64,000 nucleotides of DNA from Bacillus nitratireducens (GTDB lineage: Bacteria > Bacillota > Bacilli > Bacillales > Bacillaceae_G), in assembly GCF_001884135.1 (NCBI RefSeq), contig NZ_MAOC01000091.1, positions 186,001 to 250,000 on the forward strand, read 5' to 3'. Position 1 is the stretch's first letter, and every line of letters starts with the position of its first letter. Both the position numbers and the translations under genes were made by a program. Positions 1 to 64,000 of the stretch are shown here, piece by piece. The notes beneath the pieces were generated by a model, which had not been told where the DNA came from, did no database searches, and was given only the letters and a program-made list of their open reading frames with translations.

Positions 1-282
1 TAATCTATGAATATGGTCTGTCACTTCATTCACATGTTTCGAAACGTGTTCATTGATACCGAGCAGCTTTTTCTTCTCCTCGATTTTCTCTTTAATCTCA
101 CAAAGCGGCATATGCATTTCTTTGCACTTCTCAATAAATTGTAATGTCTCAAATGCTGTTTCGTCGTAATAGCGATAATTAGATTGAGATCGCTCCGCTT
201 TTAGGATACCTAGATTCGTATAATAATCAATCGTTCGTTTCGACACGTGAGCCATGAGAGCCAACTGTCCGATTCGATACAC
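1..282 (-). CDS. MerR family transcriptional regulator (C-terminus cut by window edge)
   Basis: The reading frame begins at a GTG at 282 and runs off the left edge, giving 94 residues. The N-terminus (YRIGQLA, then VSKRTIDYYTNLGIL and SNYRYY) is the winged helix-turn-helix of MerR proteins, with the usual recognition helix and the Tyr-Tyr pair. The last visible residues start a charged coiled coil (EIKEKIEEKKKLLG) that in this family forms the dimer helix. The effector domain is outside the window, so the ligand cannot be guessed. A purine-rich run lies about 15 bases before the GTG, which is distant, so the start is only fairly sure. Confidence 0.85.
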   Translation of the reverse strand, partial: MYRIGQLALMAHVSKRTIDYYTNLGILKAERSQSNYRYYDETAFETLQFIEKCKEMHMPLCEIKEKIEEKKKLLGINEHVSKHVNEVTDHIHRL

Positions 283-424
283 CTTCCCAACGATCTTCCC
301 CCCTTGTTTATATTACTACAATCATACAATACATAAACTGTACAGTCAAACGTGACGGTTTGTTATTCACAATTTATACACAATTTCACGTCTCATCTTA
401 TACTATTCAAAAATATGTGTCCTA

Positions 425-771
425 TTATTGCTGCAAATTTTCTTTCGGTACCCATCCAGCTTCACCATTTACCGTTTCAAACCAATCCATCCATTCAGTT
501 CTGCTAACCCAATTAGTATTTCTCCACTACTCAATTGTAATTCTTTTGCAGTATGTCGCTTTATAATAACTCCACTTTCATCTGTACACTTACTTATTAT
601 TTGCTCTGGTACCCAGCCTTTCCTATTATAATTCTCCTCCGAACAACGCACCCAGTTATCCAACTTTTTTGGTCCCTTATGCTTTTCACTAACAGAAACA
701 AGATCTCCCTTCTCTAAACGAATTGGATCCGGATAATCACTGGCATGCAACTTAATAGCAATATTTTTCAT
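425..771 (-). pseudogene. Two-module SH3-like domain protein, frameshifted
   Basis: The frame starting at 771 encodes an SH3-like module (GDLVSVSEK, then WVRC and GWVPEQII) and enters a second one before reaching a TAA after GWIGLKR near 469. In the next frame the same strand reads W-M-D-W-F-E-T-V-N-G-E-A-G-W-V-P-K-E-N-L-Q-Q and stops at 425. That is the expected second half of the module, with the same W...GWVP signature as the first. An indel of one or two bases near 485-495 explains this. The intact protein would be about 115 residues of two SH3 modules, without a visible signal peptide. It could be a sequencing error; otherwise the gene is a recent pseudogene. Confidence 0.75.
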
Positions 772-776
772 AACAC

Positions 777-806
777 TCTACAATAATCAGAAAATTAAGT
801 TATAAT
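777..806 (+). promoter_or_regulatory. Candidate sigma-A promoter for leader peptide and EamA gene
   Basis: TCTACA at 777-782 and a perfect TATAAT at 801-806 are separated by 18 bases and lie 33 bases before the leader peptide ATG. This is the only good promoter between the divergent SH3 gene and the transporter. It would put the whole 839-976 leader in the transcript. Confidence 0.55.
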
Positions 807-838
807 GTCATTATAAAAAAAGAAAGGAGACTACGCTC

Positions 839-889
839 ATGTACTACAACACTTCATTCGAAAACGATCAACCTGTAGTCCGTCTATAA
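839..889 (+). CDS. Leader peptide MYYNTSFENDQPVVRL ahead of EamA transporter
   Basis: A 16-codon frame starts with ATG at 839 behind a strong ribosome binding site (AAAGGAGA, about 8 bases upstream) and ends with TAA at 887-889. Its last four sense codons (875-886) overlap the first arm of a set of competing hairpins that can hide the ribosome binding site of the downstream transporter. A good ribosome binding site on so short a frame, together with the placement of the arms, suggests a regulatory leader peptide like those ahead of erm genes. The inducer that might stall the ribosome is unknown. Confidence 0.65.
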   Translation: MYYNTSFENDQPVVRL

Positions 890-971
890 TCTAAGACGGG
901 CATTCATATAACAAGTGCACTATGCCTCGTCTTAGGGAATAAATCATAACCCTAAAAATAGACGGAGGTAA
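878..971 (+). promoter_or_regulatory. Four-segment translational attenuator candidate
   Basis: Four segments can pair in two exclusive ways. Segment 1 (878-885) pairs with segment 2 (894-901), and segment 3 (923-932) pairs with segment 4 (960-970, one bulged G), which contains the GGAGG of the EamA gene; this second stem is stacked on TTAGGG/CCCTAA (932-937 with 950-955). Alternatively segment 2 (891-903) pairs with segment 3 (922-935) in a 13-bp stem with one bulge, leaving GGAGG free. Segment 1 lies in the leader peptide codons, so a stalled ribosome would favour the open form. Segment 1 also matches 958-965 perfectly over 8 bases. No U-run follows, so this looks translational, not a terminator. 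Confidence 0.6.
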
Positions 972-976
972 TTCAA

Positions 977-1864
977 ATGAAACAAACAATTTTAGGTGCT
1001 ATATGTTTATCTCTAGCAGCAAGTATATGGGGCGGTATGTACGTTGTTAGTAAATACGTACTCGACTTTATCTCGCCACTTACACTCGTTTGGCTACGCT
1101 TTATTATCGCTTTTGTTGTTTTATATGTAATTTTGAAAATAACTGAAAAAAAGCAAAAGAAAAAAGTAACCATCCACAAAAAAGATTGGCTATTATTTGC
1201 TTGGATTGGATTCATCGGGTATTTCATTTCAATCACATGTCAATTTATCGGAACGAAATTATCCGATGCTCATACAGGCTCCTTAGTGACATCAGCTACA
1301 CCTGCATTTATGGTTATATTTGCAGCGCTCATTTTAAAAGAGAAACTAACTACTCGTAGACTTTTATCAACTATAATAGCGACACTCGGTGTCATTATCG
1401 TTATCGGATGGGATATTGAAATCGGCTCCTATTTTATCGGTTCAATCATTTTAGTTGGAGCTGCTATTACGTGGGCTTTACTGTCCATTTATGTAAAAAT
1501 CGCTTCAGCTCGATTTTCATCTTTAATTATTACAACGTACGCAATATTTTTTTCACTCTTTTTCATTACACCTTTTATGGTATGGGAAGTTCAAACAAAT
1601 CCTATTGAACATATGAACATGTATGTAGTATTGGGCGTACTCTATTTAGGAATCGTCTCAACTGCAGGTGCATTTTTCCTTTGGAATAAAGGATTAGAAT
1701 TAATGGATGCTAGCATCGGCTCATTATTTTTCTTCTTTCAACCTATCGTCGGTTCAATACTTGGCTGGCTCCTATTAAATGAGACGTTAAGCAGTAACTT
1801 TTTCATTGGTGGTATCCTTATTATATGTAGTGTTATAATTACTACTTTTGAAAAGCAAAAATAG
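977..1864 (+). CDS. EamA/DMT family transporter (10 TM)
   Basis: This 295-residue protein has about ten hydrophobic helices arranged as two EamA repeats (roughly residues 5-140 and 150-290). It shows family signatures such as WGGMYVVSKYVL near the N-terminus, WLRFIIAF, and the final FFFQPIVGSILGWLLLNETLS. It is an inner-membrane drug/metabolite transporter, probably an exporter of amino acids, nucleobases or small drugs; the substrate cannot be read from sequence. The start ATG has GGAGG 8 bases upstream, and that site is the target of the leader hairpins. It is the only gene of its transcription unit. Confidence 0.9.
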   Translation: MKQTILGAICLSLAASIWGGMYVVSKYVLDFISPLTLVWLRFIIAFVVLYVILKITEKKQKKKVTIHKKDWLLFAWIGFIGYFISITCQFIGTKLSDAHTGSLVTSATPAFMVIFAALILKEKLTTRRLLSTIIATLGVIIVIGWDIEIGSYFIGSIILVGAAITWALLSIYVKIASARFSSLIITTYAIFFSLFFITPFMVWEVQTNPIEHMNMYVVLGVLYLGIVSTAGAFFLWNKGLELMDASIGSLFFFFQPIVGSILGWLLLNETLSSNFFIGGILIICSVIITTFEKQK

Positions 1865-1871
1865 TATAAAA

Positions 1872-1900
1872 AACAGGCAGAGACTTAGTCTCTGCCTGTT
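1872..1900 (-). terminator. Rho-independent terminator of the 1885-2421 gene
   Basis: A perfect 13-bp stem with the three-base loop TTA is followed on the minus strand by TTTTTTAT. The loop is itself the TAA stop codon of the minus-strand gene, so coding sequence forms one arm. Confidence 0.8.
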
Positions 1901-2421
1901 CGCATAATTGGCTCTTGGTCGTGAAAACCGATGCAAATTGGTATATTACTTTGTAATCCACTACATGCACTTATAAAACTACACACTGTTCTTGCAATTA
2001 AATATAAAGTAATACCAATTGCCTTTTCATTTGTATCAAAGCCATTTTCAGCATACAAATCTGCTAATTCTACTGACCTCGGTCCCTCAATATCATACGT
2101 CCATTCACAAGCCCAATCATCATCCTCTTCCTCAAGTGGAATGTAATCGTCACAAACATAGAACTGACTATTCCATTCATTATCCAAATCATACTCAAAA
2201 TAAATTGCTTTTACCTCTTCACTTGCAGTAATTTCTAAAGCTTCTTTCAAACCTATCCTCATACTTTCCCTGTATGAATCTAATGAAATCAATTTAATGC
2301 GCTCCGCATCCTCACTTGACGCTAGTGTGCGACAAATATCATAATACTTCGATTCTATTTGAGATACTGATAACGAAAATACATCTTCCTGCATTTCCTC
2401 TAAATACTGAAACATATCCAA
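1885..2421 (-). CDS. Hypothetical acidic cytoplasmic protein, 178 aa
   Basis: No family is recognised with confidence. The protein is acidic and soluble, with an ordered N-terminal helical part (FQYLEEMQEDVFSLS) and a DYIPLEEEDDDWACEWTYDIEGP stretch whose spacing recalls DUF4303-like or SMI1-type proteins of Bacillus. The likely start is TTG at 2421 with GGAG nine bases upstream; the alternative ATG at 2415 is 15 bases from it. It lies 20 bases after the pentapeptide gene on the same strand and is probably cotranscribed with it. The stop codon sits in the terminator loop. Confidence 0.65.
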   Translation of the reverse strand: MDMFQYLEEMQEDVFSLSVSQIESKYYDICRTLASSEDAERIKLISLDSYRESMRIGLKEALEITASEEVKAIYFEYDLDNEWNSQFYVCDDYIPLEEEDDDWACEWTYDIEGPRSVELADLYAENGFDTNEKAIGITLYLIARTVCSFISACSGLQSNIPICIGFHDQEPIMRTGRD

Positions 2422-2441
2422 ACTATTTCACTCCATACTCT

Positions 2442-3296
2442 TTACGCACTCCAATGCGATGGACGGGACAATAATTTCGGCAATTTCGTATGTTTGTCCC
2501 CTTTCGCCGCGTTAATTTGAACTTGCGTAAGAAAAATACTATTTGTAAAATCCGTCCCGCGAATATCTGCATCTCGCAAATCTGCTCCGATGAGATCCGC
2601 TCCCCTTAAATTTGCATCTCGTAAATTAGCCGCAATAAGATAAGCTCCTCTTAAATTTGCTCCTTGTAAATCCCTCTTTTTAAGGTTAGCTCCCATAAGA
2701 TCTGCCCCTCGGTGACTGATTCGTTTTTTACGTGCAGCATTCATTTCCTTCCATACTAATTCACTCGTCTCTAAAAGGAGAACATTCACTTCCGCTCGGT
2801 GTAATGGCACATTTACTTCCATTAACTCATCTGGACTTAAATTAGAAAGACGCTCAGTCTCTTCAATTGCTTCCTTCAGCTCTTTATGAATTGTCTGTGT
2901 CGCCTTTAATAGAATAGCCTCATTCAAATACCACAGCATTTCATGAAGCTGATGCATAACCGGAAAAGCATCATACATTTCTCTCGCATGCTCGGCATCT
3001 GTCCGCCAATCAATTCCTTTAAACGTAACTTGAGAAATCTTTTGCCCAGCACCGAAACATTCAAATACTGTACAACCTTTATAGCCTTTTCCTCTAAGAT
3101 CTCTATGTATACTACATTTATAATCTGATTGTAAATTTGTGCAAGGTTTACCACCATCTTTATTCACCGCGAAATCTACTGATGCTGCAAACGGTAATGC
3201 CACACAACATAATCCAAAACATTTTTCACAATCCGCTTTTAAACTATTGTAATTTACATCCTCTTCTACACGAAAATAGTCGTTATGATTAGTCAA
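2442..3296 (-). CDS. Pentapeptide-repeat protein with N-terminal cysteine cluster
   Basis: Residues 1-110 hold many cysteines (CEKCFGLCC, then KPCTNL, YKCSIH, GCTVFECFG), a pattern that resembles the metal-binding CxxxCxxC motif of YkgJ-like proteins. A helical linker follows. The C-terminal third is about 12 pentapeptide units of the A(D/N)LRG type (GADLMGANLKKRDLQGANLRG...). Such repeats form a right-handed beta helix. The best start is TTG at 3296, eight bases after AGGGGG, giving 284 residues; a longer GTG-started frame from 3347 has no ribosome binding site. Function unknown; a metal-cluster module joined to a pentapeptide helix is seen in the B. cereus group. Confidence 0.8.
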   Translation of the reverse strand: MTNHNDYFRVEEDVNYNSLKADCEKCFGLCCVALPFAASVDFAVNKDGGKPCTNLQSDYKCSIHRDLRGKGYKGCTVFECFGAGQKISQVTFKGIDWRTDAEHAREMYDAFPVMHQLHEMLWYLNEAILLKATQTIHKELKEAIEETERLSNLSPDELMEVNVPLHRAEVNVLLLETSELVWKEMNAARKKRISHRGADLMGANLKKRDLQGANLRGAYLIAANLRDANLRGADLIGADLRDADIRGTDFTNSIFLTQVQINAAKGDKHTKLPKLLSRPSHWSA

Positions 3297-3491
3297 AATA
3301 TATACCCCCTGTTGTCTTTTGACTATTTCATAATATTCCAACTGCACTAAATAATCAATTTTAAAACAAATGGACCTATTTCATTTCAAACAACAACATA
3401 ATCCATCTATTTCTTTTCATTTAAAAAGGACACCCACTACAATATTAATTATAATTAAATTAAGAACTTTCAAATAACGAGGAGGATTACA

Positions 3492-3665
3492 ATGGCATTA
3501 GAAATGAAAACAAACTGTCAAATTTGCGACTATTCCCTTCAGCCTGATTCTGAAGCATACATATGCGTGTATGAATGTACATTTTGTGCACCATGTACAG
3601 AGGAAAGACAAAACGTTTGTCCGAATTGTGGCGGCGAACTAGTGCGTAGGCCGAAGAAGAAATAG
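3492..3665 (+). CDS. DUF1272 zinc-ribbon-like protein, 57 aa
   Basis: The short protein carries four cysteine pairs or near pairs: NCQICD, YICVYECTFCAPCT and VCPNCGGELVRRP. This is the layout of DUF1272 proteins, small probably zinc-binding cytoplasmic proteins of unknown function. A strong ribosome binding site (GGAGG) stands 6-7 bases before ATG. It is monocistronic, divergent from the pentapeptide gene, and closed by a strong terminator. Confidence 0.85.
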   Translation: MALEMKTNCQICDYSLQPDSEAYICVYECTFCAPCTEERQNVCPNCGGELVRRPKKK

Positions 3666-3697
3666 AAAAAAGCAAAGCGATATCGCTTTGCTTTTTT
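3666..3697. terminator. Bidirectional terminator
   Basis: A perfect 16-bp inverted repeat (AAAAAAGCAAAGCGAT and its complement) ends in a T-run on both strands. It closes the DUF1272 gene on the plus strand and the phosphogluconolactonase gene on the minus strand. Confidence 0.9.
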
Positions 3698-3735
3698 CTG
3701 TTTTTGGGGTATATAGAAATTCTACTAATCACAAA

Positions 3736-4803
3736 TTAAACGTTTAAAAACTTCACACAAACAGGCTCTGGTACAACAACATCAGATTGTAACAGTGTTA
3801 ACTTCCCTGTCGTTTCATTTCTTGAAAATAGTACAAGATTATGTGACTTTTCATTTGTAGCAATAAGAAATTTCCCAGTAGGATCTAACACAAAGTCCCT
3901 CGGCCAATTTCCTTCTGTAGATGTATGTTCCACAAATGCAAGCTGACCTGAATTTTGATCCACACTGAAAACAGCAATACTATTATGACCACGATTCGCT
4001 ACATATACAAAACGGCCATCAGAAGAAATATGAATAGCACTTCCTTGACTATTTCCAGCAAATTCTTTTGGAACAGTAGAACTATACTGCAACTCTGTAA
4101 AGGACCCTTCTTCCGGATGATATGTTAACACAATGACTTCCGAACTAAGTTCAGTCATCACATAAGCGTACTTTCCGTCCGGGTGAAAAGTAATATGCCT
4201 TGGACCGCTTCCTGGGTTCACAGACAAGCTATTCACTTCTTTTAATGTACTATCTTTTATTCCATACGTAATTATTTTATCAATTCCTAAATCAACACCT
4301 ATCACATATTTTTCATCAGGAGTATATCCCGCGTAATGTGCATGTGGTTTTTCTTGTCTTTCTTTATTTGGACCTGAACCTTCATGTGTAACAATAGATT
4401 TGGCAGCATTTACAGTTCCAGTTTCTTCATTTACTACAAAAGACTCAATCGTTCCTTTATGGTAATTTGCTGTAACTACCGTATGGTTTCCACTATCCAC
4501 ACTAATATGACAAGGCGAAGCCCCTTCTACTACTTGTCTGTTTTTCGCCTGTAACTCTCCAGTATGACTATTAATCGAATAAGCAGCTACACCACCAGAT
4601 TCGCCTTCCTTAACAACAGAATAGAGATATTGATTATTTTTGCTAATCGTTACATATGTAGGGTTATCCAGCTTAGCCGCAAGTGTTACATTACTAACTT
4701 TTTGTGCTTCCGTATGTAAAGTAAAAGTATATATCCCCTTACTATTTTCTTTCGTGTAAGTTCCAACATATCCAATAAGCTCTTTGTTTTCCGTCATTTT
4801 CAT
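3736..4803 (-). CDS. pgl: 6-phosphogluconolactonase (lactonase, seven-bladed propeller type)
   Basis: The protein has the lactonase (YbhE/YkgB) family repeat pattern: LIGYVGTYTKENSKGIYTF at the start, ASPCHISVD, GPRHITFHPDGKYAYV, GSAIHISSDGRFVYVANRGHNSIAVF and GNWPRDFVLDPTGKFLIATN. These are propeller blades with the conserved His and Arg residues. It hydrolyses 6-phosphoglucono-lactone to 6-phosphogluconate in the cytoplasm. The start at 4803 (MKMTEN) has GGGAGAGGG just upstream; an in-frame ATG at 4833 has only a weak site and would add ten residues. It is the last gene of the zwf-gnd-tal-gntK-pgl group, 131 bases after gluconokinase. Confidence 0.88.
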   Translation of the reverse strand: MKMTENKELIGYVGTYTKENSKGIYTFTLHTEAQKVSNVTLAAKLDNPTYVTISKNNQYLYSVVKEGESGGVAAYSINSHTGELQAKNRQVVEGASPCHISVDSGNHTVVTANYHKGTIESFVVNEETGTVNAAKSIVTHEGSGPNKERQEKPHAHYAGYTPDEKYVIGVDLGIDKIITYGIKDSTLKEVNSLSVNPGSGPRHITFHPDGKYAYVMTELSSEVIVLTYHPEEGSFTELQYSSTVPKEFAGNSQGSAIHISSDGRFVYVANRGHNSIAVFSVDQNSGQLAFVEHTSTEGNWPRDFVLDPTGKFLIATNEKSHNLVLFSRNETTGKLTLLQSDVVVPEPVCVKFLNV

Positions 4804-4934
4804 AACCCTCTCCCTATAGTTTTTGTTCATCATACTTCTTTTTAAGCAACCTAAAACTATTTTTCATTGAAAGAATATCCTAAAAAATCGGAGTACCTCT
4901 TTATACGTTACCATATTTTTCTGCCAAATAGCCT

Positions 4935-6476
4935 CTAAACCCACTTTTTCTGAAAAGCTGCTATACTTTCATATTCTTCTTCCAAGTGACGGGCCAAACG
5001 AATATAGATCGGTGTTAAATCTTTATATTTCTCCACACTTCCCATGTTTGGCTCATGATAAAAATTGGCACCTACCATATTAGAAACTACATGTAATGTA
5101 TCTACTTCACCTAAGCTATATAAACCGAGGATTGCCGCTCCTAGGCAAGAACTTTCGAAACTTTCAGGAACGTATACGTCTTGATGAAAAATATCCGCCA
5201 TCATCTGTCTCCAAATTTCTGACCTTGCAAAACCACCTGTCGCTTGAATTTTTTTCGGTTCGCCAATTAGTTCTTTTAACGCAAGAAGAACTGTATACAA
5301 GTTATAAATGATTCCCTCTAAAACAGCACGTATAAGATGCTCTTTCTTATGATGTAGTCCAAGCCCAAAGAAAGATCCCCGCGCATTCGCATTCCATAAA
5401 GGAGCTCTTTCGCCTGCTAAATATGGATGAAATAATAAACCGTCAGATCCAGGATTCACTTTTGCCGCTATTTCCGTAAGCACTTCATATGGATCTTTTC
5501 CTAAACGCTTCCCATGCTCAACTTCTAACGTACATAATTGGTCGCGAACCCACCTAAAAATCATACCACCATTATTAACCGGTCCACCAATTACCCAAAG
5601 GTCCTCAGTTAACGCATAACAAAAAGTCCTACCTTTCGGATCCGTTACAGGATGATTTGTGACAACTCGCACTGCACCGCTCGTACCAATTGTAATAGCA
5701 ACTACTCCAGGTTCTATTGCATTTACACCTAAATTCGATAGTACCCCATCACTCGCACCGATTATAAAAGGAGTAGTAACAAGTACATTCATCTCTCTTG
5801 CAAGTTCTTCATTTATCCCTATTAAACTGTGCGTCGTTGGAACAACTGTAGATAGCTTTTCATCGGTAATTCCTGCAACACGAAGAGCTGCCTCATCCCA
5901 TTTTAAAGATTTCAAATTGAACATTCCTGTTGCTGATGCAATAGAATAATCAATTACATATTCCTTAAATAACTTATAGAAAACATACTCTTTAATAGAG
6001 ATGAATTTATAGCTTTTTGCAAATAACTCAGCATGTTCATTTTTAAGCCAAACTAATTTTGAAAGTGGTGACATAGGATGGATTGGTGTTCCAGTACGAA
6101 GGTAAATTTCATGACCATTCATATCATTTTTTATTTTTTCTGCCCAGCTTGCACTTCTATTATCTGCCCAAGTGATACATCTCGTTAACGGCTTCCCTGC
6201 TTCGTCTACAGCAATGACACTATGCATTGCCGAACTAAAAGAAACACAAAGAATATCAACTGGCTGCACATTACTTGATTGTATAGTTTCTTTAATCGTA
6301 TGTATGACCGCTTGAAAAATCTCTTCTGGATCTTGTTCTGCTGTTTCTGGTGCGGGAGAATATAAAGGGTATTCAATCCCATGACTTGTAATAACTGATC
6401 CATCCACCGAAAACAAAACTGATTTTGTACTAGTTGTCCCAATATCTACACCAATCATATATTTCGAGCTCACCAT
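4935..6476 (-). CDS. gntK: Gluconokinase (FGGY family)
   Basis: The 513-residue length is typical of FGGY sugar kinases. The first phosphate loop GVDIGTTSTK lies at residues 9-18, and the C-terminal ATP-site segment IQATGGFARSEIWRQMMADI lies near residue 415. Between them GASDGVLSNLGVNA and AITIGTSGAVR are the family's nucleotide and substrate motifs. Its neighbours (zwf, gnd, transaldolase, lactonase) favour gluconate over other sugars: it would make 6-phosphogluconate for the adjacent dehydrogenase. No gluconate permease is in the cluster. The ATG at 6476 follows AAGGGG. A terminator-like hairpin separates it from tal, so it may be transcribed partly on its own. Confidence 0.87.
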   Translation of the reverse strand: MVSSKYMIGVDIGTTSTKSVLFSVDGSVITSHGIEYPLYSPAPETAEQDPEEIFQAVIHTIKETIQSSNVQPVDILCVSFSSAMHSVIAVDEAGKPLTRCITWADNRSASWAEKIKNDMNGHEIYLRTGTPIHPMSPLSKLVWLKNEHAELFAKSYKFISIKEYVFYKLFKEYVIDYSIASATGMFNLKSLKWDEAALRVAGITDEKLSTVVPTTHSLIGINEELAREMNVLVTTPFIIGASDGVLSNLGVNAIEPGVVAITIGTSGAVRVVTNHPVTDPKGRTFCYALTEDLWVIGGPVNNGGMIFRWVRDQLCTLEVEHGKRLGKDPYEVLTEIAAKVNPGSDGLLFHPYLAGERAPLWNANARGSFFGLGLHHKKEHLIRAVLEGIIYNLYTVLLALKELIGEPKKIQATGGFARSEIWRQMMADIFHQDVYVPESFESSCLGAAILGLYSLGEVDTLHVVSNMVGANFYHEPNMGSVEKYKDLTPIYIRLARHLEEEYESIAAFQKKWV

Positions 6477-6532
6477 GTAACCCCTTTCATATTATTCCTA
6501 TAACAAAAGAGCACCATGATGTATACAAAAAA

Positions 6533-6586
6533 GACGCTCCCTTATGAGAGCTACGTTTTAATAAACTTCTCTCTCATAAGGAGGTC
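6533..6586 (-). terminator. Terminator/attenuator between tal and gntK
   Basis: CTCTCATAAG with its complement forms an 11-bp perfect core stem, extended outward with small bulges, around a 20-base loop. The minus strand then reads CTTTTTT. It should end or reduce transcription from zwf-gnd-tal into gntK-pgl. Confidence 0.7.
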
Positions 6587-6633
6587 CTTTTCATAACTAT
6601 AGTGCTATTTTGAAAAGTGAAATCTTCATTTCA

Positions 6634-7302
6634 TTATAACTTAGGCGCTTTCGCCCAATCCGCAGCAAACTTTTCAATACCTTGATCGGTTAGTGGATGC
6701 ATAGCAAGTTGTTCAATGACTTTATAAGGAATTGTAGCAATATGTGCACCCGCCATCGCTACACGAGTTACATGGTCTGGGTGTCTAACAGAAGCCGCAA
6801 TAATTTGTGTATCTAATAGATGAATATCGAATAATTCAGCAATTTTAGCAACTAATAGTACGCCATCTTCAGAAATATCATCCAAACGGCCTAAAAATGG
6901 AGAAACGTACGTTGCACCTGCTCGAGCAGCTAAAAGAGCTTGGTTCACAGTGAAAATAAGTGTAACGTTCGTTTTCACACCTTTTTCAGTAAGGTAACGA
7001 CAAGCTTCTAATCCTGCTAGTGTCATCGGCAGTTTTATTGTAACTTTTTCATCGCCACCGTTAATTTTAATCAGTTCTTCTGCTTGAGCGATCATCTCTT
7101 CGGCTGTAACAGCATCTGGCGTTACTTCTGCCGAAACAGATTCAACGTTAGGCACTGCCTGACAAATTTCTGCAATACGGTCTTCAAACTTAATGCCCTC
7201 TTTCGCTACTAAAGAAGGATTCGTTGTAACGCCAGCTAAAACCCCTAGTTTATATGCCTTTTTTATGTCCTCAAGATTTGCAGTATCAATAAAAAACTTC
7301 AT
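6634..7302 (-). CDS. tal: Transaldolase (TalC/fructose-6-phosphate aldolase-like type)
   Basis: The 222-residue protein starts [31 protein letters not shown] and carries KVTIKLPMT with the Schiff-base lysine, [26 protein letters not shown] and [15 protein letters not shown]. Length and motifs fit the short class I aldolase subfamily in which most Bacillus enzymes act as transaldolase. It moves a dihydroxyacetone unit between sedoheptulose 7-phosphate and glyceraldehyde 3-phosphate in the non-oxidative pentose phosphate branch. ATG follows GGGAGGG by about nine bases. It lies 51 bases after gnd on the same strand. Confidence 0.92.
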
Positions 7303-7353
7303 GATTCATTCCCTCCATTTTTTAAACGCTAACGAGTTATAATTTTAAAATGT

Positions 7354-8247
7354 TTATTTCTTTTCTACTGCATGTCCGCCAAATTCATTGCGCAGTGCTG
7401 CTACAACTTTTCCTGTAAATGTATCATTGTCTAATGAGCGGTAGCGCATTAATAGAGACATTGCGATAACAGGAGTTGCTGTTTGAAGGTCTAATGCTGT
7501 TTCTACTGTCCATTTTCCTTCACCAGAAGAATGCATAACGCCCTTAATTTCATCCAGTTTTGCATCTTTAGAAAATGCATTTTCAGTTAATTCCATTAAC
7601 CATGAACGAATGACTGAACCGTTGTTCCATACTCTTGATACTTTTTCATAATCGTAGTCAAATTCACTCTTCTCTAAAACCTCAAATCCTTCACCAATAG
7701 CAGCCATCATTCCGTATTCAATTCCGTTGTGAATCATTTTTAAAAAGTGACCACTACCAGCTTTTCCAGCATATAAGTATCCATTTTCTACAGCTGTATC
7801 TCGGAAAATAGGTTCAACGATGTCCCAAGCTTCTTGGTCTCCTCCGATCATGTAACAAGCACCATTACGAGCACCTTCCATTCCGCCAGAAGTTCCTGCA
7901 TCCATAAAGTGAATGCCATCTTTCTTTAATTGCTCATATCGGCGAATAGACTCTTTATAATGTGAATTACCGGCTTCAATTAAAATATCTCCTTTTGATA
8001 ATAGAGGTGTAATCTCATTAATAACAGAATCAACAACAGCGTGCGGAACCATAACCCATAGAATTCTTGGTGATTCTAATGATTGAACAAGTTCGTTTAA
8101 ACTAGACGTACCTGTAGCCCCATACGCTTTCATTTCTTCCACTGCACTCGTATTTAAATCGAATGCAGCTACTTCATGTTTATGATCGATTAAATTCTTC
8201 CCTAAATTTAATCCCATTTTACCTAAACCAATTAATCCTACTCTCAT
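7354..8247 (-). CDS. gnd: 6-phosphogluconate dehydrogenase, decarboxylating (short GndA/YqeC type)
   Basis: The Rossmann motif GLIGLGKMGLNLG is at residues 4-16. GHFLKMIHNGIEYG carries the catalytic lysine and asparagine, and VMHSSGEGKWTVETAL follows. At 297 residues it belongs to the short bacterial class related to B. subtilis YqeC, many members of which prefer NAD. It oxidises and decarboxylates 6-phosphogluconate to ribulose 5-phosphate. The start at 8247 has AAGGAGG 9 bases upstream; the frame is open for 11 more codons but without support. Placed between zwf and tal, it forms the core of the oxidative branch. Confidence 0.92.
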   Translation of the reverse strand: MRVGLIGLGKMGLNLGKNLIDHKHEVAAFDLNTSAVEEMKAYGATGTSSLNELVQSLESPRILWVMVPHAVVDSVINEITPLLSKGDILIEAGNSHYKESIRRYEQLKKDGIHFMDAGTSGGMEGARNGACYMIGGDQEAWDIVEPIFRDTAVENGYLYAGKAGSGHFLKMIHNGIEYGMMAAIGEGFEVLEKSEFDYDYEKVSRVWNNGSVIRSWLMELTENAFSKDAKLDEIKGVMHSSGEGKWTVETALDLQTATPVIAMSLLMRYRSLDNDTFTGKVVAALRNEFGGHAVEKK

Positions 8248-8342
8248 AATATAATTCCTCCTTGAATTACCTTTCATCATAAATACATGTTAATAAAATG
8301 ATGAATATCTTTTGTCATATTGCTTTACTTATAAGAATGTAC

Positions 8343-9827
8343 TTATTTTTTCAATCCCTCATCTAACCACCATTTAAATTCACTTTCTTGTAATAGAGCA
8401 TGAGCAGCATCCGGACCATACGAGCCAGACTCATATTCATGAAGAGGTAACAAGTTTTCGTCGAACGCTTCAAGGATTGGCTGCACCCATTCCCATGACA
8501 ATTCAACCTCTCTCCAGTGTGCAAAGAATGTAGAATCTCCACATACAGCATCATAGATAAGCCTTTCGTAAGCTTCCGGTATTCCCACTCCTGTTTGTTC
8601 ACAAGTAAAATGAATACGAATCGGTTCAAGCTCTCCATTGTTCAATGGATTTTTACTATTTAATTGGAGTGAAACATTTTCATTTGGGCTAATTTCAATG
8701 ATTAACAAATTAGGTTCTGCATTTGGGTTACTATCTTGATATTGCTGTTTTAATGTATTTTTAAACTCAATTACAATACGAGTAGACTTTTCTTTCATTC
8801 TTTTTCCTGTTCGTATATAAAAAGGAACATCAGTCCAAAATGGGTTATCAATCCATAGGCGAGCCGCAACAAATGTGTCTGTTTGAGAAGAAGGATTTAC
8901 TCCCGGCTCCTCTTTATACGCTACAACTTGTTGTCCTTTTATCTCCCCTGAAGCATATTGCCCGCGAATGATATGGTTCTGAACATCTTCTTTTGTCACT
9001 TTACGAAGAGTCTCCATTACTTTTCGCTTTTCCTCACGAATTTCACATGCATTTATCTTTTCCGGCAAATTCATAGCAGTCATCATTAATATTTGCAACA
9101 TATGATTTTGAACCATATCGCGAATGGCTCCTGCATGATCATAATATGCTGCCCTTTCTTCTACCCCAACCGTTTCACTAGCTGTTATTTGTACATTCGC
9201 TATATGTTCTTTATTCCAAATCGATTGAAGAACAGGATTTGCAAATTCAAGTGCTTCAATGTTTTGAATCATCGGTTTACCTAAATAATGATCAATACGG
9301 TATATTTCGTCTTCTTCAAACGTTCGACTAAGCCTATCATTCAGCTCTCGAGCAGATGTGAGATCATGACCAAACGGTTTCTCAATCATTAGGCGCTTCC
9401 ATCCATCCGTTTTATCCAGTCCACTTTCTTTAATATTTAAAGCAATGGTCTCAAAGAAGTCAGGAGTAACTGAAAGGTAGAACATTCTATTCCCTTGTAT
9501 ATTTTGTTCTTCTTCCCTTTCACGAACTACTTGTAATAACCTTTTATAGTCTTCTGGCTTATTCACATCTAACGGACAATAACGAAAATACTCTAAAAAA
9601 TCTTCTATTTTCGGAGTGCCTTCTTCTCTGCGACGAGAAAAAGTTTCTATGGATTCTTTTACTCTTTTTTGAAAATCTAAATGAGATACTTCACGTCTTC
9701 CAAGCCCGATAACGGATATTGGCTTTGGAAGCTTTTGATCTCTATATAAGTTATATAGCGCGGGGTAAATTTTTCTTTTCGCTAAATCCCCTGTCGCTCC
9801 AAATAAAACAAAGGTCATCGATTCCAA
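8343..9827 (-). CDS. zwf: Glucose-6-phosphate 1-dehydrogenase
   Basis: The 494-residue protein has the NADP motif LFGATGDLAKRK near the start, the substrate signature RIDHYLGKPMIQN with the catalytic region around residue 175, and EKPFGHDL. All match bacterial Zwf. It catalyses the first step of the pentose phosphate pathway. TTG at 9827 is seven bases from GGAGG and is the best start; the ATG at 9818 is 16 bases away. It heads the cluster, 95 bases before gnd. The upstream region contains a long perfect inverted repeat (10021-10065). Confidence 0.95.
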   Translation of the reverse strand: MESMTFVLFGATGDLAKRKIYPALYNLYRDQKLPKPISVIGLGRREVSHLDFQKRVKESIETFSRRREEGTPKIEDFLEYFRYCPLDVNKPEDYKRLLQVVREREEEQNIQGNRMFYLSVTPDFFETIALNIKESGLDKTDGWKRLMIEKPFGHDLTSARELNDRLSRTFEEDEIYRIDHYLGKPMIQNIEALEFANPVLQSIWNKEHIANVQITASETVGVEERAAYYDHAGAIRDMVQNHMLQILMMTAMNLPEKINACEIREEKRKVMETLRKVTKEDVQNHIIRGQYASGEIKGQQVVAYKEEPGVNPSSQTDTFVAARLWIDNPFWTDVPFYIRTGKRMKEKSTRIVIEFKNTLKQQYQDSNPNAEPNLLIIEISPNENVSLQLNSKNPLNNGELEPIRIHFTCEQTGVGIPEAYERLIYDAVCGDSTFFAHWREVELSWEWVQPILEAFDENLLPLHEYESGSYGPDAAHALLQESEFKWWLDEGLKK

Positions 9828-10020
9828 TTTCAGTCCTCCTCGTGATGTATAGTCATTGCCACCTTAGTAAAAATGCATTGTACAGAAGCTACTATTATTG
9901 TTGATCCAATCTTACTTCTTAACTTCTAATGTTTTATAGTTGTCGCTTTCTAATTGTCCCCAATATTAATAGTGGCAATTCAAAGCATTTTCCCCACATC
10001 CTACTTACTTAGTTAAACTT

Positions 10021-10065
10021 ACATAAAATAACTTAATTATTAAAAGTAATTAAGTTATTTTATGT
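10021..10065. repeat. 19-bp perfect inverted repeat, loop of 7
   Basis: ACATAAAATAACTTAATTA at 10021-10039 is repeated as its exact complement at 10047-10065. No T-run follows on either strand, so it is a poor terminator. It lies about 195 bases upstream of the zwf start and could be a regulator site or a remnant of a small mobile repeat. Confidence 0.7.
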
Positions 10066-10247
10066 CTATCATATTAACTACATAGATTATTATCGTCAAG
10101 AAAAGTGTCTTGAATTGAAGATTTTTTATTTCGTAATATTTTTAAATGGTTGTTTACTAGGAAAACGTTGCCCCTTAGAATCCACGCTACATTCTCTTTG
10201 TACTTTTAGGGATATCATCTCCATGTCCATTTCCTTAAATAAATAAT

Positions 10248-10291
10248 AAAAAGGCAAAAACGAACAGGAATATGTTCATTTTTGCCTTTTT
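10248..10291 (-). terminator. Terminator of UPF0303 gene
   Basis: AAAAAGGCAAAAA(C/T)GAACA pairs with its complement over 19 positions with one mismatch, and the minus strand ends in a T-run. It lies just downstream of the stop at 10316. Confidence 0.85.
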
Positions 10292-10315
10292 ATTTAACCT
10301 TTTAAATTACTTCTA

Positions 10316-10792
10316 TTATTGATTTAAATGATTTTTAACTGCTCTTATAACCAATTCATGATCTACTTCTGGTGGTAATCCTGAGACTGTTATCATCCCA
10401 ATAACCCCTACGTTTTTTATTTGAATAGGAAAGCATCCACCAAACGCAGCATATTCCGAGCCATCTAAACGGTATTTTTCATGATATGGAACTCCGCTTA
10501 TTTCACTTTCTATCTGCATATAATACGAGCTATGATTATGCAGGGAAACGACCCGTTTTTTACGCTCAATCCATTTCGTATTTTCCTCAGTTGTCCCTGT
10601 CATCTTGAAATGAAATAATTGCACACCATTTTTTGCTATATCAACAGCAATCAATTTCCCCTCTCGCTTTGCTGTTTCAACGATAAATAAACCTAATTGC
10701 AAGGCATCTTCATTTGTAAAAGAGGAAAATTGAAGTGTTTCCTCCTCTATTAATATTTGTTTACTTATTTCACTCAAATTTGAATTACTCAT
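10316..10792 (-). CDS. UPF0303 (GlcG/HbpS-like) family protein
   Basis: The 158-residue protein fits the UPF0303 family: [33 protein letters not shown] at the C-terminus is the conserved core of this HbpS/GlcG-related fold, which in some members binds small ligands or haem. Its function in Bacillus is not established. The start at 10792 has GGGAGG eight bases upstream; a frame open to 10831 has no comparable site. It is monocistronic. A 17-base sequence upstream (10927-10943) is identical to one before the HxlR regulator gene at 20377. Confidence 0.85.
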
Positions 10793-11097
10793 ATCTTTAA
10801 CCTCCCTAATTGTCCTAGACCACATTGTCATTTTTTAGAATTACCAGACTCTATAGTACCGTAACGCTTGTTTTCTTCTTAATGGTGCTATTATGAATTA
10901 TATTTAACACTTTAAAAATGTATGTTCTTTAAAGTGCTATAGGTATTAAACATTTAGTACAGGAATTGTCTACTTCCTTGATTAATTAAAATATATTAAG
11001 GTGTTTGCATTTTTGCAGTGCTACAATGCCCTTGCGAAAAGATACTATATTTTACTTATGTGAATACAAAAAAAGCAAAGCGCCCACGCTCTGCTTC
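10793..11097. other. Intergenic region with HxlR-like motif and terminator
   Basis: This 305-base region contains CTTTAAAGTGCTATAGG at 10927-10943, part of a wider inverted repeat (CACTTTAAA at 10909-10917 with TTTAAAGTG at 10928-10936), and the terminator of the SGNH hydrolase gene. No gene was seen. Confidence 0.5.
11073..11096 (-). terminator. Terminator of SGNH hydrolase gene
   Basis: A 10-bp stem with one mismatch (AAGCAAAGCG) is followed on the minus strand by seven Ts. Confidence 0.8.
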
Positions 11098-11664
11098 CTA
11101 CAAAATCCCTTTTAACTTTTCACAAATTAACTTCGCTAAATATTCATAACCTTGTGGTCCGAAGTGTAAACCGTCTTTTTCATCATCTTCTACAAATCTC
11201 TTATAATCCTTTTCTTGAATCATTTCAGCGTACAAATTTAGAAAATGACTTCCTGTTTCTTTCGCCACTTCCTCAACCACATTTGCATATTGACCGAGTA
11301 CTTCATTCGTTCTATTATGTTGCCTTGCTTCATCAACTGGTGCAGGACTAATAAGTAATACTTTTTCTGATGAAATCGCACTTACAATTTTCTCTAAATT
11401 TTCTTTGTAAGATTGTAATGGCACTGGATCAAATAACACCGAATCATTCGTACCAAAAAAAACTGTTACAAAGTCTGGTTTATGTGTTAATACATCACCT
11501 TCAATCCTATGTAATGCATCGAACGTATTATCACCTGGAACACCCGCATTAACCACTTTCCAATTTGGAAACAGCTCTTGCAAACGTGGCGTTAACCTCG
11601 GCGTTCCACCAAAAAACGTTTCTTCAGCTGTAATACTATCACCAAAGCATACTAACGTTTTCAT
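11098..11664 (-). CDS. SGNH/GDSL-type hydrolase
   Basis: The catalytic blocks of SGNH esterases are all present: CFGDSIT with the nucleophile Ser9 (block I), NAGVPGD with the oxyanion Gly (block II), FFGTND with the Asn (block III) and DGLHFGPQGY with the Asp-x-x-His pair (block V). The 188-residue protein has no signal peptide, so it is a cytoplasmic esterase or lipase-like enzyme, perhaps acting on acetylated sugars or lysophospholipids. ATG follows AGGAG. It is 16 bases after an MBL hydrolase gene and is probably cotranscribed. Confidence 0.88.
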   Translation of the reverse strand: MKTLVCFGDSITAEETFFGGTPRLTPRLQELFPNWKVVNAGVPGDNTFDALHRIEGDVLTHKPDFVTVFFGTNDSVLFDPVPLQSYKENLEKIVSAISSEKVLLISPAPVDEARQHNRTNEVLGQYANVVEEVAKETGSHFLNLYAEMIQEKDYKRFVEDDEKDGLHFGPQGYEYLAKLICEKLKGIL

Positions 11665-11680
11665 TAATTTAGCACTCCTT

Positions 11681-12505
11681 TTACGTATGAAACAACTTTC
11701 CTTCTACCGCTTTCACATATCTTTCCGCAGAACGTTCAACTGCCTCATTTGCATTTTCTTTTACTACTCGGTGAAAGGCGTTATATAGACGATTAAATTG
11801 TAACGGTTTCACTCGATTCGCCATTTCTTCCACTTTCCTTGCTGGTAGTGGAATTAAGTTCGGATAGCTGTACATGAAACTCACCCACCGCTCATCCGCT
11901 ACAACTTGAATAATATCACCTGTTAATAAAATACCTTTCCCATCATTACCTTCTTCCCAATGTAATACAGAACCGCCACTAAAATGCCCTCCGAGACGAT
12001 GTATAGTAATCCCATCCGCTAATTGTAAAGACTCACCAGACCAATAAATAATACGACTACTTGGACGCATCACCCACTCTTTATCGTCTTCATGTATATA
12101 AATTGGTACATCGAATGTTTCTGCCCATTCTACTTGGGTTGAATAATAATGCGGATGCGACAGTGCAATCGCATCTAATCCGCCCCACTCTTTTATCTTC
12201 TCAATTGTCGTGTCATCTAAATAAGTAATACAATCCCATAACAAACGATATGACTCTGTTTTTACTACAAATGCCGTTTGACCGATCGCAAATCCTGGTT
12301 TTGTCGTAATACTATACAGTCCATTTTCTTCTTCTATAATTTCATTTTTATACGTATCACTCGTTCTCAAGTTTTCTAAAGTTGTCCATGACTGCCCTTT
12401 CGGATTAACATATTGTCTCTCCTCATCACAAATAACACAACTTACCGGTTCTTCCACACCCGCTGCATACTGCACTCCACACGTTGTACAAACGAAATTA
12501 TTCAT
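11681..12505 (-). CDS. MBL-fold metallo-hydrolase with rubredoxin-like N-terminus
   Basis: Residues 1-30 contain CTTCGVQY and CVICDEERQYV, a Cys4 zinc ribbon or rubredoxin-like knot. The rest is a metallo-beta-lactamase domain with DAIALSHPHYYSTQVEWAE in place of the usual HxHxDH, GGHFSGGSVLHW and LLTGDIIQVV. The histidine motif is altered (HPHYYS), so metal binding or chemistry may differ from standard MBL enzymes. It is a soluble hydrolase of unknown substrate, common in Bacillus. ATG follows AGGGGA. The membrane protein gene ends 29 bases upstream on the same strand. Confidence 0.8.
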   Translation of the reverse strand: MNNFVCTTCGVQYAAGVEEPVSCVICDEERQYVNPKGQSWTTLENLRTSDTYKNEIIEEENGLYSITTKPGFAIGQTAFVVKTESYRLLWDCITYLDDTTIEKIKEWGGLDAIALSHPHYYSTQVEWAETFDVPIYIHEDDKEWVMRPSSRIIYWSGESLQLADGITIHRLGGHFSGGSVLHWEEGNDGKGILLTGDIIQVVADERWVSFMYSYPNLIPLPARKVEEMANRVKPLQFNRLYNAFHRVVKENANEAVERSAERYVKAVEGKLFHT

Positions 12506-12534
12506 AGTTATTCCCCTATCCCTTTAATTTTTTA

Positions 12535-13092
12535 TTAAGCTGATATTTGTTGATCGTTTTCTGCTTTTTTATTTTCAAGTGATACGCTTATAAGAGTAAT
12601 AAAGTAGACAACTGTAACCGCCATCGGAATTACAATAAATCCTTTTTCCGCAAAAAGAATTCCACATACTGACGTTACTAATACAGTTCCTACTGATAAA
12701 AAACCATAACTTTTACTTTCATAAATCCATACATATGGTAAAAAATGAACACCTATTAACATCGCTACTACAAAAGGTAACCACTCTGGAAATTGAAAAT
12801 ATGCAAGTAATACAAACAGAATATTCAATACATTTATCCCACCAATTACTCCAGCTAAAGTCCCTAGCGGGTTTCCTTTCGCAAACATGTCAATTTTTAA
12901 TATAGCAGCTATCATTAAACCGAAAGGAAACACACAGCCCATACCAATTAAATATACCCACACAACTTGCTTTTCTGAAAGAAGAACACCAGTTACGCTC
13001 GCTACAATCCAAAATAAAAGACCAGCTATTATAACAGGAAATCCCTTCTTCGTTTTTTGTGCTAAATCTCTTTTTGCTTCTGAAATGTTCAT
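12535..13092 (-). CDS. Multi-pass membrane protein (DUF7010-like)
   Basis: The 185-residue protein has a short charged N-terminus (MNISEAKRDLAQKTKKG), then about six hydrophobic helices and a polar C-tail. It resembles small integral membrane proteins of the DUF7010 type from Bacillus, whose role is unknown. ATG follows GGGAG. It lies 27 bases after the APH-like kinase gene on the same strand and could be cotranscribed with it. Confidence 0.65.
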   Translation of the reverse strand: MNISEAKRDLAQKTKKGFPVIIAGLLFWIVASVTGVLLSEKQVVWVYLIGMGCVFPFGLMIAAILKIDMFAKGNPLGTLAGVIGGINVLNILFVLLAYFQFPEWLPFVVAMLIGVHFLPYVWIYESKSYGFLSVGTVLVTSVCGILFAEKGFIVIPMAVTVVYFITLISVSLENKKAENDQQISA

Positions 13093-13119
13093 TTCACTAT
13101 CTCCCCAAAATTATTTGTG

Positions 13120-13968
13120 CTAAAAAGCTAGCTCAATTTCACCTATCCAATAACGCCAAGCTACTAAGTAATCTTCTAAATCTTTTGGGTGGTGTCTTAT
13201 ACACGTATCTATACGTAAATATAAACCTATGACTATTTCCTCATATAAATCTCGTTCGTTTTTATGAAATACACATTGTTTCATCACATAATCAATCGTT
13301 TCTTTTGTTACATCGTCTGGAGTTGAACAGAACGCGTAAATTAAATCATATATAGGATCTCCTAGCACTGGTAATGGATCAATTACTCCATACAGCTCAT
13401 TCTCTTGGAATATAAAATTATGAAACCCGAAATCACCATGTAATAAAAATGGCTGATTTATTCCAGTCCCTCTATTTGGACTATTCGCTAGTTTAAGAAC
13501 AATTCTATGCTCTTCCTCACTTATGTAACGTCTTACATTTTCATAAGCTTCCATCACATTTGCCGTTAAAAATTCATTCCAAGATTGAACCAGACTTTCT
13601 TTCCACCCCCAGCCATCTGCACCTGGAACAAATTTATACTTATTGATAACTTCTTTTACAAGTGTAATAAGCGTACTTCGTTTATATCCTTGTTCGCACG
13701 AAGTACTACCTTCAAGGAAAGAATACACGAAATATGTATGTAAAGGTTCTTTATACAAAAGCTTTGAAAATAACGCATTCCCCTCATAAAAAGAAAGAAA
13801 ATTAGCTTCTTCACGTATTACTTCCGATCCATTTGACTTCACAACATATTTTCCATCCAACAAATATACAGTACTTGTCGTTCCTCCGCTCAAAACTTTC
13901 ATGCTATTTGGATAATGTGAAATAACCTTCTCATTAACTAGTTGTTCAGCGATTACTGAAATGTTCAT
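13120..13968 (-). CDS. Aminoglycoside phosphotransferase-family kinase
   Basis: The APH/choline kinase fold is shown by LLHGDFGFHNFIF (Brenner motif HGDxxxxN, catalytic Asp) and GVIDPLPVLGDPIYDL (DFG-equivalent Asp), plus an N-terminal ATP lobe with LSGGTTSTVYLL and KYVVKSNGSE. The 282-residue cytoplasmic enzyme should phosphorylate a small molecule. Most chromosomal relatives in Bacillus are not proven resistance enzymes, so the substrate is left open. ATG at 13968 follows GAGGGTGA. It is followed by the membrane protein gene. Confidence 0.85.
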   Translation of the reverse strand: MNISVIAEQLVNEKVISHYPNSMKVLSGGTTSTVYLLDGKYVVKSNGSEVIREEANFLSFYEGNALFSKLLYKEPLHTYFVYSFLEGSTSCEQGYKRSTLITLVKEVINKYKFVPGADGWGWKESLVQSWNEFLTANVMEAYENVRRYISEEEHRIVLKLANSPNRGTGINQPFLLHGDFGFHNFIFQENELYGVIDPLPVLGDPIYDLIYAFCSTPDDVTKETIDYVMKQCVFHKNERDLYEEIVIGLYLRIDTCIRHHPKDLEDYLVAWRYWIGEIELAF

Positions 13969-14078
13969 TCACTCACCCTCGTATCTGAAGATTCCCTCAA
14001 TTCAAAAGACAGCTTCACTATTATTTGACAATCGCAAGAGAATCCCTTCTAACATCTTAATATTGCAGAAATTAATTT

Positions 14079-14579
14079 TTATTTTATTAAAACGGCTTCC
14101 TTCAAGATTTCATCATATAATTCATTCCATTTATAATGATGCGCTGCACTCTCTTCTACTCTAACAAACATCCTTTTATCGGATTCATACTCACCGTCAA
14201 ACTTATGCACTTCATTAATCTCCATCTGGTAGAACGGCTGATACCCTACTTTTGGATACGGACTATTTTTATTCCAATTTGGATTATCACTATGGTCAAC
14301 GATAATATATCCAAATAAAGTACATTTTCCTTTTACATAACCTTCTTCCCACGCTTCTCTTTTAAAACATTCTTCTGGTAGTTCCCCTTCTTCTATATGC
14401 CCACCAGGAAAGTCCCAACCACGCTGCTCATGGTCTATTAGTAAAATCTTATTATTATTATTATTATGAAAACAAAAACCGTGAACACTCGTAATTCTTT
14501 CGTATTCTGGCAATATACAATCTTTTTTCCACGTTAACTTCACTTTTGATTCCCCATAATTTGCATATATAGTTACCAT
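14079..14579 (-). CDS. NUDIX hydrolase
   Basis: The NUDIX box is read as GGHIEEGELPEECFKREAWEE with the REAWEEG core (normally REx2EE), preceded by LLIDHEQRGWDFPGG. The 166-residue protein should hydrolyse a nucleoside diphosphate linked to another moiety. The ATG at 14579 has GGAG eight bases upstream, inside the last codons of the preceding Nif3-like gene; a GTG nine bases further up is too close to the site. Its start nearly abuts that gene's stop (14585), so the two are likely coupled. Confidence 0.88.
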   Translation of the reverse strand: MVTIYANYGESKVKLTWKKDCILPEYERITSVHGFCFHNNNNNKILLIDHEQRGWDFPGGHIEEGELPEECFKREAWEEGYVKGKCTLFGYIIVDHSDNPNWNKNSPYPKVGYQPFYQMEINEVHKFDGEYESDKRMFVRVEESAAHHYKWNELYDEILKEAVLIK

Positions 14580-14584
14580 TTCCC

Positions 14585-15334
14585 TCACTCCAAATGATCT
14601 TCATTTAATCTAGTAATTTCTATTGAATTATCTCTTTCTTTTATCTTACGAGCCAAACTTTCTACACCAAACACTTCTGTAAATGTGTGACTACCTACAA
14701 TTAAGTTAATGCCTTTAAATTTCGCATGTTGCACCGTATATAATGTTTTTTCTCCTGTTATGTACGTATCACAACCTTTTTCTAGTGCACGCTCAATAAG
14801 ATTTGTATTGTTCCCTGCACCTGTTAAAATCGCAATCCGCTTTACTGGTTTATCATGATTTTTCCAACTCTTCACTTTCTCTTCCATTCTCTCTTCAAGT
14901 TTTCCAACTAAGTTTGAAAAGGGAATCGCTTCTTTATATTCTCCTATTCCCGGTAGCTCTTCTTCCTCATACGTGGAGTACTCCAGTATTGTATGTATCT
15001 CAATTTCATTAAACAACGACGTACACGTGCCAAACTTTACGAAATCTAATGGCAAATGAATCCAAAAATGATTCATTTCATATTCTTTTAATTTCTCAAT
15101 ACAAGCCTCTTCCATACCGAATAAAAAACTCCACGGCGCATGATGTGTAACTATCATATCGACACCATTTCTATATGCTTCTTCAATTGTCTCTAGCGTC
15201 AAATTTGTCGTGTAACCTATTTTGTGAAATTCCTCTTTACTAATGTGAGTGAAGCCATACTCATCATCACCGTATTTATTAAGGTGCTCTTCAAAAAGTG
15301 ATGTAATATGTTCTTTAAACTGCGTTATATTCAT
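14585..15334 (-). CDS. Nif3-like dinuclear metal centre hexameric protein
   Basis: Family signs are VDMIVTHHAPWSFLFG (the metal-binding HH pair), RIAILTGAGNN, CDTYITGEKTLYTVQHAKFKGINLIVGSHTFTEVFGVESL with a further His and Glu ligand. The 249-residue size is the short version of the YbgI/YqfO family without the inserted PII-like domain. These proteins form toroidal hexamers with two metals; some are GTP cyclohydrolase 1 type 2-like in annotation, but the reaction is uncertain. The ATG at 15334 is eight bases after GGAG. It leads the pair with the NUDIX gene. Confidence 0.85.
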   Translation of the reverse strand: MNITQFKEHITSLFEEHLNKYGDDEYGFTHISKEEFHKIGYTTNLTLETIEEAYRNGVDMIVTHHAPWSFLFGMEEACIEKLKEYEMNHFWIHLPLDFVKFGTCTSLFNEIEIHTILEYSTYEEEELPGIGEYKEAIPFSNLVGKLEERMEEKVKSWKNHDKPVKRIAILTGAGNNTNLIERALEKGCDTYITGEKTLYTVQHAKFKGINLIVGSHTFTEVFGVESLARKIKERDNSIEITRLNEDHLE

Positions 15335-15418
15335 TTTCATTTCTCCTTTCATTTACTTTTATATTTCAAAAATAAGGAAATACTATTTAACGACGTTACA
15401 TACATATAGGAGGACAAT

Positions 15419-15628
15419 ATGAAACCTGAATTTTTAAAAGCTATACATGAAGCGATTGGAAATGTTGAGCATATTCATATAGAAGAAAGTGGTGCAGATA
15501 GTTTACTCATTCATCATGATGATGCACAGCAATTAAAACAAGTTGCTGAAACGTTAGAACACAACAATTTCCGCTCTACAATTCGAACAACTGGGGGTGC
15601 TTCGTATATTGAAGTGTTGAACAGATAA
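15419..15628 (+). CDS. Small hypothetical protein, 69 aa
   Basis: The product begins MKPEFLKAIHEAIGNVEHIHIEES and ends TGGASYIEVLNR. It is soluble, rich in His and acidic residues in the middle (LLIHHDDAQQLKQVAE), and no domain was recognised. AGGAGG stands about eight bases before ATG and a terminator follows, so it looks like a real monocistronic gene, divergent from the Nif3-like gene. Confidence 0.7.
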   Translation: MKPEFLKAIHEAIGNVEHIHIEESGADSLLIHHDDAQQLKQVAETLEHNNFRSTIRTTGGASYIEVLNR

Positions 15629-15632
15629 AGAG

Positions 15633-15660
15633 AAGTCCCAGCTATGTGCTGGGCTTTATT
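15633..15660. terminator. Terminator between small ORF and phzF-like gene
   Basis: AAGTCCCAGC pairs with GCTGGGCTT leaving one bulged base, followed by TTATTCTTTT on the plus strand. It closes the 15419-15628 gene and may serve the convergent PhzF gene. Confidence 0.7.
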
Positions 15661-15663
15661 CTT

Positions 15664-16563
15664 TTATATTGAAATTTCCAACTCTTTCACATATACCGCT
15701 GTTCCCGCAATATCTATTTGCAACTTCTCATTTTCTACATCTTTCGTTACATAAACCGTTACACGACCATCCTTATTTATTTCCTGTCCTTGCTCAACGA
15801 TTAACTCCAGTTCATGGTCAAAATCTTTCTCCAAATACGTCGCATAATACGCTCCCATTACACCTGATGCTGTTCCTGTCACAGGATCTTCAATCGTTCC
15901 AGCATAAGCTGATGAGAAATGACGCCCATGCATTTGCACCTGTTCATCATAAGTTTCTAAACAAACTGGATGGATAGAAGCGTTAGGTATTTCTTTTAAT
16001 ACCGATGGAAACGCCTCATTTTTAGGTTTCATTCTTTCACATGCATCTAGATTTTTAATCGGTACAATTACAGTCCAGTTCCCGGTACTTCCATATACAA
16101 TCGGTACACTTGCATCTAAATCCGTTACTTCTAAACCGATACTATGAGCTAATTCTTCTTTTGAACCTGTAAAACCTTTAAACTGAGGTACTGCCTGCCT
16201 CATTTTAATAAAGGTTTCTCCATTTTCATGTGCACCTATTTGTATTGGTAAAATACCTGCCTTCGTTTCAATCGTAAGGTTTGTTTTTTCTTCTAATAAA
16301 CCTCTTTCACGCAAGGCATATATAGTGCCAACTGTCCCATGACCACATAAATCCATTTCAAACCCTGGTGTAAAATAGCGCATTCTTATATCTGCTACTT
16401 CTGAAGAAAGAACAAAAGATGTTTCGTTAAATCCAACTTTTTCAGCAACACGCTGCATGTCCTCTTCCGTTAATCCATCCGCCTCTAATACAATACCTGC
16501 TGGATTGCCCATATTTGGTTTATTCGTAAATGCGTCGTAATGAAATACGTTTATAGTCTTCAT
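15664..16563 (-). CDS. PhzF family isomerase/epimerase-like protein
   Basis: The 299-residue protein has FHYDAFTNKPNMGNPAGIVLEADGL at the start with the conserved glutamate region NETSFVL, then MRYFTPGFEMDLCGHGTVGTIYAL and the C-terminal EDPVTGTASGVMGAYYA. These are the two PhzF half-domain signatures of the diaminopimelate-epimerase fold. Relatives isomerise small acids, but this gene is not in a phenazine cluster and its substrate is unknown. The start at 16563 has AGGGG eight bases upstream; the frame is open to 16635 without support. Confidence 0.88.
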   Translation of the reverse strand: MKTINVFHYDAFTNKPNMGNPAGIVLEADGLTEEDMQRVAEKVGFNETSFVLSSEVADIRMRYFTPGFEMDLCGHGTVGTIYALRERGLLEEKTNLTIETKAGILPIQIGAHENGETFIKMRQAVPQFKGFTGSKEELAHSIGLEVTDLDASVPIVYGSTGNWTVIVPIKNLDACERMKPKNEAFPSVLKEIPNASIHPVCLETYDEQVQMHGRHFSSAYAGTIEDPVTGTASGVMGAYYATYLEKDFDHELELIVEQGQEINKDGRVTVYVTKDVENEKLQIDIAGTAVYVKELEISI

Positions 16564-16662
16564 TTCTTTATCCCCTAATCTTCTTCTAATTTTCCAATTG
16601 TTAATACATACAGCAAACCATTTCATACTCTTCACTAAAATCCAGTAAGATCGTACCGTACT

Positions 16663-17378
16663 TTACCACTTCAATTCCCCTACACCCGGCTCAATAAACT
16701 TCCCTGACACATCCTCATTTGAATCTATTACCCAATCATATATATTTTGTGCTCCTTCAGCAGGAGTCATATTCGCATCAAAAGCACCAATGTCAGTCTT
16801 TAACTTCCCAGGGTGAATTGCGGTTACACCAATTCCTTCATTCTCAAACTCCTGTTGTAAGCAGAGCGTTAACATATTCTGTGCATATTCTGTGCAGCTT
16901 TTGCGATCCGATATGAATATGAGAACTGCCCTTGTGGAAATTCTTTTCCGGCCATTTTATGTAATGAACCTAAACGAGAGGATACATTTATTATTCTTGG
17001 TTGATTCGACTTAGTTAAAGCCACATATGTACCTTTTACAGCTCGAATAATTCCTAAGCAATGAACATTAAATAGTTCCATTAACTCTTCTGAATTTGTA
17101 CGTAAAATCTCGGTTTTCTTCCCAGTAATTCCAGCGTTATTTATAACTAAATCAATATACTCTGTATATTCCTCCAGCTGGTTCTTAATTTGCTCAGTGC
17201 TCTCATCAGTCGATAAATCTGCTAATATAGGAAAACATCTAGAACTAAACATTTTCTTCAATTTCATTACCGAAACCTCAGTTCTAACTAACGGATAAAC
17301 AACATGTCCATTTTCATGAAATACTTTTACTAACTCTAGCCCTAATCCACGATTTCCACCTGTAATAAGTACCTTCAT
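16663..17378 (-). pseudogene. SDR-family oxidoreductase disrupted by an 11-bp tandem duplication
   Basis: The first frame (17378 to 16869) reads MKVLITGGNRGLGLELVKVF, LVINNAGITGK, IINVSSRLGSLHK and the active-site stretch SYSYRIAKAAQNM before running into HRIC and a stop. The second frame (from 16875 down to 16663) continues with LTLCLQQEFENEGIGVTAIHPGKLKTDIG. The junction holds CATATTCTGTG twice in tandem (16873-16883 and 16884-16894). Removing one copy joins AAQNM directly to LTLC and restores a normal SDR of about 235 residues. The break falls just after the YxxxK catalytic motif, so the product is probably inactive. The ATG overlaps the GNAT gene stop by four bases. Confidence 0.9.
16873..16894. 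repeat. 11-bp tandem duplication inside the SDR gene
   Basis: CATATTCTGTG occurs twice without spacing. It shifts the SDR reading frame by +2 and creates the premature stop at 16869. Confidence 0.95.
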
Positions 17379-17938
17379 ATATCCATCTCCTTATTTTTAT
17401 AATAAATAAGAAAATTTGCCCACTTACCATTCCCCATAGAAAATGCCTCTCTCATACATTCAAATGAAAAACCAGCTCTTTCTGCAAGACGAATAGATGG
17501 CTCATTATCGATATGTATATGTAATTCAATTCTATGAAATTGAAGGCTATTAAAAAATAACGGCAGCGCAGCTATTACACTTTCTACTCCGTATCCATTT
17601 TTCCAATATTGATTATGAATAGAGTAGCCCATCATTGCCCATTGATAGTCCATACGTAAAATTTTTATAAGTTCTAGCTTTCCAATATTGGCGCCATCTT
17701 CTTTCTGAAAAATACCTAAAACGTACATTTCATCCCGTCTTGCCGCCTCATCAAATCCTCTTATCCATTCCGTGAACCATTCTTTTGTTGAAGACGACAT
17801 GTCATGATAGCCATCATCGTATTTATATTGAGATGGTAACCTCTTATTGAATCCATCTAACCAACTTTCATAATCCTCTTTTTGAAATGGACGGATAATA
17901 AGCCTCTCTGTCTCTACTTGTAATAGTGGCAGCTTCAT
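17375..17938 (-). CDS. GNAT family N-acetyltransferase (RimJ/RimL type)
   Basis: The N-terminus LPLLQVETERLIIRPFQKEDYESWLDGF is typical of RimJ/RimL-like proteins. Motif A is degenerate but present in MMGYSIHNQYWKNGYGVESVIAALPLFF, followed by RIELHIHIDNEPSIRLAERAGFSFE, the acetyl-CoA-binding and beta-bulge segments. The 187-residue enzyme should acetylate an amine, perhaps a protein N-terminus or antibiotic; the substrate is not predictable. ATG follows AGGAAGAG. It overlaps the SDR start by ATGA, so the two were translationally coupled. Confidence 0.88.
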   Translation of the reverse strand: MKLPLLQVETERLIIRPFQKEDYESWLDGFNKRLPSQYKYDDGYHDMSSSTKEWFTEWIRGFDEAARRDEMYVLGIFQKEDGANIGKLELIKILRMDYQWAMMGYSIHNQYWKNGYGVESVIAALPLFFNSLQFHRIELHIHIDNEPSIRLAERAGFSFECMREAFSMGNGKWANFLIYYKNKEMDI

Positions 17939-18031
17939 TTATATCTCTTCCTTTAATTGTTAATTGAATATTCTTTATTATCTTACACAAAATACAAATT
18001 CTAGTAAATTATTATGTTTTTTATAAACAAA

Positions 18032-18062
18032 AATCCAGTTATGCTTTATACATAACTGGATT
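18032..18062 (-). terminator. Terminator of acyl-CoA synthetase gene
   Basis: AATCCAGTTATG and its exact complement form a 12-bp stem with a seven-base loop, followed by TTTTTG on the minus strand. Confidence 0.85.
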
Positions 18063-18082
18063 CTTTATTATTTAATAACCTT

Positions 18083-19585
18083 TTATTTTACAAGAAAAAC
18101 ATCCCTTAATTCCCTCTTCAACACTTTCCCTAAAGCGTTTTTCGGTAATTCGTCCATAAATACAACTTCTGGTATTTTATAGCTTGCTAGTTTTTCTTTA
18201 CAATGCTGAATAATCTCTTCTTCTGTTAAAGACGTTTGAATGTCCTTTACAAGGTAAGCTGTTGGAACCTCCCCCCAAAAGTCATTTGGAACCCCAACTA
18301 CTGCAACTTCTAAAACGCCATTTATTTCATGAATTACATCTTCTACTTGATCTGGATATACGTTGTCACCACCGCGTACGATAACGTCTTTATATCTTCC
18401 CATAATATGTAGAAATCCATCATCATCTATCATACCGGCATCACCCATGTTAAACCAATTATCTTTTACTACCTTCTTTGTTGCCTCTTCATTATTCCAA
18501 TATCCTTTAAACATGTACGGGCTTTTCACATGAATCTCTCCAACTTCATTTGTTGTTAGCTCATCACCTGTTTCTGGATGAACAATTTTCAGCTCTACAT
18601 GTTTCAAAGTTTTCCCTACAGAAGACATTTTTTCTTTTCCCATATTTGGATGCCAAGAAGTTACTACCCAACCTTCTGTACTCCCATAACCTTGCACCAT
18701 ATAAATGCCTTTTTCCATATATTTTTGAATGAGTGTTTCTGGCACTTTTGTACCACCACTTTGTGCTACTTTAAAGGCCGAAATGTTGCGCTCTTTTTTA
18801 TCTAATTCATCAAGCATGTAACTATAAACAGCTGGGAACGCAAGCATCGTAGTAATTTTCTCTTCTTCAATCTTATCCCAAATAAGAGTAGGATTCGAAT
18901 CAGCTAAAAAGACCATCGTAACGCCATGATAAATACAATTTAAAATAGAAAGCACGCCACTCATATGAAACAATGGGTGCACTGATAAAAAACGTTCACC
19001 TGCTGGAATTTCTCTTTGCCCCGCAATTTCAGTAAAATAATGGTGTAAGTTTTTATGACCAATTACACATGCTTTTGCCTGTCCAGTCGTTCCTGAAGTA
19101 AATAAGTAAATGGCATCATCATCTTCATGAACTTCCACATTCGGCTCTGTTGTTGGCTGTTCCTTTAATTTTAATTCAAATGAGCCAAATCCTTCTTTTG
19201 TCGTCTCAATTACATAAGGAATTTCTTTAACTGCATCAATCTTTAATACAACTTCACTAAATTCATCATCAATAACTAATACTTTTAATCTCGCTTCTTT
19301 TACAATCGATTCTAATTCATAAGCAGTAAGCTGATGATTAAGCGGAATAAATACCGCTCCAATTTTTAAGCTTGCCATCATAACGCTTGGAAACGGATGG
19401 TTATTTTTGCATAGAATTCCTATACGATCTCCTCTTTTCACACCGGTATATAACAAATAATGTGCAAGCTGATTTACTCGTTCATTATACTGCTGAAACG
19501 AATACCTTTTCTCTCCACCGAAAAGCGCTTCCAAATTTGGTGACTGCATTGCTCTTTTTTGTAATAATTGTCGCATCGTTCTCAA
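18083..19585 (-). CDS. AMP-dependent acyl-CoA synthetase/ligase
   Basis: The ANL-family motifs are clear: AIYLFTSGTTGQAKACVIGH (P-loop A3), GYGSTEGW (A5), the A7-A8 hinge WFNMGDAGMIDDDGFLHIMGRYKDVIVRGG, and PKNALGKVLKREL with the catalytic lysine (A10). At 500 residues it is a typical medium or long-chain fatty acyl-CoA ligase, activating carboxylates in the cytoplasm. TTG at 19585 is six bases from AAGGGGAG and fits better than the ATG at 19576. It is monocistronic; the chain-length preference cannot be told from sequence. Confidence 0.9.
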   Translation of the reverse strand: MRTMRQLLQKRAMQSPNLEALFGGEKRYSFQQYNERVNQLAHYLLYTGVKRGDRIGILCKNNHPFPSVMMASLKIGAVFIPLNHQLTAYELESIVKEARLKVLVIDDEFSEVVLKIDAVKEIPYVIETTKEGFGSFELKLKEQPTTEPNVEVHEDDDAIYLFTSGTTGQAKACVIGHKNLHHYFTEIAGQREIPAGERFLSVHPLFHMSGVLSILNCIYHGVTMVFLADSNPTLIWDKIEEEKITTMLAFPAVYSYMLDELDKKERNISAFKVAQSGGTKVPETLIQKYMEKGIYMVQGYGSTEGWVVTSWHPNMGKEKMSSVGKTLKHVELKIVHPETGDELTTNEVGEIHVKSPYMFKGYWNNEEATKKVVKDNWFNMGDAGMIDDDGFLHIMGRYKDVIVRGGDNVYPDQVEDVIHEINGVLEVAVVGVPNDFWGEVPTAYLVKDIQTSLTEEEIIQHCKEKLASYKIPEVVFMDELPKNALGKVLKRELRDVFLVK

Positions 19586-19680
19586 GTAAAACTCCCCTTT
19601 ATATATGTTAGGTTTTTTATTTTACCAGATTAACTATTAATTTACTAAAGATTACACTTAGTGAATATAAAATCAATAAA

Positions 19681-19713
19681 AATAGCCATCTACTTAACAA
19701 GTAAATGGCTATT
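19681..19713 (-). terminator. Terminator of quinone reductase-like gene
   Basis: AATAGCCAT...TACTT pairs with AAGTA...ATGGCTATT across a short loop with one mismatch; Ts follow on the minus strand. Confidence 0.8.
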
Positions 19714-19718
19714 TCCTC

Positions 19719-20255
19719 TTATATATTAGTATACTGCTTATTCATCACATATCGTACATACTCAGGTGCACTTTTATTAATCTCTTCATCACTTAGTTTA
19801 TATTCTGCACCATATAAATAAAATGAAGGTATAAATTTCATGTCTGTATATAAGCACGTAGCTTGAAATGGTTTCGTCAACTCATCCATCATAATTCCGC
19901 TATTTTCATAGTCTTTTTCTAATCCACCTATAGAAATAGCTAGACCAAATTCTTTCCCCTTCACTTTATCCCCTTTTGATCCGTACGCAAATCCATATGT
20001 TAATACATCGTCAAACCATTTTTTCAATAATGGTGGTGAGCTGTACCAGTAGAGCGGGAATTGAAATATATATCGGTCGTGTTCTACTAACAGCTTTTGC
20101 TCTTCTTCAATATTAAACTCCCAATTCGGTGCCACTTTATATAATTCATGCACCGTTATTTCATCCGAATATTTCTCAAGTTCTTCTACCCATCTTTTAT
20201 TAATTCGAGATTTTTCAATATCAGGATGTGCTACAATTACAAGTGTTCTCATCAT
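19719..20255 (-). CDS. NAD(P)H-dependent oxidoreductase (flavodoxin-fold, KefF/YwrO-like)
   Basis: The protein begins MMRTLVIVAHPDIEKSRINKRWVEEL, the FMN phosphate-binding turn of the quinone reductase-like flavodoxin family, and contains IFQFPLYWYSSPPLLKKWFDDVLTYGFAYG, the second family signature. It should be a soluble FMN or FAD enzyme that reduces quinones, azo or nitro compounds with NAD(P)H. The ATG at 20255 is seven bases from AGGGG; an in-frame ATG at 20282 lacks a site. It is divergent from an HxlR regulator, the usual pairing for electrophile-responsive reductases, and is probably controlled by it. Confidence 0.88.
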   Translation of the reverse strand: MMRTLVIVAHPDIEKSRINKRWVEELEKYSDEITVHELYKVAPNWEFNIEEEQKLLVEHDRYIFQFPLYWYSSPPLLKKWFDDVLTYGFAYGSKGDKVKGKEFGLAISIGGLEKDYENSGIMMDELTKPFQATCLYTDMKFIPSFYLYGAEYKLSDEEINKSAPEYVRYVMNKQYTNI

Positions 20256-20317
20256 TCCCCAGCCCCTTTTTAAATTATTCAATCCTTTACGTATTAGTAT
20301 GAGTGAGTCACATATAA

Positions 20318-20358
20318 TTGAAAAGTACGTACTTTAAAGTGCTATAGGAACCTTAAAG
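20318..20358. promoter_or_regulatory. HxlR promoter and likely operator
   Basis: TTGAAA (20318-20323) and TGCTAT (20340-20345) form a promoter with a 16-base spacer for the hxlR-type gene. The spacer carries AAGTACGTACTT and the palindrome ACTTTAAAGT (20331-20340), and CCTTAAAGTACC follows at 20350. The layout fits an autoregulated MarR/HxlR operator. The 17 bases 20332-20348 recur upstream of the UPF0303 gene. Confidence 0.5.
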
Positions 20359-20376
20359 TACCTTTGGAGGTGTTAT

Positions 20377-20700
20377 ATGAATCAAAATGATGACTGCCCA
20401 ATTGCAACGACACTCGATGTAATCGGCGGAAAATGGAAAGTTCATATTTTATGTGTTTTGGCGGATGGAAAAATGCGAACAAATGAAATCCGACGAGAAA
20501 TCCCAAATATTACACAAAAAGTTCTCACACAACAACTTCGGCAACTTGAGGCTGATGGGATTATCCATCGTACTGTATATCAAGAAGTACCACCAAAGGT
20601 TGAGTACACAATAAGCGAACATGGAAAATCTTTAATGCAAATTATGGATGAACTATTTGAATGGGGAAAAGACCATCAGATCAAAAGATTAAATGACTAA
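20377..20700 (+). CDS. HxlR family (winged-helix) transcriptional regulator
   Basis: The 107-residue protein shows the HxlR signature CPIATTLDVIGGKWKVHILCVLADGKMRTNEIRREIPNITQKVLTQQLRQLEADGII. Cys7 near the start is the conserved residue that in HypR and YodB-type members senses electrophiles or oxidants by thiol modification. A wing follows (VEYTISEHGKSL). GGAGG lies before ATG. It most likely controls the divergent oxidoreductase gene through the operator between them. Confidence 0.92.
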   Translation: MNQNDDCPIATTLDVIGGKWKVHILCVLADGKMRTNEIRREIPNITQKVLTQQLRQLEADGIIHRTVYQEVPPKVEYTISEHGKSLMQIMDELFEWGKDHQIKRLND

Positions 20701-20956
20701 AAGAACCCTATCAACTTTGTTACATCTTCTATGTCAAGAGTTCTTCTGAAATTTTATAATAGGGGTATGTCACATCACTATTAATCTAGCAAAAAATACC
20801 CCTAGAATGAAAAAAAGCTTATTTCTCAAAGGAATGAACTGTAGTAAAAGAAAATTACATATTCTTATACATATAGCTCTTATGTAAAATTCTAAAAAGT
20901 TATGGGAACGGAATTACTTTCGTATCCTCTTCTTAATTTTGTAGTCTAGTCAGCAT

Positions 20957-21232
20957 TTAGAACAAACTTAATAATATCGCTTTTGTACGATTGTCCGTTA
21001 CTTCATAAAAAATTTCTAATCCTTTTCGAGTACCTGTAACGATTTTAGCAGCTCTTAGTTTGGATAAATGTTGACTAATTGTACTTTGAGGCATTTGTAA
21101 TGTTTCATACATTGTTGTTACATTAGTAGGGCCTTTTGTAAGCATTATTTCTACTAAGGATAAACGGACAGGATGCGCCAATACCTTCAATACTTCAGTA
21201 ATCTCTTCCAACATTTCTTTTTTTTCTTTCAT
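20957..21232 (-). CDS. ArsR family transcriptional regulator
   Basis: The 91-residue winged helix reads EVLKVLAHPVRLSLVEIMLTKGPTNVTTMYETLQMPQSTISQHLSKLRAAKIVTGTRKG, the ArsR/SmtB HTH. The metal motif ELCVCDL is missing at the alpha-3 position, where TTMYETLQM is found, so it is probably not a metal sensor; a PadR- or SczA-like redox or other role is open. ATG follows GGGGAG. No efflux gene is adjacent, so the target is unknown. It may bind the inverted repeats in the 21266-21313 region just upstream. Confidence 0.85.
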   Translation of the reverse strand: MKEKKEMLEEITEVLKVLAHPVRLSLVEIMLTKGPTNVTTMYETLQMPQSTISQHLSKLRAAKIVTGTRKGLEIFYEVTDNRTKAILLSLF

Positions 21233-21334
21233 ATTTCTTTCTCCCCTTTTATATAAACATTAATGATATCCATATATATAATTCGGACGGATATATGATT
21301 TTGTGTCCGTCATTTTAAAAATTTAAATATTAAA

Positions 21335-21364
21335 AACCCTTTTAGCTTGAAACTAGAGGGGGTT
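21335..21364 (-). terminator. Terminator of rsgI
   Basis: An imperfect hairpin (AACCCxxTxTAG with CTAaaaGGGTT) is followed by TTTTTAAT on the minus strand, about 60 bases after the rsgI stop. Confidence 0.6.
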
Positions 21365-21421
21365 ATTACCACGAAATGAATTCCCATCTTCAATATTCTA
21401 TAGATTCTTCTTTCCATTCCC

Positions 21422-22672
21422 TTAATGTTGTGTGGCAGAAATGTTTTTCTTCTCCTTTTCAGGCCCGTTATTTCCGCTTATATTTCCTTGCTCAGACCCT
21501 CTACCGTTGTTTTCTTGCTGATGTCCATTATTTCCTTGAGACTCTCTACCGTTATTCTCTTGCTGATGTCCATTATTCCCTTGAGATCCTCTACCATTAT
21601 TCTCCTGCTGATGTCCATTATTTCCTTGAGACTCTCTACCGTTATTCTCCTGCTGATGTCCATTATTTTCTTTTTGAGGTCCTCTACCGTTGTTCTCTTG
21701 TTGATGTCCATTATTTTCTTGCTGAGATCCTCTACCATTATTCTCTTGTTGATGTCCATTATTTTCTTTTTGAGGTCCTCTACCGTTATTTCCTTGCTGA
21801 TGTCCATTATTTTCTTTTTGAGGTCCTCTACCGTTGTTTTCTTGTTGGTGTCCATTATTTTCTTTTATTTGCTTCGGTTGCTGTTCCTTGGATTGCTTTT
21901 GTTCTATATGCCCCTGCTTCTCGTATCTTTCTTCTTTTGCAGGAGACGAATCCGATGATACATCAGGAGATGACTTTGGTTGCTCTTGATTAGACGGCGG
22001 TACAGGAGGAGTAAGCGATTTCTGCTTCTCATTCTCTTGTTTTATATAAACACCTGTGCCAACTCCTGCTTTCTTAGCATTCTCCCGTATTTGCATCGTA
22101 CTGCTTTGATATTCGACTGTAATATGTTTTATCTCATACTCTTTCCTCAATTCCTGCATAGCCTTTTCCAACTGTGGTTCTAGCGACTTGTCCTTTGTAA
22201 CAGCTGTTAGCATAACTTGCTTATCATTCGTTAAGTACTTATCCTCTTGACTCTGCTTTATAATAGTGCGTATCACATCTTGCAGATGCTTATTTTCCCA
22301 CCCTTTCATTTCTTTTAAAATACGCCTTCCGTCATCATTACAAGCCCTCAAATCTATAACACGAAGATCTTCCGTTACGCTCGCCTCTAAACTTGGATTT
22401 ATATCAACTGAGACATAAGCAAACACTTTTTCTTCTGGTTGATTGTAGAAAAACAGCAATACGCATAGAAAACCAGCAACAATTACTGTTGTAGGCTTTA
22501 AGAAAGGTGGCATTGAAAAACGCGGTGCTCTTTGTTCTTGTTCGTTAAACGAGATTTCCTCTCCAATCATGTAAGAGTGTACTTTTCTTTTAAACGTAAT
22601 AAACTCTCCATTTGGAGTTAAAACAACTACGTTATGTTTTTTTATATCCATCACAATTCCTTTATTCATCAT
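21422..22672 (-). CDS. rsgI: Anti-sigma-I factor RsgI-like membrane protein with C-terminal repeats
   Basis: The cytoplasmic RsgI N-domain spans about residues 1-45 (GIVMDIKKHNVVVLTPNGEFITFKRKV), then comes one membrane helix near 57-78 (TTVIVAGFLCVLLFFY). The outside part starts with YVSVDINPSLEASVTEDLRVIDLRACNDDGRRIL, conserved in RsgI. After a Pro/Ser/Lys-rich linker, eight units of HQQENNGRG(P/S)Q(K)ENNG run almost to the C-terminus. It should hold SigI at the membrane until a signal releases it. The start at 22672 follows GGGGAG and overlaps the sigI stop, so the two are coupled. The longer frame to 22738 lacks support. Confidence 0.9.
   Translation of the reverse strand: MMNKGIVMDIKKHNVVVLTPNGEFITFKRKVHSYMIGEEISFNEQEQRAPRFSMPPFLKPTTVIVAGFLCVLLFFYNQPEEKVFAYVSVDINPSLEASVTEDLRVIDLRACNDDGRRILKEMKGWENKHLQDVIRTIIKQSQEDKYLTNDKQVMLTAVTKDKSLEPQLEKAMQELRKEYEIKHITVEYQSSTMQIRENAKKAGVGTGVYIKQENEKQKSLTPPVPPSNQEQPKSSPDVSSDSSPAKEERYEKQGHIEQKQSKEQQPKQIKENNGHQQENNGRGPQKENNGHQQGNNGRGPQKENNGHQQENNGRGSQQENNGHQQENNGRGPQKENNGHQQENNGRESQGNNGHQQENNGRGSQGNNGHQQENNGRESQGNNGHQQENNGRGSEQGNISGNNGPEKEKKNISATQH
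21465..21860 (-). repeat. 48/45-bp tandem coding repeats of rsgI
   Basis: Eight units encode 16 residues (HQQ-ENNG-RGPQ-KENNG type) or 15 residues (RESQGNNG type). The five upstream units are 48 bp and the later ones 45 bp, so copy number can change without a frameshift. Because the unit is a multiple of three, unrelated long frames also stay open on both strands here. Confidence 0.9.
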
Positions 22673-23384
22673 GCTTCTCCCCTCTAATATAATCCAGAAT
22701 ATATGTATAGTTGTTTGCAAAGATAATACACATCGCAATAATGTATTTTCTATGTCGCTCCAACGTTTTACGACTTACCCTAACACGTGGTTCAATATGT
22801 TTAAGGGGTAACTTTTTCTTTCGGAACAGCTCTTCCATCATTTTCTCGTCTTTTATAATAATCTTTACAATTTCTATTAAGTGCTCACGCGTATCACGAT
22901 GTTTAGGAGATTCCTTAGCAAGCTCTGAAAATGTGATTTTAAACTCAGCTAGTACACTTTGAAAATGAAGAATTTCCTCCTTACGGTTACTATTTTCTAT
23001 CTCTTTCATATACTCCGTAAGCGACACTTGCATTTCTAACATTTCCTCTTGCTTATCTTCTTTTAAAAAGACAAGGTTATGTTTAGACTCCTTGCGTATA
23101 TAGTCAATTACATCTCTTTTTATAAGAAGATCAGCAAACGCTAGAAAAGATTTTCCTTTTTTATATGAATACTGTTCAATTGCTTCGTTAAATGCAAATA
23201 ATCCAATGCTATATTCATCATCCTGCTCTGTAATATATCGGCGGCAGACAGACGATATTGATTTTCTAATAAACGGCTGATACTGTACGATAAAAGCTTC
23301 CTTATCTCCACCGTTGTTTTGTATGTTAAATACGATATCTTCTATTTTCGTTTTTTTTAAGATTTTCATTACTAAACTCAACAC
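22662..23384 (-). CDS. sigI: RNA polymerase sigma factor SigI
   Basis: The 240-residue protein has a sigma-70 region 2 (FIVQYQPFIRKSISSVCRRYITEQDDEYSIGLFAFNEAIEQY, then GKSFLAFADLLIKRDVIDYIRKESKH) and a C-terminal SigI-type domain instead of a normal region 4 (LPLKHIEPRVRVSRKTLERHRKYIIAMCIIFANNYTYILDYIRGE). SigI controls heat and cell-envelope functions in Bacillus and is held by RsgI, encoded next to it with an 11-base overlap. The GTG at 23384 is seven bases from AGGGAG, and the protein then begins VLSLVMKIL. The frame is open to 23414. Confidence 0.93.
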   Translation of the reverse strand: MLSLVMKILKKTKIEDIVFNIQNNGGDKEAFIVQYQPFIRKSISSVCRRYITEQDDEYSIGLFAFNEAIEQYSYKKGKSFLAFADLLIKRDVIDYIRKESKHNLVFLKEDKQEEMLEMQVSLTEYMKEIENSNRKEEILHFQSVLAEFKITFSELAKESPKHRDTREHLIEIVKIIIKDEKMMEELFRKKKLPLKHIEPRVRVSRKTLERHRKYIIAMCIIFANNYTYILDYIRGEKHDE

Positions 23385-23410
23385 TAGTAATCTCCCTGCC
23401 TCCTTCTGCT

Positions 23411-23668
23411 TCAAATTGCAAAATGGTCACTAAACAAGTGACCATTTAACCACATTTTCTTAGTACTTTTCTTTGGGCTTGTCTTCTTGCTGTTGCTCAT
23501 ATTTTTCGAGACCGACTTTTTTATATGACTATTTTTTCCACTTGTACCAAAGTGAAGTCTGTATGTTGTACTGCTTCTTTTGCAATACCACTTGCTCTTT
23601 TCTATTTTAGCTGCAATCTTTGAATAACTCTTCGCTATATTTTTGGTAATTTTAGCTTTTTCTTTCAT
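23411..23668 (-). CDS. Small basic protein ahead of sigI, 85 aa, unproven
   Basis: The frame encodes a very basic, Ser/Lys-rich peptide (NIAKSYSKIAAKIEKSKW, then KKSVSKNMSNSKKTSPKKSTKKM). No domain is recognised. The site before the ATG is weak (GAAGAA). It ends 26 bases before sigI, and its last codons form the hairpin 23421-23447. A candidate SigI promoter lies 25-50 bases upstream, so the segment should be transcribed with sigI. It may be a real small gene or just the leader. Confidence 0.4.
   Translation of the reverse strand: MKEKAKITKNIAKSYSKIAAKIEKSKWYCKRSSTTYRLHFGTSGKNSHIKKSVSKNMSNSKKTSPKKSTKKMWLNGHLFSDHFAI
23421..23447 (-). promoter_or_regulatory. Hairpin just upstream of sigI
   Basis: AAATGGTCACT and its exact complement form an 11-bp stem with a five-base loop, ending 36 bases before the sigI start. 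No T-run follows. It may affect sigI translation or partly end transcription. Confidence 0.5.
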
Positions 23669-23691
23669 TTGTTTTCTTCTACTTATATATA

Positions 23692-23720
23692 TTCGAAGGA
23701 ATAAATGATTTTATGGGGGT
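23692..23720 (-). promoter_or_regulatory. Candidate SigI-dependent promoter
   Basis: On the minus strand ACCCCC (23720-23715) is followed 19 bases later by CGAA (23695-23692). These are the -35 and -10 motifs reported for SigI promoters in Bacillus. It would make sigI-rsgI autoregulated. The spacer may be long for this class, so it is a candidate only. Confidence 0.45.
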
Positions 23721-23740
23721 TAAAAAAATATTTTTTCAAA

Positions 23741-23789
23741 AATAAAACCATCAATTTGAAAAAAGATTGTTCAAATTGATGGTTTTATT
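23741..23789. terminator. Strong bidirectional hairpin
   Basis: A perfect 20-bp stem (AATAAAACCATCAATTTGAA) with a nine-base loop has T-rich sequence on both sides. It probably ends the tetR-membrane gene transcript and insulates sigI. The rest of the 23669-23973 gap shows nothing recognisable. Confidence 0.75.
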
Positions 23790-23973
23790 GTTATATATTA
23801 TTTTTTTATAACCAAGGTTAATCATTTCTTTAATTTATTATCGCTATTAGACTAAAATTCCATAGTACCCCCAGAACGAAATGTTGTACTAACTTGTAAC
23901 AAAACAGCTTATTTTGGATTATTAGTTTTTCTTGACTTGCTGGCAATTGCCCATATAACAACAATTAGTTACA

Positions 23974-24519
23974 TTAATATTTTATTCGTTGTTTTATTTC
24001 TTTAAAACGATCATGTATTAATTTCTTGATATCCGGGTGATCCTTATATAAGGTAACGGTATACATGATGGAAGATGCAAGAATAGTAGACCATATTAAC
24101 CAATCTCCAGCATGAGAAAGAACTTGAATTATTTCACTCGTAAACTGTTCCTGTCCCGCATGAAATGTCGATATGAGCGAGTTAAGATTGAACAACAATA
24201 AAATAACAATCCTGCCCAAAAGCATAATAATCCATCCGATAATATACGTATAGCCTCCAACACTACATAATTGATTATTATGATGAAAAACTTTCACCCT
24301 CTTAGCTTGCCAATAACCAACTATCGCTCCTAATATAAGCAAGCTAATTAATTCAATTGTAATAATATAGTCCAATCTATTTGGGAGACCCATATAAGTT
24401 CTAATTATAGCCATGATTGGTATACCAAGAAGATCGAAGCTATCTACTTTCTTCGGGATAAGCTGCCTAATAATCAATACAATAACGACTACAAGAATAA
24501 TAATGAAAACTTTATTCAT
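23974..24519 (-). CDS. Multi-pass membrane protein under TetR control
   Basis: The 181-residue protein has an N-terminal helix (VFIIILVVVIVLIIRQLIP), and four further hydrophobic segments near residues 28-40, 54-72, 88-112 and 140-158, with a basic C-tail (KKLIHDRFKEIKQR). Its layout recalls CcdC/DUF1453-like membrane proteins, but I cannot assign a family. ATG follows GAGGGA. It lies four bases after the TetR gene and is almost surely cotranscribed with it. Confidence 0.65.
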   Translation of the reverse strand: MNKVFIIILVVVIVLIIRQLIPKKVDSFDLLGIPIMAIIRTYMGLPNRLDYIITIELISLLILGAIVGYWQAKRVKVFHHNNQLCSVGGYTYIIGWIIMLLGRIVILLLFNLNSLISTFHAGQEQFTSEIIQVLSHAGDWLIWSTILASSIMYTVTLYKDHPDIKKLIHDRFKEIKQRIKY

Positions 24520-24523
24520 GCGA

Positions 24524-25123
24524 TTAATCCCTCTTTTTTTCTTTTAAATAATACTCAATAAGTTGATTTACTTTTTCTTCTGGATATGATTCTGGTGTTT
24601 GAAGGACATGAATTACTAGCCCATCAATAAATCCGTACAGTATCTCTAATTCAAATTCTCTATTGTGACCTGGTGTGACGTATCCGAGATCCCTCATTAA
24701 ATCTAGAATTATTCCCATAAGATACCTCGTATGGTCATCCATTTTCTTCCGAAGTTCAATAAGTTCTGGGGAACTAAAGGATATACCCAGAAATGTAATC
24801 CAAACCTTCCCTTCCAACATTTCTTCTTTATTAAAAGGAATAATAAATTTCATTAATCTTCTAAGTGCTTCTTCTTTCGTTCCCTTAAATTCACTTGTAC
24901 GAGTGTTTGCCCGTTCTTCCATTCGATTCAATACTAAATTCATTGCATAATGAATTAATTCATTTTTAGACGAAAAATGATGCTGAACAAGTCCAACCGA
25001 AATGTTTGCTTCGTCAGCGATTTGCTGTATAGAAGCTTTATCAATACCTTTTTCTAATATTACACGCCAAGTAGCAGTGGCTATCTGATTCTTCCTTTGT
25101 ATTTGATCAACTATTTTAGGCAC
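24524..25123 (-). CDS. TetR/AcrR family transcriptional regulator
   Basis: The HTH is seen in NQIATATWRVILEKGIDKASIQQIADEANISVGLVQHHFSSKNELIHYAMN, the standard TetR_N domain. The C-terminal ligand domain (residues 70-199) has FIDGLVIHVLQTPESYPEEKVNQLIEYYL, which resembles BetI-like members. The start is GTG at 25123 after GAGGAGG. Two perfect palindromes immediately upstream (25141-25164 and 25172-25201) are very likely its own operators. It represses at least itself and the membrane gene behind it. Confidence 0.92.
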   Translation of the reverse strand: MPKIVDQIQRKNQIATATWRVILEKGIDKASIQQIADEANISVGLVQHHFSSKNELIHYAMNLVLNRMEERANTRTSEFKGTKEEALRRLMKFIIPFNKEEMLEGKVWITFLGISFSSPELIELRKKMDDHTRYLMGIILDLMRDLGYVTPGHNREFELEILYGFIDGLVIHVLQTPESYPEEKVNQLIEYYLKEKKRD

Positions 25124-25140
25124 TCATATCCTCCTCCTTT

Positions 25141-25164
25141 TTTATAATATGATCATATTATAAA
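25141..25164. promoter_or_regulatory. TetR operator 1
   Basis: TATAATATGATCATATTATA at 25143-25162 is a perfect 20-bp palindrome, extended by matching T/A bases on both sides. It overlaps the region just before the tetR ribosome binding site. Confidence 0.75.
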
Positions 25165-25171
25165 AAAAGTA

Positions 25172-25201
25172 CCTAAAATAATATGACCATATTATTTTAG
25201 G
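25172..25201. promoter_or_regulatory. TetR operator 2
   Basis: CCTAAAATAATATG and its exact complement flank AC, giving a 30-bp inverted repeat. It shares the core ATAATATGANCATATTAT with operator 1, and the two centres are 34 bases apart. Confidence 0.75.
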
Positions 25202-25251
25202 TTTCACATTGCTATCAAGCCAACAAAACAAAATTCCCCTAAAATAAAAAA

Positions 25252-25271
25252 ATACGGTATTCCTACCGTAT
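25252..25271 (-). terminator. Terminator of LysE gene
   Basis: ATACGGTA and its complement form an 8-bp stem with a four-base loop followed by TTTTTTT on the minus strand, about 150 bases after the LysE stop. Confidence 0.75.
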
Positions 25272-25420
25272 CCTCTAAAAAAAGAAACAGCATATACTAG
25301 CATTTTTGACAAAACGTTAGGTAAAAGTAAGAACATACAGTAGCTGGCTTTATTTTTAATATCCTTCTTATTCCCCTTACAATCGTTTCAAAAAGATAGT
25401 AAATTTTTTCAAGAAGGCTC

Positions 25421-26053
25421 TTACTGTCGACGTTCAAAAGCAAGACGTACAGCAAGACCTGTCAAAACGCTTGCCATAAGCCAACGCTGCACCCGCAGCC
25501 ACGTTGGACGTGTGCCAAACCATTTGGCAACTCTACTTGCTGTAAATACAATTAGGAGGTTGACTATAAAGCTAACCGTTATTTGCGTAAAGCCCAGAAC
25601 TGCACCTTGTAGAAGCAACGATCCTTTCTCAGGATCTTCAAATTGAGGTAGAAGTGACACATACAAAATAGCAATCTTAGGATTCAGAAGATTCGTCATA
25701 AGTCCCATTAGAAATAATTTCCGCGGCGGCTCAATAGCAATAGTACGAGGTTCCATAATAGATGTAGCACCAGGCTTAATCGAACTCCATGCGAGCCAGA
25801 GCAAGTAAGCGGCACCTGCCCACTTAACTGCTTCATAGAGAGACGGAACAGCAAGGAAAAGAGCTGTAAGCCCGAACATCGTTGCGATTATATAGATTAT
25901 GAAGCCAAGCATGATACCCAAAAGAGAAATGAATCCTGCCATACGCCCCTGCGTAATCGAGCGAGAAATGAGATAAATCATGTTAGGCCCAGGTGAACAA
26001 ACCATGCTAAGTGAAACAATTGCAAAAGCTAGCACAGTACTAAAGCTGACCAT
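25421..26053 (-). CDS. LysE/RhtB family amino acid exporter
   Basis: The 210-residue protein has about six membrane helices and the family signature SMVCSPGPNMIYLISRSITQGRMAGFISLLGIMLGF near the N-terminus, then FLMGLMTNLLNPKIAILYVSLLPQF, both diagnostic for LysE/RhtB exporters. It likely exports an amino acid such as homoserine, threonine or leucine. ATG follows GGGGGAAG. It stands alone, and GC-rich codons make it slightly less AT-biased than its neighbours, which could mean transfer but is weak evidence. Confidence 0.9.
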   Translation of the reverse strand: MVSFSTVLAFAIVSLSMVCSPGPNMIYLISRSITQGRMAGFISLLGIMLGFIIYIIATMFGLTALFLAVPSLYEAVKWAGAAYLLWLAWSSIKPGATSIMEPRTIAIEPPRKLFLMGLMTNLLNPKIAILYVSLLPQFEDPEKGSLLLQGAVLGFTQITVSFIVNLLIVFTASRVAKWFGTRPTWLRVQRWLMASVLTGLAVRLAFERRQ

Positions 26054-26249
26054 GAATCTTCCCCCTTTATCTTACATAAATTTCTTATCGTCCATTTTAT
26101 CATGATTGAGGAGAAAAAAGATTAATGTATGCCTATTCATATAAGGTTAACATAGCGTATTATTATCGGGATTCACTGTAAGTAGTAACTTTAATATCAC
26201 TATGGATAGGTTACTTTTAAAGCCTTGTGATCACGAAAGTCCCCTAGTT

Positions 26250-26501
26250 TTAAAAAATGGAGGACTTTTCATAGTCTTCTAAATACAGGACAAGAAGAAA
26301 TATGATATTTCGAATCCACTTTTGTATATCATCAAAATACCGTTCTATAAATGCAACGTTGATATAAAACATGAGAAATACAACAAAGAAGGCAAAGTCA
26401 CCAAATTTATCATTCAATTTTTCATTAGTAAATGTGCTTACATGAAGGAATAGTAAAGCAAAAGTTACTAAGAATAACTCAAATAACCTTTTTTTGCTCA
26501 C
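26250..26501 (-). CDS. Small membrane protein, 83 aa
   Basis: The frame starts with GTG (26501) after a GGTGGTGG run and encodes two to three hydrophobic segments (LFLVTFALLFLHVSTF, FAFFVVFLMFYINVAF, NIIFLLVLYL). No family is recognised. It is plausible because of its length and ribosome binding site but has no supporting context. Confidence 0.5.
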   Translation of the reverse strand: MSKKRLFELFLVTFALLFLHVSTFTNEKLNDKFGDFAFFVVFLMFYINVAFIERYFDDIQKWIRNIIFLLVLYLEDYEKSSIF

Positions 26502-26592
26502 GCCACCACCACCCTACAGTAATTTCCTTTCGTTTGATTTTATCAGAACGTAGTGTGTAGTAGACTACGCTTGTTATACTCATGTAAAAAAA

Positions 26593-26617
26593 GGCTAACA
26601 ATTCAAGATCGTTAGCC
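26593..26617 (-). terminator. Terminator of 26667-27140 gene
   Basis: GGCTAAC and its complement form a 7-bp stem with an 11-base loop, followed by seven Ts on the minus strand. Confidence 0.7.
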
Positions 26618-26666
26618 CTACTTTCCATATTCGTGCCTTTTAAAATACATTAAAAGACTAAGTTCT

Positions 26667-27140
26667 TCAACTTACACTATATTCTCCTTTTATTACAAAA
26701 AACGAACCTCGAATTGTTCCAGCAAGTTTAGACTTTTGCCTAGCAAATTTAAACTTATCTTCTAACTCCTTTGGTATCTCCATTCCTTCAGAAAGCTTAA
26801 ATCCAACGGCCCGCTTTTTCGGGTTATCCAACGTATACATGACGTTGACTGCAAGACCATCCTCATAAAAGACATAGGCAAATTTAATATTTTCCACTTG
26901 AAAACACGATGTTTCTAAAGGTTTGGCCGCAAACTCAATATCACGTTCTTCTTTCAAAATACGATTCACATAATCAAGAGTCTCCCCGCTTTCATTAGCT
27001 GGTACAACTGTAAATTCATGTTTGTATTTGTTCATAAAGTAACGTGCTTCATGGGCACGTAAACCAGCAAGTGCTTCTGCTACAGGTGAAGACTCTAAGC
27101 CAGCTATAGTTACATTTTTAAAATCAACGATACCGGACAA
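26667..27140 (-). CDS. Hypothetical cytoplasmic protein, 157 aa
   Basis: The best start is TTG at 27140, seven bases from GGAGG, giving a protein that begins SGIVDFKNVTIAGLESSPVAEALAGLRAHEARYF. Longer frames overlap the upstream gene without a site. There is no membrane segment and no recognised domain; the C-terminus ends IRGSFFVIKGEYSVS. It lies 22 bases after the GyrI-like gene and is likely cotranscribed, so it may share that protein's role. Confidence 0.6.
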   Translation of the reverse strand: MSGIVDFKNVTIAGLESSPVAEALAGLRAHEARYFMNKYKHEFTVVPANESGETLDYVNRILKEERDIEFAAKPLETSCFQVENIKFAYVFYEDGLAVNVMYTLDNPKKRAVGFKLSEGMEIPKELEDKFKFARQKSKLAGTIRGSFFVIKGEYSVS

Positions 27141-27162
27141 TTCCACCCCTCCTTTAATCTCT

Positions 27163-27642
27163 TTACTTCCTAACAACTGGAATCCACATTTCACCAAATA
27201 CTAAACCGTTTTGCTGCCCCATCTCAACCGTTGTATTTGGTCCACCAACATAGGCAAAATCATTTACTTCTGGTAAGACTTGACCAAAAGCAATGCCAGT
27301 AAGCTTATTACTTAGCTCCTCAGCCGTCTTACCTTCCCCTTTAACTACTAAATATTTCCCCCTAGGAAACTGGATAACTCTAGATTCTTCTTGTATCGTT
27401 TCCTCTGTCATGACACCAGCATAATACATCATCTTGTTATTCACCGCTTCACTCACAGAAAAAATGTAATCATTTGTGGCTAAAGCTTTTAAAGTGTCCA
27501 GCCTTCCATCTTCTTTAACAGCTGACCAAAAGTCTTCCTTTTCTTTATTTATTCCAGCAAAGTCTGTGTATTCACTCTTAATTTCAGTTCCAATACCTAA
27601 CACGATAAAGCTATCTTTTTCTTCTAGCGTATAATTTTTCAT
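27163..27642 (-). CDS. GyrI-like/AraC effector-binding domain protein
   Basis: The 159-residue protein reads YTLEEKDSFIVLGIGTEIKS..., VIQFPRGKYLVVKGEGKTAEELSNKLTGIAFGQVLPE and ends FGEMWIPVVRK. This is the effector-binding (SHV or GyrI-like) fold pattern: stand-alone members bind cationic or hydrophobic small molecules. The ATG at 27642 has AGGAAGG eight bases upstream. It is divergent from a WYL/HTH regulator with which it forms a common Bacillus pairing. Confidence 0.75.
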   Translation of the reverse strand: MKNYTLEEKDSFIVLGIGTEIKSEYTDFAGINKEKEDFWSAVKEDGRLDTLKALATNDYIFSVSEAVNNKMMYYAGVMTEETIQEESRVIQFPRGKYLVVKGEGKTAEELSNKLTGIAFGQVLPEVNDFAYVGGPNTTVEMGQQNGLVFGEMWIPVVRK

Positions 27643-27752
27643 ATTCAAAACCTTCCTCACTTTTAAATTAATCAAGTAATTTATCTTTTCTCTTGATGAG
27701 TTTATAATAACCTTAAATCATGTCAAAAAATGATACTGTTTAGGAGACCAAC

Positions 27753-28715
27753 ATGAAAAAAGTTGAACGGATTAATACCATCATGCGGTATATCAATAAC
27801 CGCTCTCACTTTACAATTTCTGAAATCATACGAGAATTTAACATCTCACGATCGACAGCTATTAGAGACATTAGAGAGATTGAAGCCATGGGGATGCCAC
27901 TTGTCGCTGAAGTTGGAAGAGATGGGGGATATTCTGTTATGCATAACTCTATTCTGCCCGTTGTTCGCTTTACTGATAACGAGGTCAAAGCTCTTTTTAT
28001 TGCCTTTATGGCCACAAGAAATCAACAACTTCCCTATCTAAAGAGTCGTCAGTCTTTAGCTGAAAAACTACTAGGACTCATCTCAGAAATCCAGCAGGAT
28101 GACCTTGTTCTTTTAAATCAACTCTTACTTTTTGAAGGGACTAATCCCCACAATCCCGACTTACTCGAGCTTTCTGACCTCCCACATCCTATGTTAGAAA
28201 AACTCATCCAAATCCTTCTTTTGGATAGCCATTTATTGATTACCCTAAAAGAAGAGGCGGAAATCAAGTCTTATCCAATTTATCTACTGCACCTTTATCA
28301 AGAAAAAAGCCATTGGATAATTGAAGGCTTTGACGTAAAAGAAGAAAAGAAGAAGATGTTTCCTGTCGATCATCTCATCAATGTCGAACCCTATACGACA
28401 AAAAAGAAATTAAGTAAGAAAAAGGTTTTAGAAAAACTCAGTAAGAAAGACGAAGCAATCAACCTTGTACTTGAACTCGGTCCAAAAGCAATTGCCCAGT
28501 TCAAAAAATATCATCCTTTAAAAGTTTCAATTTCCTATACAAACCCTTACCAATCCACAGCCATTCTAAAAACTTTTATCAATGTTAACAATCTCGATGA
28601 ATTAACAGAGATAACAAATTGGCTACTTTTCCTAGGTAAGGATATCAAAATGAAGGCAATGCCTGAAGAAGTGTTACAAGGCTTAAAAGAGAGATTATGC
28701 TTATACTGCCCATAA
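27753..28715 (+). CDS. HTH_11/WYL-domain transcriptional regulator (YafY-type)
   Basis: Residues 1-60 form a DeoR-like winged helix (RINTIMRYINNRSHFTISEIIREFNISRSTAIRDIREIEAMGMPLVAEVGRDGGY). The middle is helical, and the C-terminal half holds a WYL-like domain (SYPIYLLHLYQEKSHWIIEGFDVKEEKKKMFPVDHLINVE) and a WCX-like end. Such regulators bind nucleic-acid or nucleotide-like ligands in some systems. ATG follows AGGAGA. Its divergent neighbours (27163 and 26667 genes) are the likely targets. Confidence 0.85.
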   Translation: MKKVERINTIMRYINNRSHFTISEIIREFNISRSTAIRDIREIEAMGMPLVAEVGRDGGYSVMHNSILPVVRFTDNEVKALFIAFMATRNQQLPYLKSRQSLAEKLLGLISEIQQDDLVLLNQLLLFEGTNPHNPDLLELSDLPHPMLEKLIQILLLDSHLLITLKEEAEIKSYPIYLLHLYQEKSHWIIEGFDVKEEKKKMFPVDHLINVEPYTTKKKLSKKKVLEKLSKKDEAINLVLELGPKAIAQFKKYHPLKVSISYTNPYQSTAILKTFINVNNLDELTEITNWLLFLGKDIKMKAMPEEVLQGLKERLCLYCP

Positions 28716-28839
28716 GCGGTGACCAGTTACACCCCCAATAATATTGAGGTGTAATAGATGACAGTTACCTCGATTTTCAAGCATATAGAGAAAATATTTT
28801 ATTTACTATCGCTGCTCTTCTAGGAATAAAGCCAACACA

Positions 28840-28875
28840 AAAAAAGACATGAACTAATCTTCGTTCATGTCTTTT
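28840..28875. terminator. Bidirectional terminator
   Basis: AAAAAGACATGAAC and its complement form a 14-bp stem with an eight-base loop, with T-runs in both directions. It separates the WYL gene from the convergent transporter gene. Confidence 0.9.
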
Positions 28876-28987
28876 TATATTAGAGTTTAATTTCCGTTAA
28901 AATTCGAGTGTGGATTTGTCTTATCCATAAGATTTTTCATTCTTTTTTCATATTTCACTATTTTGAACTAAAACCAACAATAGTGAA

Positions 28988-30307
28988 TTAGAATAATGAC
29001 TTAATACTTGCTAAGACAGTAAGTATACCTACAACAATGACAAATACATTGCTCATTTTCCCTCTGTATTTAGCTAGTACTGGTACTTTACGGATCGCAT
29101 ACATCGGTAATAGACACAAGATAGCAGCAACTAACGGTCCGCTAAGGGCATCAATGATTCCAAGAATACTTGGATTTGCATAAGCAACATACCAGCATGT
29201 TAATACGACAAAAGTAAGGATCACTGTTTTAATTGTTTTTTCTTCTATATTTTTTCCGCGTGTTTTACCAAACTTCATAATCACGTCACGCATTACCTCA
29301 TATGCTCCTATATAATGGCCAAGGAAGGACTTAGTTATAGCCACAAAAGCAATGATAGGAGCTGCAATAGTGATTACTGGTGAATTCAGCTCATTAGCTA
29401 GATACGATAGAATTGATAAGTTTTGTTCTTTAGCCATCATAAGATCTTTTGGAGTTAAACTCAGTGCACTACTCCAAACAAAGAACATAACTACTACGAA
29501 AGTCATGATATAACAAACTTTTTGTATTTGAGCACATTTGGCATCAGTAGCTTCTATTCCATAGGTAGCTCTCTGCTTTATAACAAATGACGAAATAAGA
29601 GGAGAATGATTAAATGAAAATACTATGATTGGTAGTATCATCAAGATCACTCCAAAATACCCTGTTCCTGTTGAAGCAGTAGTAGCACTTGAAAAACTAA
29701 GCATTGACGTATTCCACTGTGGGATTAAAGATATTGAAATAAAAAGTAAAGAAGCAATAAACGGATATACTAGCATGCTCATTATCTTTACAATGATATC
29801 TTGACCAAAATTTAGTATAGCGATAAGACCGAGTACTAATACAAGCGATAAAATGGCCCTTGGAGGCTCCTGCATGTGCAATTGATGCACGATAAAACTA
29901 CTTGCAGTATTTGTAAGTGCAACCGAATACATTAGCACGATCGTATAAATTGAAACGAAATATACTATGTTAAAAATTATACTTGCCTTATTTCCGAAAT
30001 ACTCTCTTATTGTACCTGTAATCCCCTCATCAGCAGAATTAGAAGCGTATATCATTTTAGCAAGTGCCCTATGTGAATAATACATAACAGGAAATGCAAG
30101 TATAGTGATTAACAGTAATGATAATAAACCACCTGAACCTGCATTAATAGGTAAAAAGAGTACTCCTGCTCCAATTGCTGTTCCAAAAAGGCTCAATGCC
30201 CAGGTAGTATCTTGTTTATGCCATTTTTTAGGATCTAGATAGTTCTCATTTTTCACTGCAGTATTTTCAGCTTGAAATTCTATTTTTTTTGCAGTATTCC
30301 CATTCAT
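28988..30307 (-). CDS. SdaC/TdcC-type serine/threonine transporter (HAAAP family)
   Basis: The 439-residue protein has about eleven helices after a polar N-terminus. WALSLFGTAIGAGVLFLPINAGSGG is the diagnostic first helix of the hydroxy/aromatic amino acid permease family, and FSFNHSPLISSFV is also typical of SdaC. It is expected to import serine or threonine with protons. ATG follows AGGGGG. An 8-bp inverted repeat (30353-30360 with 30368-30375) lies about 50 bases upstream and may be an operator. Upstream DNA carries a degenerate serine dehydratase-like remnant, which supports serine as the substrate. Confidence 0.88.
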   Translation of the reverse strand: MNGNTAKKIEFQAENTAVKNENYLDPKKWHKQDTTWALSLFGTAIGAGVLFLPINAGSGGLLSLLLITILAFPVMYYSHRALAKMIYASNSADEGITGTIREYFGNKASIIFNIVYFVSIYTIVLMYSVALTNTASSFIVHQLHMQEPPRAILSLVLVLGLIAILNFGQDIIVKIMSMLVYPFIASLLFISISLIPQWNTSMLSFSSATTASTGTGYFGVILMILPIIVFSFNHSPLISSFVIKQRATYGIEATDAKCAQIQKVCYIMTFVVVMFFVWSSALSLTPKDLMMAKEQNLSILSYLANELNSPVITIAAPIIAFVAITKSFLGHYIGAYEVMRDVIMKFGKTRGKNIEEKTIKTVILTFVVLTCWYVAYANPSILGIIDALSGPLVAAILCLLPMYAIRKVPVLAKYRGKMSNVFVIVVGILTVLASIKSLF

Positions 30308-30352
30308 ATAATAAATCCCCCTTGTATCCTATTCTTATGTCTCTTTTTAGGC

Positions 30353-30375
30353 TTAAGAATATAGACCATTCTTAA
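30353..30375. promoter_or_regulatory. Inverted repeat before transporter gene
   Basis: TTAAGAAT and ATTCTTAA are separated by seven bases, 46 bases before the transporter ATG. It could be an operator; no cognate regulator is adjacent. Confidence 0.35.
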
Positions 30376-30394
30376 AAAATGAATCACTTACTAG

Positions 30395-30560
30395 ATGCGT
30401 CACATTGTAAACGATTCCACCTAAACCTGTTGCAAGGCATTTATCCTCCAACCCTATACTTCGTCAACATTGATGATATTGTGTACACCAGCTAATACGA
30501 TGTCCGCTGCTACTAAACTCTCTTGAAGAAATTCTCCTTCTGGTCACACACCCTTCTGTA
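30395..30560 (-). pseudogene. Probable degenerate L-serine dehydratase alpha-chain fragment
   Basis: On the minus strand one frame reads ESLVAADIVLAGVHNIINVDEV and stops; another, a little further on, reads GLEDKCLATGLGGIVYNVTH. They resemble the C-terminal SdaA segments (AADMALAGI...IPFDEV and ETALGGLAATPTG) in order and spacing, but the frame is broken between them and the match is by eye. No metal-cluster cysteine region is kept. It lies directly upstream of the SdaC-type transporter on the same strand, as an old sda locus would. Confidence 0.4.
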
Positions 30561-31118
30561 ATTAATCGTTTCAGTCTGTCCAACTTTAAAATGTTTGATA
30601 TTTTCTCCGTAGGTAATCGGTTACCTCTCGACGCCCTCATTATAACGTTTATATTTGCGAGTCTAATATTTTTTTATTTTTAGAAAGACTGAATAAACAG
30701 AATAATGAATAGATAATAAATCACAATTGGTATGTAGCGATTGTGTCCATTGTTTGAAGCTGTATTAGTTAGTAAAAAGGGGAAAATAATACAGATATCA
30801 TTTTTGTTATCACGTTGATTATATTGGGAACTCATTATAAAGATAGTTATATTCCCCTTTGCTGAAATATCTTATTTTGGACGTAAAAACTGTTATAATA
30901 AATAATCATTGTAGATATAAAGGAATAAATTAAGAAAACATAAAATCACAAAACTGAATATTTATCACTAATTTCGAATCAATATACATTTTTCAGAAAA
31001 AAAGAACTTCTTTACAGAGGAGCCACCACATCTTCTATAATGATTGACATGTTACGCCTTTTAAGAGAATAACACCATAAGTTTCCATTTACCATATGTA
31101 ATATTTATTAAGTGTAGT

Positions 31119-31154
31119 TTTTTCTAAATATGCATAATTGCATATTTAGAAAAA
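31119..31154. repeat. 16-bp perfect inverted repeat
   Basis: TTTTTCTAAATATGCA and its complement flank TAAT. It lies 40 bases from the IS-type end and could be a terminator remnant or part of the mobile element. Confidence 0.7.
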
Positions 31155-31193
31155 GATAGTATACTTTCGTATTTTGTAAACGGGTTTATGCTG

Positions 31194-31215
31194 TTCAGAA
31201 CTTTGCAACAGACCC
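31194..31215. mobile_element. Solitary IS6 (IS240/IS1216-like) terminal repeat
   Basis: The reverse complement begins GGGTCTGTTGCAAAGTTCTG, which matches the terminal inverted repeat of IS6-family elements of Bacillus (GGxTCTGTTGCAAAGTT). No transposase frame or second end was found in the window, so this is a remnant end. The outer end points toward 31215. Confidence 0.55.
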
Positions 31216-31404
31216 GATTGTTGAACAAAGAAATACACTACAAAATAGATCTTCTGATTAAAGTTTTTACAAATTATCAATCTTTATTCTTAATGATCAG
31301 ACTGATTTATAAATTATCGAACCTTATTTTAAACCCACAGTAGTTGGAGGAAGTTTGACGCTAACAGATGATACACCTCCTGAAATATCAGAAAGATAAA
31401 AAGA

Positions 31405-31434
31405 ACCGGCATCCTTCCCATGAAGAATACCGGT
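31405..31434 (-). terminator. Terminator of 31497-32459 gene
   Basis: ACCGGTATTCTTC and GAAGGATGCCGGT pair over 13 positions, including two G-U pairs, and TTCTTTTTAT follows on the minus strand. Confidence 0.8.
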
Positions 31435-31442
31435 ACTTCTCA

Positions 31443-31497
31443 TTTATCCCGCTATTTGTGGGCAGTAAAACTCCCATTGATTAAAGTTTCACTTTAT
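31443..31497 (-). repeat. Short bcr1-like repeat, internally deleted
   Basis: TTTAT direct repeats (31443-31447, 31493-31497) flank a 45-base element. Its minus strand begins GTGAAACTTTAATCA and ends with a GCCCAC...GCGGG hairpin. These are the two ends of the full bcr1 at 40574-40720. It abuts the stop codon of the next gene. Confidence 0.75.
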
Positions 31498-32459
31498 CAC
31501 CCATACAAAATCGCATGAAATACGCCTAACAGTAAGTATTGATCTTGTATATAACCCTCATCATATACATTCATCTCGATGTAATACATATCTTCCTCAA
31601 GACGAATATTCCAATCTGCGATTACATAGCCCTTTCGTAATAGCTTTCCAAGCCCAAGTGAAGTTTTGTGAACAACATATTCTTCTGTCTTATATGTAAA
31701 GGTAAATAAGAAATTTGCATCCAATAACTTTCCGTCACATACAATTACTTCATGCTCTGCATCATTATTATCGATGTACGTTACTAAAATCTTTCTTTGA
31801 CGCTGCCTACTTATATCCTTTGCAATAACGCGAATATTGTCCTTACTATCCTTTATTTCATAAATGATATTACTACCAACTTTCGGAATGAAGTCTAGCA
31901 CTTTCATCAGCGCATTTTTATAATACCCCCGTACTACGCCTACTTGCTCGCTTTCATTGTAAACCTCTATCGACGTCGTGTCCGCTTTACTATCACACAG
32001 TCGTTTGTAAGAAAGCTGCATCATTCGCTCTCCTCTTAAATACTGATCAAACGTCACAGGATATTCTATCGCGCGGAGTTCCTTATTGAGCCCATACAAA
32101 TAGCGTTGAACGCTCTCTACTAATGTTGTAGTAGATATACACTCCTGAAGTTCTAATTGTTGCCAACTGGAAGAAACCCTCCACTGATTGTCCTCTTCAT
32201 AGAAGAAACCAAGAATTACGTCAGCACGGTCACTCGTTTCATAATTCATATGTACGTTCTGTCCGTGTTGAATTTGTTCCATCCACTGTCCTAAATAAAT
32301 GCCCAGCTCTGCGACCTTCATGCATGACTTTTGAAAAAATACTCTGTCACCCACACAAATCGTTAAATCCCCTTCGATAAAGCCATTTGCATAAGCAACA
32401 TACCGTGGCTCATCCTTCTGTGGAATATCCTTGTCTATTTCAAACGAAAACGTTAACAT
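31497..32459 (-). CDS. Two-domain protein: DUF7878-like N-terminus, tubby-like C-terminus
   Basis: The 320-residue protein seems to have two parts. Residues 1-130 (LTFSFEIDKDIPQKDEPRYVAYANGFIEGDLTI... HMNYETSDRADVILGFFYE) look like the DUF7878 family of small Bacillus proteins. Residues about 150-320 (MMQLSYKRLCDSKADTTSIEVYNESEQVGVVRGYYKN... VVHKTSLGLGKLLRKGYVIADWNI) resemble the tubby C-terminal-like (LURP-one) barrel that may bind lipids. There is no signal peptide. ATG follows GAGGTGAG. Neither domain has a known role here, and the family names are from memory, so confidence is moderate. Confidence 0.6.
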   Translation of the reverse strand: MLTFSFEIDKDIPQKDEPRYVAYANGFIEGDLTICVGDRVFFQKSCMKVAELGIYLGQWMEQIQHGQNVHMNYETSDRADVILGFFYEEDNQWRVSSSWQQLELQECISTTTLVESVQRYLYGLNKELRAIEYPVTFDQYLRGERMMQLSYKRLCDSKADTTSIEVYNESEQVGVVRGYYKNALMKVLDFIPKVGSNIIYEIKDSKDNIRVIAKDISRQRQRKILVTYIDNNDAEHEVIVCDGKLLDANFLFTFTYKTEEYVVHKTSLGLGKLLRKGYVIADWNIRLEEDMYYIEMNVYDEGYIQDQYLLLGVFHAILYG

Positions 32460-32567
32460 CCTTTACTCACCTCTAGTTGTTACACAGCTCACACCTGACA
32501 TCGCATCACTCTGAGAAACTATGTATATACATATATTTAATTAACGCACTATAACGTGTGAATGACC

Positions 32568-32813
32568 TTAGCATAGTAGCGCTATTTTTTCTTCGCGAAT
32601 TCCCTCAAAACAATATACTCCCACCATCTCCAAAGAAGTAATTTTTTCATCACAATAGCAAACTTTACCCCTTTTCCAATCGGATAACGAAGCGTAGTTT
32701 TTTTGCGATTGTAATAGGAACAATTGAAATGCATGTAATGAGTGTACATCTAATTGTTCAATTTGTATATGTTCCGCAAGATGTAGTGCGGTAGCTGATT
32801 CTGGTACAAACAC
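32568..32813 (-). CDS. Uncertain 81-aa frame, possibly a 5'-truncated gene
   Basis: The frame begins with GTG at 32813 that overlaps its own purine run, so translation start is doubtful. The protein reads FVPESATALHLAEHIQIEQLDVHSLHAFQLFLLQSQKNYASLSDWKRG and ends CFEGIREEKIALLC. It is not recognised and looks like the end of a longer protein. It lies 108 bases before the 31497-32459 gene on the same strand. Confidence 0.35.
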   Translation of the reverse strand: MFVPESATALHLAEHIQIEQLDVHSLHAFQLFLLQSQKNYASLSDWKRGKVCYCDEKITSLEMVGVYCFEGIREEKIALLC

Positions 32814-33149
32814 TCCTCAACGTTTGTAAGTAACCATATAAACTTAGATATACTGATACTAGTACTATAAAAAAGGATCCTGATTAGTCAGGACCCTTTC
32901 TTCTCTTTTATAGAGGCATTTTGTACATTGATTTTATGACGATTAGAATTGCAGTCAAAACATTATCTCTTCCCATTTAACTCTCTCAGGCTGATTTTTC
33001 TCAACGTCTGAACCTACTTACGTACCAACTGCGTAACCAGTAAGAATACCAATAATTATAGCAATAACTAAGAATCATATGATTTAAATCCATTTTCCCA
33101 CATATATTTTTCCGGAAAGTTTAGTTTCCATAGAGAACCGATGGTGCAC
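32814..33149. other. Intergenic region after the ABC operon
   Basis: It holds a terminator (32872-32899) and, on the minus strand, a short hydrophobic piece (LVIAIIIGILTGYAVGT) near 33020-33075 without a start in frame. The latter may be a remnant of a small membrane protein. Nothing else is seen. Confidence 0.4.
32872..32899 (-). terminator. Terminator downstream of ABC transporter operon
   Basis: AAAGG(A/G)TCCTGA forms a 12-bp stem with one mismatch and a four-base loop; TTTTTT follows on the minus strand. Confidence 0.75.
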
Positions 33150-33899
33150 TTACCCTAACTGACGTTTAAATGCTTTACCTGCGAAGAAGTAAGCGATAAC
33201 CATAATGCCCACACACCAAGCAAGTGCAATCCAAATATCGTTGCCAACAGACCCTTCATATAAGAGGGCACGAATCGCATTCACGATTGAAGTCACAGGC
33301 TGGTTCTCAGCGAATGCACGAACAATTTTTGGCATAGTTTCAGTAGGAACAAAGGCCGAACTAATAAAGGGCAGAAAAATTAGTGGGTACGAATAGGCTG
33401 TCGCCCCTTCCATAGACTTCGCCGTCAACCCGGGAATGACAGCCAACCACGTCAGCGCCAGCGTAAACATCCCGAGTATTCCAGCTACTGCGAGCCAATC
33501 GAGAATATTAGCACTGGAACGGAATCCCATTAAGAGCGCAACAAGGATAACCACCACGATAGTAAGCGCATTAGCAACAAGTGATGTTAATACGTGAGCC
33601 CATAATACCGACGAGCGCTTGATGGGCATCGTAATGAAACGTGCCATCAGTCCACTCTTTACATCCGTAAACAACCGCACAGAAGTGTAAGCCACACCGG
33701 ATGCGATAGCCATTAGCAAGATTCCCGGCAATAAATAATTGACGTAGTTATCAGTTCCTGTCTTTATAGCCCCACCAAATACGTAAACAAACAACAGCAT
33801 CATCATAATCGGTGTAATCGCTACCGTAATAATCGTATCCGGACTGCGCATGATGTTGCGCATTAAGCGCCCTAGTAATACCCCTGTTTTGCTTTTCAT
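33150..33899 (-). CDS. ABC-2 type transporter permease
   Basis: The 249-residue protein has six membrane segments and ABC-2 signatures: RLMRNIMRSPDTIITVAITPIMMMLLFVYVFGGAI at the start and FLPFISSAFVPTETMPKIVRAFAENQPVTSIVNAIRALLYEG near the C-terminus. This is the DrrB/Nod type family that exports drugs or lipids. ATG follows AGGAGAT. Its start abuts the stop of the ATPase gene (33899/33900), so the subunits are coupled. The GC content of this pair is above that of the surroundings, hinting at acquisition. Confidence 0.92.
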   Translation of the reverse strand: MKSKTGVLLGRLMRNIMRSPDTIITVAITPIMMMLLFVYVFGGAIKTGTDNYVNYLLPGILLMAIASGVAYTSVRLFTDVKSGLMARFITMPIKRSSVLWAHVLTSLVANALTIVVVILVALLMGFRSSANILDWLAVAGILGMFTLALTWLAVIPGLTAKSMEGATAYSYPLIFLPFISSAFVPTETMPKIVRAFAENQPVTSIVNAIRALLYEGSVGNDIWIALAWCVGIMVIAYFFAGKAFKRQLG

Positions 33900-34661
33900 T
33901 TACATCTCCTCCTTTTTGCCGATGATCGCAAGGAAAATTTCTTCCAATGTCGGCTGCTTCTCGATATACTCCACTTTTGCTGGTGGGAACATCTCTTTCA
34001 GTTCAGTAAGAGTACCAGTCGTAATGATTTTTCCGCCATGCAAGATCGCAATACGGTCCGCTAGTTGTTCTGCTTCCTCCAAGTACTGAGTCGTGAGCAA
34101 GATCGTTGTGCCGCCGCCGGCAAGTTCCTTGACTGTATCCCACACTTCAATCCGCGCTTCAGGGTCAAGCCCTGTCGTTGGTTCGTCGAGAAAAATGACT
34201 GCTGGCGTCCCGATCAAGCTCATAGCGATATCAAGACGGCGCTTCATCCCACCTGAATACTGATCTGCCCTCTGGTTGGCTGCATCGGTCAGGCTAAATC
34301 TTGCAAGTAAATTATCAGCGACTTGAGCAGGACTAGAAACTCCACGCAACTTGGCGATCATTATTAAGTTTTCTCTCCCAGTGAGCATGCCGTCTAAAGC
34401 TGCGAACTGTCCTGTCAGGCTGATGCTTTGACGAACATGATCCGGTTGACGCTGGACGTCAAAACCGCAAATACCTACTTCACCGCCATCTTGCTTCATC
34501 AGTGTCGAGAGTATGTTCACCGTCGTCGTCTTGCCCGCTCCATTTGAGCCCAGCAGTGCGAAAATTTCGCCACGCTGCACCTCAAAATCCACCCCTTTTA
34601 ATACTTCCTTGTCTTTAAAGGATTTTTTTAACCCTTTTACCGAAATCGCTGCATTGCTCAT
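33900..34661 (-). CDS. ABC transporter ATP-binding protein (DrrA-like)
   Basis: The Walker A motif is ALLGSNGAGKTTTVNIL, the signature is YSGGMKRRLDIAM, Walker B is PAVIFLDEPTTGLDPEARIEVWD, and the H-loop is TTQYLEEAE. The 253 residues fit the DrrA/CcmA type with a short C-terminus. It powers the ABC-2 permease encoded next. ATG follows GGGGGAAAAA. The operon is padR, DUF1048, ATPase, permease; a 168-base gap before it contains more copies of the padR-region motif. Confidence 0.95.
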   Translation of the reverse strand: MSNAAISVKGLKKSFKDKEVLKGVDFEVQRGEIFALLGSNGAGKTTTVNILSTLMKQDGGEVGICGFDVQRQPDHVRQSISLTGQFAALDGMLTGRENLIMIAKLRGVSSPAQVADNLLARFSLTDAANQRADQYSGGMKRRLDIAMSLIGTPAVIFLDEPTTGLDPEARIEVWDTVKELAGGGTTILLTTQYLEEAEQLADRIAILHGGKIITTGTLTELKEMFPPAKVEYIEKQPTLEEIFLAIIGKKEEM

Positions 34662-34719
34662 ACTTTTTCCCCCTTATTAAAATAATTGGCAAAGATAAAA
34701 TACTTACGACATCTATTTA

Positions 34720-34829
34720 GTATCACTGATAATCTGTATTACTTAGTACTGATTTAAAAATATAACTGAATAGCGATGGCGGCAATTCACATTTGTAACC
34801 AGCTAATCAGTCGGTATTACTTATTACAT
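34720..34829. promoter_or_regulatory. Degenerate copy of the padR-region repeat inside the operon
   Basis: The gap between the DUF1048 gene and the ATPase gene carries TTTAGTATCAC (34727), AACTGAATAGCGATGG (34763) and GGTATTACTTATTACA (34813). These motifs are also found upstream of padR (35638-35889). It suggests a second regulated promoter or an old duplication. Confidence 0.5.
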
Positions 34830-35171
34830 TTATTTTTTTCTCAATTGCTTCATGATACTTTCATTCAAATCTTCACGATACTTAGAGACATACGTTTTAG
34901 CGTTTGCCACTAGTTCGTCAGCAAAGGATGCTACGTCCTCCCCAGTAATGTCAAGCACTTGTCTGCCTTCCGCTGCACCGGCTTCAAACAAATCGATTAA
35001 TTCATACTGTATGTGCAGCATATCCATCCCATTACCCGCTGAGAAATTCCACATGTAGTTTTGAATTTTCTTAAACACAAACTGATAGTCCTCTGGCAAT
35101 GCTCCAACACGTGCCATCATCATTTTGTACTCTTTTTTATCACCGATTAATTTTTTGAACATTTCCAACAT
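34830..35171 (-). CDS. DUF1048 family protein
   Basis: The 113-residue protein reads MLEMFKKLIGDKKEYKMMMARVGALPEDYQFVFKKIQNYMW and AAEGRQVLDITGEDVASFADELVANAKTY, typical of DUF1048. Such proteins are encoded next to PadR regulators and ABC exporters, with unknown role. The start at 35171 has GGAGG eight bases upstream; the frame is open to 35216. It is soluble and mostly helical. Confidence 0.85.
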   Translation of the reverse strand: MLEMFKKLIGDKKEYKMMMARVGALPEDYQFVFKKIQNYMWNFSAGNGMDMLHIQYELIDLFEAGAAEGRQVLDITGEDVASFADELVANAKTYVSKYREDLNESIMKQLRKK

Positions 35172-35246
35172 CTTATTTTCCTCCTTTTTTATAAAGCAGA
35201 ACAAGAAACTCTCCAAATATGATCCGGAACATTTTATATTATGAGG

Positions 35247-35567
35247 CTAGTTTGACTTCAAGACGTTAATTTTTGAAGAAACAAAATCCCATTTTTTCCA
35301 AAACAATTCAAGTTCCTGACGGCCATCCTCATTTAATGAATAAAACTTACGAGGCGGTCCCATATCTGATGGCTTCTTTTCAATATTCACAAGCTTTTTC
35401 TTTTCTAATCGTACGAGGATAGTATAAACCGTCCCTTCCACAACTTCGGTAAACCCAAGATCATTCAGGTGGCGGGTAATCTCATAGCCATACGTTTCAC
35501 GGCGACTAATGATTTCCAGCACACACCCTTCCAGTGAACCTTTTAGCATTTCAGTTAAATTTTCCAT
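35247..35567 (-). CDS. PadR family transcriptional regulator
   Basis: The 106-residue protein carries the PadR winged helix: MLKGSLEGCVLEIISRRETYGYEITRHLNDLGFTEVVEGTVYTILVRLEKKKLVNIEKKPSDMGPPRKFYSLNEDG. Short PadR proteins (subfamily 2, LmrR-like) repress adjacent ABC drug exporters and bind drugs in the dimer pore. ATG is preceded by GGAGG eight bases away. The duplicated motifs upstream (35638-35889) are candidate operators. Confidence 0.93.
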   Translation of the reverse strand: MENLTEMLKGSLEGCVLEIISRRETYGYEITRHLNDLGFTEVVEGTVYTILVRLEKKKLVNIEKKPSDMGPPRKFYSLNEDGRQELELFWKKWDFVSSKINVLKSN

Positions 35568-35637
35568 GTCCTGATCCTCCTTTACCCCCTATTCTGTCTG
35601 ACTTATATTCAGTATCACAGAGTACTAAGGCGAATTT

Positions 35638-35889
35638 TTACTGAATAGCTTTTGAGTAAAACCACACTATTCAGTATTACTTATTACAACTACATTGTAT
35701 GACTAAGTAGCGATGGATGTCAACTGATTTTCAATTTTTTTCTAAAATCCGCTATTACCTATTGTTTACTGAAAACATTTTGAGAAACAACACTACTCAG
35801 TATCACCTATTACAACTACATTGTATGACTGAGTAGCTGTAAATGTCAACTCGATTTTAATATTTTTCTAAAATCAACTATTCCCTATT
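35638..35889. repeat. 126-bp direct duplication upstream of padR
   Basis: Two units (35638-35763 and 35764-35889) share TCAGTAT(T/C)AC(T/C)TATTAC, ACTACATTGTATGACT and TGTCAACT...TTTTTCTAAAATC in the same order. The identity is roughly 80 per cent by eye over the last 93 bases of each unit. They occupy most of the 35568-36058 gap, which has no gene. They may multiply a PadR operator or promoter. Confidence 0.75.
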
Positions 35890-35955
35890 AGATACTGCCG
35901 ATTTTCTTTTTAAAGAAATTACGTCACATACCTATCCCGCTAAGAAAAGAAAATA

Positions 35956-35990
35956 CCCCAAAACAAAAATTCTACATTTTTGTTTTGGGG
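35956..35990 (-). terminator. Terminator of hcp
   Basis: CCCCAAAACAAAAA and its complement form a 14-bp stem with a seven-base loop, about 70 bases after the hcp stop; TATTTTC follows on the minus strand. Confidence 0.75.
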
Positions 35991-36058
35991 CGCTATACTA
36001 TACCGAAGTTAATGAATACGGCTAGATCTTCTTATTAATAAGACAGATCATCCTTTTG

Positions 36059-37345
36059 TTACGATAACATCATTTCCATATCTTCCGCTGCATTTGTAAT
36101 CAGTTTCAAACCGAATGTTTCTTGTAATACATCAAGCACGCCAGGTGAAATAAATTCAGGCGCCTTTGGACCGATGCGAATATCTTGAATCCCAAGACTA
36201 AATAGTCCAAGTAAAATCGCAACCGCTTTTTGTTCAAACCAGGATAGGACAATACTAACTGGCAATTCGTTCACTTCGCATTCAAATGCATCTGCTAAAG
36301 CGGCCGCTATTTTCACTGTTGAAATTGAATTATTGCATTGCCCTAAGTCAATGTAACGCGGAATCTCTGTACCAGGTACAACACCATAACTCACATCATT
36401 AAAACGGAATTTCCCGCAAGAAGTCGTTAAAATAACTGTTTCTGGCGGAAGTGACGTTGCCAATTCACGATAATATTCCCCGCCTTTTCCTGGTGCATCA
36501 CAACCTGCGATGACAAAGAAACGTTTTATTTTGCCTTCCTTTACTGCATCAATAATTTCCGGAGCTAATGATAATACTGTATCGTGATGGAAACCTGTTA
36601 CTAACTGCTCATCCGATTCCATATGTACTTCTGGAAGTTCTAGCGCTTTTTCAATCAATGGTGCAAAATCATCATTTTCAATTTTTTGTACACCCTCTAG
36701 ACCTGCAATATCATATGAAAAGAATCGATCAGAGTATGATCCTTTAATTGGCATAACACAGTTCGTTGTCGCTAATATGGCACCTGTAAATTTTTCGAAA
36801 AGACGTCGTTGATCATACCATGCCTTACCAATATTTCCTTTTAAATGTTTATATTTTTTCAGCTGCGGATAACCGTGTGCTGGTAACATTTCAGAATGCG
36901 TATAAATATTAATTTCTTTTCCTTCTGTTTGCTTTAATAACTCTTCTAACGCAAATAAATTATGACCAGTAACTACAATTGCTTTACCTTCTACATGGTT
37001 TTGCGTAATTTGAACAGGCTCTGGAACACCAAAGTGATTCGTATGCGCCTCATCTAATAACTCCATTACTCGTAAAGCTGATTTCCCTACTTTCATAGCC
37101 ATATCAATATGTTCTTGTTCATTAAAATTAGAATTTGTTAATGTCATGTACAGTGCTTCTTGCGTTGTAGCATCTACAAATGCATCGGTATACCCTAGCT
37201 GAGCAGCATGCGTACGATAAGCTGCAATTCCTTTTAGCCCAAACACAATCGTATCTTGTAAACTTGCAATTGTTTCATTTTTACCACAAACACCCATCAC
37301 TTTACATCCACCCGTTGGCGTTTGTTCACATTGATAACAAAACAT
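36059..37345 (-). CDS. hcp: Hydroxylamine reductase (hybrid-cluster protein)
   Basis: The N-terminus FCYQCEQTPTGGCKVMGVCGK holds the four cysteines of the proximal cluster with the spacing of class III Hcp. The hybrid-cluster ligands appear in ILATTNCVMP, FVIAGCDAPGKGGEY and ILTTSCGKFRFND, and the later NELPVSIVLSWFEQKA is conserved. At 428 residues it is a short Bacillus type. It reduces hydroxylamine or nitric oxide in anoxic cells. The start at 37345 follows GAGGGTGGG. An FNR box lies 66 bases upstream. Confidence 0.93.
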   Translation of the reverse strand: MFCYQCEQTPTGGCKVMGVCGKNETIASLQDTIVFGLKGIAAYRTHAAQLGYTDAFVDATTQEALYMTLTNSNFNEQEHIDMAMKVGKSALRVMELLDEAHTNHFGVPEPVQITQNHVEGKAIVVTGHNLFALEELLKQTEGKEINIYTHSEMLPAHGYPQLKKYKHLKGNIGKAWYDQRRLFEKFTGAILATTNCVMPIKGSYSDRFFSYDIAGLEGVQKIENDDFAPLIEKALELPEVHMESDEQLVTGFHHDTVLSLAPEIIDAVKEGKIKRFFVIAGCDAPGKGGEYYRELATSLPPETVILTTSCGKFRFNDVSYGVVPGTEIPRYIDLGQCNNSISTVKIAAALADAFECEVNELPVSIVLSWFEQKAVAILLGLFSLGIQDIRIGPKAPEFISPGVLDVLQETFGLKLITNAAEDMEMMLS

Positions 37346-37386
37346 GATCATCCCACCCTCTCCCAATCATTCCTTACAAATCAAGC

Positions 37387-37456
37387 ATAATACCCATTAG
37401 GAAAAAAGGATGTGATATCAATCACAATAACATATAAAAATTTGTGATAGTTCACA
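37387..37456 (-). promoter_or_regulatory. FNR/Crp-type sites and promoter of hcp
   Basis: TGTGATATCAATCACA at 37411-37426 matches the FNR/Crp consensus TGTGA-N6-TCACA perfectly. TGTGATAGTTCACA at 37443-37456 has the same half-sites with only four bases between. A -10 like TATTAT lies at 37392-37387 on the minus strand, placing the first box near -39, the position of a class II activator. This suggests anaerobic induction. Confidence 0.75.
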
Positions 37457-37621
37457 TTGTCGACATAATATTTTTACTGTCTTCTGATATTCATACTTGC
37501 ACATCATTATTTATTTGCATATTATATCGGCGCACTTTTAAGGAATACAAATATCATATCCATCTAACATTTCACAAAATTTTCCTTACTGATGGTACAA
37601 TTAAAGTTATGGAGGGATAAT

Positions 37622-38653
37622 ATGATATATATGATGTTTTATTACGGAATGCTGTTTCTTATACTCGGTATTGCAGTATTTCTTTTTATTATGGCTGGGT
37701 CACGAAAAATTAGGAATAAAAATCTTTCATTCGTATTGATCGGTTTAGGGATAAATACACTTGCAAGTCCAGTGGCACTTTTTATAGGGGTGATGGCAAC
37801 AGATTCTCCATATAGTACTAGACTAGATTTTTGGAAAGGATTTCTCTTTATTCAAGGAATACCTCTTTTCTTACTACTTATAGCTTTCATTTGGTGGCTT
37901 ATTCGCCCGCCAAAAGTAACGGTTCAAACGAGTATTGAAAAAGAACTTGAACAAAATAGTAAAAGCACTAAGAAAAAAGCGACACGGGGACGTCCCATTA
38001 CTGCCTTACGGGTTGTAATTCCAATTATTTTAGTAGTAGGCTGTTTGTCTTACATTTTGTATTTACAGGACATTACACTTAAAAAAAGCCATTCTCCAAA
38101 TAATAAAAATACGATTAAAGTAGTGAAAATAGATTCAGACTCTTCTCATGGTTCCTCTCCCGTCAGAATTAAATACGGCTTATGGGAACATTTTGACACT
38201 AGTATTGCAAATGACGGGGAACGTCTCGATTCCTCAAACGTTTCCGTAGATTGGAAAAACGATTACGAAGCAACAATAACTCTACGAGAAAAAGAATCCG
38301 TACCTGAAGTTGTGGAATTTAACATATCAAATAAATCCAATGGTCCTGTTTTTAAGAAGGTACAAAAAGTGGTCAGTTCCTTTACCTTTCAAAAAAGTGA
38401 ATCTCCAAATCTAATAAATATTATTGAGTTTAGAGAAACAATAAAATCAAAAGGACCAAGTCCCAGCTCAACTGTAAGAATCTATTATGGGAAAAGAGGT
38501 AGCATTTTAGAAAAATATAAAGAGGTCACTCTTAAAGAAATGTATACGACAGAGAACTTCAATATCAGTTGGAGAAACGATGAACAAGTACAGGTAGAAG
38601 TATTAGAGGAAAATGTAGTAACAGCTAGCATCGTGATTGATGTGTCAAAGTAA
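37622..38653 (+). CDS. Membrane protein with duplicated extracytoplasmic domain (DUF5412-like)
   Basis: The 343-residue protein has three N-terminal membrane helices (residues about 3-22, 36-56, 72-92), a charged loop, another helix near 130-148 (VVIPIILVVGCLSYILYL), and a long outside domain. That domain contains two related halves: IKYGLWEHFDTSIANDGERLDSSNVSVDWKNDYEATI and VRIYYGKRGSILEKYKEVTLKEMYTTENFNISWRNDEQVQV. They look like a duplication of the DUF5412-type unit. ATG at 37622 follows GGAGGG. Function unknown; it stands alone and divergent from hcp. Confidence 0.7.
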   Translation: MIYMMFYYGMLFLILGIAVFLFIMAGSRKIRNKNLSFVLIGLGINTLASPVALFIGVMATDSPYSTRLDFWKGFLFIQGIPLFLLLIAFIWWLIRPPKVTVQTSIEKELEQNSKSTKKKATRGRPITALRVVIPIILVVGCLSYILYLQDITLKKSHSPNNKNTIKVVKIDSDSSHGSSPVRIKYGLWEHFDTSIANDGERLDSSNVSVDWKNDYEATITLREKESVPEVVEFNISNKSNGPVFKKVQKVVSSFTFQKSESPNLINIIEFRETIKSKGPSPSSTVRIYYGKRGSILEKYKEVTLKEMYTTENFNISWRNDEQVQVEVLEENVVTASIVIDVSK

Positions 38654-38912
38654 GTTTTTTTCACATGTTATAATTGTTTTCTACCCCGCACACGAGAGAT
38701 ACATAGTATTTACAAATTAAAAGCTTTATAGACATTATGAACACCCTCTTTCTTTACAATACATTTACACTTTCTTAACAATGTTTACATTATTTATATG
38801 ATATATTTATATAGAATCTACTTAAGAAATTTCATGTACATTGTTATCTTTATAATCTCTGATCTGATTGATAAGAGATTATGTTATATTTTCATACCAG
38901 GGGTGAATGAGG

Positions 38913-39017
38913 ATGACTGAAACTTTAAAAACACTTATAATGCTTGATGTTACTTACATTGTTATAGCAATTATGACGGTACTGGTATTTGTATACTTGG
39001 AATTAAAATCTCAGTAA
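38913..39017 (+). CDS. Very small membrane protein, 34 aa
   Basis: The frame MTETLKTLIMLDVTYIVIAI... continues through one membrane helix and ends LELKSQ. AGGGG lies nine bases before the ATG, and a hairpin terminator follows at 39065. An 8-bp hairpin (TAATCTCT, 38852-38880) lies upstream. It is too short to assign but has the usual layout of a small single-helix membrane protein gene. Confidence 0.5.
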   Translation: MTETLKTLIMLDVTYIVIAIMTVLVFVYLELKSQ

Positions 39018-39064
39018 GGTATGCAGGCATAATTGATAGCTTCGCATTTAAATATAGTTAGAAG

Positions 39065-39096
39065 AAAGAGAGGAGAAAATTGTTTCTCCTCTCTTT
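39065..39096. terminator. Terminator between small ORF and bla2
   Basis: AAAGAGAGGAGAAA and its complement form a 14-bp stem with a four-base loop; TTTTATATT follows on the plus strand. It can serve both convergent genes. Confidence 0.85.
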
Positions 39097-39113
39097 TATA
39101 TTCCCACAGTTTC

Positions 39114-39893
39114 TTATTTCAACAAATCCAATGTATGTAAAAGTAATCCTCTGTTCCCTACTTCCCCATGACCAGGCACTACTAAATTTATATTTATATT
39201 TCCATATCGTTTCAGCACATTCTCAATCGATGTGGACCATTCATTTACATAAGCATCAGCAACGTTTCCTAAATCTTTAGCTTCCGCAGATTTCACTAAA
39301 CAGCCTCCCGCTAAAATGTTGTATTGCGGTAACCATACGACGATATTATCTTCTGTATGTCCTTTCCCTGGATAGAACGTTTCTACTTTCATATTTCCAA
39401 ACTTTAATTTCGTAATGGTTTGTAAGTCTCCAAGTGGTTCCTCATATCCATTTTTCTTTGCTAGTTCCGCAGTTAATGCTGTACTATGCGCTTTAATGCC
39501 TCTTTCTTTCAACGTTTTTATTCCGCCAATTCGATCAGCATGCGCATGTGTAATAATAACATCCGTTACGCGCTTCTTAAATTTCTTTTCTACCATCTCT
39601 ATTAATTCCTTCGTTAACTTATCATCCCAAGAAGAATCGACAAGTACTAACCCTTTAGAAGTAGTAAGAACTAGACCGTTCGAAGGAACTGCTACTCCAT
39701 TAAAATAACCTAGCTCAGTATGAACCCATACATTTTTGTTTAACTGAGAAAGTGAAATAGTTCCTATCTCATTCTTTATTACTTTTTGCTCTACCGTTCG
39801 TTCTGCTTGTACAGAAGAAATTGTACTAACAAATTGAGTTGCTCCTAGTAAGCTTACACATACCCCTACTTTTAATAACGAATGCATTTTCAT
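39114..39893 (-). CDS. bla2: Subclass B1 metallo-beta-lactamase, BcII type
   Basis: A signal peptide ([29 protein letters not shown]) precedes a mature enzyme nearly identical by eye to BcII of B. cereus. Zinc ligands are HAHADR (three-His site with Asp and the B1 Arg), the His in PGKGHTEDN, the Cys in AGGCLVKS and the His in PGHGEVG. It hydrolyses penicillins, cephalosporins and carbapenems outside the cell. The start at 39893 follows GGTGGAG. At 259 residues it is two longer than Bc[14 protein letters not shown] contains an extra Ile-Asn that looks like a six-base duplication (AATATA). Confidence 0.95.
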
Positions 39894-39996
39894 TTTCTCC
39901 ACCCCTTCTTTCAAACTAAATATTCATTACCTATATTAGACAATTCATTTCAAATGTTTGTTCCATCTTCACTTGCATATTTTTCATGAAATTAAT

Positions 39997-40024
39997 AAAA
40001 GCGCACAAAATTTTGTACGCTTTT
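39997..40024 (-). terminator. Terminator of mazG-like gene
   Basis: AAAAGCG...ACAAAA and TTTTGT...CGCTTTT form a stem with one mismatch; the minus strand continues with Ts. Confidence 0.7.
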
Positions 40025-40040
40025 TAATTTAACTTTCTTT

Positions 40041-40322
40041 TTACCATTCACGTTTTTTATTAATCATCATTTTTTCTTCAAACGCCTTCTCTAAATCAAT
40101 TTCTAACTTGTTTGCTAAATCACATACATTCCAAATTACATCAAACATTTCTAAACCAATCTCTCTTTTTGAATCTTGTATTTTATCACGCTTTAATATA
40201 ACTTCCGCTAATTCACCTAATTCCGCCATCGCATACATCGTACGCTCTTCGATTGTTGTATCTTGAAACCCTTTTTCGTTACTGAAACTTGATACATATT
40301 GCTGGAATTCCGAAATATTCAT
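40041..40322 (-). CDS. MazG-like nucleotide pyrophosphohydrolase
   Basis: The 93-residue protein has the MazG core: AMAELGELAEVILKRD with the ExxE metal ligands and GLEMFDVIWNVCDLANKLEIDLEKAFEEKM with the second acidic pair (ExxD). It is a single-domain all-alpha NTP pyrophosphatase, perhaps a house-cleaning enzyme. ATG follows AGGGAG. It is monocistronic. Confidence 0.85.
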   Translation of the reverse strand: MNISEFQQYVSSFSNEKGFQDTTIEERTMYAMAELGELAEVILKRDKIQDSKREIGLEMFDVIWNVCDLANKLEIDLEKAFEEKMMINKKREW

Positions 40323-40444
40323 GTGTAATCTCCCTTCATCGTAAATATCTCATTTTTAATAAACTTAAAATCAAAATTGTATTTTGTTAAATTATAACAT
40401 TCATACTATAATTTATTTATAGCCCCTTAACGGAGGTGTTTTCA

Positions 40445-40887
40445 ATGACTCTCTTCTCTTCCCCATCATTATTCATACTAGCAATCATTTCATTTGCACT
40501 AGCTTATTTCATCGGAGTAAAACAATACACTTGGCTCTTATCCGGTTTCAATGAACGCCGTGTGTCAGATAAAGTGAAACTTTAATCAGTGGGGGTTTTC
40601 TTCATCCCCCACTGATTATTAGTTGAACCAATCGGACTTTTATGGGTAGTTGATCCCCCACCTAACTTCTTTGCTTTCGCTGAATTTTGAGTTGGGGGTC
40701 TTACTGCCCATTAAAGCGGGATAAAGTTAAGTTATCGAAGATAGTTGGTCTTTATAATTTAACCGCCGGTGTTATCGCCACAATTGGTAGTGTCTTCACT
40801 ACCCCTAATGCCAAAATCGTATTTCCTATCATTATAATTGGCCACGTTATAATAGCAGCTTATGTAAATACACATATGGTGCAGTGA
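40445..40887 (+). pseudogene. DUF3784-type small membrane protein gene split by bcr1
   Basis: The 5' part (40445-40585) encodes MTLFSSPSLFILAIISFALAYFIGVKQY to ...RRVSDKVKL and then stops within the repeat. The 3' part, from 40726, encodes VKLSKIVGLYNLTAGVIATIGSVF to VNTHMVQ and ends at 40887. Removing 40574-40725 (repeat plus one ATAAA copy) joins SDK to VKLSKIV in frame, giving about 97 residues with two or three helices, the size of DUF3784 proteins. A strong site (GGAGG) precedes the ATG. The 46-residue truncated product has one helix. Confidence 0.88.
40569..40725 (+). mobile_element. bcr1-type repeat insertion with ATAAA duplication
   Basis: A 147-base element (40574-40720) is flanked by ATAAA at 40569-40573 and 40721-40725. 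It begins GTGAAACTTTAATCAGTGGG and ends GCCCATTAAAGCGGG. Inside, GTGGGGG...CCCCCAC and TGATCCCCCACC...GTTGGGGGTC can fold into long hairpins. Length, ends and TTTAT-type target duplication match what I recall for bcr1 of the B. cereus group, a non-coding repeat thought to be mobilised in trans. It has no transposase. Confidence 0.85.
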
Positions 40888-40918
40888 AAAAAGATCACCC
40901 AAATGGATGATCTTTTTT
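40887..40918. terminator. Bidirectional terminator
   Basis: AAAAAAGATCA and its complement form an 11-bp stem with a ten-base loop, with T-runs on both strands, between the split gene and the convergent 40917-41198 gene. Confidence 0.85.
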
Positions 40919-41198
40919 ATAATTTATCAACATATTGCTTCGCTTCTAGTAAGGAAAACCCAAAAGCCTCTCTTACTCTCTTAATTGCCGTAACTGTTTT
41001 CCCTTCTTCCATAAGCTGCCGCAACTCTTTATTAATTTCAGGTTCTCTATCTACAATTCCCATTTCTTTCGAAATTAATTGTAATCTATCTTCCATCCGC
41101 TTTAAACGCGCATCCGTTTTCTTTTCGCTTTTATTTAATTTTTCAACGATATACATAAACCCACAGACCGCTATCGGTATGATCATCCAAAATTCCAA
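40917..41198 (-). CDS. Membrane-anchored protein with ribosomal L7/L12 C-terminal-like domain
   Basis: The 93-residue protein has an N-terminal membrane helix (FWMIIPIAVCGFMYIV), a coiled coil (KLNKSEKKTDARLKRMEDRLQLI) and a C-terminal EGKTVTAIKRVREAFGFSLLEAKQYVDKL, which copies the L7/L12 C-terminal helix pattern (KxxVIKxVRExTGLGLKEAKxxV). In the ribosome that domain recruits translation factors. A membrane-bound version is of unknown role. TTG at 41198 is seven bases after GGAGG. Confidence 0.75.
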   Translation of the reverse strand: MEFWMIIPIAVCGFMYIVEKLNKSEKKTDARLKRMEDRLQLISKEMGIVDREPEINKELRQLMEEGKTVTAIKRVREAFGFSLLEAKQYVDKL

Positions 41199-41301
41199 GA
41201 CTATTCCTCCTCATTAGCTTTCATTTGTTTTAATTCACTAACTTATGTAAATTTTACCACGAAACACATTTAATGTATAATAATGATATACAACACTGTT
41301 G

Positions 41302-41355
41302 ATAAAGTGAAACTTTAATCAGTTGGCGTTTTACTGCCCGTTAATGCGGGATAAA
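41302..41355 (+). repeat. Short bcr1-like repeat, internally deleted
   Basis: ATAAA direct repeats (41302-41306 and 41351-41355) flank a 44-base element with the 5' end GTGAAACTTTAATCAG and the 3' hairpin GCCCGTTAATGCGGG of bcr1. It lacks about 100 internal bases. It lies 27 bases before the start of the next gene, in its probable leader. Confidence 0.8.
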
Positions 41356-41382
41356 ACCTTTTACTTTAAGGGGGGATACTTT

Positions 41383-41577
41383 ATGAAAAGATTTTTAAAT
41401 ACGTTACTACAATTTGTAGTTCTTTCAATTGCACTACATTTATTATTTGATATCGTTGGCTGGCTTGTTTTCAATGCACCAATTAAAAACAAACAAATCA
41501 TTATTTCCTTACTAACAACCTCATGGCTTATGTACATGTACCGAGATAAATTTTTCAAAGCCTTTACTTCGAATTAA
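41383..41577 (+). CDS. Small membrane protein, 64 aa
   Basis: The protein has two helices (NTLLQFVVLSIALHLLFDIVGWLVF and IISLLTTSWLMYMY) and a basic end (RDKFFKAFTSN). AAGGGGGG stands eight bases before the ATG. The frame is open further upstream, but only through the short bcr1-like repeat. No family recognised. Confidence 0.65.
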   Translation: MKRFLNTLLQFVVLSIALHLLFDIVGWLVFNAPIKNKQIIISLLTTSWLMYMYRDKFFKAFTSN

Positions 41578-41589
41578 CTTAAACTAAGA

Positions 41590-41625
41590 AAACACTTCAT
41601 CGATAATAGATGAAGTGTTTCTTTT
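41590..41625 (+). terminator. Terminator of the 64-aa gene
   Basis: AAACACTTCATC and its complement form a 12-bp stem with a seven-base loop, followed by CTTTTTC. Confidence 0.85.
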
Positions 41626-41695
41626 TCTCTCCTTCTCTCTATTTATTACTGTATAATAAAACTAATATTCTGTCTTTTGAAAGAAAGGAGTCACT

Positions 41696-42733
41696 ATGAA
41701 CTTAAAAAACAACAATATATATGAGAAAATGAACCAATATTCCGTTGCAGGATTAAGCCTTGCCGTTATACATGACGGTAGACTTGATGAAACTACTTCC
41801 TTCGGAACACTTGAATCTGGAACAACTAGAACTGTCAATACGAATTCCATATTCAATTCTTGTTCTATTAGCAAATTCATCACTTCAATGCTCGTACTAA
41901 CGCTATCAGATCAAGGAATCGTACATTTAGATGAAGACGTAAATGATAGACTCACATCTTGGAACATCCCTACCAATCTATTTACTTCGCAGAAAAAAGT
42001 CACGTTACGAAACTTATTAAGTCACCAATCTGGAATGATTGATCCTCCTAATAGTTTTGAGCATTATACCCTTGCACAAGGGCGACCAAACATGTCTGAA
42101 CTCCTCGCTGGTAAAACATCATATTGCTCCGTACCTATTGAAGTAACTTATAAACCAGAAAGCGAATTTCACTACTCTGACGCAAACTTTTGTATTATCG
42201 AACTACTACTTGAAGATATAACTGGAAAACCATTCAACCTTTCACTTGAAGAATATATCTTTCAGCCACTCCAGCTGAAGAATAGTAAGGTATTCTCTAC
42301 TAAAGATATAAATAAATTAGATATATTTGCTTGTGGACATAATAAAGATGGCACCGTTACAAATGAGAAGTATCCATTTTATCCATTCGCAGCAGCTTCA
42401 GGCGTTTGGACAACACCAACTGACTTATCAACTTTAGTACTCGAACTCATTCATTCCTTACAAGGAAATAGCAAACTAAAACTTTCTCAAAAAACAGTAC
42501 AAGACATGATTTCTCCTCAAGGTTGCTCAAAATGGACTGGACTAGGTGTTTTTCTAGATGATTCTAATAAAAACTTACAAATTTATTCACTTGGATGGGG
42601 CGTTGGATTTCAATGTATGATGGTATGCTATCCCTACCGAGGTAATGGTGCTGTTATTATGACGAACGCTGACTTAGGTGTTCATCAAATGGAAGGGATT
42701 ATTGGTGACGTTTTAAAAACGTTATCCTTATAA
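41696..42733 (+). CDS. Serine hydrolase of the beta-lactamase/PBP4* family
   Basis: The SxxK motif is SISK within SIFNSCSISKFITSMLVLTL, the second motif is the YSD of FHYSDANFCIIELLLE, and HDG/GWGVGF near the C-terminus may serve as the third. The 345-residue protein has no signal peptide, so unlike AmpC it is probably cytoplasmic, an esterase or peptidase of the class C-like family. ATG follows GAAAGGAG. A terminator follows 4 bases after the stop. Confidence 0.87.
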   Translation: MNLKNNNIYEKMNQYSVAGLSLAVIHDGRLDETTSFGTLESGTTRTVNTNSIFNSCSISKFITSMLVLTLSDQGIVHLDEDVNDRLTSWNIPTNLFTSQKKVTLRNLLSHQSGMIDPPNSFEHYTLAQGRPNMSELLAGKTSYCSVPIEVTYKPESEFHYSDANFCIIELLLEDITGKPFNLSLEEYIFQPLQLKNSKVFSTKDINKLDIFACGHNKDGTVTNEKYPFYPFAAASGVWTTPTDLSTLVLELIHSLQGNSKLKLSQKTVQDMISPQGCSKWTGLGVFLDDSNKNLQIYSLGWGVGFQCMMVCYPYRGNGAVIMTNADLGVHQMEGIIGDVLKTLSL

Positions 42734-42736
42734 TGA

Positions 42737-42771
42737 AAAGAAAGAAGCTGTTCCTTCCAGCTTCTTTCTTT
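42737..42771. terminator. Bidirectional terminator
   Basis: AAAGAAAGAAGCTG and its complement form a 14-bp stem with a seven-base loop, between the serine hydrolase gene and the convergent 42770-43018 gene. Confidence 0.85.
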
Positions 42772-43018
42772 ATATAACATTTTTCGCAACAATTTTTATA
42801 TGTTCTGGTGCGATAATCTCCGTTATACTTTCTTGGAAATCTTCATGCAACAGTTCTTCAATATGTTCTAACTGCACTTCGACATGTGTGCATTCTAAAT
42901 TATGTATGTTTAATAGTGCATAATGATCTTTTTTCTTAATTACTAAATATTGATTTTCTTCTGTTACGAGTATCGATCCTAATCGTACTCCTAATAAGCG
43001 TTGATCATCAAACTTCAT
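42770..43018 (-). CDS. Small hypothetical protein, 82 aa
   Basis: The start at 43018 (MKFDDQRLLGVRLGSILVTEENQYLVIKKKDHY) has GGAG about eight bases upstream. The protein looks like a small beta-rich domain with an acidic helix (EVQLEHIEELLHEDFQES). No family was recognised. It is monocistronic. Confidence 0.6.
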   Translation of the reverse strand: MKFDDQRLLGVRLGSILVTEENQYLVIKKKDHYALLNIHNLECTHVEVQLEHIEELLHEDFQESITEIIAPEHIKIVAKNVI

Positions 43019-43230
43019 AATTACTTCTCCTTCCCTCACATAAATGAAATCAAAATGAAAATAATTACATTTATGGATAATACTCTTTTTTAGACTATAT
43101 CATAATTTACTAAAATATAAATATCATTTTTCCTTTTAATAAAAATTCCTATTCTTTCATATATTTCGATACAAAAAACTTTCTCAACATAAAATTAGAA
43201 TTTTCAGTTTTTATTCTTATAAAAATCTAT

Positions 43231-43316
43231 TATAATAAAGTTAATAAATGTTTGACCTCTCCTAATTCATGTACATATGGATGATCAGTAGTTGTTGCTA
43301 CTGATCTATTTTTTTG
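43231..43316 (+). ncRNA. Possible small RNA with promoter and terminator
   Basis: TATAAT at 43231-43236 could start a plus-strand transcript near 43243. It would end at a 9-bp hairpin (GATCAGTAG, 43283-43306) followed by TATTTTTTTG. No plus-strand gene precedes this terminator; the nearest has its own at 42737. The transcript would have a C/U-rich stretch (GACCTCTCCTAATTC). The hairpin also covers the stop of the minus-strand monooxygenase gene, so it could just be that gene's end. The -35 is poor. Confidence 0.3.
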
Positions 43317-44341
43317 ATTTCAGAAAGCAAATACGCTGCATCCATTCCTACACCACAAATAAGTGCAGACCCCCTTTGAGATTGCCATGGCAATCCGATA
43401 TAATATAATCCTCTTACTGGACTTATTCCCTTTAGATAATTAGGAAATCCATTCTCATTCACTGCCTTTTCTATTTCAATCCATTTATATTTCTGATTAA
43501 AACCAGTTGACCATACAATACTTTCCCCACTATACGTGCCACCATTTTGAAACATAATGCTATTTTCTGATGCACTAACCACTTTTCCCTCTAGTTTTAT
43601 TGCTCCACTACGAATAAGTTCCTTACCTTCAAAACCGAAAATGGGATCCTTTCTCTTCTGAAACCATTTCCCCCTCTTAGTATGTACTTCAGCATACAAT
43701 AAACCCAATTTTTCTAACCAATTAAAAATGCTTTTTCTAAAAAGATGTAACGGTAAAAATGTTAATGGATGACTGATAGACATTGTTACTTCATGAGTTT
43801 TTGCAAGTTCTACTGCTATTTGCATTCCTGAATTCCCGCCACCTACTACTAGTACTCTTCCCTTTGGAATTTGTGATGGTGATTTATATTGTGATGAATG
43901 TATTTGAAAAATATGTGATGAAAGATGTTGTGAAACTGAGGGGATGAATGGGTGCTGAAAACCGCCTGATGCGATAATAACTTTTTTTGATTGTAATATT
44001 CCTTCAGAAGTATGTAATTCGAATATATCTTTTTCTTTCTTTATTTTTAAAACTTCAGTTTGCAATTGGACCGGCAATTTAAAGTGCCTTGCATATTTTT
44101 CTAAATACGTTGCGATTTCATCTTTATGTGGAAATCCATTCCCTTCTCCTTTTAATATCATACCTGGCAAACTACTATATTCCCTCGGTGTGAAGAGCTG
44201 TAAAGAATCATATCGATTTCTCCATGAATCACCAACTCGGTTTCCTGCCTCAAGTAATAAAAAATTATACCCTTCTTGCTTCAAGTAATATCCCATTGTT
44301 AATCCCGCTTGACCAGCTCCAATAATAATTAGGTCTTTCAC
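43298..44341 (-). CDS. Flavin-dependent monooxygenase (FMO/YhhJ-like NAD(P)-binding protein)
   Basis: The first Rossmann motif LIIIGAGQAGLTMGYYLKQEG is at the N-terminus (FAD), and the second VLVVGGGNSGMQIAVELA is near residue 170 (NADPH). Between them lies a stretch resembling the FMO fingerprint (SSHIFQIHSSQYKSP). ATGFNQKY near the end is the usual TGY/F-type motif. The 347-residue enzyme probably oxidises N- or S-containing metabolites. GTG at 44341 has GGAGGAGGG six bases upstream. A longer frame to 44404 has no site. Confidence 0.87.
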   Translation of the reverse strand: MKDLIIIGAGQAGLTMGYYLKQEGYNFLLLEAGNRVGDSWRNRYDSLQLFTPREYSSLPGMILKGEGNGFPHKDEIATYLEKYARHFKLPVQLQTEVLKIKKEKDIFELHTSEGILQSKKVIIASGGFQHPFIPSVSQHLSSHIFQIHSSQYKSPSQIPKGRVLVVGGGNSGMQIAVELAKTHEVTMSISHPLTFLPLHLFRKSIFNWLEKLGLLYAEVHTKRGKWFQKRKDPIFGFEGKELIRSGAIKLEGKVVSASENSIMFQNGGTYSGESIVWSTGFNQKYKWIEIEKAVNENGFPNYLKGISPVRGLYYIGLPWQSQRGSALICGVGMDAAYLLSEIKKIDQ

Positions 44342-44446
44342 TCTAATCCCTCCTCCTCTTATATATGAATACATGTTCATATATTCATATGTTTCCATAA
44401 TCATAACATTTTATTTTTATATAATTCAACATCTACATAAAATAAA

Positions 44447-44478
44447 AAGAGGAGTTTACTATAAAGTAAACTCCTCTT
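44447..44478 (-). terminator. Terminator of metallophosphoesterase gene
   Basis: AAGAGGAGTTTACT and its complement form a 14-bp stem with a four-base loop overlapping the stop codon by one base; TTTTTATTTT follows on the minus strand. Confidence 0.85.
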
Positions 44479-45215
44479 CATTCTACCTTTCCAGTCTTTA
44501 GCGCTTGTGCCCAGTCATGCCTTTCCTGTTGAACAGCTAACCGAGCTGCTTCTTCCCAATTATAAGGAACTGAAATTTGTTCAATTATCCATTCTCCCAA
44601 AATCTTTTCTATCACTACATATTTTGCGTGCGGAGTTCCTGACTCCATTTTATGCAAAACGGGTAATTCATCTTTGTATGCTGGAAGTCCTACACTCCCT
44701 GGATTTATAATGATTTTTCCGTTCGCTAAATAAACAACTCTAGGAATATGCGTATGACCACATACTATTATTTTTTGTTCTATATTTTGGAGTTGATCCA
44801 TTATATTTTTTTCACTCTTTAATACCGCACCATTTTCATTCATCTCTTCTAATAAATACACCTCATCTGAAGTCGGTGTACCATGACAAAATAAAATATC
44901 GTCTACAATACATTGTGAAAGATGTTGTTTTAACCAATCTATATGATGATTTGTTAATTGATTTCGAACAAAAGCTAGTGTAGTAGATTGCTCTTGTATA
45001 GGTTCCCAAAGCATGCGATCACAGTTGCCCTTAATATGTATCATCTCGTTATTCATTAATATTTCAATTGTCCCTAAAGGATCTAACGGCCCATACACGC
45101 TATCACCTAAATTTATTATCATTTCGACCTTGCGACGTACAATATCTTTTAATACATATTTTAAAGCGTGACTATTTCCATGGACATCTGAAATTATCGC
45201 TATTTTCCTGTTCAT
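44478..45215 (-). CDS. Metallophosphoesterase (YfcE/MJ0936-like)
   Basis: The metal-binding blocks are IISDVHGNSHAL, MIINLGDSVYGP, HIKGNCDRML and IIVCGHTHIPRVVY with LNPGSVGLP-like IINPGSVGLPAYK. All five signatures of calcineurin-like phosphoesterases are intact. The 245-residue enzyme likely hydrolyses phosphodiesters or small phosphate esters. ATG follows AGGTG. It is 42 bases after the VOC gene on the same strand. Confidence 0.9.
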   Translation of the reverse strand: MNRKIAIISDVHGNSHALKYVLKDIVRRKVEMIINLGDSVYGPLDPLGTIEILMNNEMIHIKGNCDRMLWEPIQEQSTTLAFVRNQLTNHHIDWLKQHLSQCIVDDILFCHGTPTSDEVYLLEEMNENGAVLKSEKNIMDQLQNIEQKIIVCGHTHIPRVVYLANGKIIINPGSVGLPAYKDELPVLHKMESGTPHAKYVVIEKILGEWIIEQISVPYNWEEAARLAVQQERHDWAQALKTGKVE

Positions 45216-45257
45216 TGTAACACCTACTTTGATAAGTTATTTATGACATCTCAATTT

Positions 45258-45611
45258 CTAAACCTTCTCCTCATAAAATATAATTCTATTTAAAAACGGA
45301 TCAATTACAGTTAATTCCATTGTATCCCACGGTGTTCTTTCTATATCAGGCTTTGAATAAGCATAATCTTTACTTGAGAAAATAGCATAATAACTTTTTA
45401 AATCCTTTATTTTCACACGAATCGCACCGCCTGGCGAAGCATCCCCATGATGTTCTGATAAATGTATTACAGCATCATGTAACGAAATTTGCATATATAA
45501 TGGCATATGTTCCTCATACCGATGTTCCCAATCCATTTTAAATCCTAAAAAATCTAAGTAAAATAGCTTTGCTTTTTCAATATCAAAAATTCTAAATATA
45601 GGTGTAATCAT
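45258..45611 (-). CDS. VOC (glyoxalase/bleomycin resistance) superfamily protein
   Basis: The protein starts MITPIFRIFDIEKAKLFYLDFLGFKMDWEHRYEEHMPLYMQISL and contains VIHLSEHHGDASPGGAIRVKIKDL and the C-terminal MELTVIDPFLNRIIFYE. This is the paired beta-alpha-beta-beta-beta layout of glyoxalase/BRP proteins, with His/Glu metal ligands. At 117 residues it forms one VOC domain. Substrate unknown. ATG follows GGAGGAG. It lies between a Crp-type regulator and the metallophosphoesterase gene. Confidence 0.85.
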   Translation of the reverse strand: MITPIFRIFDIEKAKLFYLDFLGFKMDWEHRYEEHMPLYMQISLHDAVIHLSEHHGDASPGGAIRVKIKDLKSYYAIFSSKDYAYSKPDIERTPWDTMELTVIDPFLNRIIFYEEKV

Positions 45612-45624
45612 TTATACTCTCCTC

Positions 45625-46317
45625 CTATTTATAAACATCTGCCGCCAATTCCCTCAAAACATCCACGTTTACTACTTCAAAACATCCATTGTTTTTCTGT
45701 ATTATCCCTTTATCACAAAAGATATTTAATGTTCTTAATAAATGCCGATAACTCGTTCCTAACAATTCAGCTATTTCCGTTAAATTCCCACTAAACACAA
45801 TTCTATTTCCGTGCTGAGCAGCTCGTTCCCCTGCTGCTAACATATAACTCGCAAGTCTATTTTCAAGTGGATATAGTAAATTAATTGTACTATTTTTTGA
45901 AAGTCGATTTAACTTATGCGCTAACGATCCACAAATACATCGTAAAAATTTCGCATCATGAAATAGTTGATTTCTCACTTTTCCTAAAGGTAAACCAACA
46001 CAATATGAATCTGCCATCACTTGTACGTTTGAAGCAGTCTTTTGAGAATGAACTAACTCCACATCTCCTAACAGCTGCAAGCTATCATAAAAGCATAATA
46101 ATACAGACTTCCCGTTACTTAATGTATTAAACGCTTTCGCTTTTCCTTCAACAAAGAAATATAAATAATCTATCTCTTCATTTTCTCTACAAATAAACTC
46201 ATTCTTTTTAAAAAATATAAGTTCCATATACGGTTTCATATCACTACTAAAAAATGAATCGATATTATTTTGTTTCATATACTCTGCTAATTTATTAGAA
46301 TTACATACTTTCTTCAT
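45625..46317 (-). CDS. Crp/Fnr family regulator (YeiL type)
   Basis: Residues about 30-130 form a cyclic-nucleotide-binding-like sensor (IFFKKNEFICRENEEIDYLYFFVEGKAKAFNTLSNGKSVLLCFYD). The HTH is at the C-terminus (GNLTEIAELLGTSYRHLLRTLNIFCDKGIIQKNNG). It contains Cys residues at several places in the sensor but not the FNR cluster pattern. YeiL proteins respond to stationary phase or nitrogen limits in E. coli. The start at 46317 follows GGGGG. It is divergent from paired small DMT genes; a perfect 20-bp palindrome lies between. Confidence 0.88.
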   Translation of the reverse strand: MKKVCNSNKLAEYMKQNNIDSFFSSDMKPYMELIFFKKNEFICRENEEIDYLYFFVEGKAKAFNTLSNGKSVLLCFYDSLQLLGDVELVHSQKTASNVQVMADSYCVGLPLGKVRNQLFHDAKFLRCICGSLAHKLNRLSKNSTINLLYPLENRLASYMLAAGERAAQHGNRIVFSGNLTEIAELLGTSYRHLLRTLNIFCDKGIIQKNNGCFEVVNVDVLRELAADVYK

Positions 46318-46369
46318 AGTTCCCCCGCCTTTACAACTATCCCCATTGTAATTAAAATTTTCTTCTTCC

Positions 46370-46389
46370 ACTATGACATATGTCATAGT
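46370..46389. promoter_or_regulatory. 20-bp palindrome between YeiL-type gene and DMT pair
   Basis: ACTATGACATATGTCATAGT is perfectly symmetrical and lies 53 bases from the regulator start and 61 from the DMT start. TGACA-N2-TGTCA half-sites fit a Crp/Fnr-family dimer with a short spacer. It is probably the operator of both. Confidence 0.65.
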
Positions 46390-46449
46390 AATAGACAATT
46401 TCAGCATGATACAGTCATTACAAATATGAAATATAAAGGGGATATTACA

Positions 46450-46872
46450 TTGTATAACTTTTTTTCTGTCTTTATTGGCGTGCTTATCGCCATTATGCTT
46501 CCTTTGAACGGGATTTTATCTGAGTTAATTGGCAAGTATACAGCAAGCGTTGTCATTCACCTTGTCGGTTTAATTGCAGTTATTTTCGTTTTAATCATAA
46601 ACAAAAATAAAATCCATTTTGATAAAGGTATTCCACTTTTTTTATATAGCGCTGGAGCAATTGGGGTATTCACTGTTCTTTTTAATAATATAAGTTTCTC
46701 CGTCCTTGGTGCCTCTATTACGATCGCATTAAGTTTACTTGGTCAATCCATTGCTGCAATTGTTATTGATCACTTCGGCTTATTAGGAATGAAGGTTGCA
46801 AAGTTTGAAAAGAAAAAACTAATTGGATTATTTTTCATCTCTTCCGGGATTATAATCATGACAATTTATTAA
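46450..46872 (+). CDS. Small DMT (YdcZ/DUF606) transporter subunit 1
   Basis: The 140-residue protein has four to five helices and begins YNFFSVFIGVLIAIMLPLNGILSELIGKYTASVVIHLVGL, the YdcZ-type signature. Half-size DMT proteins work as hetero-pairs. TTG at 46450 is eight bases from AAGGGG; an in-frame ATG at 46426 lies before the site. It is 13 bases from its partner, and divergent from the YeiL-type regulator, which likely controls it. Substrate unknown. Confidence 0.8.
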   Translation: MYNFFSVFIGVLIAIMLPLNGILSELIGKYTASVVIHLVGLIAVIFVLIINKNKIHFDKGIPLFLYSAGAIGVFTVLFNNISFSVLGASITIALSLLGQSIAAIVIDHFGLLGMKVAKFEKKKLIGLFFISSGIIIMTIY

Positions 46873-46885
46873 TGGAGGCAAGAAA

Positions 46886-47350
46886 ATGTTATATATTACT
46901 ATCGCTATTTTAGCTGGTGTTTCTATTGTTGTTGCTAGAATTATTAACGCGAATTTAGCAAAGGAAATTGGAAATTGGGAAGGCACGTTTTTTAATTATA
47001 TTACGGGATTATTTTTCTCTATGTTATTTTTAATTTTCAGTTCAGATTCATTATATATTCCTAGTCATACGTTACAATCTATTCCTATCGCTGTGTACTT
47101 AGGCGGATTAGTAGGCGTTATCGTTATTTCATTATCAAACTATATTACTCCTAAAATATCGGCATTTTATTTAACGTTGCTCATCTTTATCGGACAATTA
47201 TTTGCGGGGACTATCATTGATTTCTTCCTGTCAAACGAACTCTCTTTAGGAAAAGTTGTCGGTGGGATTTTCGTATTAATTGGGCTTACTTACAATTTAC
47301 TCGTTGATCGCCCTATTAAAACTGTACAGAATAAACACGTTCACCTATAA
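46886..47350 (+). CDS. Small DMT (YdcZ/DUF606) transporter subunit 2
   Basis: The 154-residue protein has about five helices (YITIAILAGVSIVVARIINANLAKEIGNWEGTFFNYITGLFFSMLFLI...) and LGGLVGVIVISLSNYITPKISAFYLTLLIFIGQLFAGTIIDFF. It belongs to the same YdcZ family as the gene before it but differs in sequence, as expected for partner subunits. ATG follows GGAGG. Confidence 0.85.
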   Translation: MLYITIAILAGVSIVVARIINANLAKEIGNWEGTFFNYITGLFFSMLFLIFSSDSLYIPSHTLQSIPIAVYLGGLVGVIVISLSNYITPKISAFYLTLLIFIGQLFAGTIIDFFLSNELSLGKVVGGIFVLIGLTYNLLVDRPIKTVQNKHVHL

Positions 47351-47421
47351 TACTTTGCGCTTACCTATCATATATTAATAGAAAAGCTCTTCACACGAAG
47401 TAATAGAGAGGAGAATACCCT

Positions 47422-47934
47422 ATTAAGAAAATCATTATATTGATAGGTAGCGCATTGATTATTTTTGGAACCGTATGGTTTTTAAACTCTGGAAAATCTA
47501 TTCAAGATCTCTATACAGCAAGTAAACCTAAGAAGAAAGCTACTATTATTTCAACTCAAAGAGACCCGGATGCACCTCCTGTTTTTTTAGGGAAACAGGA
47601 AATAAAAGATATACATGTAGAGTCAATTAAAACAAAAAAGGATATCTTTCTCACAAAAACAGATGAGTTAAAAACATTCATTAACAGTATGGACACAGCA
47701 AAAAAAGGCGATTTAACGCTAGATGAAGAAGGTTCTGATTTAGTAGATTGTAACATGTGGATTACTTTCCAAGATGGGACTTATAAACAATATTTACTTT
47801 GGATAGTAGATAACAACAGTAGTGAAATTATGATTGCCCATCAAAACAATCCTGATGACTTAGATCTTACTTATTATCAATTAAATGAAGGCAATTCAAA
47901 AAAAGTATATAACTTATTTAAAAAAATTATATAA
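47422..47934 (+). CDS. Membrane-anchored protein of unknown function, possible ATT start
   Basis: The reading frame with a perfect ribosome binding site (GAGGAG, eight bases upstream) begins with ATT at 47422 and reads KKIIILIGSALIIFGTVWFLNSGKS, an N-terminal membrane anchor. The next usual start, TTG at 47440, lacks a site and removes the basic end. The outside domain has WITFQDGTYKQYLLWIVDNNSSEIMI and ends YQLNEGNSKKVYNLFKKII. No family recognised. A terminator follows. The ATT may be a real rare start or a mutated ATG. Confidence 0.65.
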   Translation: MKKIIILIGSALIIFGTVWFLNSGKSIQDLYTASKPKKKATIISTQRDPDAPPVFLGKQEIKDIHVESIKTKKDIFLTKTDELKTFINSMDTAKKGDLTLDEEGSDLVDCNMWITFQDGTYKQYLLWIVDNNSSEIMIAHQNNPDDLDLTYYQLNEGNSKKVYNLFKKII

Positions 47935-47937
47935 AAA

Positions 47938-47976
47938 AGAAAGTCATGGGCACATTAGCTCATGACTTTCTCTTTT
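47938..47976. terminator. Bidirectional terminator
   Basis: AGAAAGTCATG and its complement form an 11-bp stem extended by GC pairs, with TCTTTTATA on the plus strand. It separates the 47422 gene from convergent aiiA. Confidence 0.85.
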
Positions 47977-48727
47977 ATATATATTCAGGGAACACTTTAC
48001 AGCTCTTTTCCTGCTCTATATCATGTCCAAAGAAAACAATTGGGTTCTCTTTCCTAACAACTTCTTTTAAACGTTTAATTGAAGATAAAGCTAATTCTGG
48101 ATCAAATCCTGCGAACGGCACTTCATCTTCAAAATTTTCTTTCGTATACGATGCATCGATCGTTAATAACACTGGGCCAGAGTTCTCTGTCTCAATGAAT
48201 AGTGACTGATGCCCCGGAGTATGTCCTGGTGTATACAATAATTGAACACCTGGTACGACTTCATAATCCCCTTCAATGATCTTGTATTTCAAATTCGGCA
48301 ATATACACTCTTTCATATATTCTTCACTATGTTGTGCCGCCTCATATTCAGCACACTGCACAATAATCGGTGTATTTGTAAAAGCACCATTTCCTCCTGC
48401 ATGATCAAAATGCAAGTGAGAACTAATAATATATAGAAGGTCTTCTGGCTCATACCCTGCACGCTTTAAAATATTTACAATTCTATCTTCTTCATTCATT
48501 TTCGGTAAAATCTGCCCCTCAACAAATGTACCGTTAAAAAGGCCTTCATTATTAACCGCACTTTCTGGCATACCTGTATCTACTAAAATAAGTCCTTCTT
48601 CAGTCTCCAAAAGATAACACCAAACCGGTAAGTCTAATAATTTTCCTGGTGTTAATGTACTGTTAACAGACGAATGATCCAACATACAACGACCAGCTGG
48701 TACGAAATAAAGCTTCTTTACCGTCAT
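47975..48727 (-). CDS. aiiA: N-acyl-homoserine lactonase AiiA
   Basis: The 250-residue MBL protein reads MTVKKLYFVPAGRCMLDHSSVNSTLTPGKLLDLPVWCYLLETEEG, with the zinc motif SSHLHFDHAGG at residues 102-112 and further ligands in YTPGHTPGHQS and LTIDASYT; the active-site Tyr region and FFGHDIEQEK end it. This matches AiiA of the B. cereus group closely. It opens the lactone ring of acyl-homoserine lactones and so quenches quorum signals of Gram-negative bacteria. ATG follows AAGGTGG. Monocistronic. Confidence 0.95.
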   Translation of the reverse strand: MTVKKLYFVPAGRCMLDHSSVNSTLTPGKLLDLPVWCYLLETEEGLILVDTGMPESAVNNEGLFNGTFVEGQILPKMNEEDRIVNILKRAGYEPEDLLYIISSHLHFDHAGGNGAFTNTPIIVQCAEYEAAQHSEEYMKECILPNLKYKIIEGDYEVVPGVQLLYTPGHTPGHQSLFIETENSGPVLLTIDASYTKENFEDEVPFAGFDPELALSSIKRLKEVVRKENPIVFFGHDIEQEKSCKVFPEYI

Positions 48728-48827
48728 TATGTATCCACCTTTACATTTTATTTTGGATAAGGCACACAGTAAAAATTCTTCTTTCTAAAAATAAAATCCT
48801 TCTAGACCGTCATTCCATCTTTACTTA

Positions 48828-49034
48828 CTATTTTTTCAATTTCCGAGCAGTAAAAAATACTAGAACAATCGAGATATAACATATAGCAATCCCTAAGAAA
48901 CTAACGCTAAATCCATCTTCGTGAATAGTCATAATTTTAAAAATATAAATATCCAATAAGTGACCGATGAAAAGGTACATGGTAATAATTGCCGTTACTA
49001 CGAAATAGTCATTTCTTCTTAACTGCATTGTCAT
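48828..49034 (-). CDS. Small membrane protein, 68 aa
   Basis: The protein has two helices (YFVVTAIITMYLFIGHLLDIYIF and FSVSFLGIAICYISIVLVFFTA) and ends RKLKK. An ATG at 49034 follows GAAGGG closely, and the next ATG at 49028 is nine bases from it, so the exact start is open. No family recognised. Confidence 0.55.
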   Translation of the reverse strand: MTMQLRRNDYFVVTAIITMYLFIGHLLDIYIFKIMTIHEDGFSVSFLGIAICYISIVLVFFTARKLKK

Positions 49035-49201
49035 TAGCCCTTCACCTCGCAATGTTTTCTATCAAAAACATACCATATATACTTAATATTTAAAATAATT
49101 TCCGATTTCATAAAAATAATTAAAGTATACTTTTTTACATAACAATCTTTCCCCCCTATAATAAAAGAGAAAAAACTCTTACTTTAATGGAGGGAATAGA
49201 A

Positions 49202-50221
49202 ATGAAAGCAATTGGTTTACATGAATACTTACCTATTGAAGAAGAAAACAGTTTAATTGATATTGAAGTTGAAAGACCTGTTGCCACAGGAAGAGATATA
49301 CTTGTTAAAATTAACGCTATTTCCGTTAATCCAGTTGATACAAAAGTTCGATCTCCGAAAGATAAAAAAGAAGAAGTAGCGAAAATACTTGGCTGGGATG
49401 CTAGTGGTGTTGTTGTGCAAACGGGCGAAGGTTGTACGTTATTTCAAGAAGGCGACGAAGTGTTTTACGCTGGAAGCATTACGAGACAAGGTACATATAG
49501 TGAATACCATTTAGTTGATGAAAGAATTGTTGGTAAAAAACCAAAAACGTTAAGTGATGCTGAATCTGCAGCAATTCCTTTAACAGCCATCACAGCGTGG
49601 GAAGGTTTATTTGAACGTTTAGGTATTGATTATAATAAGAAAGATACAAATACATTCAAAAACATTTTAATTATTGGCGGAGCTGGTGGTGTTGGCTCGA
49701 TTGCTATTCAATTAGCAAAATGGGCTGGACTGAATGTAATCACAACTGCATCCCGCAATGAAACGATACACTGGGTCGAAAAATTCGGTGCCGATTATAT
49801 CGTTAACCATCACCAACCTTTAAAAGATCAAATATTAGAGTTTGGGCTAAAAGATGTAGATTATATTTTCTGCTTAAACAATACAGATCAACATTGGCAA
49901 GCAATATGTGACCTCATTAAACCACAAGGAAAAATTTGCTCTATCGTAGAAAATGAACACCCTCTTGAAATGGGGATTTTAAAAAGTAAAAGTGCTACAT
50001 TCGTTTGGGAGTTTATGTTTACAAAAGCGATGTATGAAACTGGTGATATGATTACGCAGCACGAACTATTAAATAAAGTGAGTGAGCTATTAGATGAAGG
50101 TATTCTTCATACAACTTTAAACGATACGTTAACACCAATTAATGCAGAAAACCTAAAAAAAGCACATGCATTGCTTGAAAGTGGACGTACAATTGGGAAG
50201 ATCGTAGTAGAAAAATTTTAA
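49202..50221 (+). CDS. Zinc-type alcohol dehydrogenase/quinone oxidoreductase (MDR family)
   Basis: The 339-residue protein has the GroES-like N-terminus (DILVKINAISVNPVDTKVRSPKDKKEEVAKILGWDASGVV) and the NAD(P) motif IGGAGGVGSIAIQLAKWAGLNVITTASR. Zinc-binding cysteines of true alcohol dehydrogenases are missing, so it is likely an NADPH quinone or enone reductase (zinc-independent). ATG at 49202 follows GGAGGG. Monocistronic and closed by a terminator. Confidence 0.9.
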   Translation: MKAIGLHEYLPIEEENSLIDIEVERPVATGRDILVKINAISVNPVDTKVRSPKDKKEEVAKILGWDASGVVVQTGEGCTLFQEGDEVFYAGSITRQGTYSEYHLVDERIVGKKPKTLSDAESAAIPLTAITAWEGLFERLGIDYNKKDTNTFKNILIIGGAGGVGSIAIQLAKWAGLNVITTASRNETIHWVEKFGADYIVNHHQPLKDQILEFGLKDVDYIFCLNNTDQHWQAICDLIKPQGKICSIVENEHPLEMGILKSKSATFVWEFMFTKAMYETGDMITQHELLNKVSELLDEGILHTTLNDTLTPINAENLKKAHALLESGRTIGKIVVEKF

Positions 50222-50316
50222 TCATATTAAATTTTCCTAAACTACACGACAGTGTATGAAATTATATCAACGATTCGACAAGACATATCGGTTTACCGGC
50301 AAAAAAACAACAATAA

Positions 50317-50347
50317 GAAAAGGCTGTTCATCTGGAACAGCCTTTTC
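50317..50347. terminator. Bidirectional terminator
   Basis: GAAAAGGCTGTTC and its complement form a 13-bp stem with a five-base loop between the MDR gene and convergent permease gene. Confidence 0.85.
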
Positions 50348-50357
50348 TTTACTGACT

Positions 50358-51749
50358 TTATTTACTTGAAATCCCTTGATCATCTTGAGCGTCTAACGGA
50401 GCTCTCTTCCCTATTCCGAAAGCATAGAAACTAATTGTTACGATAGCTAAGAAAACAATACCTACAATTAGTGAAATACGAGTATCATCGTTAAACCACA
50501 TACCGATTAATACCATAATTAAAAAGGCAATTGTTAAATAGTTTGTAACAGGAGCAAATGGCATTTTGAACGGATGATCTTTCATCGCTGCTCCTTTTTC
50601 TTTTCTAAAATTAATTTGACTAATTAAAATGACAAACCATGGCACCATACCAGGAAGTACACTCGCACTATATACATATACGAATAAGTTTTTTGGAGCG
50701 ATATAACTTAAAACAACACCAACCGCTAAACCGATAATTACACCAACTGTACCGAATAAAGGTACACCGTTACTAGAAATCTTCGTAAAGTATTTCGGTG
50801 CTTGTCCATTTACACCTAATGTATAAAGCATACGCCCAGCACTATAAATACCACTGTTACAACCAGACATTGCTGCTGTAATAACAACGAAGTTAATAAG
50901 TCCCGCAGCTGCTGTAATACCAACTTTCGCAAAAGTTGCTACGAACGGACTACCAATTGAACTTAATTGATCCCAAGGATAAACAGTTACAATAACGAAA
51001 ATAGCACCAATATAGAAAATTAGAATACGCCAAATTGTACTTTGAATTGCTCTTGTAAGTGTCTTCTTCGGATTTTTCGCTTCACCAGCAGTAATCCCGA
51101 TTAATTCCACACCTTGATATGCTCCAACTACAAGTGATAAGGCAAAGAAGAATCCTGAAAAACCACCTGTGAAGAAACCACCATTTTTCCATAGATTAGA
51201 TATACCAATTGCTTCTCCTCCGTTCCCAATTCCGAAGAAAATGAGACCGAATCCGGCAATAATCATTAATAAAATCGTAACGATTTTAATCATCGCAAAC
51301 CAAAATTCAAATTCACCAAACGACTTAACCGAAATTAAGTTGGCAGCACCAAGAATGACCATTGCGATAACACCAGGTATCCAAGCTGGTAAATCTGGGA
51401 ACCAATAGTTCATATACGCTCCAACTGCGATAATCTCTGACATCCCAACGATAACCCACTGGAACCAGTTACTCCACGCTGTCATATAACCAGCTAGCGG
51501 ATGAATGTACTTGTGACCAAATGTCGCAAATGAACCTGTGCTTGGCTCCATATACAACATTTCTCCCATGGCACGCATAATGAAGAAGATAAAAATACCT
51601 GCAATCGCATAGGCAAGCATTACTGACGGACCTGTCCATTTAATCGTGCTGGCTGACCCCATAAACAAACCAACACCAATCGTTCCGCCTAAAGCGATCA
51701 TTTGAATATGACGTGCTTCTAAGCCCCTTTTCAATTCTTTGTTTGCCAC
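50358..51749 (-). CDS. Amino acid permease (APC family, AAT type)
   Basis: The 463-residue protein begins [50 protein letters not shown], the classic signature of the amino acid transporter family, and has twelve membrane helices. [30 protein letters not shown] is the second conserved block. It takes up an amino acid with protons; relatives carry proline, histidine, GABA or arginine, so the substrate is open. GTG at 51749 has GGGGG seven bases upstream; longer frames lack a site. Confidence 0.92.
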
Positions 51750-52104
51750 TTCATTTCCCCCTCTTAGATGATTCATAGCCGCATTTAAAGTAAGATGGTG
51801 TACCCTAATTCTTCTTTGGTCTGAAAATGATGAAGCGAGTATCATTTTTAGCGCACTTAAAAGTTGTCCTTTCCTTCTTATTAAGTCGTAAAAGCTTCTT
51901 CATTTTCCTCCCTTAGCAAAATTGTAAAATTGCTTATTTTATAATAATTCATTTATCTGAAAAATACAATTACTTTTTCTGGCAGATTGTTATATACGAA
52001 TCGAATACAATTCATCGTCATATTAGTAACTAAATATATAGATAGGTGACAAAAATAAAAGGAACACTACTTTTGTTTTAAAGTAGTGTTCCTTTTTTTA
52101 TAAA
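51750..52104. other. Permease leader and terminator of the 52105 gene
   Basis: The 355-base region holds the permease leader, with a small hairpin (AAAATGAT...ATCATTTT, 51823-51848) that has no T-run, and the terminator at 52057-52096. I looked for T-box features (the GGTGGNACCGCG stretch) and saw none. Confidence 0.5.
52057..52096. terminator. Terminator of the 52105-52317 gene
   Basis: AAAAGGAACACTACTTT and its complement form a 17-bp perfect stem with a six-base loop; T-rich sequence follows on both strands. Confidence 0.85.
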
Positions 52105-52317
52105 CTATTTAATTATAAAAGATAAAACCCCTATAATTATACAAGCAATCCCGCTTAAGAATTGTCCCAGTCCCGCTGTTTCTCCCAAAATCAAGAAATT
52201 AAAAATATTTTTTCTCGTTTGTGTTTTTCCTATAAATGCTTCATCAGTTTTCATTCTGTATATCCCCCATAGTACTAAGACTACGCCAAAAAGTATAAAT
52301 AATAGTTTTAAAATCAT
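52105..52317 (-). CDS. Small membrane protein, 70 aa
   Basis: The start at 52317 (MILKLLFILFGVVLVLWGIYRM) follows GAGGT. It has two helices, the second being GLGQFLSGIACIIIGVLSFII, with a short polar loop between. No family recognised. It lies 146 bases after the sensor kinase gene start is excluded, so it is an independent small gene. Confidence 0.55.
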   Translation of the reverse strand: MILKLLFILFGVVLVLWGIYRMKTDEAFIGKTQTRKNIFNFLILGETAGLGQFLSGIACIIIGVLSFIIK

Positions 52318-52463
52318 CGTATAGTTACCTCTGTTCAATATATTTTTTATTTATCCCTATTAAATCCAATTTCTATTCCTGATCAAATTACTTCATACCA
52401 CCTATGTTTCTACAAGATAATAGTTTAATTTTTCATTTTAAGAGATTTATTTACTAGTTATAA

Positions 52464-54233
52464 TTACATGCTATTTGGACTAACATCACCAACTGAGTCA
52501 CCGTTATAAATTGGGAAAAACAGAGTAACAGTAGTTCCTTTCCCAACTTGGCTTTTTATACTTATTTTCCCACCATGACTTTCAATAATTCGGTAACTCA
52601 TCATAAGCCCAACACCCGTCCCTTTTTCTTTTGTACTATAAAAAGGTTCACCTAGCCTTTTTATTCTTTCTGAAGGAATACCTATTCCTTTATCTAAAAT
52701 ACTAATCTTAATCTCGGTACTATTATGTTTTTTCACGCTTATAATGATCTCTTGACCATTTTGTATAGCCTCAATAGAATTTTGTAAAATACTATAGAAA
52801 ACTTGTTTTAATTGAATTTCGCAACACTCAACTAATAAGTTTTCAGCATCCACATTTAATGTAATACGAATATTCTTCATTATTGCTTGTGTACTTATTA
52901 AGTCCACTACATTATCTAATATAGTACAAAGGTTTTTAGGCTCAAATACTGCAGCATTCGGTTTTGCAATAGATAAAAACTCTTGAATAACCTTTTCAAT
53001 ACTACTGATTTCTGAAAGTATTAGGCTTAAACATTCTTTATCCTTTCCTACTTCCTGTTGCAATAATTGCATGAACCCTTTAATTACTGTTAATGGGTTA
53101 CGAACTTTATGAGCGACCCCAGCTGCCAATTGCCCTACTGCATTAAGGGTGTCCGATTTCTTTAATAATTCCGTCGTTATTGTACGCTCTGTAATATCAC
53201 GCACAATAATCATAATTTTATCCTCAAAAAGCGGTAAAAGTCTTGCTTCAAAATAATAAATCTCATCATCTAGTTGTAGAGAATAATCTATTAATACAGG
53301 AGCGGACGAAGTTTTTATTTGATTAATAGCCTTCTCAAATTGCTTTATAATAGGAACTGGTAATATCTCTTGGAATTTCTTTCCTATAAATTCTTCAATT
53401 GGAACATAAAATTTGGATACAGAATTTACTTTACAATCCTTAATGGTCCCATCAAGTTCTGACAAAAAATACAAATCAGGAATCGCTTTAAAAATTAATT
53501 CTAGTTCATTCGAGGTTTGTTTAAGTTTCTCTTCCATCCTCTTACGCTTAGTTATATCAATTCCAATTGCTCCGACATTCCATCCTAAAGTTGGAATACT
53601 ATGTAAAATATTGGACCACATAATAGTTTTTATCTCACCATTTTTACATGTGATATCCATCTCCCAATCTCTAAAATCGTTACGATTAGGTCTATAAGGA
53701 TGTAGCAATTTCATCACTTTTGGATTGTTAATTATTTCATCTGCATTATATCCTGTTACTAATTCACATTCCCGATTCCACATAATAATATTTCCTTTTT
53801 CATCAATAGCATTAATCATAATCGGCATATTTTGTAATATACTGCCTAAACAATCTCCCTCATGATTTGTTATCGCATTCATTTGTGAATCTTTTTCATG
53901 AATTTTTTTAAGGTGTAATTGTTGTGTTGCCATCTCTTCAATTAGATTTGCAATGCATTTAAAATGTGTTATGTGAGAATCCGCAATAACCTCTTTATTC
54001 ATACTTGCTCCTATAACAAAACTTGCTATATGTTCATTCTCAATAATGATGGGAATATGCATTTCTTGGGGCGTTTGGATTCTTTGGTTATGAAAAAAAG
54101 GGTCACCTTTGGTAAATATAACATTTTGATTATTATCAAGGAGACAGAATGGAACTTTAGTTAAATTATAAAATTGCTCTGTTATACTCTTAAACTTGTC
54201 TATACTTATAAGATCTTTAAGTGTGTATTTCAT
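52464..54233 (-). CDS. Orphan PAS sensor histidine kinase (sporulation-kinase type)
   Basis: The 589-residue cytoplasmic kinase has an N-terminal sensor resembling the PocR-type ligand fold (about 1-90), two PAS domains (about 125-230 and 235-350), a HisKA dimer domain and an HATPase_c domain (N box QNSIEAIQNGQE, DKGIGIP, GTGVGLMMSYRIIESHGG). It has no membrane helix and no adjacent response regulator. It resembles KinA/KinE-like phosphorelay kinases that act on Spo0F. The phosphoacceptor is His375 in AAGVAHKVRNPLT, where the normal Glu after His is a Lys. ATG follows GGAG. Confidence 0.9.
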   Translation of the reverse strand: MKYTLKDLISIDKFKSITEQFYNLTKVPFCLLDNNQNVIFTKGDPFFHNQRIQTPQEMHIPIIIENEHIASFVIGASMNKEVIADSHITHFKCIANLIEEMATQQLHLKKIHEKDSQMNAITNHEGDCLGSILQNMPIMINAIDEKGNIIMWNRECELVTGYNADEIINNPKVMKLLHPYRPNRNDFRDWEMDITCKNGEIKTIMWSNILHSIPTLGWNVGAIGIDITKRKRMEEKLKQTSNELELIFKAIPDLYFLSELDGTIKDCKVNSVSKFYVPIEEFIGKKFQEILPVPIIKQFEKAINQIKTSSAPVLIDYSLQLDDEIYYFEARLLPLFEDKIMIIVRDITERTITTELLKKSDTLNAVGQLAAGVAHKVRNPLTVIKGFMQLLQQEVGKDKECLSLILSEISSIEKVIQEFLSIAKPNAAVFEPKNLCTILDNVVDLISTQAIMKNIRITLNVDAENLLVECCEIQLKQVFYSILQNSIEAIQNGQEIIISVKKHNSTEIKISILDKGIGIPSERIKRLGEPFYSTKEKGTGVGLMMSYRIIESHGGKISIKSQVGKGTTVTLFFPIYNGDSVGDVSPNSM

Positions 54234-54944
54234 TATTTAACCCATCTCCTTTATATTTACTATATCTTTAAGAATCCCAATATAAATTTTCAAACTAGAA
54301 ACAATTCCCTATTACAATGATGTATTCATTATGAAATACCATAGGATCAACCATATACTTGTATAGAGTAATAATACAAAGGTTTAAACTATAACAAGGG
54401 CCGCAAATCTTTCTTGTTTCACCTAAATAAAAATCAATTGTATTTCTTTTTGGATCAACGGCACGCTATAAGTAAATCTATTTTCCTCTTACTTTTATAT
54501 AGACTATTTAATTCTGAATCATACTTATAAACTTAATTTATAATCTTTGTACAAACAAAAAATAATCTATATTCCCCCTATTACCTTTACTAATTTTACC
54601 ATTTATAAACTAAGCAATTACTGATATCGTTGTAATCAGAATCATTACACCGTTTCATCATTCCTATCAGATCTCGAAATCTTATGTTGTATTATATCTA
54701 TCATCTTAAAATGAGCATAAATTTTTGATTAATAATGTTTTCATTTAAATGCTATTGGTTTATTCATACGATTTCCCTTTATGTTTAAATCCATAATATG
54801 AGTATGTCCAAGTTTGATAATACATTTTTATTCACCAAAATTTTTTGTCCCCTCCTAAAGACATTTTTTCATGCTCTCCTACGTAATATAAGTCTATTTT
54901 GATAACAAAAATAGCTTTTGTAACTTTTGTAACTGATTTTGTAA

Positions 54945-55035
54945 TTAATGAAACCAAACATAAACCAAACGAAAACGAAGCATAAACCAAATATAAACCA
55001 ATCATAAACCAAACATAAACCAAACACAGAACAAA
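54945..55035. repeat. Degenerate tandem array of ATAAACCAAAC units
   Basis: About seven copies of an 11-base unit (consensus (A/C)ATAAACCAAAC) follow each other over 91 bases with small changes, such as GAAAACGAAGC and ATATAAACCAA. It is a low-complexity minisatellite without coding support. Confidence 0.8.
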
Positions 55036-55174
55036 CACAGCCCAATGCCAGGTTTTAGATAAAATCTTATATCTCCCCACATGGTAACTATATTCACAAT
55101 TTATTGTAGATGATTAAAAACAATTGCTAAAAAATCTCTTGTTTAATAAATAAAATTTGTAAAACTGTAGTACT

Positions 55175-55212
55175 AAAAAGAGAGTCTCATTTTTCAATGA
55201 GACTCTCTTTTT
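55175..55212. terminator. Terminator of MFS gene
   Basis: AAAAAGAGAGTCTCATT and its complement form a 17-bp stem with a four-base loop, eight bases after the stop. Confidence 0.9.
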
Positions 55213-55219
55213 TATATAT

Positions 55220-56419
55220 TTAAACAGAATTTCCAGCTCTATCATTCCAAATAAATACTCGAGTGAAAACTACCATAATTACTACAATAACTAAAAAATA
55301 TAGGGGCATGACTATTAAGGAACCTGTATGAAGCTGGCTCATTCCCCAAATCGTTATCGTCACTATTATATAATAGCCTAGGCTAAATAAGGCACCTGCA
55401 GTACCAATGACATCTTGAAAATCTACTAATGCTAGACTGAGACAGTTAGGTAACGCTATCCCAATTCCGAATAGTAATATAAACATCGCTACTAAAAATC
55501 CAATCATATATATTATGTTTGGATTTGATCCAAATGAAGTAATAACAGTTAAGAGGATAGCTCCCCCTGTCATTACAAGACAACCGATATATATAATTTT
55601 CTCTGGTTTATAAGTAGCAAGTAACCTTTTTGAAACTTTCGCTCCAATAATAGAAGCTGAAGCAACAACAATTCCTAGAAACCCGTACATACTAGGTGAT
55701 AACTGAAAGTATTCGATAAAGATAAACGGCGCTTCCGCATAATAGCTAAATAAAACACCATTCGCTCCTCCAATTAATAACCCATATGTTACTACTTTCG
55801 GATTTGTAATTAACCTTTTCAATACTGAAAACACATTTATTTTATCAGTTACTGCGCCCGTTTTTGTTTCCGGAAGAGAAACAAACGTATACAGCAAAAT
55901 CCCAACACTCATAACAACTAAACTTAAAAATACTATTTTAAATCCAAATATTTGATCAAGAAAGCCACCAATTAACGGTCCTATCGCTGGTGTAAAGGCA
56001 ATAACTGCTGAAATTTGAGCAAACATAACATGACGTTTATGCCCCTCTACACTTTCACGAAGAATCGTTTGTGTCACAACTGAACCAGCACTTGCTCCAA
56101 ATGCTTGAATAAAACGACTAACCAATAAAAATTCAATTGAATTTGCAATATAGCATAAGAAACTTCCAGCGCCATATACTACAATTCCAAATAACATTGC
56201 TGGGCGACGACCAATTATATCTGATAACCATCCAATAAAAAATACACCTAAAGCAAATCCAGCAAAATAAACACTAAGTGTTAGCTGTACCTCATTATTA
56301 CTTACTTGCAACGCCTTTGAAATGTCCGGTAAAGACGGTGTGTAAATCGTTTCACTAATTTGCGGAAATGCCACCAGAATGATCATTAACCAAAGTGATG
56401 GTACTGAGACTTTTTTCAC
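55220..56419 (-). CDS. MFS multidrug exporter (Bcr/CflA family)
   Basis: The 399-residue protein has twelve membrane helices and the drug:H+ antiporter signatures FIGWLSDIIGRRPAMLFGIVVYGAGS (motif A) and LVSRFIQAFGASAGSVVTQTILRE (motif C-like). This is the Bcr/CflA subfamily. It exports drugs such as bicyclomycin or chloramphenicol-type compounds. GTG at 56419 is eight bases from AGGAGGG. The leader before it contains sequences complementary to this site (see 56426-56564). Confidence 0.9.
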   Translation of the reverse strand: MKKVSVPSLWLMIILVAFPQISETIYTPSLPDISKALQVSNNEVQLTLSVYFAGFALGVFFIGWLSDIIGRRPAMLFGIVVYGAGSFLCYIANSIEFLLVSRFIQAFGASAGSVVTQTILRESVEGHKRHVMFAQISAVIAFTPAIGPLIGGFLDQIFGFKIVFLSLVVMSVGILLYTFVSLPETKTGAVTDKINVFSVLKRLITNPKVVTYGLLIGGANGVLFSYYAEAPFIFIEYFQLSPSMYGFLGIVVASASIIGAKVSKRLLATYKPEKIIYIGCLVMTGGAILLTVITSFGSNPNIIYMIGFLVAMFILLFGIGIALPNCLSLALVDFQDVIGTAGALFSLGYYIIVTITIWGMSQLHTGSLIVMPLYFLVIVVIMVVFTRVFIWNDRAGNSV

Positions 56420-56425
56420 TTTTAA

Positions 56426-56564
56426 TACCCTCCTATAACTTTGAAAATCTCAGAAATGAATAGACTTTCTTAGCTACGGAACAGGAGGGGCCATTATAGA
56501 AATTCGATCATAAAACAACAAAGAAAACACCTCAATTACGCATGTTAATACTTATAGGAGGGTA
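56426..56564 (-). promoter_or_regulatory. Leader with anti-ribosome-binding-site sequences before MFS gene
   Basis: TTATAGGAGGGTA containing the MFS ribosome binding site (minus strand, 56438-56426) is exactly complementary to TACCCTCCTATAA (56564-56552), which also lies in the loop of a 9-bp hairpin (ATGTTAATA...TATTAACAT). A second complement, CCCCTCCT, lies near 56478-56485. TTGTTG and TATAAT make a promoter candidate between the two. A nine-codon frame MLILPSYKY covers the distal copy but has no clear site. The MFS gene may be translationally controlled. Confidence 0.45.
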
Positions 56565-56718
56565 ATATTAACATTGATTTTAAAATATAGTCTTTCAATT
56601 ATATGATAGGTTGTGTTCGTTTTCTAGTGTTCATGATCTGAATATTTGTTAGTACACGAATGTCCTTTCAATTCTCTCGGAAAATTAATACGATTTAAAA
56701 AGCACAACTAAACAACTA

Positions 56719-56767
56719 AAACGCCCCTTCAATTGTTAAAATCAGTCTCACAATTGAAGGGGCGTTT
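56719..56767 (-). terminator. Terminator of amidohydrolase gene
   Basis: AAACGCCCCTTCAATTGT and its complement form an 18-bp stem with a 13-base loop just after the stop codon. Confidence 0.85.
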
Positions 56768-56775
56768 TTTTATTG

Positions 56776-58395
56776 CTAAATTTTCACTGATTGTTCTTTT
56801 TGATAGATAATTTCACCATCAATAATTGTCGTTTCTACTTTTAAATCTTTAATTTCGTTTGGATTGACACTTAAAATGCTGTCATTTAATATAACTAAAT
56901 CCGCCAGCTTTCCGACCTCTATGCTTCCTTTTATCTCTTCTTCAAAACTCGCATAAGCACCATTCCATGTGTATAGTTTAATAGCTTCCATTACGCTTAT
57001 AGCTTGATTAGCACCAACCTCTATTCCAAACTTGGTTTTTCTATTGACAGCAACATGAATTCCTAATAAAGGATTATAGTCAGTAACTGGTGCATCCGAA
57101 CTACCTGCTGCAATGATGCCACGATCAATAAAATCACGAGCAGCGTACATGTGATTCACACGATCGCCATAATGCTGGACATATATCTCTCCAAATTCAT
57201 ATGGAAATGGAGGGTTTGGAATTGGAACCATCTCTAGTTTTTTCATTCTCTCTTGTAAATCCGGTGAAGAAATTCCCGCGTGCTCGATTCGATGGCGATG
57301 ATTTTTTCTTGGTGATTCCTCTAGCGCCCTTTCTACACAATTCAAATACATTTCAATAGCTTTATCACCTTGTGCATGTACAGTGATTTGATAACCTTTT
57401 TTATGCGCTTCACCTAAAACCTTATAGATTTCTTCCTCACTATAATAAAGAATGCCGTAATTGTTAGGGTCACTTGAATATGACTTACGGGTTGCAATTG
57501 TAGGGCCAGTGCTACTTCCATCTGTAAATAATTTAGCTGGTCCAACTTTGAATCTCTCATCTCCGGTACCAGTTACCACACCAGCTTCGACCATTTTATT
57601 AACAAATTCATGAGAGTTATTTATTTGACATATCATTGCATATATTCGAACACGAATATCCTTACTCTTCACAGCTTTTTGTAGTAAACGAAAACTTTCA
57701 GGGCCATCTCCACCTGCGTCATGTATACTTGTAATGCCAGCTGCAACGAAATGATCTGATGCAATTTTCACAGCCTTCATCATTTCACTTTCTGTATAAC
57801 TTGCAACTTCGCTCATACTCATATTTGCTGCTTCAATTAACTTTCCTGTAAGCCTCCCTTCCTGATTTTTTTCAATAACTCCCCCACTCGTGTTCGGTGT
57901 GTTCTCGTTAATTTGCGCAATTTCTAATGCTTTGCTGTTCACCACGCTTATGTGGTGACAAGTACGGGTTATAATAATAGGGTGTTCAACTGAAATTTCA
58001 TCCAGCTCAGTAATTGTTGGATAACGCTTTTCCTTCACAGCGGTTTCATTAAAGCCCCAAGCACGTATCCATTCACCTTTTGGCGTTTCTAAGGCCTTCT
58101 TTTTCAGATCATCTAACAAAGCATCGATAGAATCAATATGTTCAGCTTTACAACTGACAGCCAACTGATTTAGTCCATGAGAAATGATGTGAAGATGGGA
58201 ATCAATGAATCCAGGAAGAAGTGTTTTTCCTTGCAAGTCAATTACATCCGTTTTTTCTCCTATAAAACTCTTAACCTCCTGATTTGAGCCAACAACTACG
58301 ATATGATTATCTTTTATTGCTACAGCTTCGACTACTGCATTCTTTTGATCTACTGTAATAACTTCTCCATTTATCAATACAACATCAGCTTTCAT
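56776..58395 (-). CDS. Amidohydrolase (YtcJ/LAF3-like)
   Basis: The 539-residue protein has the amidohydrolase metal site LLPGFIDSHLHIISHG (HxH), later His residues in YQITVHAQGDKAIEMYLN and RHRIEHAGI, and Asp in AAGSSDAPVTDYNPLLG. The C-terminal EIKGSIEVGKLADLVILNDSILSVNPNEIKDLKVETTIIDGEIIY belongs to the composite beta domain. It matches YtcJ-like exoenzymes of unknown amide or ester substrates. ATG follows AAGGGTTGAG. It is 107 bases after the aminotransferase gene on the same strand and may be part of the same operon. Confidence 0.88.
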   Translation of the reverse strand: MKADVVLINGEVITVDQKNAVVEAVAIKDNHIVVVGSNQEVKSFIGEKTDVIDLQGKTLLPGFIDSHLHIISHGLNQLAVSCKAEHIDSIDALLDDLKKKALETPKGEWIRAWGFNETAVKEKRYPTITELDEISVEHPIIITRTCHHISVVNSKALEIAQINENTPNTSGGVIEKNQEGRLTGKLIEAANMSMSEVASYTESEMMKAVKIASDHFVAAGITSIHDAGGDGPESFRLLQKAVKSKDIRVRIYAMICQINNSHEFVNKMVEAGVVTGTGDERFKVGPAKLFTDGSSTGPTIATRKSYSSDPNNYGILYYSEEEIYKVLGEAHKKGYQITVHAQGDKAIEMYLNCVERALEESPRKNHRHRIEHAGISSPDLQERMKKLEMVPIPNPPFPYEFGEIYVQHYGDRVNHMYAARDFIDRGIIAAGSSDAPVTDYNPLLGIHVAVNRKTKFGIEVGANQAISVMEAIKLYTWNGAYASFEEEIKGSIEVGKLADLVILNDSILSVNPNEIKDLKVETTIIDGEIIYQKEQSVKI

Positions 58396-58502
58396 AAACT
58401 CAACCCTTTCGGAATTACTCTTTTTGAGTAATTCATTCAGTATTTAAAGTTATATCTCCTAATAGGCTCATCCGCTTTTTAACAAGATTTATCAATAATT
58501 AA

Positions 58503-59849
58503 TTAAAGTTGAGCTAAACATTCTTTCATTGTTTTAACGATAAAAGTAAAGTCTTCCTCTGTGATGCTTAATGGAGGTGCAAGCTGCAAAATATTATTGT
58601 AACCTGCAACAGTGTCACCATTTTTACCAATAATTAGACCTTTTTCTTTACAAGCATTGATGACTTTGTTTATCTTTTCAATGGAAGCCGGTTCTTTTGT
58701 TTGCTTATCTTCCACTAGTTCAATACCTAAAAGAAGGCCTTTTCCGCGAACATCTCCTACGTTTGGATGCTCTTTTACATCTTCTAGTTCATATAACAGT
58801 CGTTCACCCAATTCTTTGGAACGTTCAATGAGTTTCTCATTCTCCATAATTTCTAAATTCTTCAAAGCTAAGGCGCAAGCAGCAGGATTTCCTCCGAACG
58901 TATTTACATGGCGGAAGCGATCATAATCATCACTGCCTACGAATGCCTCATAAACCTCTCGTCTAACTGCTGTTGCTGACAAAGGAAGATACGCACTTGT
59001 AATACCTTTTGCCATTGTAATGATATCTGGTTTGACGCCATAATTCATAAATCCAAACGGCTTCCCTGTTCGTCCAAATCCACATATAACTTCATCACAA
59101 ATGAGCAACGCACCATGCTTCTCGCAAATTTCTTTTACTTTTTCCATATATCCATCAGGAGGCATTAAAATTCCGCCCCCAGTAATGATTGGCTCCATAA
59201 TCACACCGGCTACTGTTTGGCTTAACTCCCATGTCATGACACGATCGATTTCCTCAGCACTTGCCAGTGTATGAACATCCTCTGGATTGCGATACGTATC
59301 AGGCGGTGCTACATGCAAAAAACCTTGTCCTAATGGCTCATATTTATACTTTCTTTGTGCTTGCCCTGTTGCTGCAAGAGCACCCATTGAGTTACCGTGA
59401 TAAGCGCGGTAGCGGGAAATAAACTTATAGCGTCCATGATCACCTTTTTGCTGATGATATTGACGAGCAATTTTAAATGCTGTTTCATTTGCTTCTGATC
59501 CACTGTTAGAAAAGAAAATGACGTATTCATCATCCAGCCATTCATTCAATTTCTCTGCTAATTTAATGGCAGGAACATGACTTTGTGTCAGAGGGAAATA
59601 TGGCATTTCTTCAAGTTGCTCAAATGCCGCTCTTGCAAGCTCTTTTCGGCCGTATCCAACATTCACACACCAAAGACCAGACATACCGTCTAAATAACGG
59701 TTTCCATCAATATCCGTCACCCATGCCCCTTCTGCTTTTGTGATAATTAAATTCGTTGGACTAGGGGCCGCTCCTCTCATCGCATGCCAAAGGTACTTTT
59801 CATCTGTTTTTTTCAAACTTTGTGTTTGCTCTGTCACTTGCACAATCAT
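58503..59849 (-). CDS. Class III PLP-dependent aminotransferase (omega-amino acid:pyruvate type)
   Basis: The 448-residue protein has YLDGMSGLWCVNVGYGRKELARAAFEQLEEMPYF, FFSNSGSEANETAFKIARQYH, ICDEVICGFGRTGKPFG and ITMAKGITSAYLPLSA with the PLP lysine. These match omega-amino acid or beta-alanine:pyruvate aminotransferases. It would turn beta-alanine into malonate semialdehyde. The ATG at 59849 (MIVQVTEQ) is close to GGAG; a GTG at 59843 is nine bases from it, so the start is uncertain. It follows mmsA by 39 bases. Confidence 0.88.
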   Translation of the reverse strand: MIVQVTEQTQSLKKTDEKYLWHAMRGAAPSPTNLIITKAEGAWVTDIDGNRYLDGMSGLWCVNVGYGRKELARAAFEQLEEMPYFPLTQSHVPAIKLAEKLNEWLDDEYVIFFSNSGSEANETAFKIARQYHQQKGDHGRYKFISRYRAYHGNSMGALAATGQAQRKYKYEPLGQGFLHVAPPDTYRNPEDVHTLASAEEIDRVMTWELSQTVAGVIMEPIITGGGILMPPDGYMEKVKEICEKHGALLICDEVICGFGRTGKPFGFMNYGVKPDIITMAKGITSAYLPLSATAVRREVYEAFVGSDDYDRFRHVNTFGGNPAACALALKNLEIMENEKLIERSKELGERLLYELEDVKEHPNVGDVRGKGLLLGIELVEDKQTKEPASIEKINKVINACKEKGLIIGKNGDTVAGYNNILQLAPPLSITEEDFTFIVKTMKECLAQL

Positions 59850-59888
59850 CAGCTCCATTCTATTCTTTTATGATTTCACATGAATCTT

Positions 59889-61349
59889 TTAATAACGAGC
59901 CGTAAGCATTTTCTTGCGAGTATAGAATTCTACGCCATCTTTTCCATTTGCATGGAGATCACCGTAGAAAGATTTCTTATAACCTGAGAATGGGAAGAAT
60001 GCCATTGGAGCGGGAACTCCAAGATTAACCCCAAGCATACCTGCATCAATTTCTTCACGGAATTGACGAATAGCTTTCGCACTATTTGTGTACAGACATG
60101 CACCATTTGCGAATGGTGATGCATTAGCAACATGAATTGCTTCCATCAAGTCTTTTACGCGTACTACAGAAAGAACCGGTGCGAAAATTTCATCTTTCCA
60201 GATTTTCATTTCCTGTGTCACATTGTCAAAAATCGTTGGACCAACAAAATAACCTTGGCTGTTTGCTGCATCGTCTTCACGTCCGTCACGAATAAGTGTC
60301 GCTCCCTGCTCTACTCCGGATTGAATGTATCCAAGTGTCCGCTCTTTATGTCCGTCACGAATAACAGGACCAAGGAACACACCTTCTTCCAAACCATTAC
60401 CAATCGTAATAGCATTTGCCTCTTGAAGCAGTCTATTAACAAGCTCATCTGCAACGTCTTCTTCCACGACAACAACTGCCGCTGCCATGCATCGTTCACC
60501 AGCTGAACCGAAAGCAGCATTTGTAATTTCTTTCACTGTAGAACTAAGGTCCGCATCTTTTAATACGATTGAATGATTTTTTGCCCCCGCAAGAGCTTGT
60601 ACACGTTTACCGTTAGCTGCTGCTGTTTTATATATATACTCAGCCACAGGTTGAGAACCAACGAAAGATACAGCTTTTACATCGTCATTGTCAAGAATGC
60701 CGTTAACGACGTCATGTGCACCATGTACAATATTTAGTACTCCATCTGGAAGTCCTGCTTCTTTAAACAGTTCAGCTATACGATTAGCCAATAGCGGTGT
60801 TCTTTCAGATGGTTTTAATACAAACGTATTTCCGCATGCAATCGCGAGTGGAAACATCCAGCATGGTACCATCATCGGAAAATTAAATGGCGTTATTCCT
60901 GCGATTACTCCGATCGGGTAACGATACATCCCTGATTCAACACCAGTTGCAATATCGGGAAGTTGCTCTCCCATCATTAAAGTTGGGGCACCTGCGGCAA
61001 ATTCAACACATTCAATCCCCCGCTGTACTTCACCGTATGCTTCCTGATAACTTTTTCCATTTTCCAAGGTTACGAGCTTAGCTAACTCTTCCCAGTTTTC
61101 AATCAATAGCTGTTGATAGCGAAATAGAATCCGTGCACGCCGAGGTACAGCGATCTTTCTCCATGTTTTGAATGCTTCTTTCGCAGTTGCTACAGCTCTA
61201 TCTAAATCTTCTTTAGTCGAAAGAGGCACACGAGCAATAATCTCTCCTGTTGCTGGATTTGGTACATCTTCAACTTGCTTACTTGTGGATTCTATCCATT
61301 GTCCGCCAATATAATTTTTCAACGTTTGTACATTTTTCGTTACTACCAT
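59889..61349 (-). CDS. mmsA: (Methyl)malonate-semialdehyde dehydrogenase, CoA-acylating
   Basis: The 486-residue aldehyde dehydrogenase has [23 protein letters not shown]-like [43 protein letters not shown] and the catalytic Cys in [17 protein letters not shown]. Where other ALDHs have a general-base Glu, this reads GAKNH, a hallmark of the CoA-acylating MMSDH/IolA family. It makes acetyl-CoA (or propionyl-CoA) from malonate (or methylmalonate) semialdehyde. ATG follows GGAGG. It could also be named iolA by homology, but no inositol genes are here. Confidence 0.9.
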
Positions 61350-61532
61350 GGTGAAGCCTCCTATTTTAAGATAACCATCCTATGTTATTGCACCTAAAAA
61401 GAAAGCGTATTCATTAGGTGGTATATAAACTTATTTACATACATTTCTTCAACATTACTACTCTAAATTTCTTATCCATTTCACACGCAGGAGTAGTCAT
61501 CTGCTTAGCATTTGTCAACTCCCCAGTTCACA

Positions 61533-61814
61533 TTATTTCAGAATAATCTCGTGGTTCATTTTATAATTCTTTTTCAAGAACACTGGGCAATCCCATTCAC
61601 AAACAAGATCCTTAGCCAAAGAAACGACCCAGTCTTTTGTGATATGATACTTTTTCCCATCAACAGTAATAAACACTTCACCGTCTGTCACATAGAAAAC
61701 TTCCTGTTCCTCTACATGCCAAGTACCTTTATTCGGTTCGCCTATCCATGGTTCCCATGTGTAGGCACCTAGTTGCTCTGCTTCTTCTGCTGTAAGTTTT
61801 TTCGCAAAAAACAT
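61533..61814 (-). CDS. Small cupin-domain protein
   Basis: The 93-residue protein has GTWHVEEQEVFYVTDGEVFITVDGKKYHITKDWVVSLAKDLVCEWDCP, the beta-barrel pattern of cupins, with the HxxxxE metal pair in HVEEQE at least partly kept. It begins FFAKKLTAEEAEQLGAYTWEPWIGEPNKGTWH. Role unknown; small stand-alone cupins bind metabolites or act as isomerases. ATG follows GAGAGAGG. It lies between the MATE and mmsA genes. Confidence 0.82.
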   Translation of the reverse strand: MFFAKKLTAEEAEQLGAYTWEPWIGEPNKGTWHVEEQEVFYVTDGEVFITVDGKKYHITKDWVVSLAKDLVCEWDCPVFLKKNYKMNHEIILK

Positions 61815-61858
61815 GAAAATCCTCTCTCTTTCGTATTGGTAATTTTGAAGAAATAAGT

Positions 61859-63277
61859 CTATAAATCTACCGTCTTAACCTTTGGATCTTTTAAACGTTT
61901 AAACTCTTTCGTCATAAAGTATATGGCAATAAGAACACCTGGAATTTCTGCAGCAGGAGCGGCGTACCATACACCTTCTACGCCCCAGAATTTCGGGAAT
62001 ATAAATAGAAACGGTAACATGAACAACAATATTTTACTTACACTAATAAACGTTGCGGACCAGTTTCTCTCTTGTGATTCGAAATAACCGGAGATAAGCA
62101 AGCTGACTGCACTAAGCGTAAACAAACAATTGAATACAACTGTCGTCCAAATGCCCAGTTTTTGCAATTCAGGATTACCACCGGAAAAAAATGACACAAT
62201 TGGATCTGCAAAAATGATTAGTATAGTTGTCACAATCACAAAGAAGGAAACTGTAAAAATGAGTCCCATCTTAATTGCTTGTTTCACACGATCAAGGTTG
62301 CCTGCACCGTAATTATAACTAATAATCGGTTGAAGTCCTGTCATCCCACCGAGCGCTGCTAAGGCGAGGAGATTTGTAATATAACCATTTTGAATCGTGA
62401 AAGCTGCAACGTGCAGACCACCACCGTAGCTTTGCAGTAAGTTATTGGTGAAAATAATCGCAATAAACATCATGAACTGACTCGAGAAAGATGCAAACCC
62501 CGTCCAAACTACTTCACCAATTTTCTTAAAATTAATCATCATGTCTTTCATTTTTGGTTTAAGTTTTGTTTTACCAAACCAGAAATAAAAGATTAAGAGA
62601 ACAGGAATCGATTGCGAAATCGTATTAGCCCATGAAGAACCCATCATCCCCATGTCATACTTCACTACCATAATCCATTCCATAATCCCAGCAACAACCG
62701 CTGCAACTAACCAACTGTTCATTGATAATATAGGTTTTTCATCGATATTAGTTAAAATACTTAATACAACGGCCAATATCGTTAATGGTAACGAAATCCA
62801 TAGCAGTCGGCTATATTGCACCGCATACGGAAGTGCTTCATCACTTGCTCCAAATAAAATCATAATATCATTTTCAAAGGCCAACCCAAGTATAGCTAAC
62901 AAAGAAGACAGGAAAAGAGTAAACCATAAAGTTTGTCCCATAATACTTCTAGCTTCTTCGATTTTCCCTTTCCCCAGTCGAAGTGAAATGACCGCTCCGG
63001 CCCCCACCCCCAAAAGAACACCAATCATTCGGGTAATAACCATGACCGTAAATCCAATTCCGATCCCTTCGATTTCCAGCTCCTGAAAGCCACTGACGAA
63101 ATAGCCATCGATAACCGATACAACCCCTAGAATTACGTTAGCCATAATTCCTGCCAAAGCAAACCGTAAATATAGTAACGGAATACTTTTGGTTCCCAGC
63201 ACTGAATCATCTATCGGTTTATTCATTACTTCTCGTTTCTCTATTTTCGATGACGGACGGTTGTCCACTATTTTCAT
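61859..63277 (-). CDS. MATE family efflux transporter
   Basis: The 472-residue protein has twelve helices in two halves. The first begins with LYLRFALAGIMANVILGVVSVIDGYFVSGFQELEIEGIGIGFTVMVITRMIGVLLGVGAGAVISLRLGKGK, and the second contains AFTIQNGYITNLLALAALGGMTGLQPIISYNYGAGNLDRVKQAIK, both MATE signatures. It exports cationic drugs or metabolites with Na+ or H+. ATG at 63277 is eight bases from AAGGGG. It is encoded within a catabolic group, so the substrate may be an amine or an intermediate. Confidence 0.92.
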   Translation of the reverse strand: MKIVDNRPSSKIEKREVMNKPIDDSVLGTKSIPLLYLRFALAGIMANVILGVVSVIDGYFVSGFQELEIEGIGIGFTVMVITRMIGVLLGVGAGAVISLRLGKGKIEEARSIMGQTLWFTLFLSSLLAILGLAFENDIMILFGASDEALPYAVQYSRLLWISLPLTILAVVLSILTNIDEKPILSMNSWLVAAVVAGIMEWIMVVKYDMGMMGSSWANTISQSIPVLLIFYFWFGKTKLKPKMKDMMINFKKIGEVVWTGFASFSSQFMMFIAIIFTNNLLQSYGGGLHVAAFTIQNGYITNLLALAALGGMTGLQPIISYNYGAGNLDRVKQAIKMGLIFTVSFFVIVTTILIIFADPIVSFFSGGNPELQKLGIWTTVVFNCLFTLSAVSLLISGYFESQERNWSATFISVSKILLFMLPFLFIFPKFWGVEGVWYAAPAAEIPGVLIAIYFMTKEFKRLKDPKVKTVDL

Positions 63278-63322
63278 GAGCATATCCCCTTACAAATAAT
63301 TTATATAGCAAGTTAAGCTCAA

Positions 63323-64000
63323 TTAATTCGCATACCACCCTACCGGATTTGCATGCTGGTGGATATTGATTTGCTTCGTTTCCATAAAGTGCTCCAGTCC
63401 GACAACACCTAACGCTCTGCCGATACCACTTTGCTTATACCCTCCCCAAGGGCCTTCAACATAAGCGAGATGATAACTATTAATCCAAGTAATTCCCGCA
63501 CGTAATTTACTAATGACACGTTTTGCTCGGTCCATATCTTCAGTAAATACAGCACCGGCTAATCCATAAATGGAATCATTCGCTTTTTGGATGGCATCTT
63601 CCTCATCTTTAAATTTCTGTACAACAAGAACTGGACCAAAAATCTCTTCCTTAACAATACACATATTCTCATTTACATCAGCGAAGATGGTTGGTGCAAT
63701 GAAAAAACCTCGATCAAGCCTATTTTCTGTTAGGCGCTTACCACCGCAAACTAATTTTGCACCTTCTTCGATTCCTCTCTGGATATAATGTAAAACTTCA
63801 TTCATATGAGACTCAGTTGTGAGAGCTCCCATTTCAATGTTCTCACTTTCCCCGTTGCCAACTACAATTTTGTTCGCACGCTCGGCCAATCTTTCAACAA
63901 ACTTATCGTAAATAGTCTCTTGTACAAGCAAACGAGATGCAGCTGAACAAACTTGCCCAGCATTGTGGAAAATGCCAAACATCGCATTATCGACTGCGGT
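63323..64000 (-). CDS. Aldehyde dehydrogenase, C-terminal part (N-terminus beyond window)
   Basis: The visible 225 residues start TAVDNAMFGIFHNAGQVCSAASRLLVQE with the catalytic Cys of NAD-type aldehyde dehydrogenases and continue with CIVKEEIFGPVLVVQKF and YVEGPWGGYKQSGIGRALGVVGLEHFMETKQI. The GxVCSAxSRL region matches betaine-aldehyde or aminoaldehyde dehydrogenases. The context (aminotransferase, MmsA) suggests oxidation of an aminoaldehyde, for example 3-aminopropanal to beta-alanine. It stops 45 bases before MATE on the same strand. Confidence 0.9.
   Translation of the reverse strand, partial: TAVDNAMFGIFHNAGQVCSAASRLLVQETIYDKFVERLAERANKIVVGNGESENIEMGALTTESHMNEVLHYIQRGIEEGAKLVCGGKRLTENRLDRGFFIAPTIFADVNENMCIVKEEIFGPVLVVQKFKDEEDAIQKANDSIYGLAGAVFTEDMDRAKRVISKLRAGITWINSYHLAYVEGPWGGYKQSGIGRALGVVGLEHFMETKQINIHQHANPVGWYAN

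Follow-up and report, generated by a model that had tools for sequence, protein, structure and literature searches.

Among the closest described systems is the ermC attenuator, in which a short leader (ErmCL) with its own ribosome binding site is followed by four RNA arms and no terminator. When a ribosome stalls on that leader, arm 1 is masked and arms 2 and 3 pair with each other, which exposes the ribosome binding site of the gene downstream. A second group of related systems consists of arrest peptides such as SecM, ApdA/ApdP and TnaC, which combine a decisive proline with conserved residues near the peptidyl transferase centre. Known bacterial arrest peptides that respond to small molecules are few, and all of them have been instructive as regards ligand recognition by the ribosome. 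Two GC-IGR surveys present uORFC-6-1, the leader of hflX in Bacillales, together with other uORF candidates (PMC8632094, PMC6429828). This hflX leader contains an Arg-Leu-Arg motif, and antibiotic stalling has been proposed for it.

Here we analyse a leader peptide that precedes an EamA/DMT transporter gene in a stretch of 64,000 nucleotides from Bacillus nitratireducens, hereafter the window. An earlier note on this DNA had read the locus as an Erm-like translational attenuator. Comparison with related loci and RNA folding make it highly probable that the locus is a translational attenuator driven by nascent-peptide arrest, with the leader acting as a short, probably ligand-dependent arrest peptide.

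Leader, transporter and neighbouring genes

The elements of the locus are as follows.

777–806, plus strand: candidate promoter TCTACA-18-TATAAT of the leader–transporter transcript, 10 of 12 consensus matches
825–829, plus strand: AGGAG, ribosome binding site of the leader, read from the sequence, with the ATG 9 nt further on
839–889, plus strand: leader ORF encoding MYYNTSFENDQPVVRL, 16 codons and TAA, read from the sequence
857–874, plus strand: conserved arrest-motif codons FENDQP, from residue and codon counts over 46 leaders and from control stretches
964–968, plus strand: GGAGG, ribosome binding site of the transporter, inside arm 4, read from the sequence
977–1864, plus strand: EamA/DMT family transporter of 295 aa, Pfam EamA in two stretches

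The transporter scores 163.9 bits with Pfam EamA, for which the gathering cut-off is 28.2 (E 3e-48), and matches TIGR00950 at E 6e-30, under the curated cut-off of that model. A search by sequence for solved relatives returned none at E 0.001. The promoter is a weak candidate, six such sites occurring in 700–2000 against a chance expectation of 6.0. No terminator-like site was detected on the plus strand of 839–979 with a simple consensus scan, and no phage DNA matched positions 1–24000 of the window. On the minus strand, a divergent gene for a 100-aa SH3-domain protein (469–771) adjoins the leader promoter region, and an ORF at 2442–3347 contains cysteine in the first half and ends in pentapeptide-like repeats, both judged by eye.

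Conservation and spread of the FENDxP leader

With the transporter as query against a genome collection, the best 80 of 431 confirmed loci were taken, the closest relative among them being 71% identical. Scanning of 400 nt upstream revealed a short leader matching F..D.P at 41 of these 80 loci as well as in the window, and four more leaders carried the variants LENDQP, LEKYRP, EWDVP and YENDRP. The leader with its own ribosome binding site that had been noticed earlier in the window has therefore homologues at 45 of the best 80 of 431 loci, which together with the window make up the 46 leaders referred to below. One locus with an LDNDVP frame (L071), its start codon unchecked, was scored as leaderless. 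Glutamate was found in all 42 of the first leaders and asparagine in 40 of them, neither residue being required by the search pattern F..D.P. Over the 46 leaders the codons of the motif change synonymously (AAT 22 and AAC 20, GAT 34 and GAC 11, GAA 39 and GAG 7), the four proline codons occur 15, 13, 13 and 5 times, and the residues 3' of the proline are widely variable.

Control stretches of the same 80 loci gave a consistent picture. FEND.P appeared on the sense strand within 250 nt upstream at 39 loci, and was absent both from the antisense strand of that region and from either strand of 500 nt of gene and downstream sequence. The looser F..D.P occurred upstream 41 times in sense and never in antisense; the 500-nt control stretch contained one sense and six antisense occurrences. 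As assigned, the leaders span only 12–18 residues, and the stretch before the motif differs in length, as in MLFEND and MYFKPLFEND; this variation suggests that the motif exerts its effect close to the peptidyl transferase centre. Other natural variants include FEIDHP, FEIDTP and LIENDVP. None of the leaders examined contains a run of codons for one amino acid, the mark of classical starvation attenuators. The remaining 35 of the best 80 related transporters, from Exiguobacterium, Geobacillus, Geobacter and others, have no recognised leader, and hence this transporter can be regulated otherwise.

In a transporter tree rooted at its midpoint, with 23 of 82 inner branches open, the x residue of FENDxP tracks the transporter clade. 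It is valine or isoleucine in one deep group (Alicyclobacillus, Paenibacillus, Priestia plasmids, Pelosinus and Desulfosporosinus) and glutamine, rarely arginine or threonine, in the other (Anoxybacillus, Clostridium, Sporolactobacillus and the window), with two exceptions, both from Aneurinibacillus. The presence of the leader is clustered on this tree, with 18 changes where shuffles gave 27.2, and this distribution suggests that the cassette is old and has been lost repeatedly. The leader is found in C. ragsdalei (L013) and is missing from its close relative Clostridium ljungdahlii (L015, upstream of 3001), where the upstream sequence is, judged by eye, presumably similar to the end of a TnpB-type transposon gene.

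The wider spread was searched with two covariance models at E 0.001, which catch leaders ahead of unrelated genes only if the RNA arms of these resemble the models. Matches were obtained in 34 of 398 genomes from the class that contains Metabacillus (35 matches, five of them not fetched), in 15 of 200 from that of Pelosinus, in 11 of 82 from that of Desulfosporosinus and in four of 291 from that of a Clostridiaceae genome, where just one had a leader; six of ten genomes picked through the loci also gave matches. The 63 loci fetched in this way (L081–L143) include some duplicates, either of one place or of loci already collected; in 57 of the 63 the leader stands directly upstream of the same EamA family. 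Leader and downstream gene were read independently for L081–L130, and the EamA gene was found first for L131–L143. The other six have neither leader nor EamA gene, with E-values of 7e-5 or worse. Apparent leaders in L131 (FEHDGP) and L133 (FENNVP) were rejected as chance matches in other reading frames, and no leader was seen when L114, L132 and L143 were checked. At L130 (1501–1580) a startless leader remnant, IYFKPLFEND, runs by eye into the apparent interior of the transporter gene in a deletion-like manner. As regards plasmids, 81 records carry a relative of the transporter, all below 60% identity, and the leader was present in four of the five records inspected, with Bacillus badius, Priestia and Niallia represented.

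For each locus the one or two nearest flanking ORFs were examined, 87 in all, and their Pfam families comprise EamA (7), AzlC (3), MFS (3), spore germination permease (3) and streptomycin adenylyltransferase (2), and no ligand hint or common resistance context emerged from the listed families, that is, the 25 commonest of 124. The seven EamA ORFs constitute a second EamA gene adjoining the presumably leader-controlled one, and two of the 87 ORFs match aminoglycoside 6-adenylyltransferase families.

Predicted RNA arms and ribosome position

Four arms were delimited in the predicted fold of the window.

878–885, plus strand: arm 1, in the last leader codons, pairing with 894–901 over 8 bp in the minimum free energy (MFE) structure
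890–903, plus strand: arm 2, of which 894–901 pairs with arm 1 and 890–903 with arm 3
922–937, plus strand: arm 3, the anti-Shine-Dalgarno arm, of which 922–936 pairs with arm 2, and 923–932 and 933–937 with arm 4
950–970, plus strand: arm 4, holding the GGAGG at 964–968, of which 960–970 pairs with 923–932 and 950–954 with 933–937

The region 822–985 folds at −36.5 kcal/mol, compared with −24.48 (sd 3.26) in 200 dinucleotide shuffles, none of which was equally low (z −3.69). Its MFE structure contains 1:2 and 3:4 together and buries the GGAGG within 3:4, as the earlier note had claimed; the overlap of arm 1 with the codons at the leader end, also claimed there, is evident from the coordinates. 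When the P site was placed on Q11, P12 or V13 in masked folding, 2:3 formed between 890–903 and 922–936 (14 bp, or 13 bp for V13) and 3:4 was lost, and with the P site on D10 or L16, 3:4 stayed. The proposal that a 13-bp 2:3 stem frees the GGAGG thus holds as to the predicted switch, of 13–14 bp, and needs amendment as to the open state, in which the GGAGG has left arm 3 yet a weak 5-bp pairing of 949–953 with 964–969 persists. Folding begun at the F codon yields as MFE a 1:4 pairing around a nested 2:3, which gives a role to the eight-base match of arm 1 to the site that had been remarked upon. According to these folds, the window has two predicted ways to close the transporter site, 3:4 and 1:4.

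RNAalifold, run on alignments of the whole region with 22 Q-type and 16 V-type rows out of the 46, recovered 3:4 and little or none of 1:2. Changes on both sides affected two of 12 predicted pairs in one of these alignments, two of seven in the other, and 3 of 14 in ten V-type loci. Column-wise covariation of the 1:2 hairpin in 13 chosen Q-type rows amounted to 0.295 against 0.269 in shuffles (99/500). Both the missing 1:2 and the weak column counts can be explained by the sliding of the arms relative to each other, and for this reason register-free tests were used, covering 1:2 and 2:3, in which partners were swapped between loci or the own arm was shuffled; dinucleotide-shuffled arms were added to guard against a bias towards the own partner in G+C-rich loci. 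The own 1:2 pairing reached −13.45 kcal/mol against −8.88 with swapped partners (none of 2000 permutations as good, n = 46) and −8.10 with dinucleotide-shuffled own arm 2 (none of 100 shuffle sets as good), and it beat 95% of its own shuffles in 29 of 46 loci. The own arm 2 was the best of the 46 partners in only seven loci and among the top three in 19, and it was near the worst in L013 and L056. For 2:3, tested in 43 of the 46 rows after three with a spacer below 60 nt had been left out, the own pairing gave −11.63 kcal/mol against −9.94 swapped (0 of 2000 permutations) and −10.10 shuffled (0 of 100 sets), with just 10 of the 43 single loci beating 95% of their shuffles. Desulfosporosinus loci L074 and L079, together with L139 and L140 of that class, present a compact form in which the leader stop lies merely 26–42 nt ahead of the assigned transporter start; in L074 (2920–3003) one hairpin, of the leader tail with the bases just before GGAGG, stands in place of the four arms.

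The strong structure of 822–985 could also be expected of a metabolite-binding riboswitch or a protein-binding RNA in which the leader were a fortuitous ORF. Such an origin is extremely improbable, given that no Rfam family matched the 64-kb window at gathering score, that the residues of the peptide are kept while codons and leader tail vary, and that the alignments conserve the motif codons, the GGAGG region and its complement, and no core beyond these.

The relation between peptide and RNA was explored by computing the accessibility of the transporter Shine-Dalgarno site with the P site at each leader codon, under equilibrium folding and with a mask comprising 16 nt from the first base of the P-site codon and everything 5' of that codon. 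In the first test (n = 41; L006, L055, L064, L072 and L079 were dropped because no Shine-Dalgarno site was detected near the assigned start), mean accessibility was 0.154 unmasked, 0.433 with the P site at x and 0.400 at the proline, compared with 0.145 seven codons before the proline and 0.12–0.14 at P+4 to P+6, and shuffled spacers gave a flat profile of 0.29–0.35. When all 46 leaders were kept, some of them with misplaced sites, the same peak was obtained at a lower level (0.37 at x, 0.36 at P, 0.20 unmasked). A replication used 41 of 42 further non-redundant leaders from genomes and plasmids (L128 was dropped on the same ground), a set partly dependent on the first in that most of its members were found via models from that set, including the 3:4 pairing. 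It gave 0.056 unmasked, 0.337 at x, 0.300 at the proline and 0.06–0.08 at P+4 to P+6, with shuffles at 0.24–0.32. The gain at x exceeded 0.1 in 27 of 41 leaders in the first test and in 31 of 41 in the replication. The opening at the peak is modest, at 0.34–0.43, and little higher than the shuffled level of 0.27–0.31, the distinctive feature being closure elsewhere.

In these models, the transporter site is predicted to be open with the ribosome on the conserved peptide and shut before and after it. That the RNA geometry points to the conserved part of the peptide is the strongest evidence in this analysis, and speaks against simple translational coupling, where any ribosome on the leader would melt the structures and open the transporter site. 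The closeness of leader and transporter and the overlap of the arms with the leader would suit such coupling. It is nonetheless very unlikely, as a ribosome at the leader end (P+4 to P+6) leaves accessibility as low as without a mask in both tests, and as coupling would not conserve a peptide. Conservation, synonymous change, register-free pairing and the stall-position test strongly support the four-arm attenuator logic, the leader frame and the link to a DMT exporter put forward in the earlier note.

Proposed mechanism and relation to described systems

In the mechanism that we propose, the leader would be translated constitutively. Without a signal, the ribosome would reach the stop codon in the loop of the 1:2 hairpin and depart, whereupon 1:2 and 3:4, as predicted, would form and presumably shut the transporter Shine-Dalgarno. 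A small molecule may act on the ribosome bearing FENDx in such a way that the bond to proline, or the next step, halts, leaving x in the P site and Pro-tRNA in the A site. The stalled ribosome would then mask arm 1, 2:3 would pair and the exporter would be translated, and could clear the inducer or a related metabolite. We favour x over proline in the P site because x is the variable position amid fixed F, E, N, D and P, and because modelled accessibility is slightly higher at x. Some signal appears to be needed, since a constitutive stall would keep the exporter always on. We infer that the ribosome halts at the motif in response to a ligand and that this ligand, or a relative of it, is what the exporter handles. 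As to the identity of the ligand, we give about equal odds to a ribosome-binding natural product and to an endogenous metabolite; the drug or amino acid that the earlier note named as inducer is to be taken as a hypothesis.

A stall without any ligand could result if the leader sensed translation itself, slow prolyl transfer under low charged tRNA-Pro or low EF-P holding the ribosome at the proline. Proline is a poor acceptor, it occurs in all 46 leaders, though the search patterns demanded it, and the RNA predicts a stall at x or P. We consider this reading improbable, however, since there is a single proline codon instead of the run seen in classical attenuators, E-N-D is kept as residues with synonymous change where codon or tRNA sensing would need none, and an exporter would be an odd response to proline shortage. 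Macrolide-type arrest, in which a tunnel-bound drug would halt the ribosome at XP(X) as in erythromycin-dependent pausing, likewise seems rather unlikely. To our knowledge EamA proteins do not act as macrolide pumps, the listed families of the 87 flanking ORFs provide no common resistance context, and the two flanking aminoglycoside 6-adenylyltransferases do not act on macrolides. An inverse toeprinting study describes an erythromycin-dependent general XP(X) class with proline in the P site (PMC6238534), to which the fixed proline and the RNA preference for x or P in the P site would correspond here, but XP(X) does not need F-E-N-D, the most conserved part of the leader.

It is rather probable that FENDxP represents a new class of short ligand-dependent arrest peptide across several Bacillota classes, which together with its EamA exporter would form a self-contained sensor–exporter cassette for a molecule that targets the ribosome close to its peptidyl transferase centre; in the compact Desulfosporosinus-type version the switch would be a single hairpin. 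The motif is unusually clear and short, the exporter points to the kind of ligand, and the natural variants FENDQP, FENDVP, FEIDHP, FEIDTP, FENDTP and YENDRP are available for comparison. Identification of the ligand would also suggest a substrate for this EamA family.

With uORFC-6-1 the present system shares a short conserved leader and an RNA structure ahead of a gene, but motif and gene differ, Arg-Leu-Arg and hflX there, FENDxP and EamA here. The words EamA and DMT are absent from the main text of PMC8632094 and PMC6429828. Likewise, literature listings and the beginnings of abstracts, subscription papers and preprints aside, describe neither a leader peptide of an EamA transporter nor FENDxP, in keeping with the earlier view of a DMT-transporter attenuator as not previously described.

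The likeness to SecM, ApdA/ApdP and TnaC lies in conserved residues close to the peptidyl transferase centre and a decisive proline. In contrast to those peptides, the leaders considered here have 12–18 residues, with as few as two before FEND (MLFEND), and are too short for protein-export sensing; this comparison concerns arrangement.

Like ermC, the system of the window has four arms, no terminator and a leader equipped with its own ribosome binding site, and its predicted pairings exclude one another in such a way that the ribosome binding site downstream is either buried or freed. It differs in that the arrest motif is FENDxP and not the ErmCL sequence, and FENDxP matches no Erm leader that we know of. 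The target is an EamA exporter instead of a 23S methyltransferase: the Erm leader family is defined by an erm methyltransferase downstream, and EamA occupies that position in the window and in 57 of the 63 model-fetched loci. Arm 1 lies 3' of the arrest motif, in the last leader codons, and in the window it can also shut the site directly through 1:4. The description as an Erm-like attenuator is thus apt for the mechanism, which on the predicted structures is most likely of the ermC type, and not for the target, by which this is not an Erm leader.
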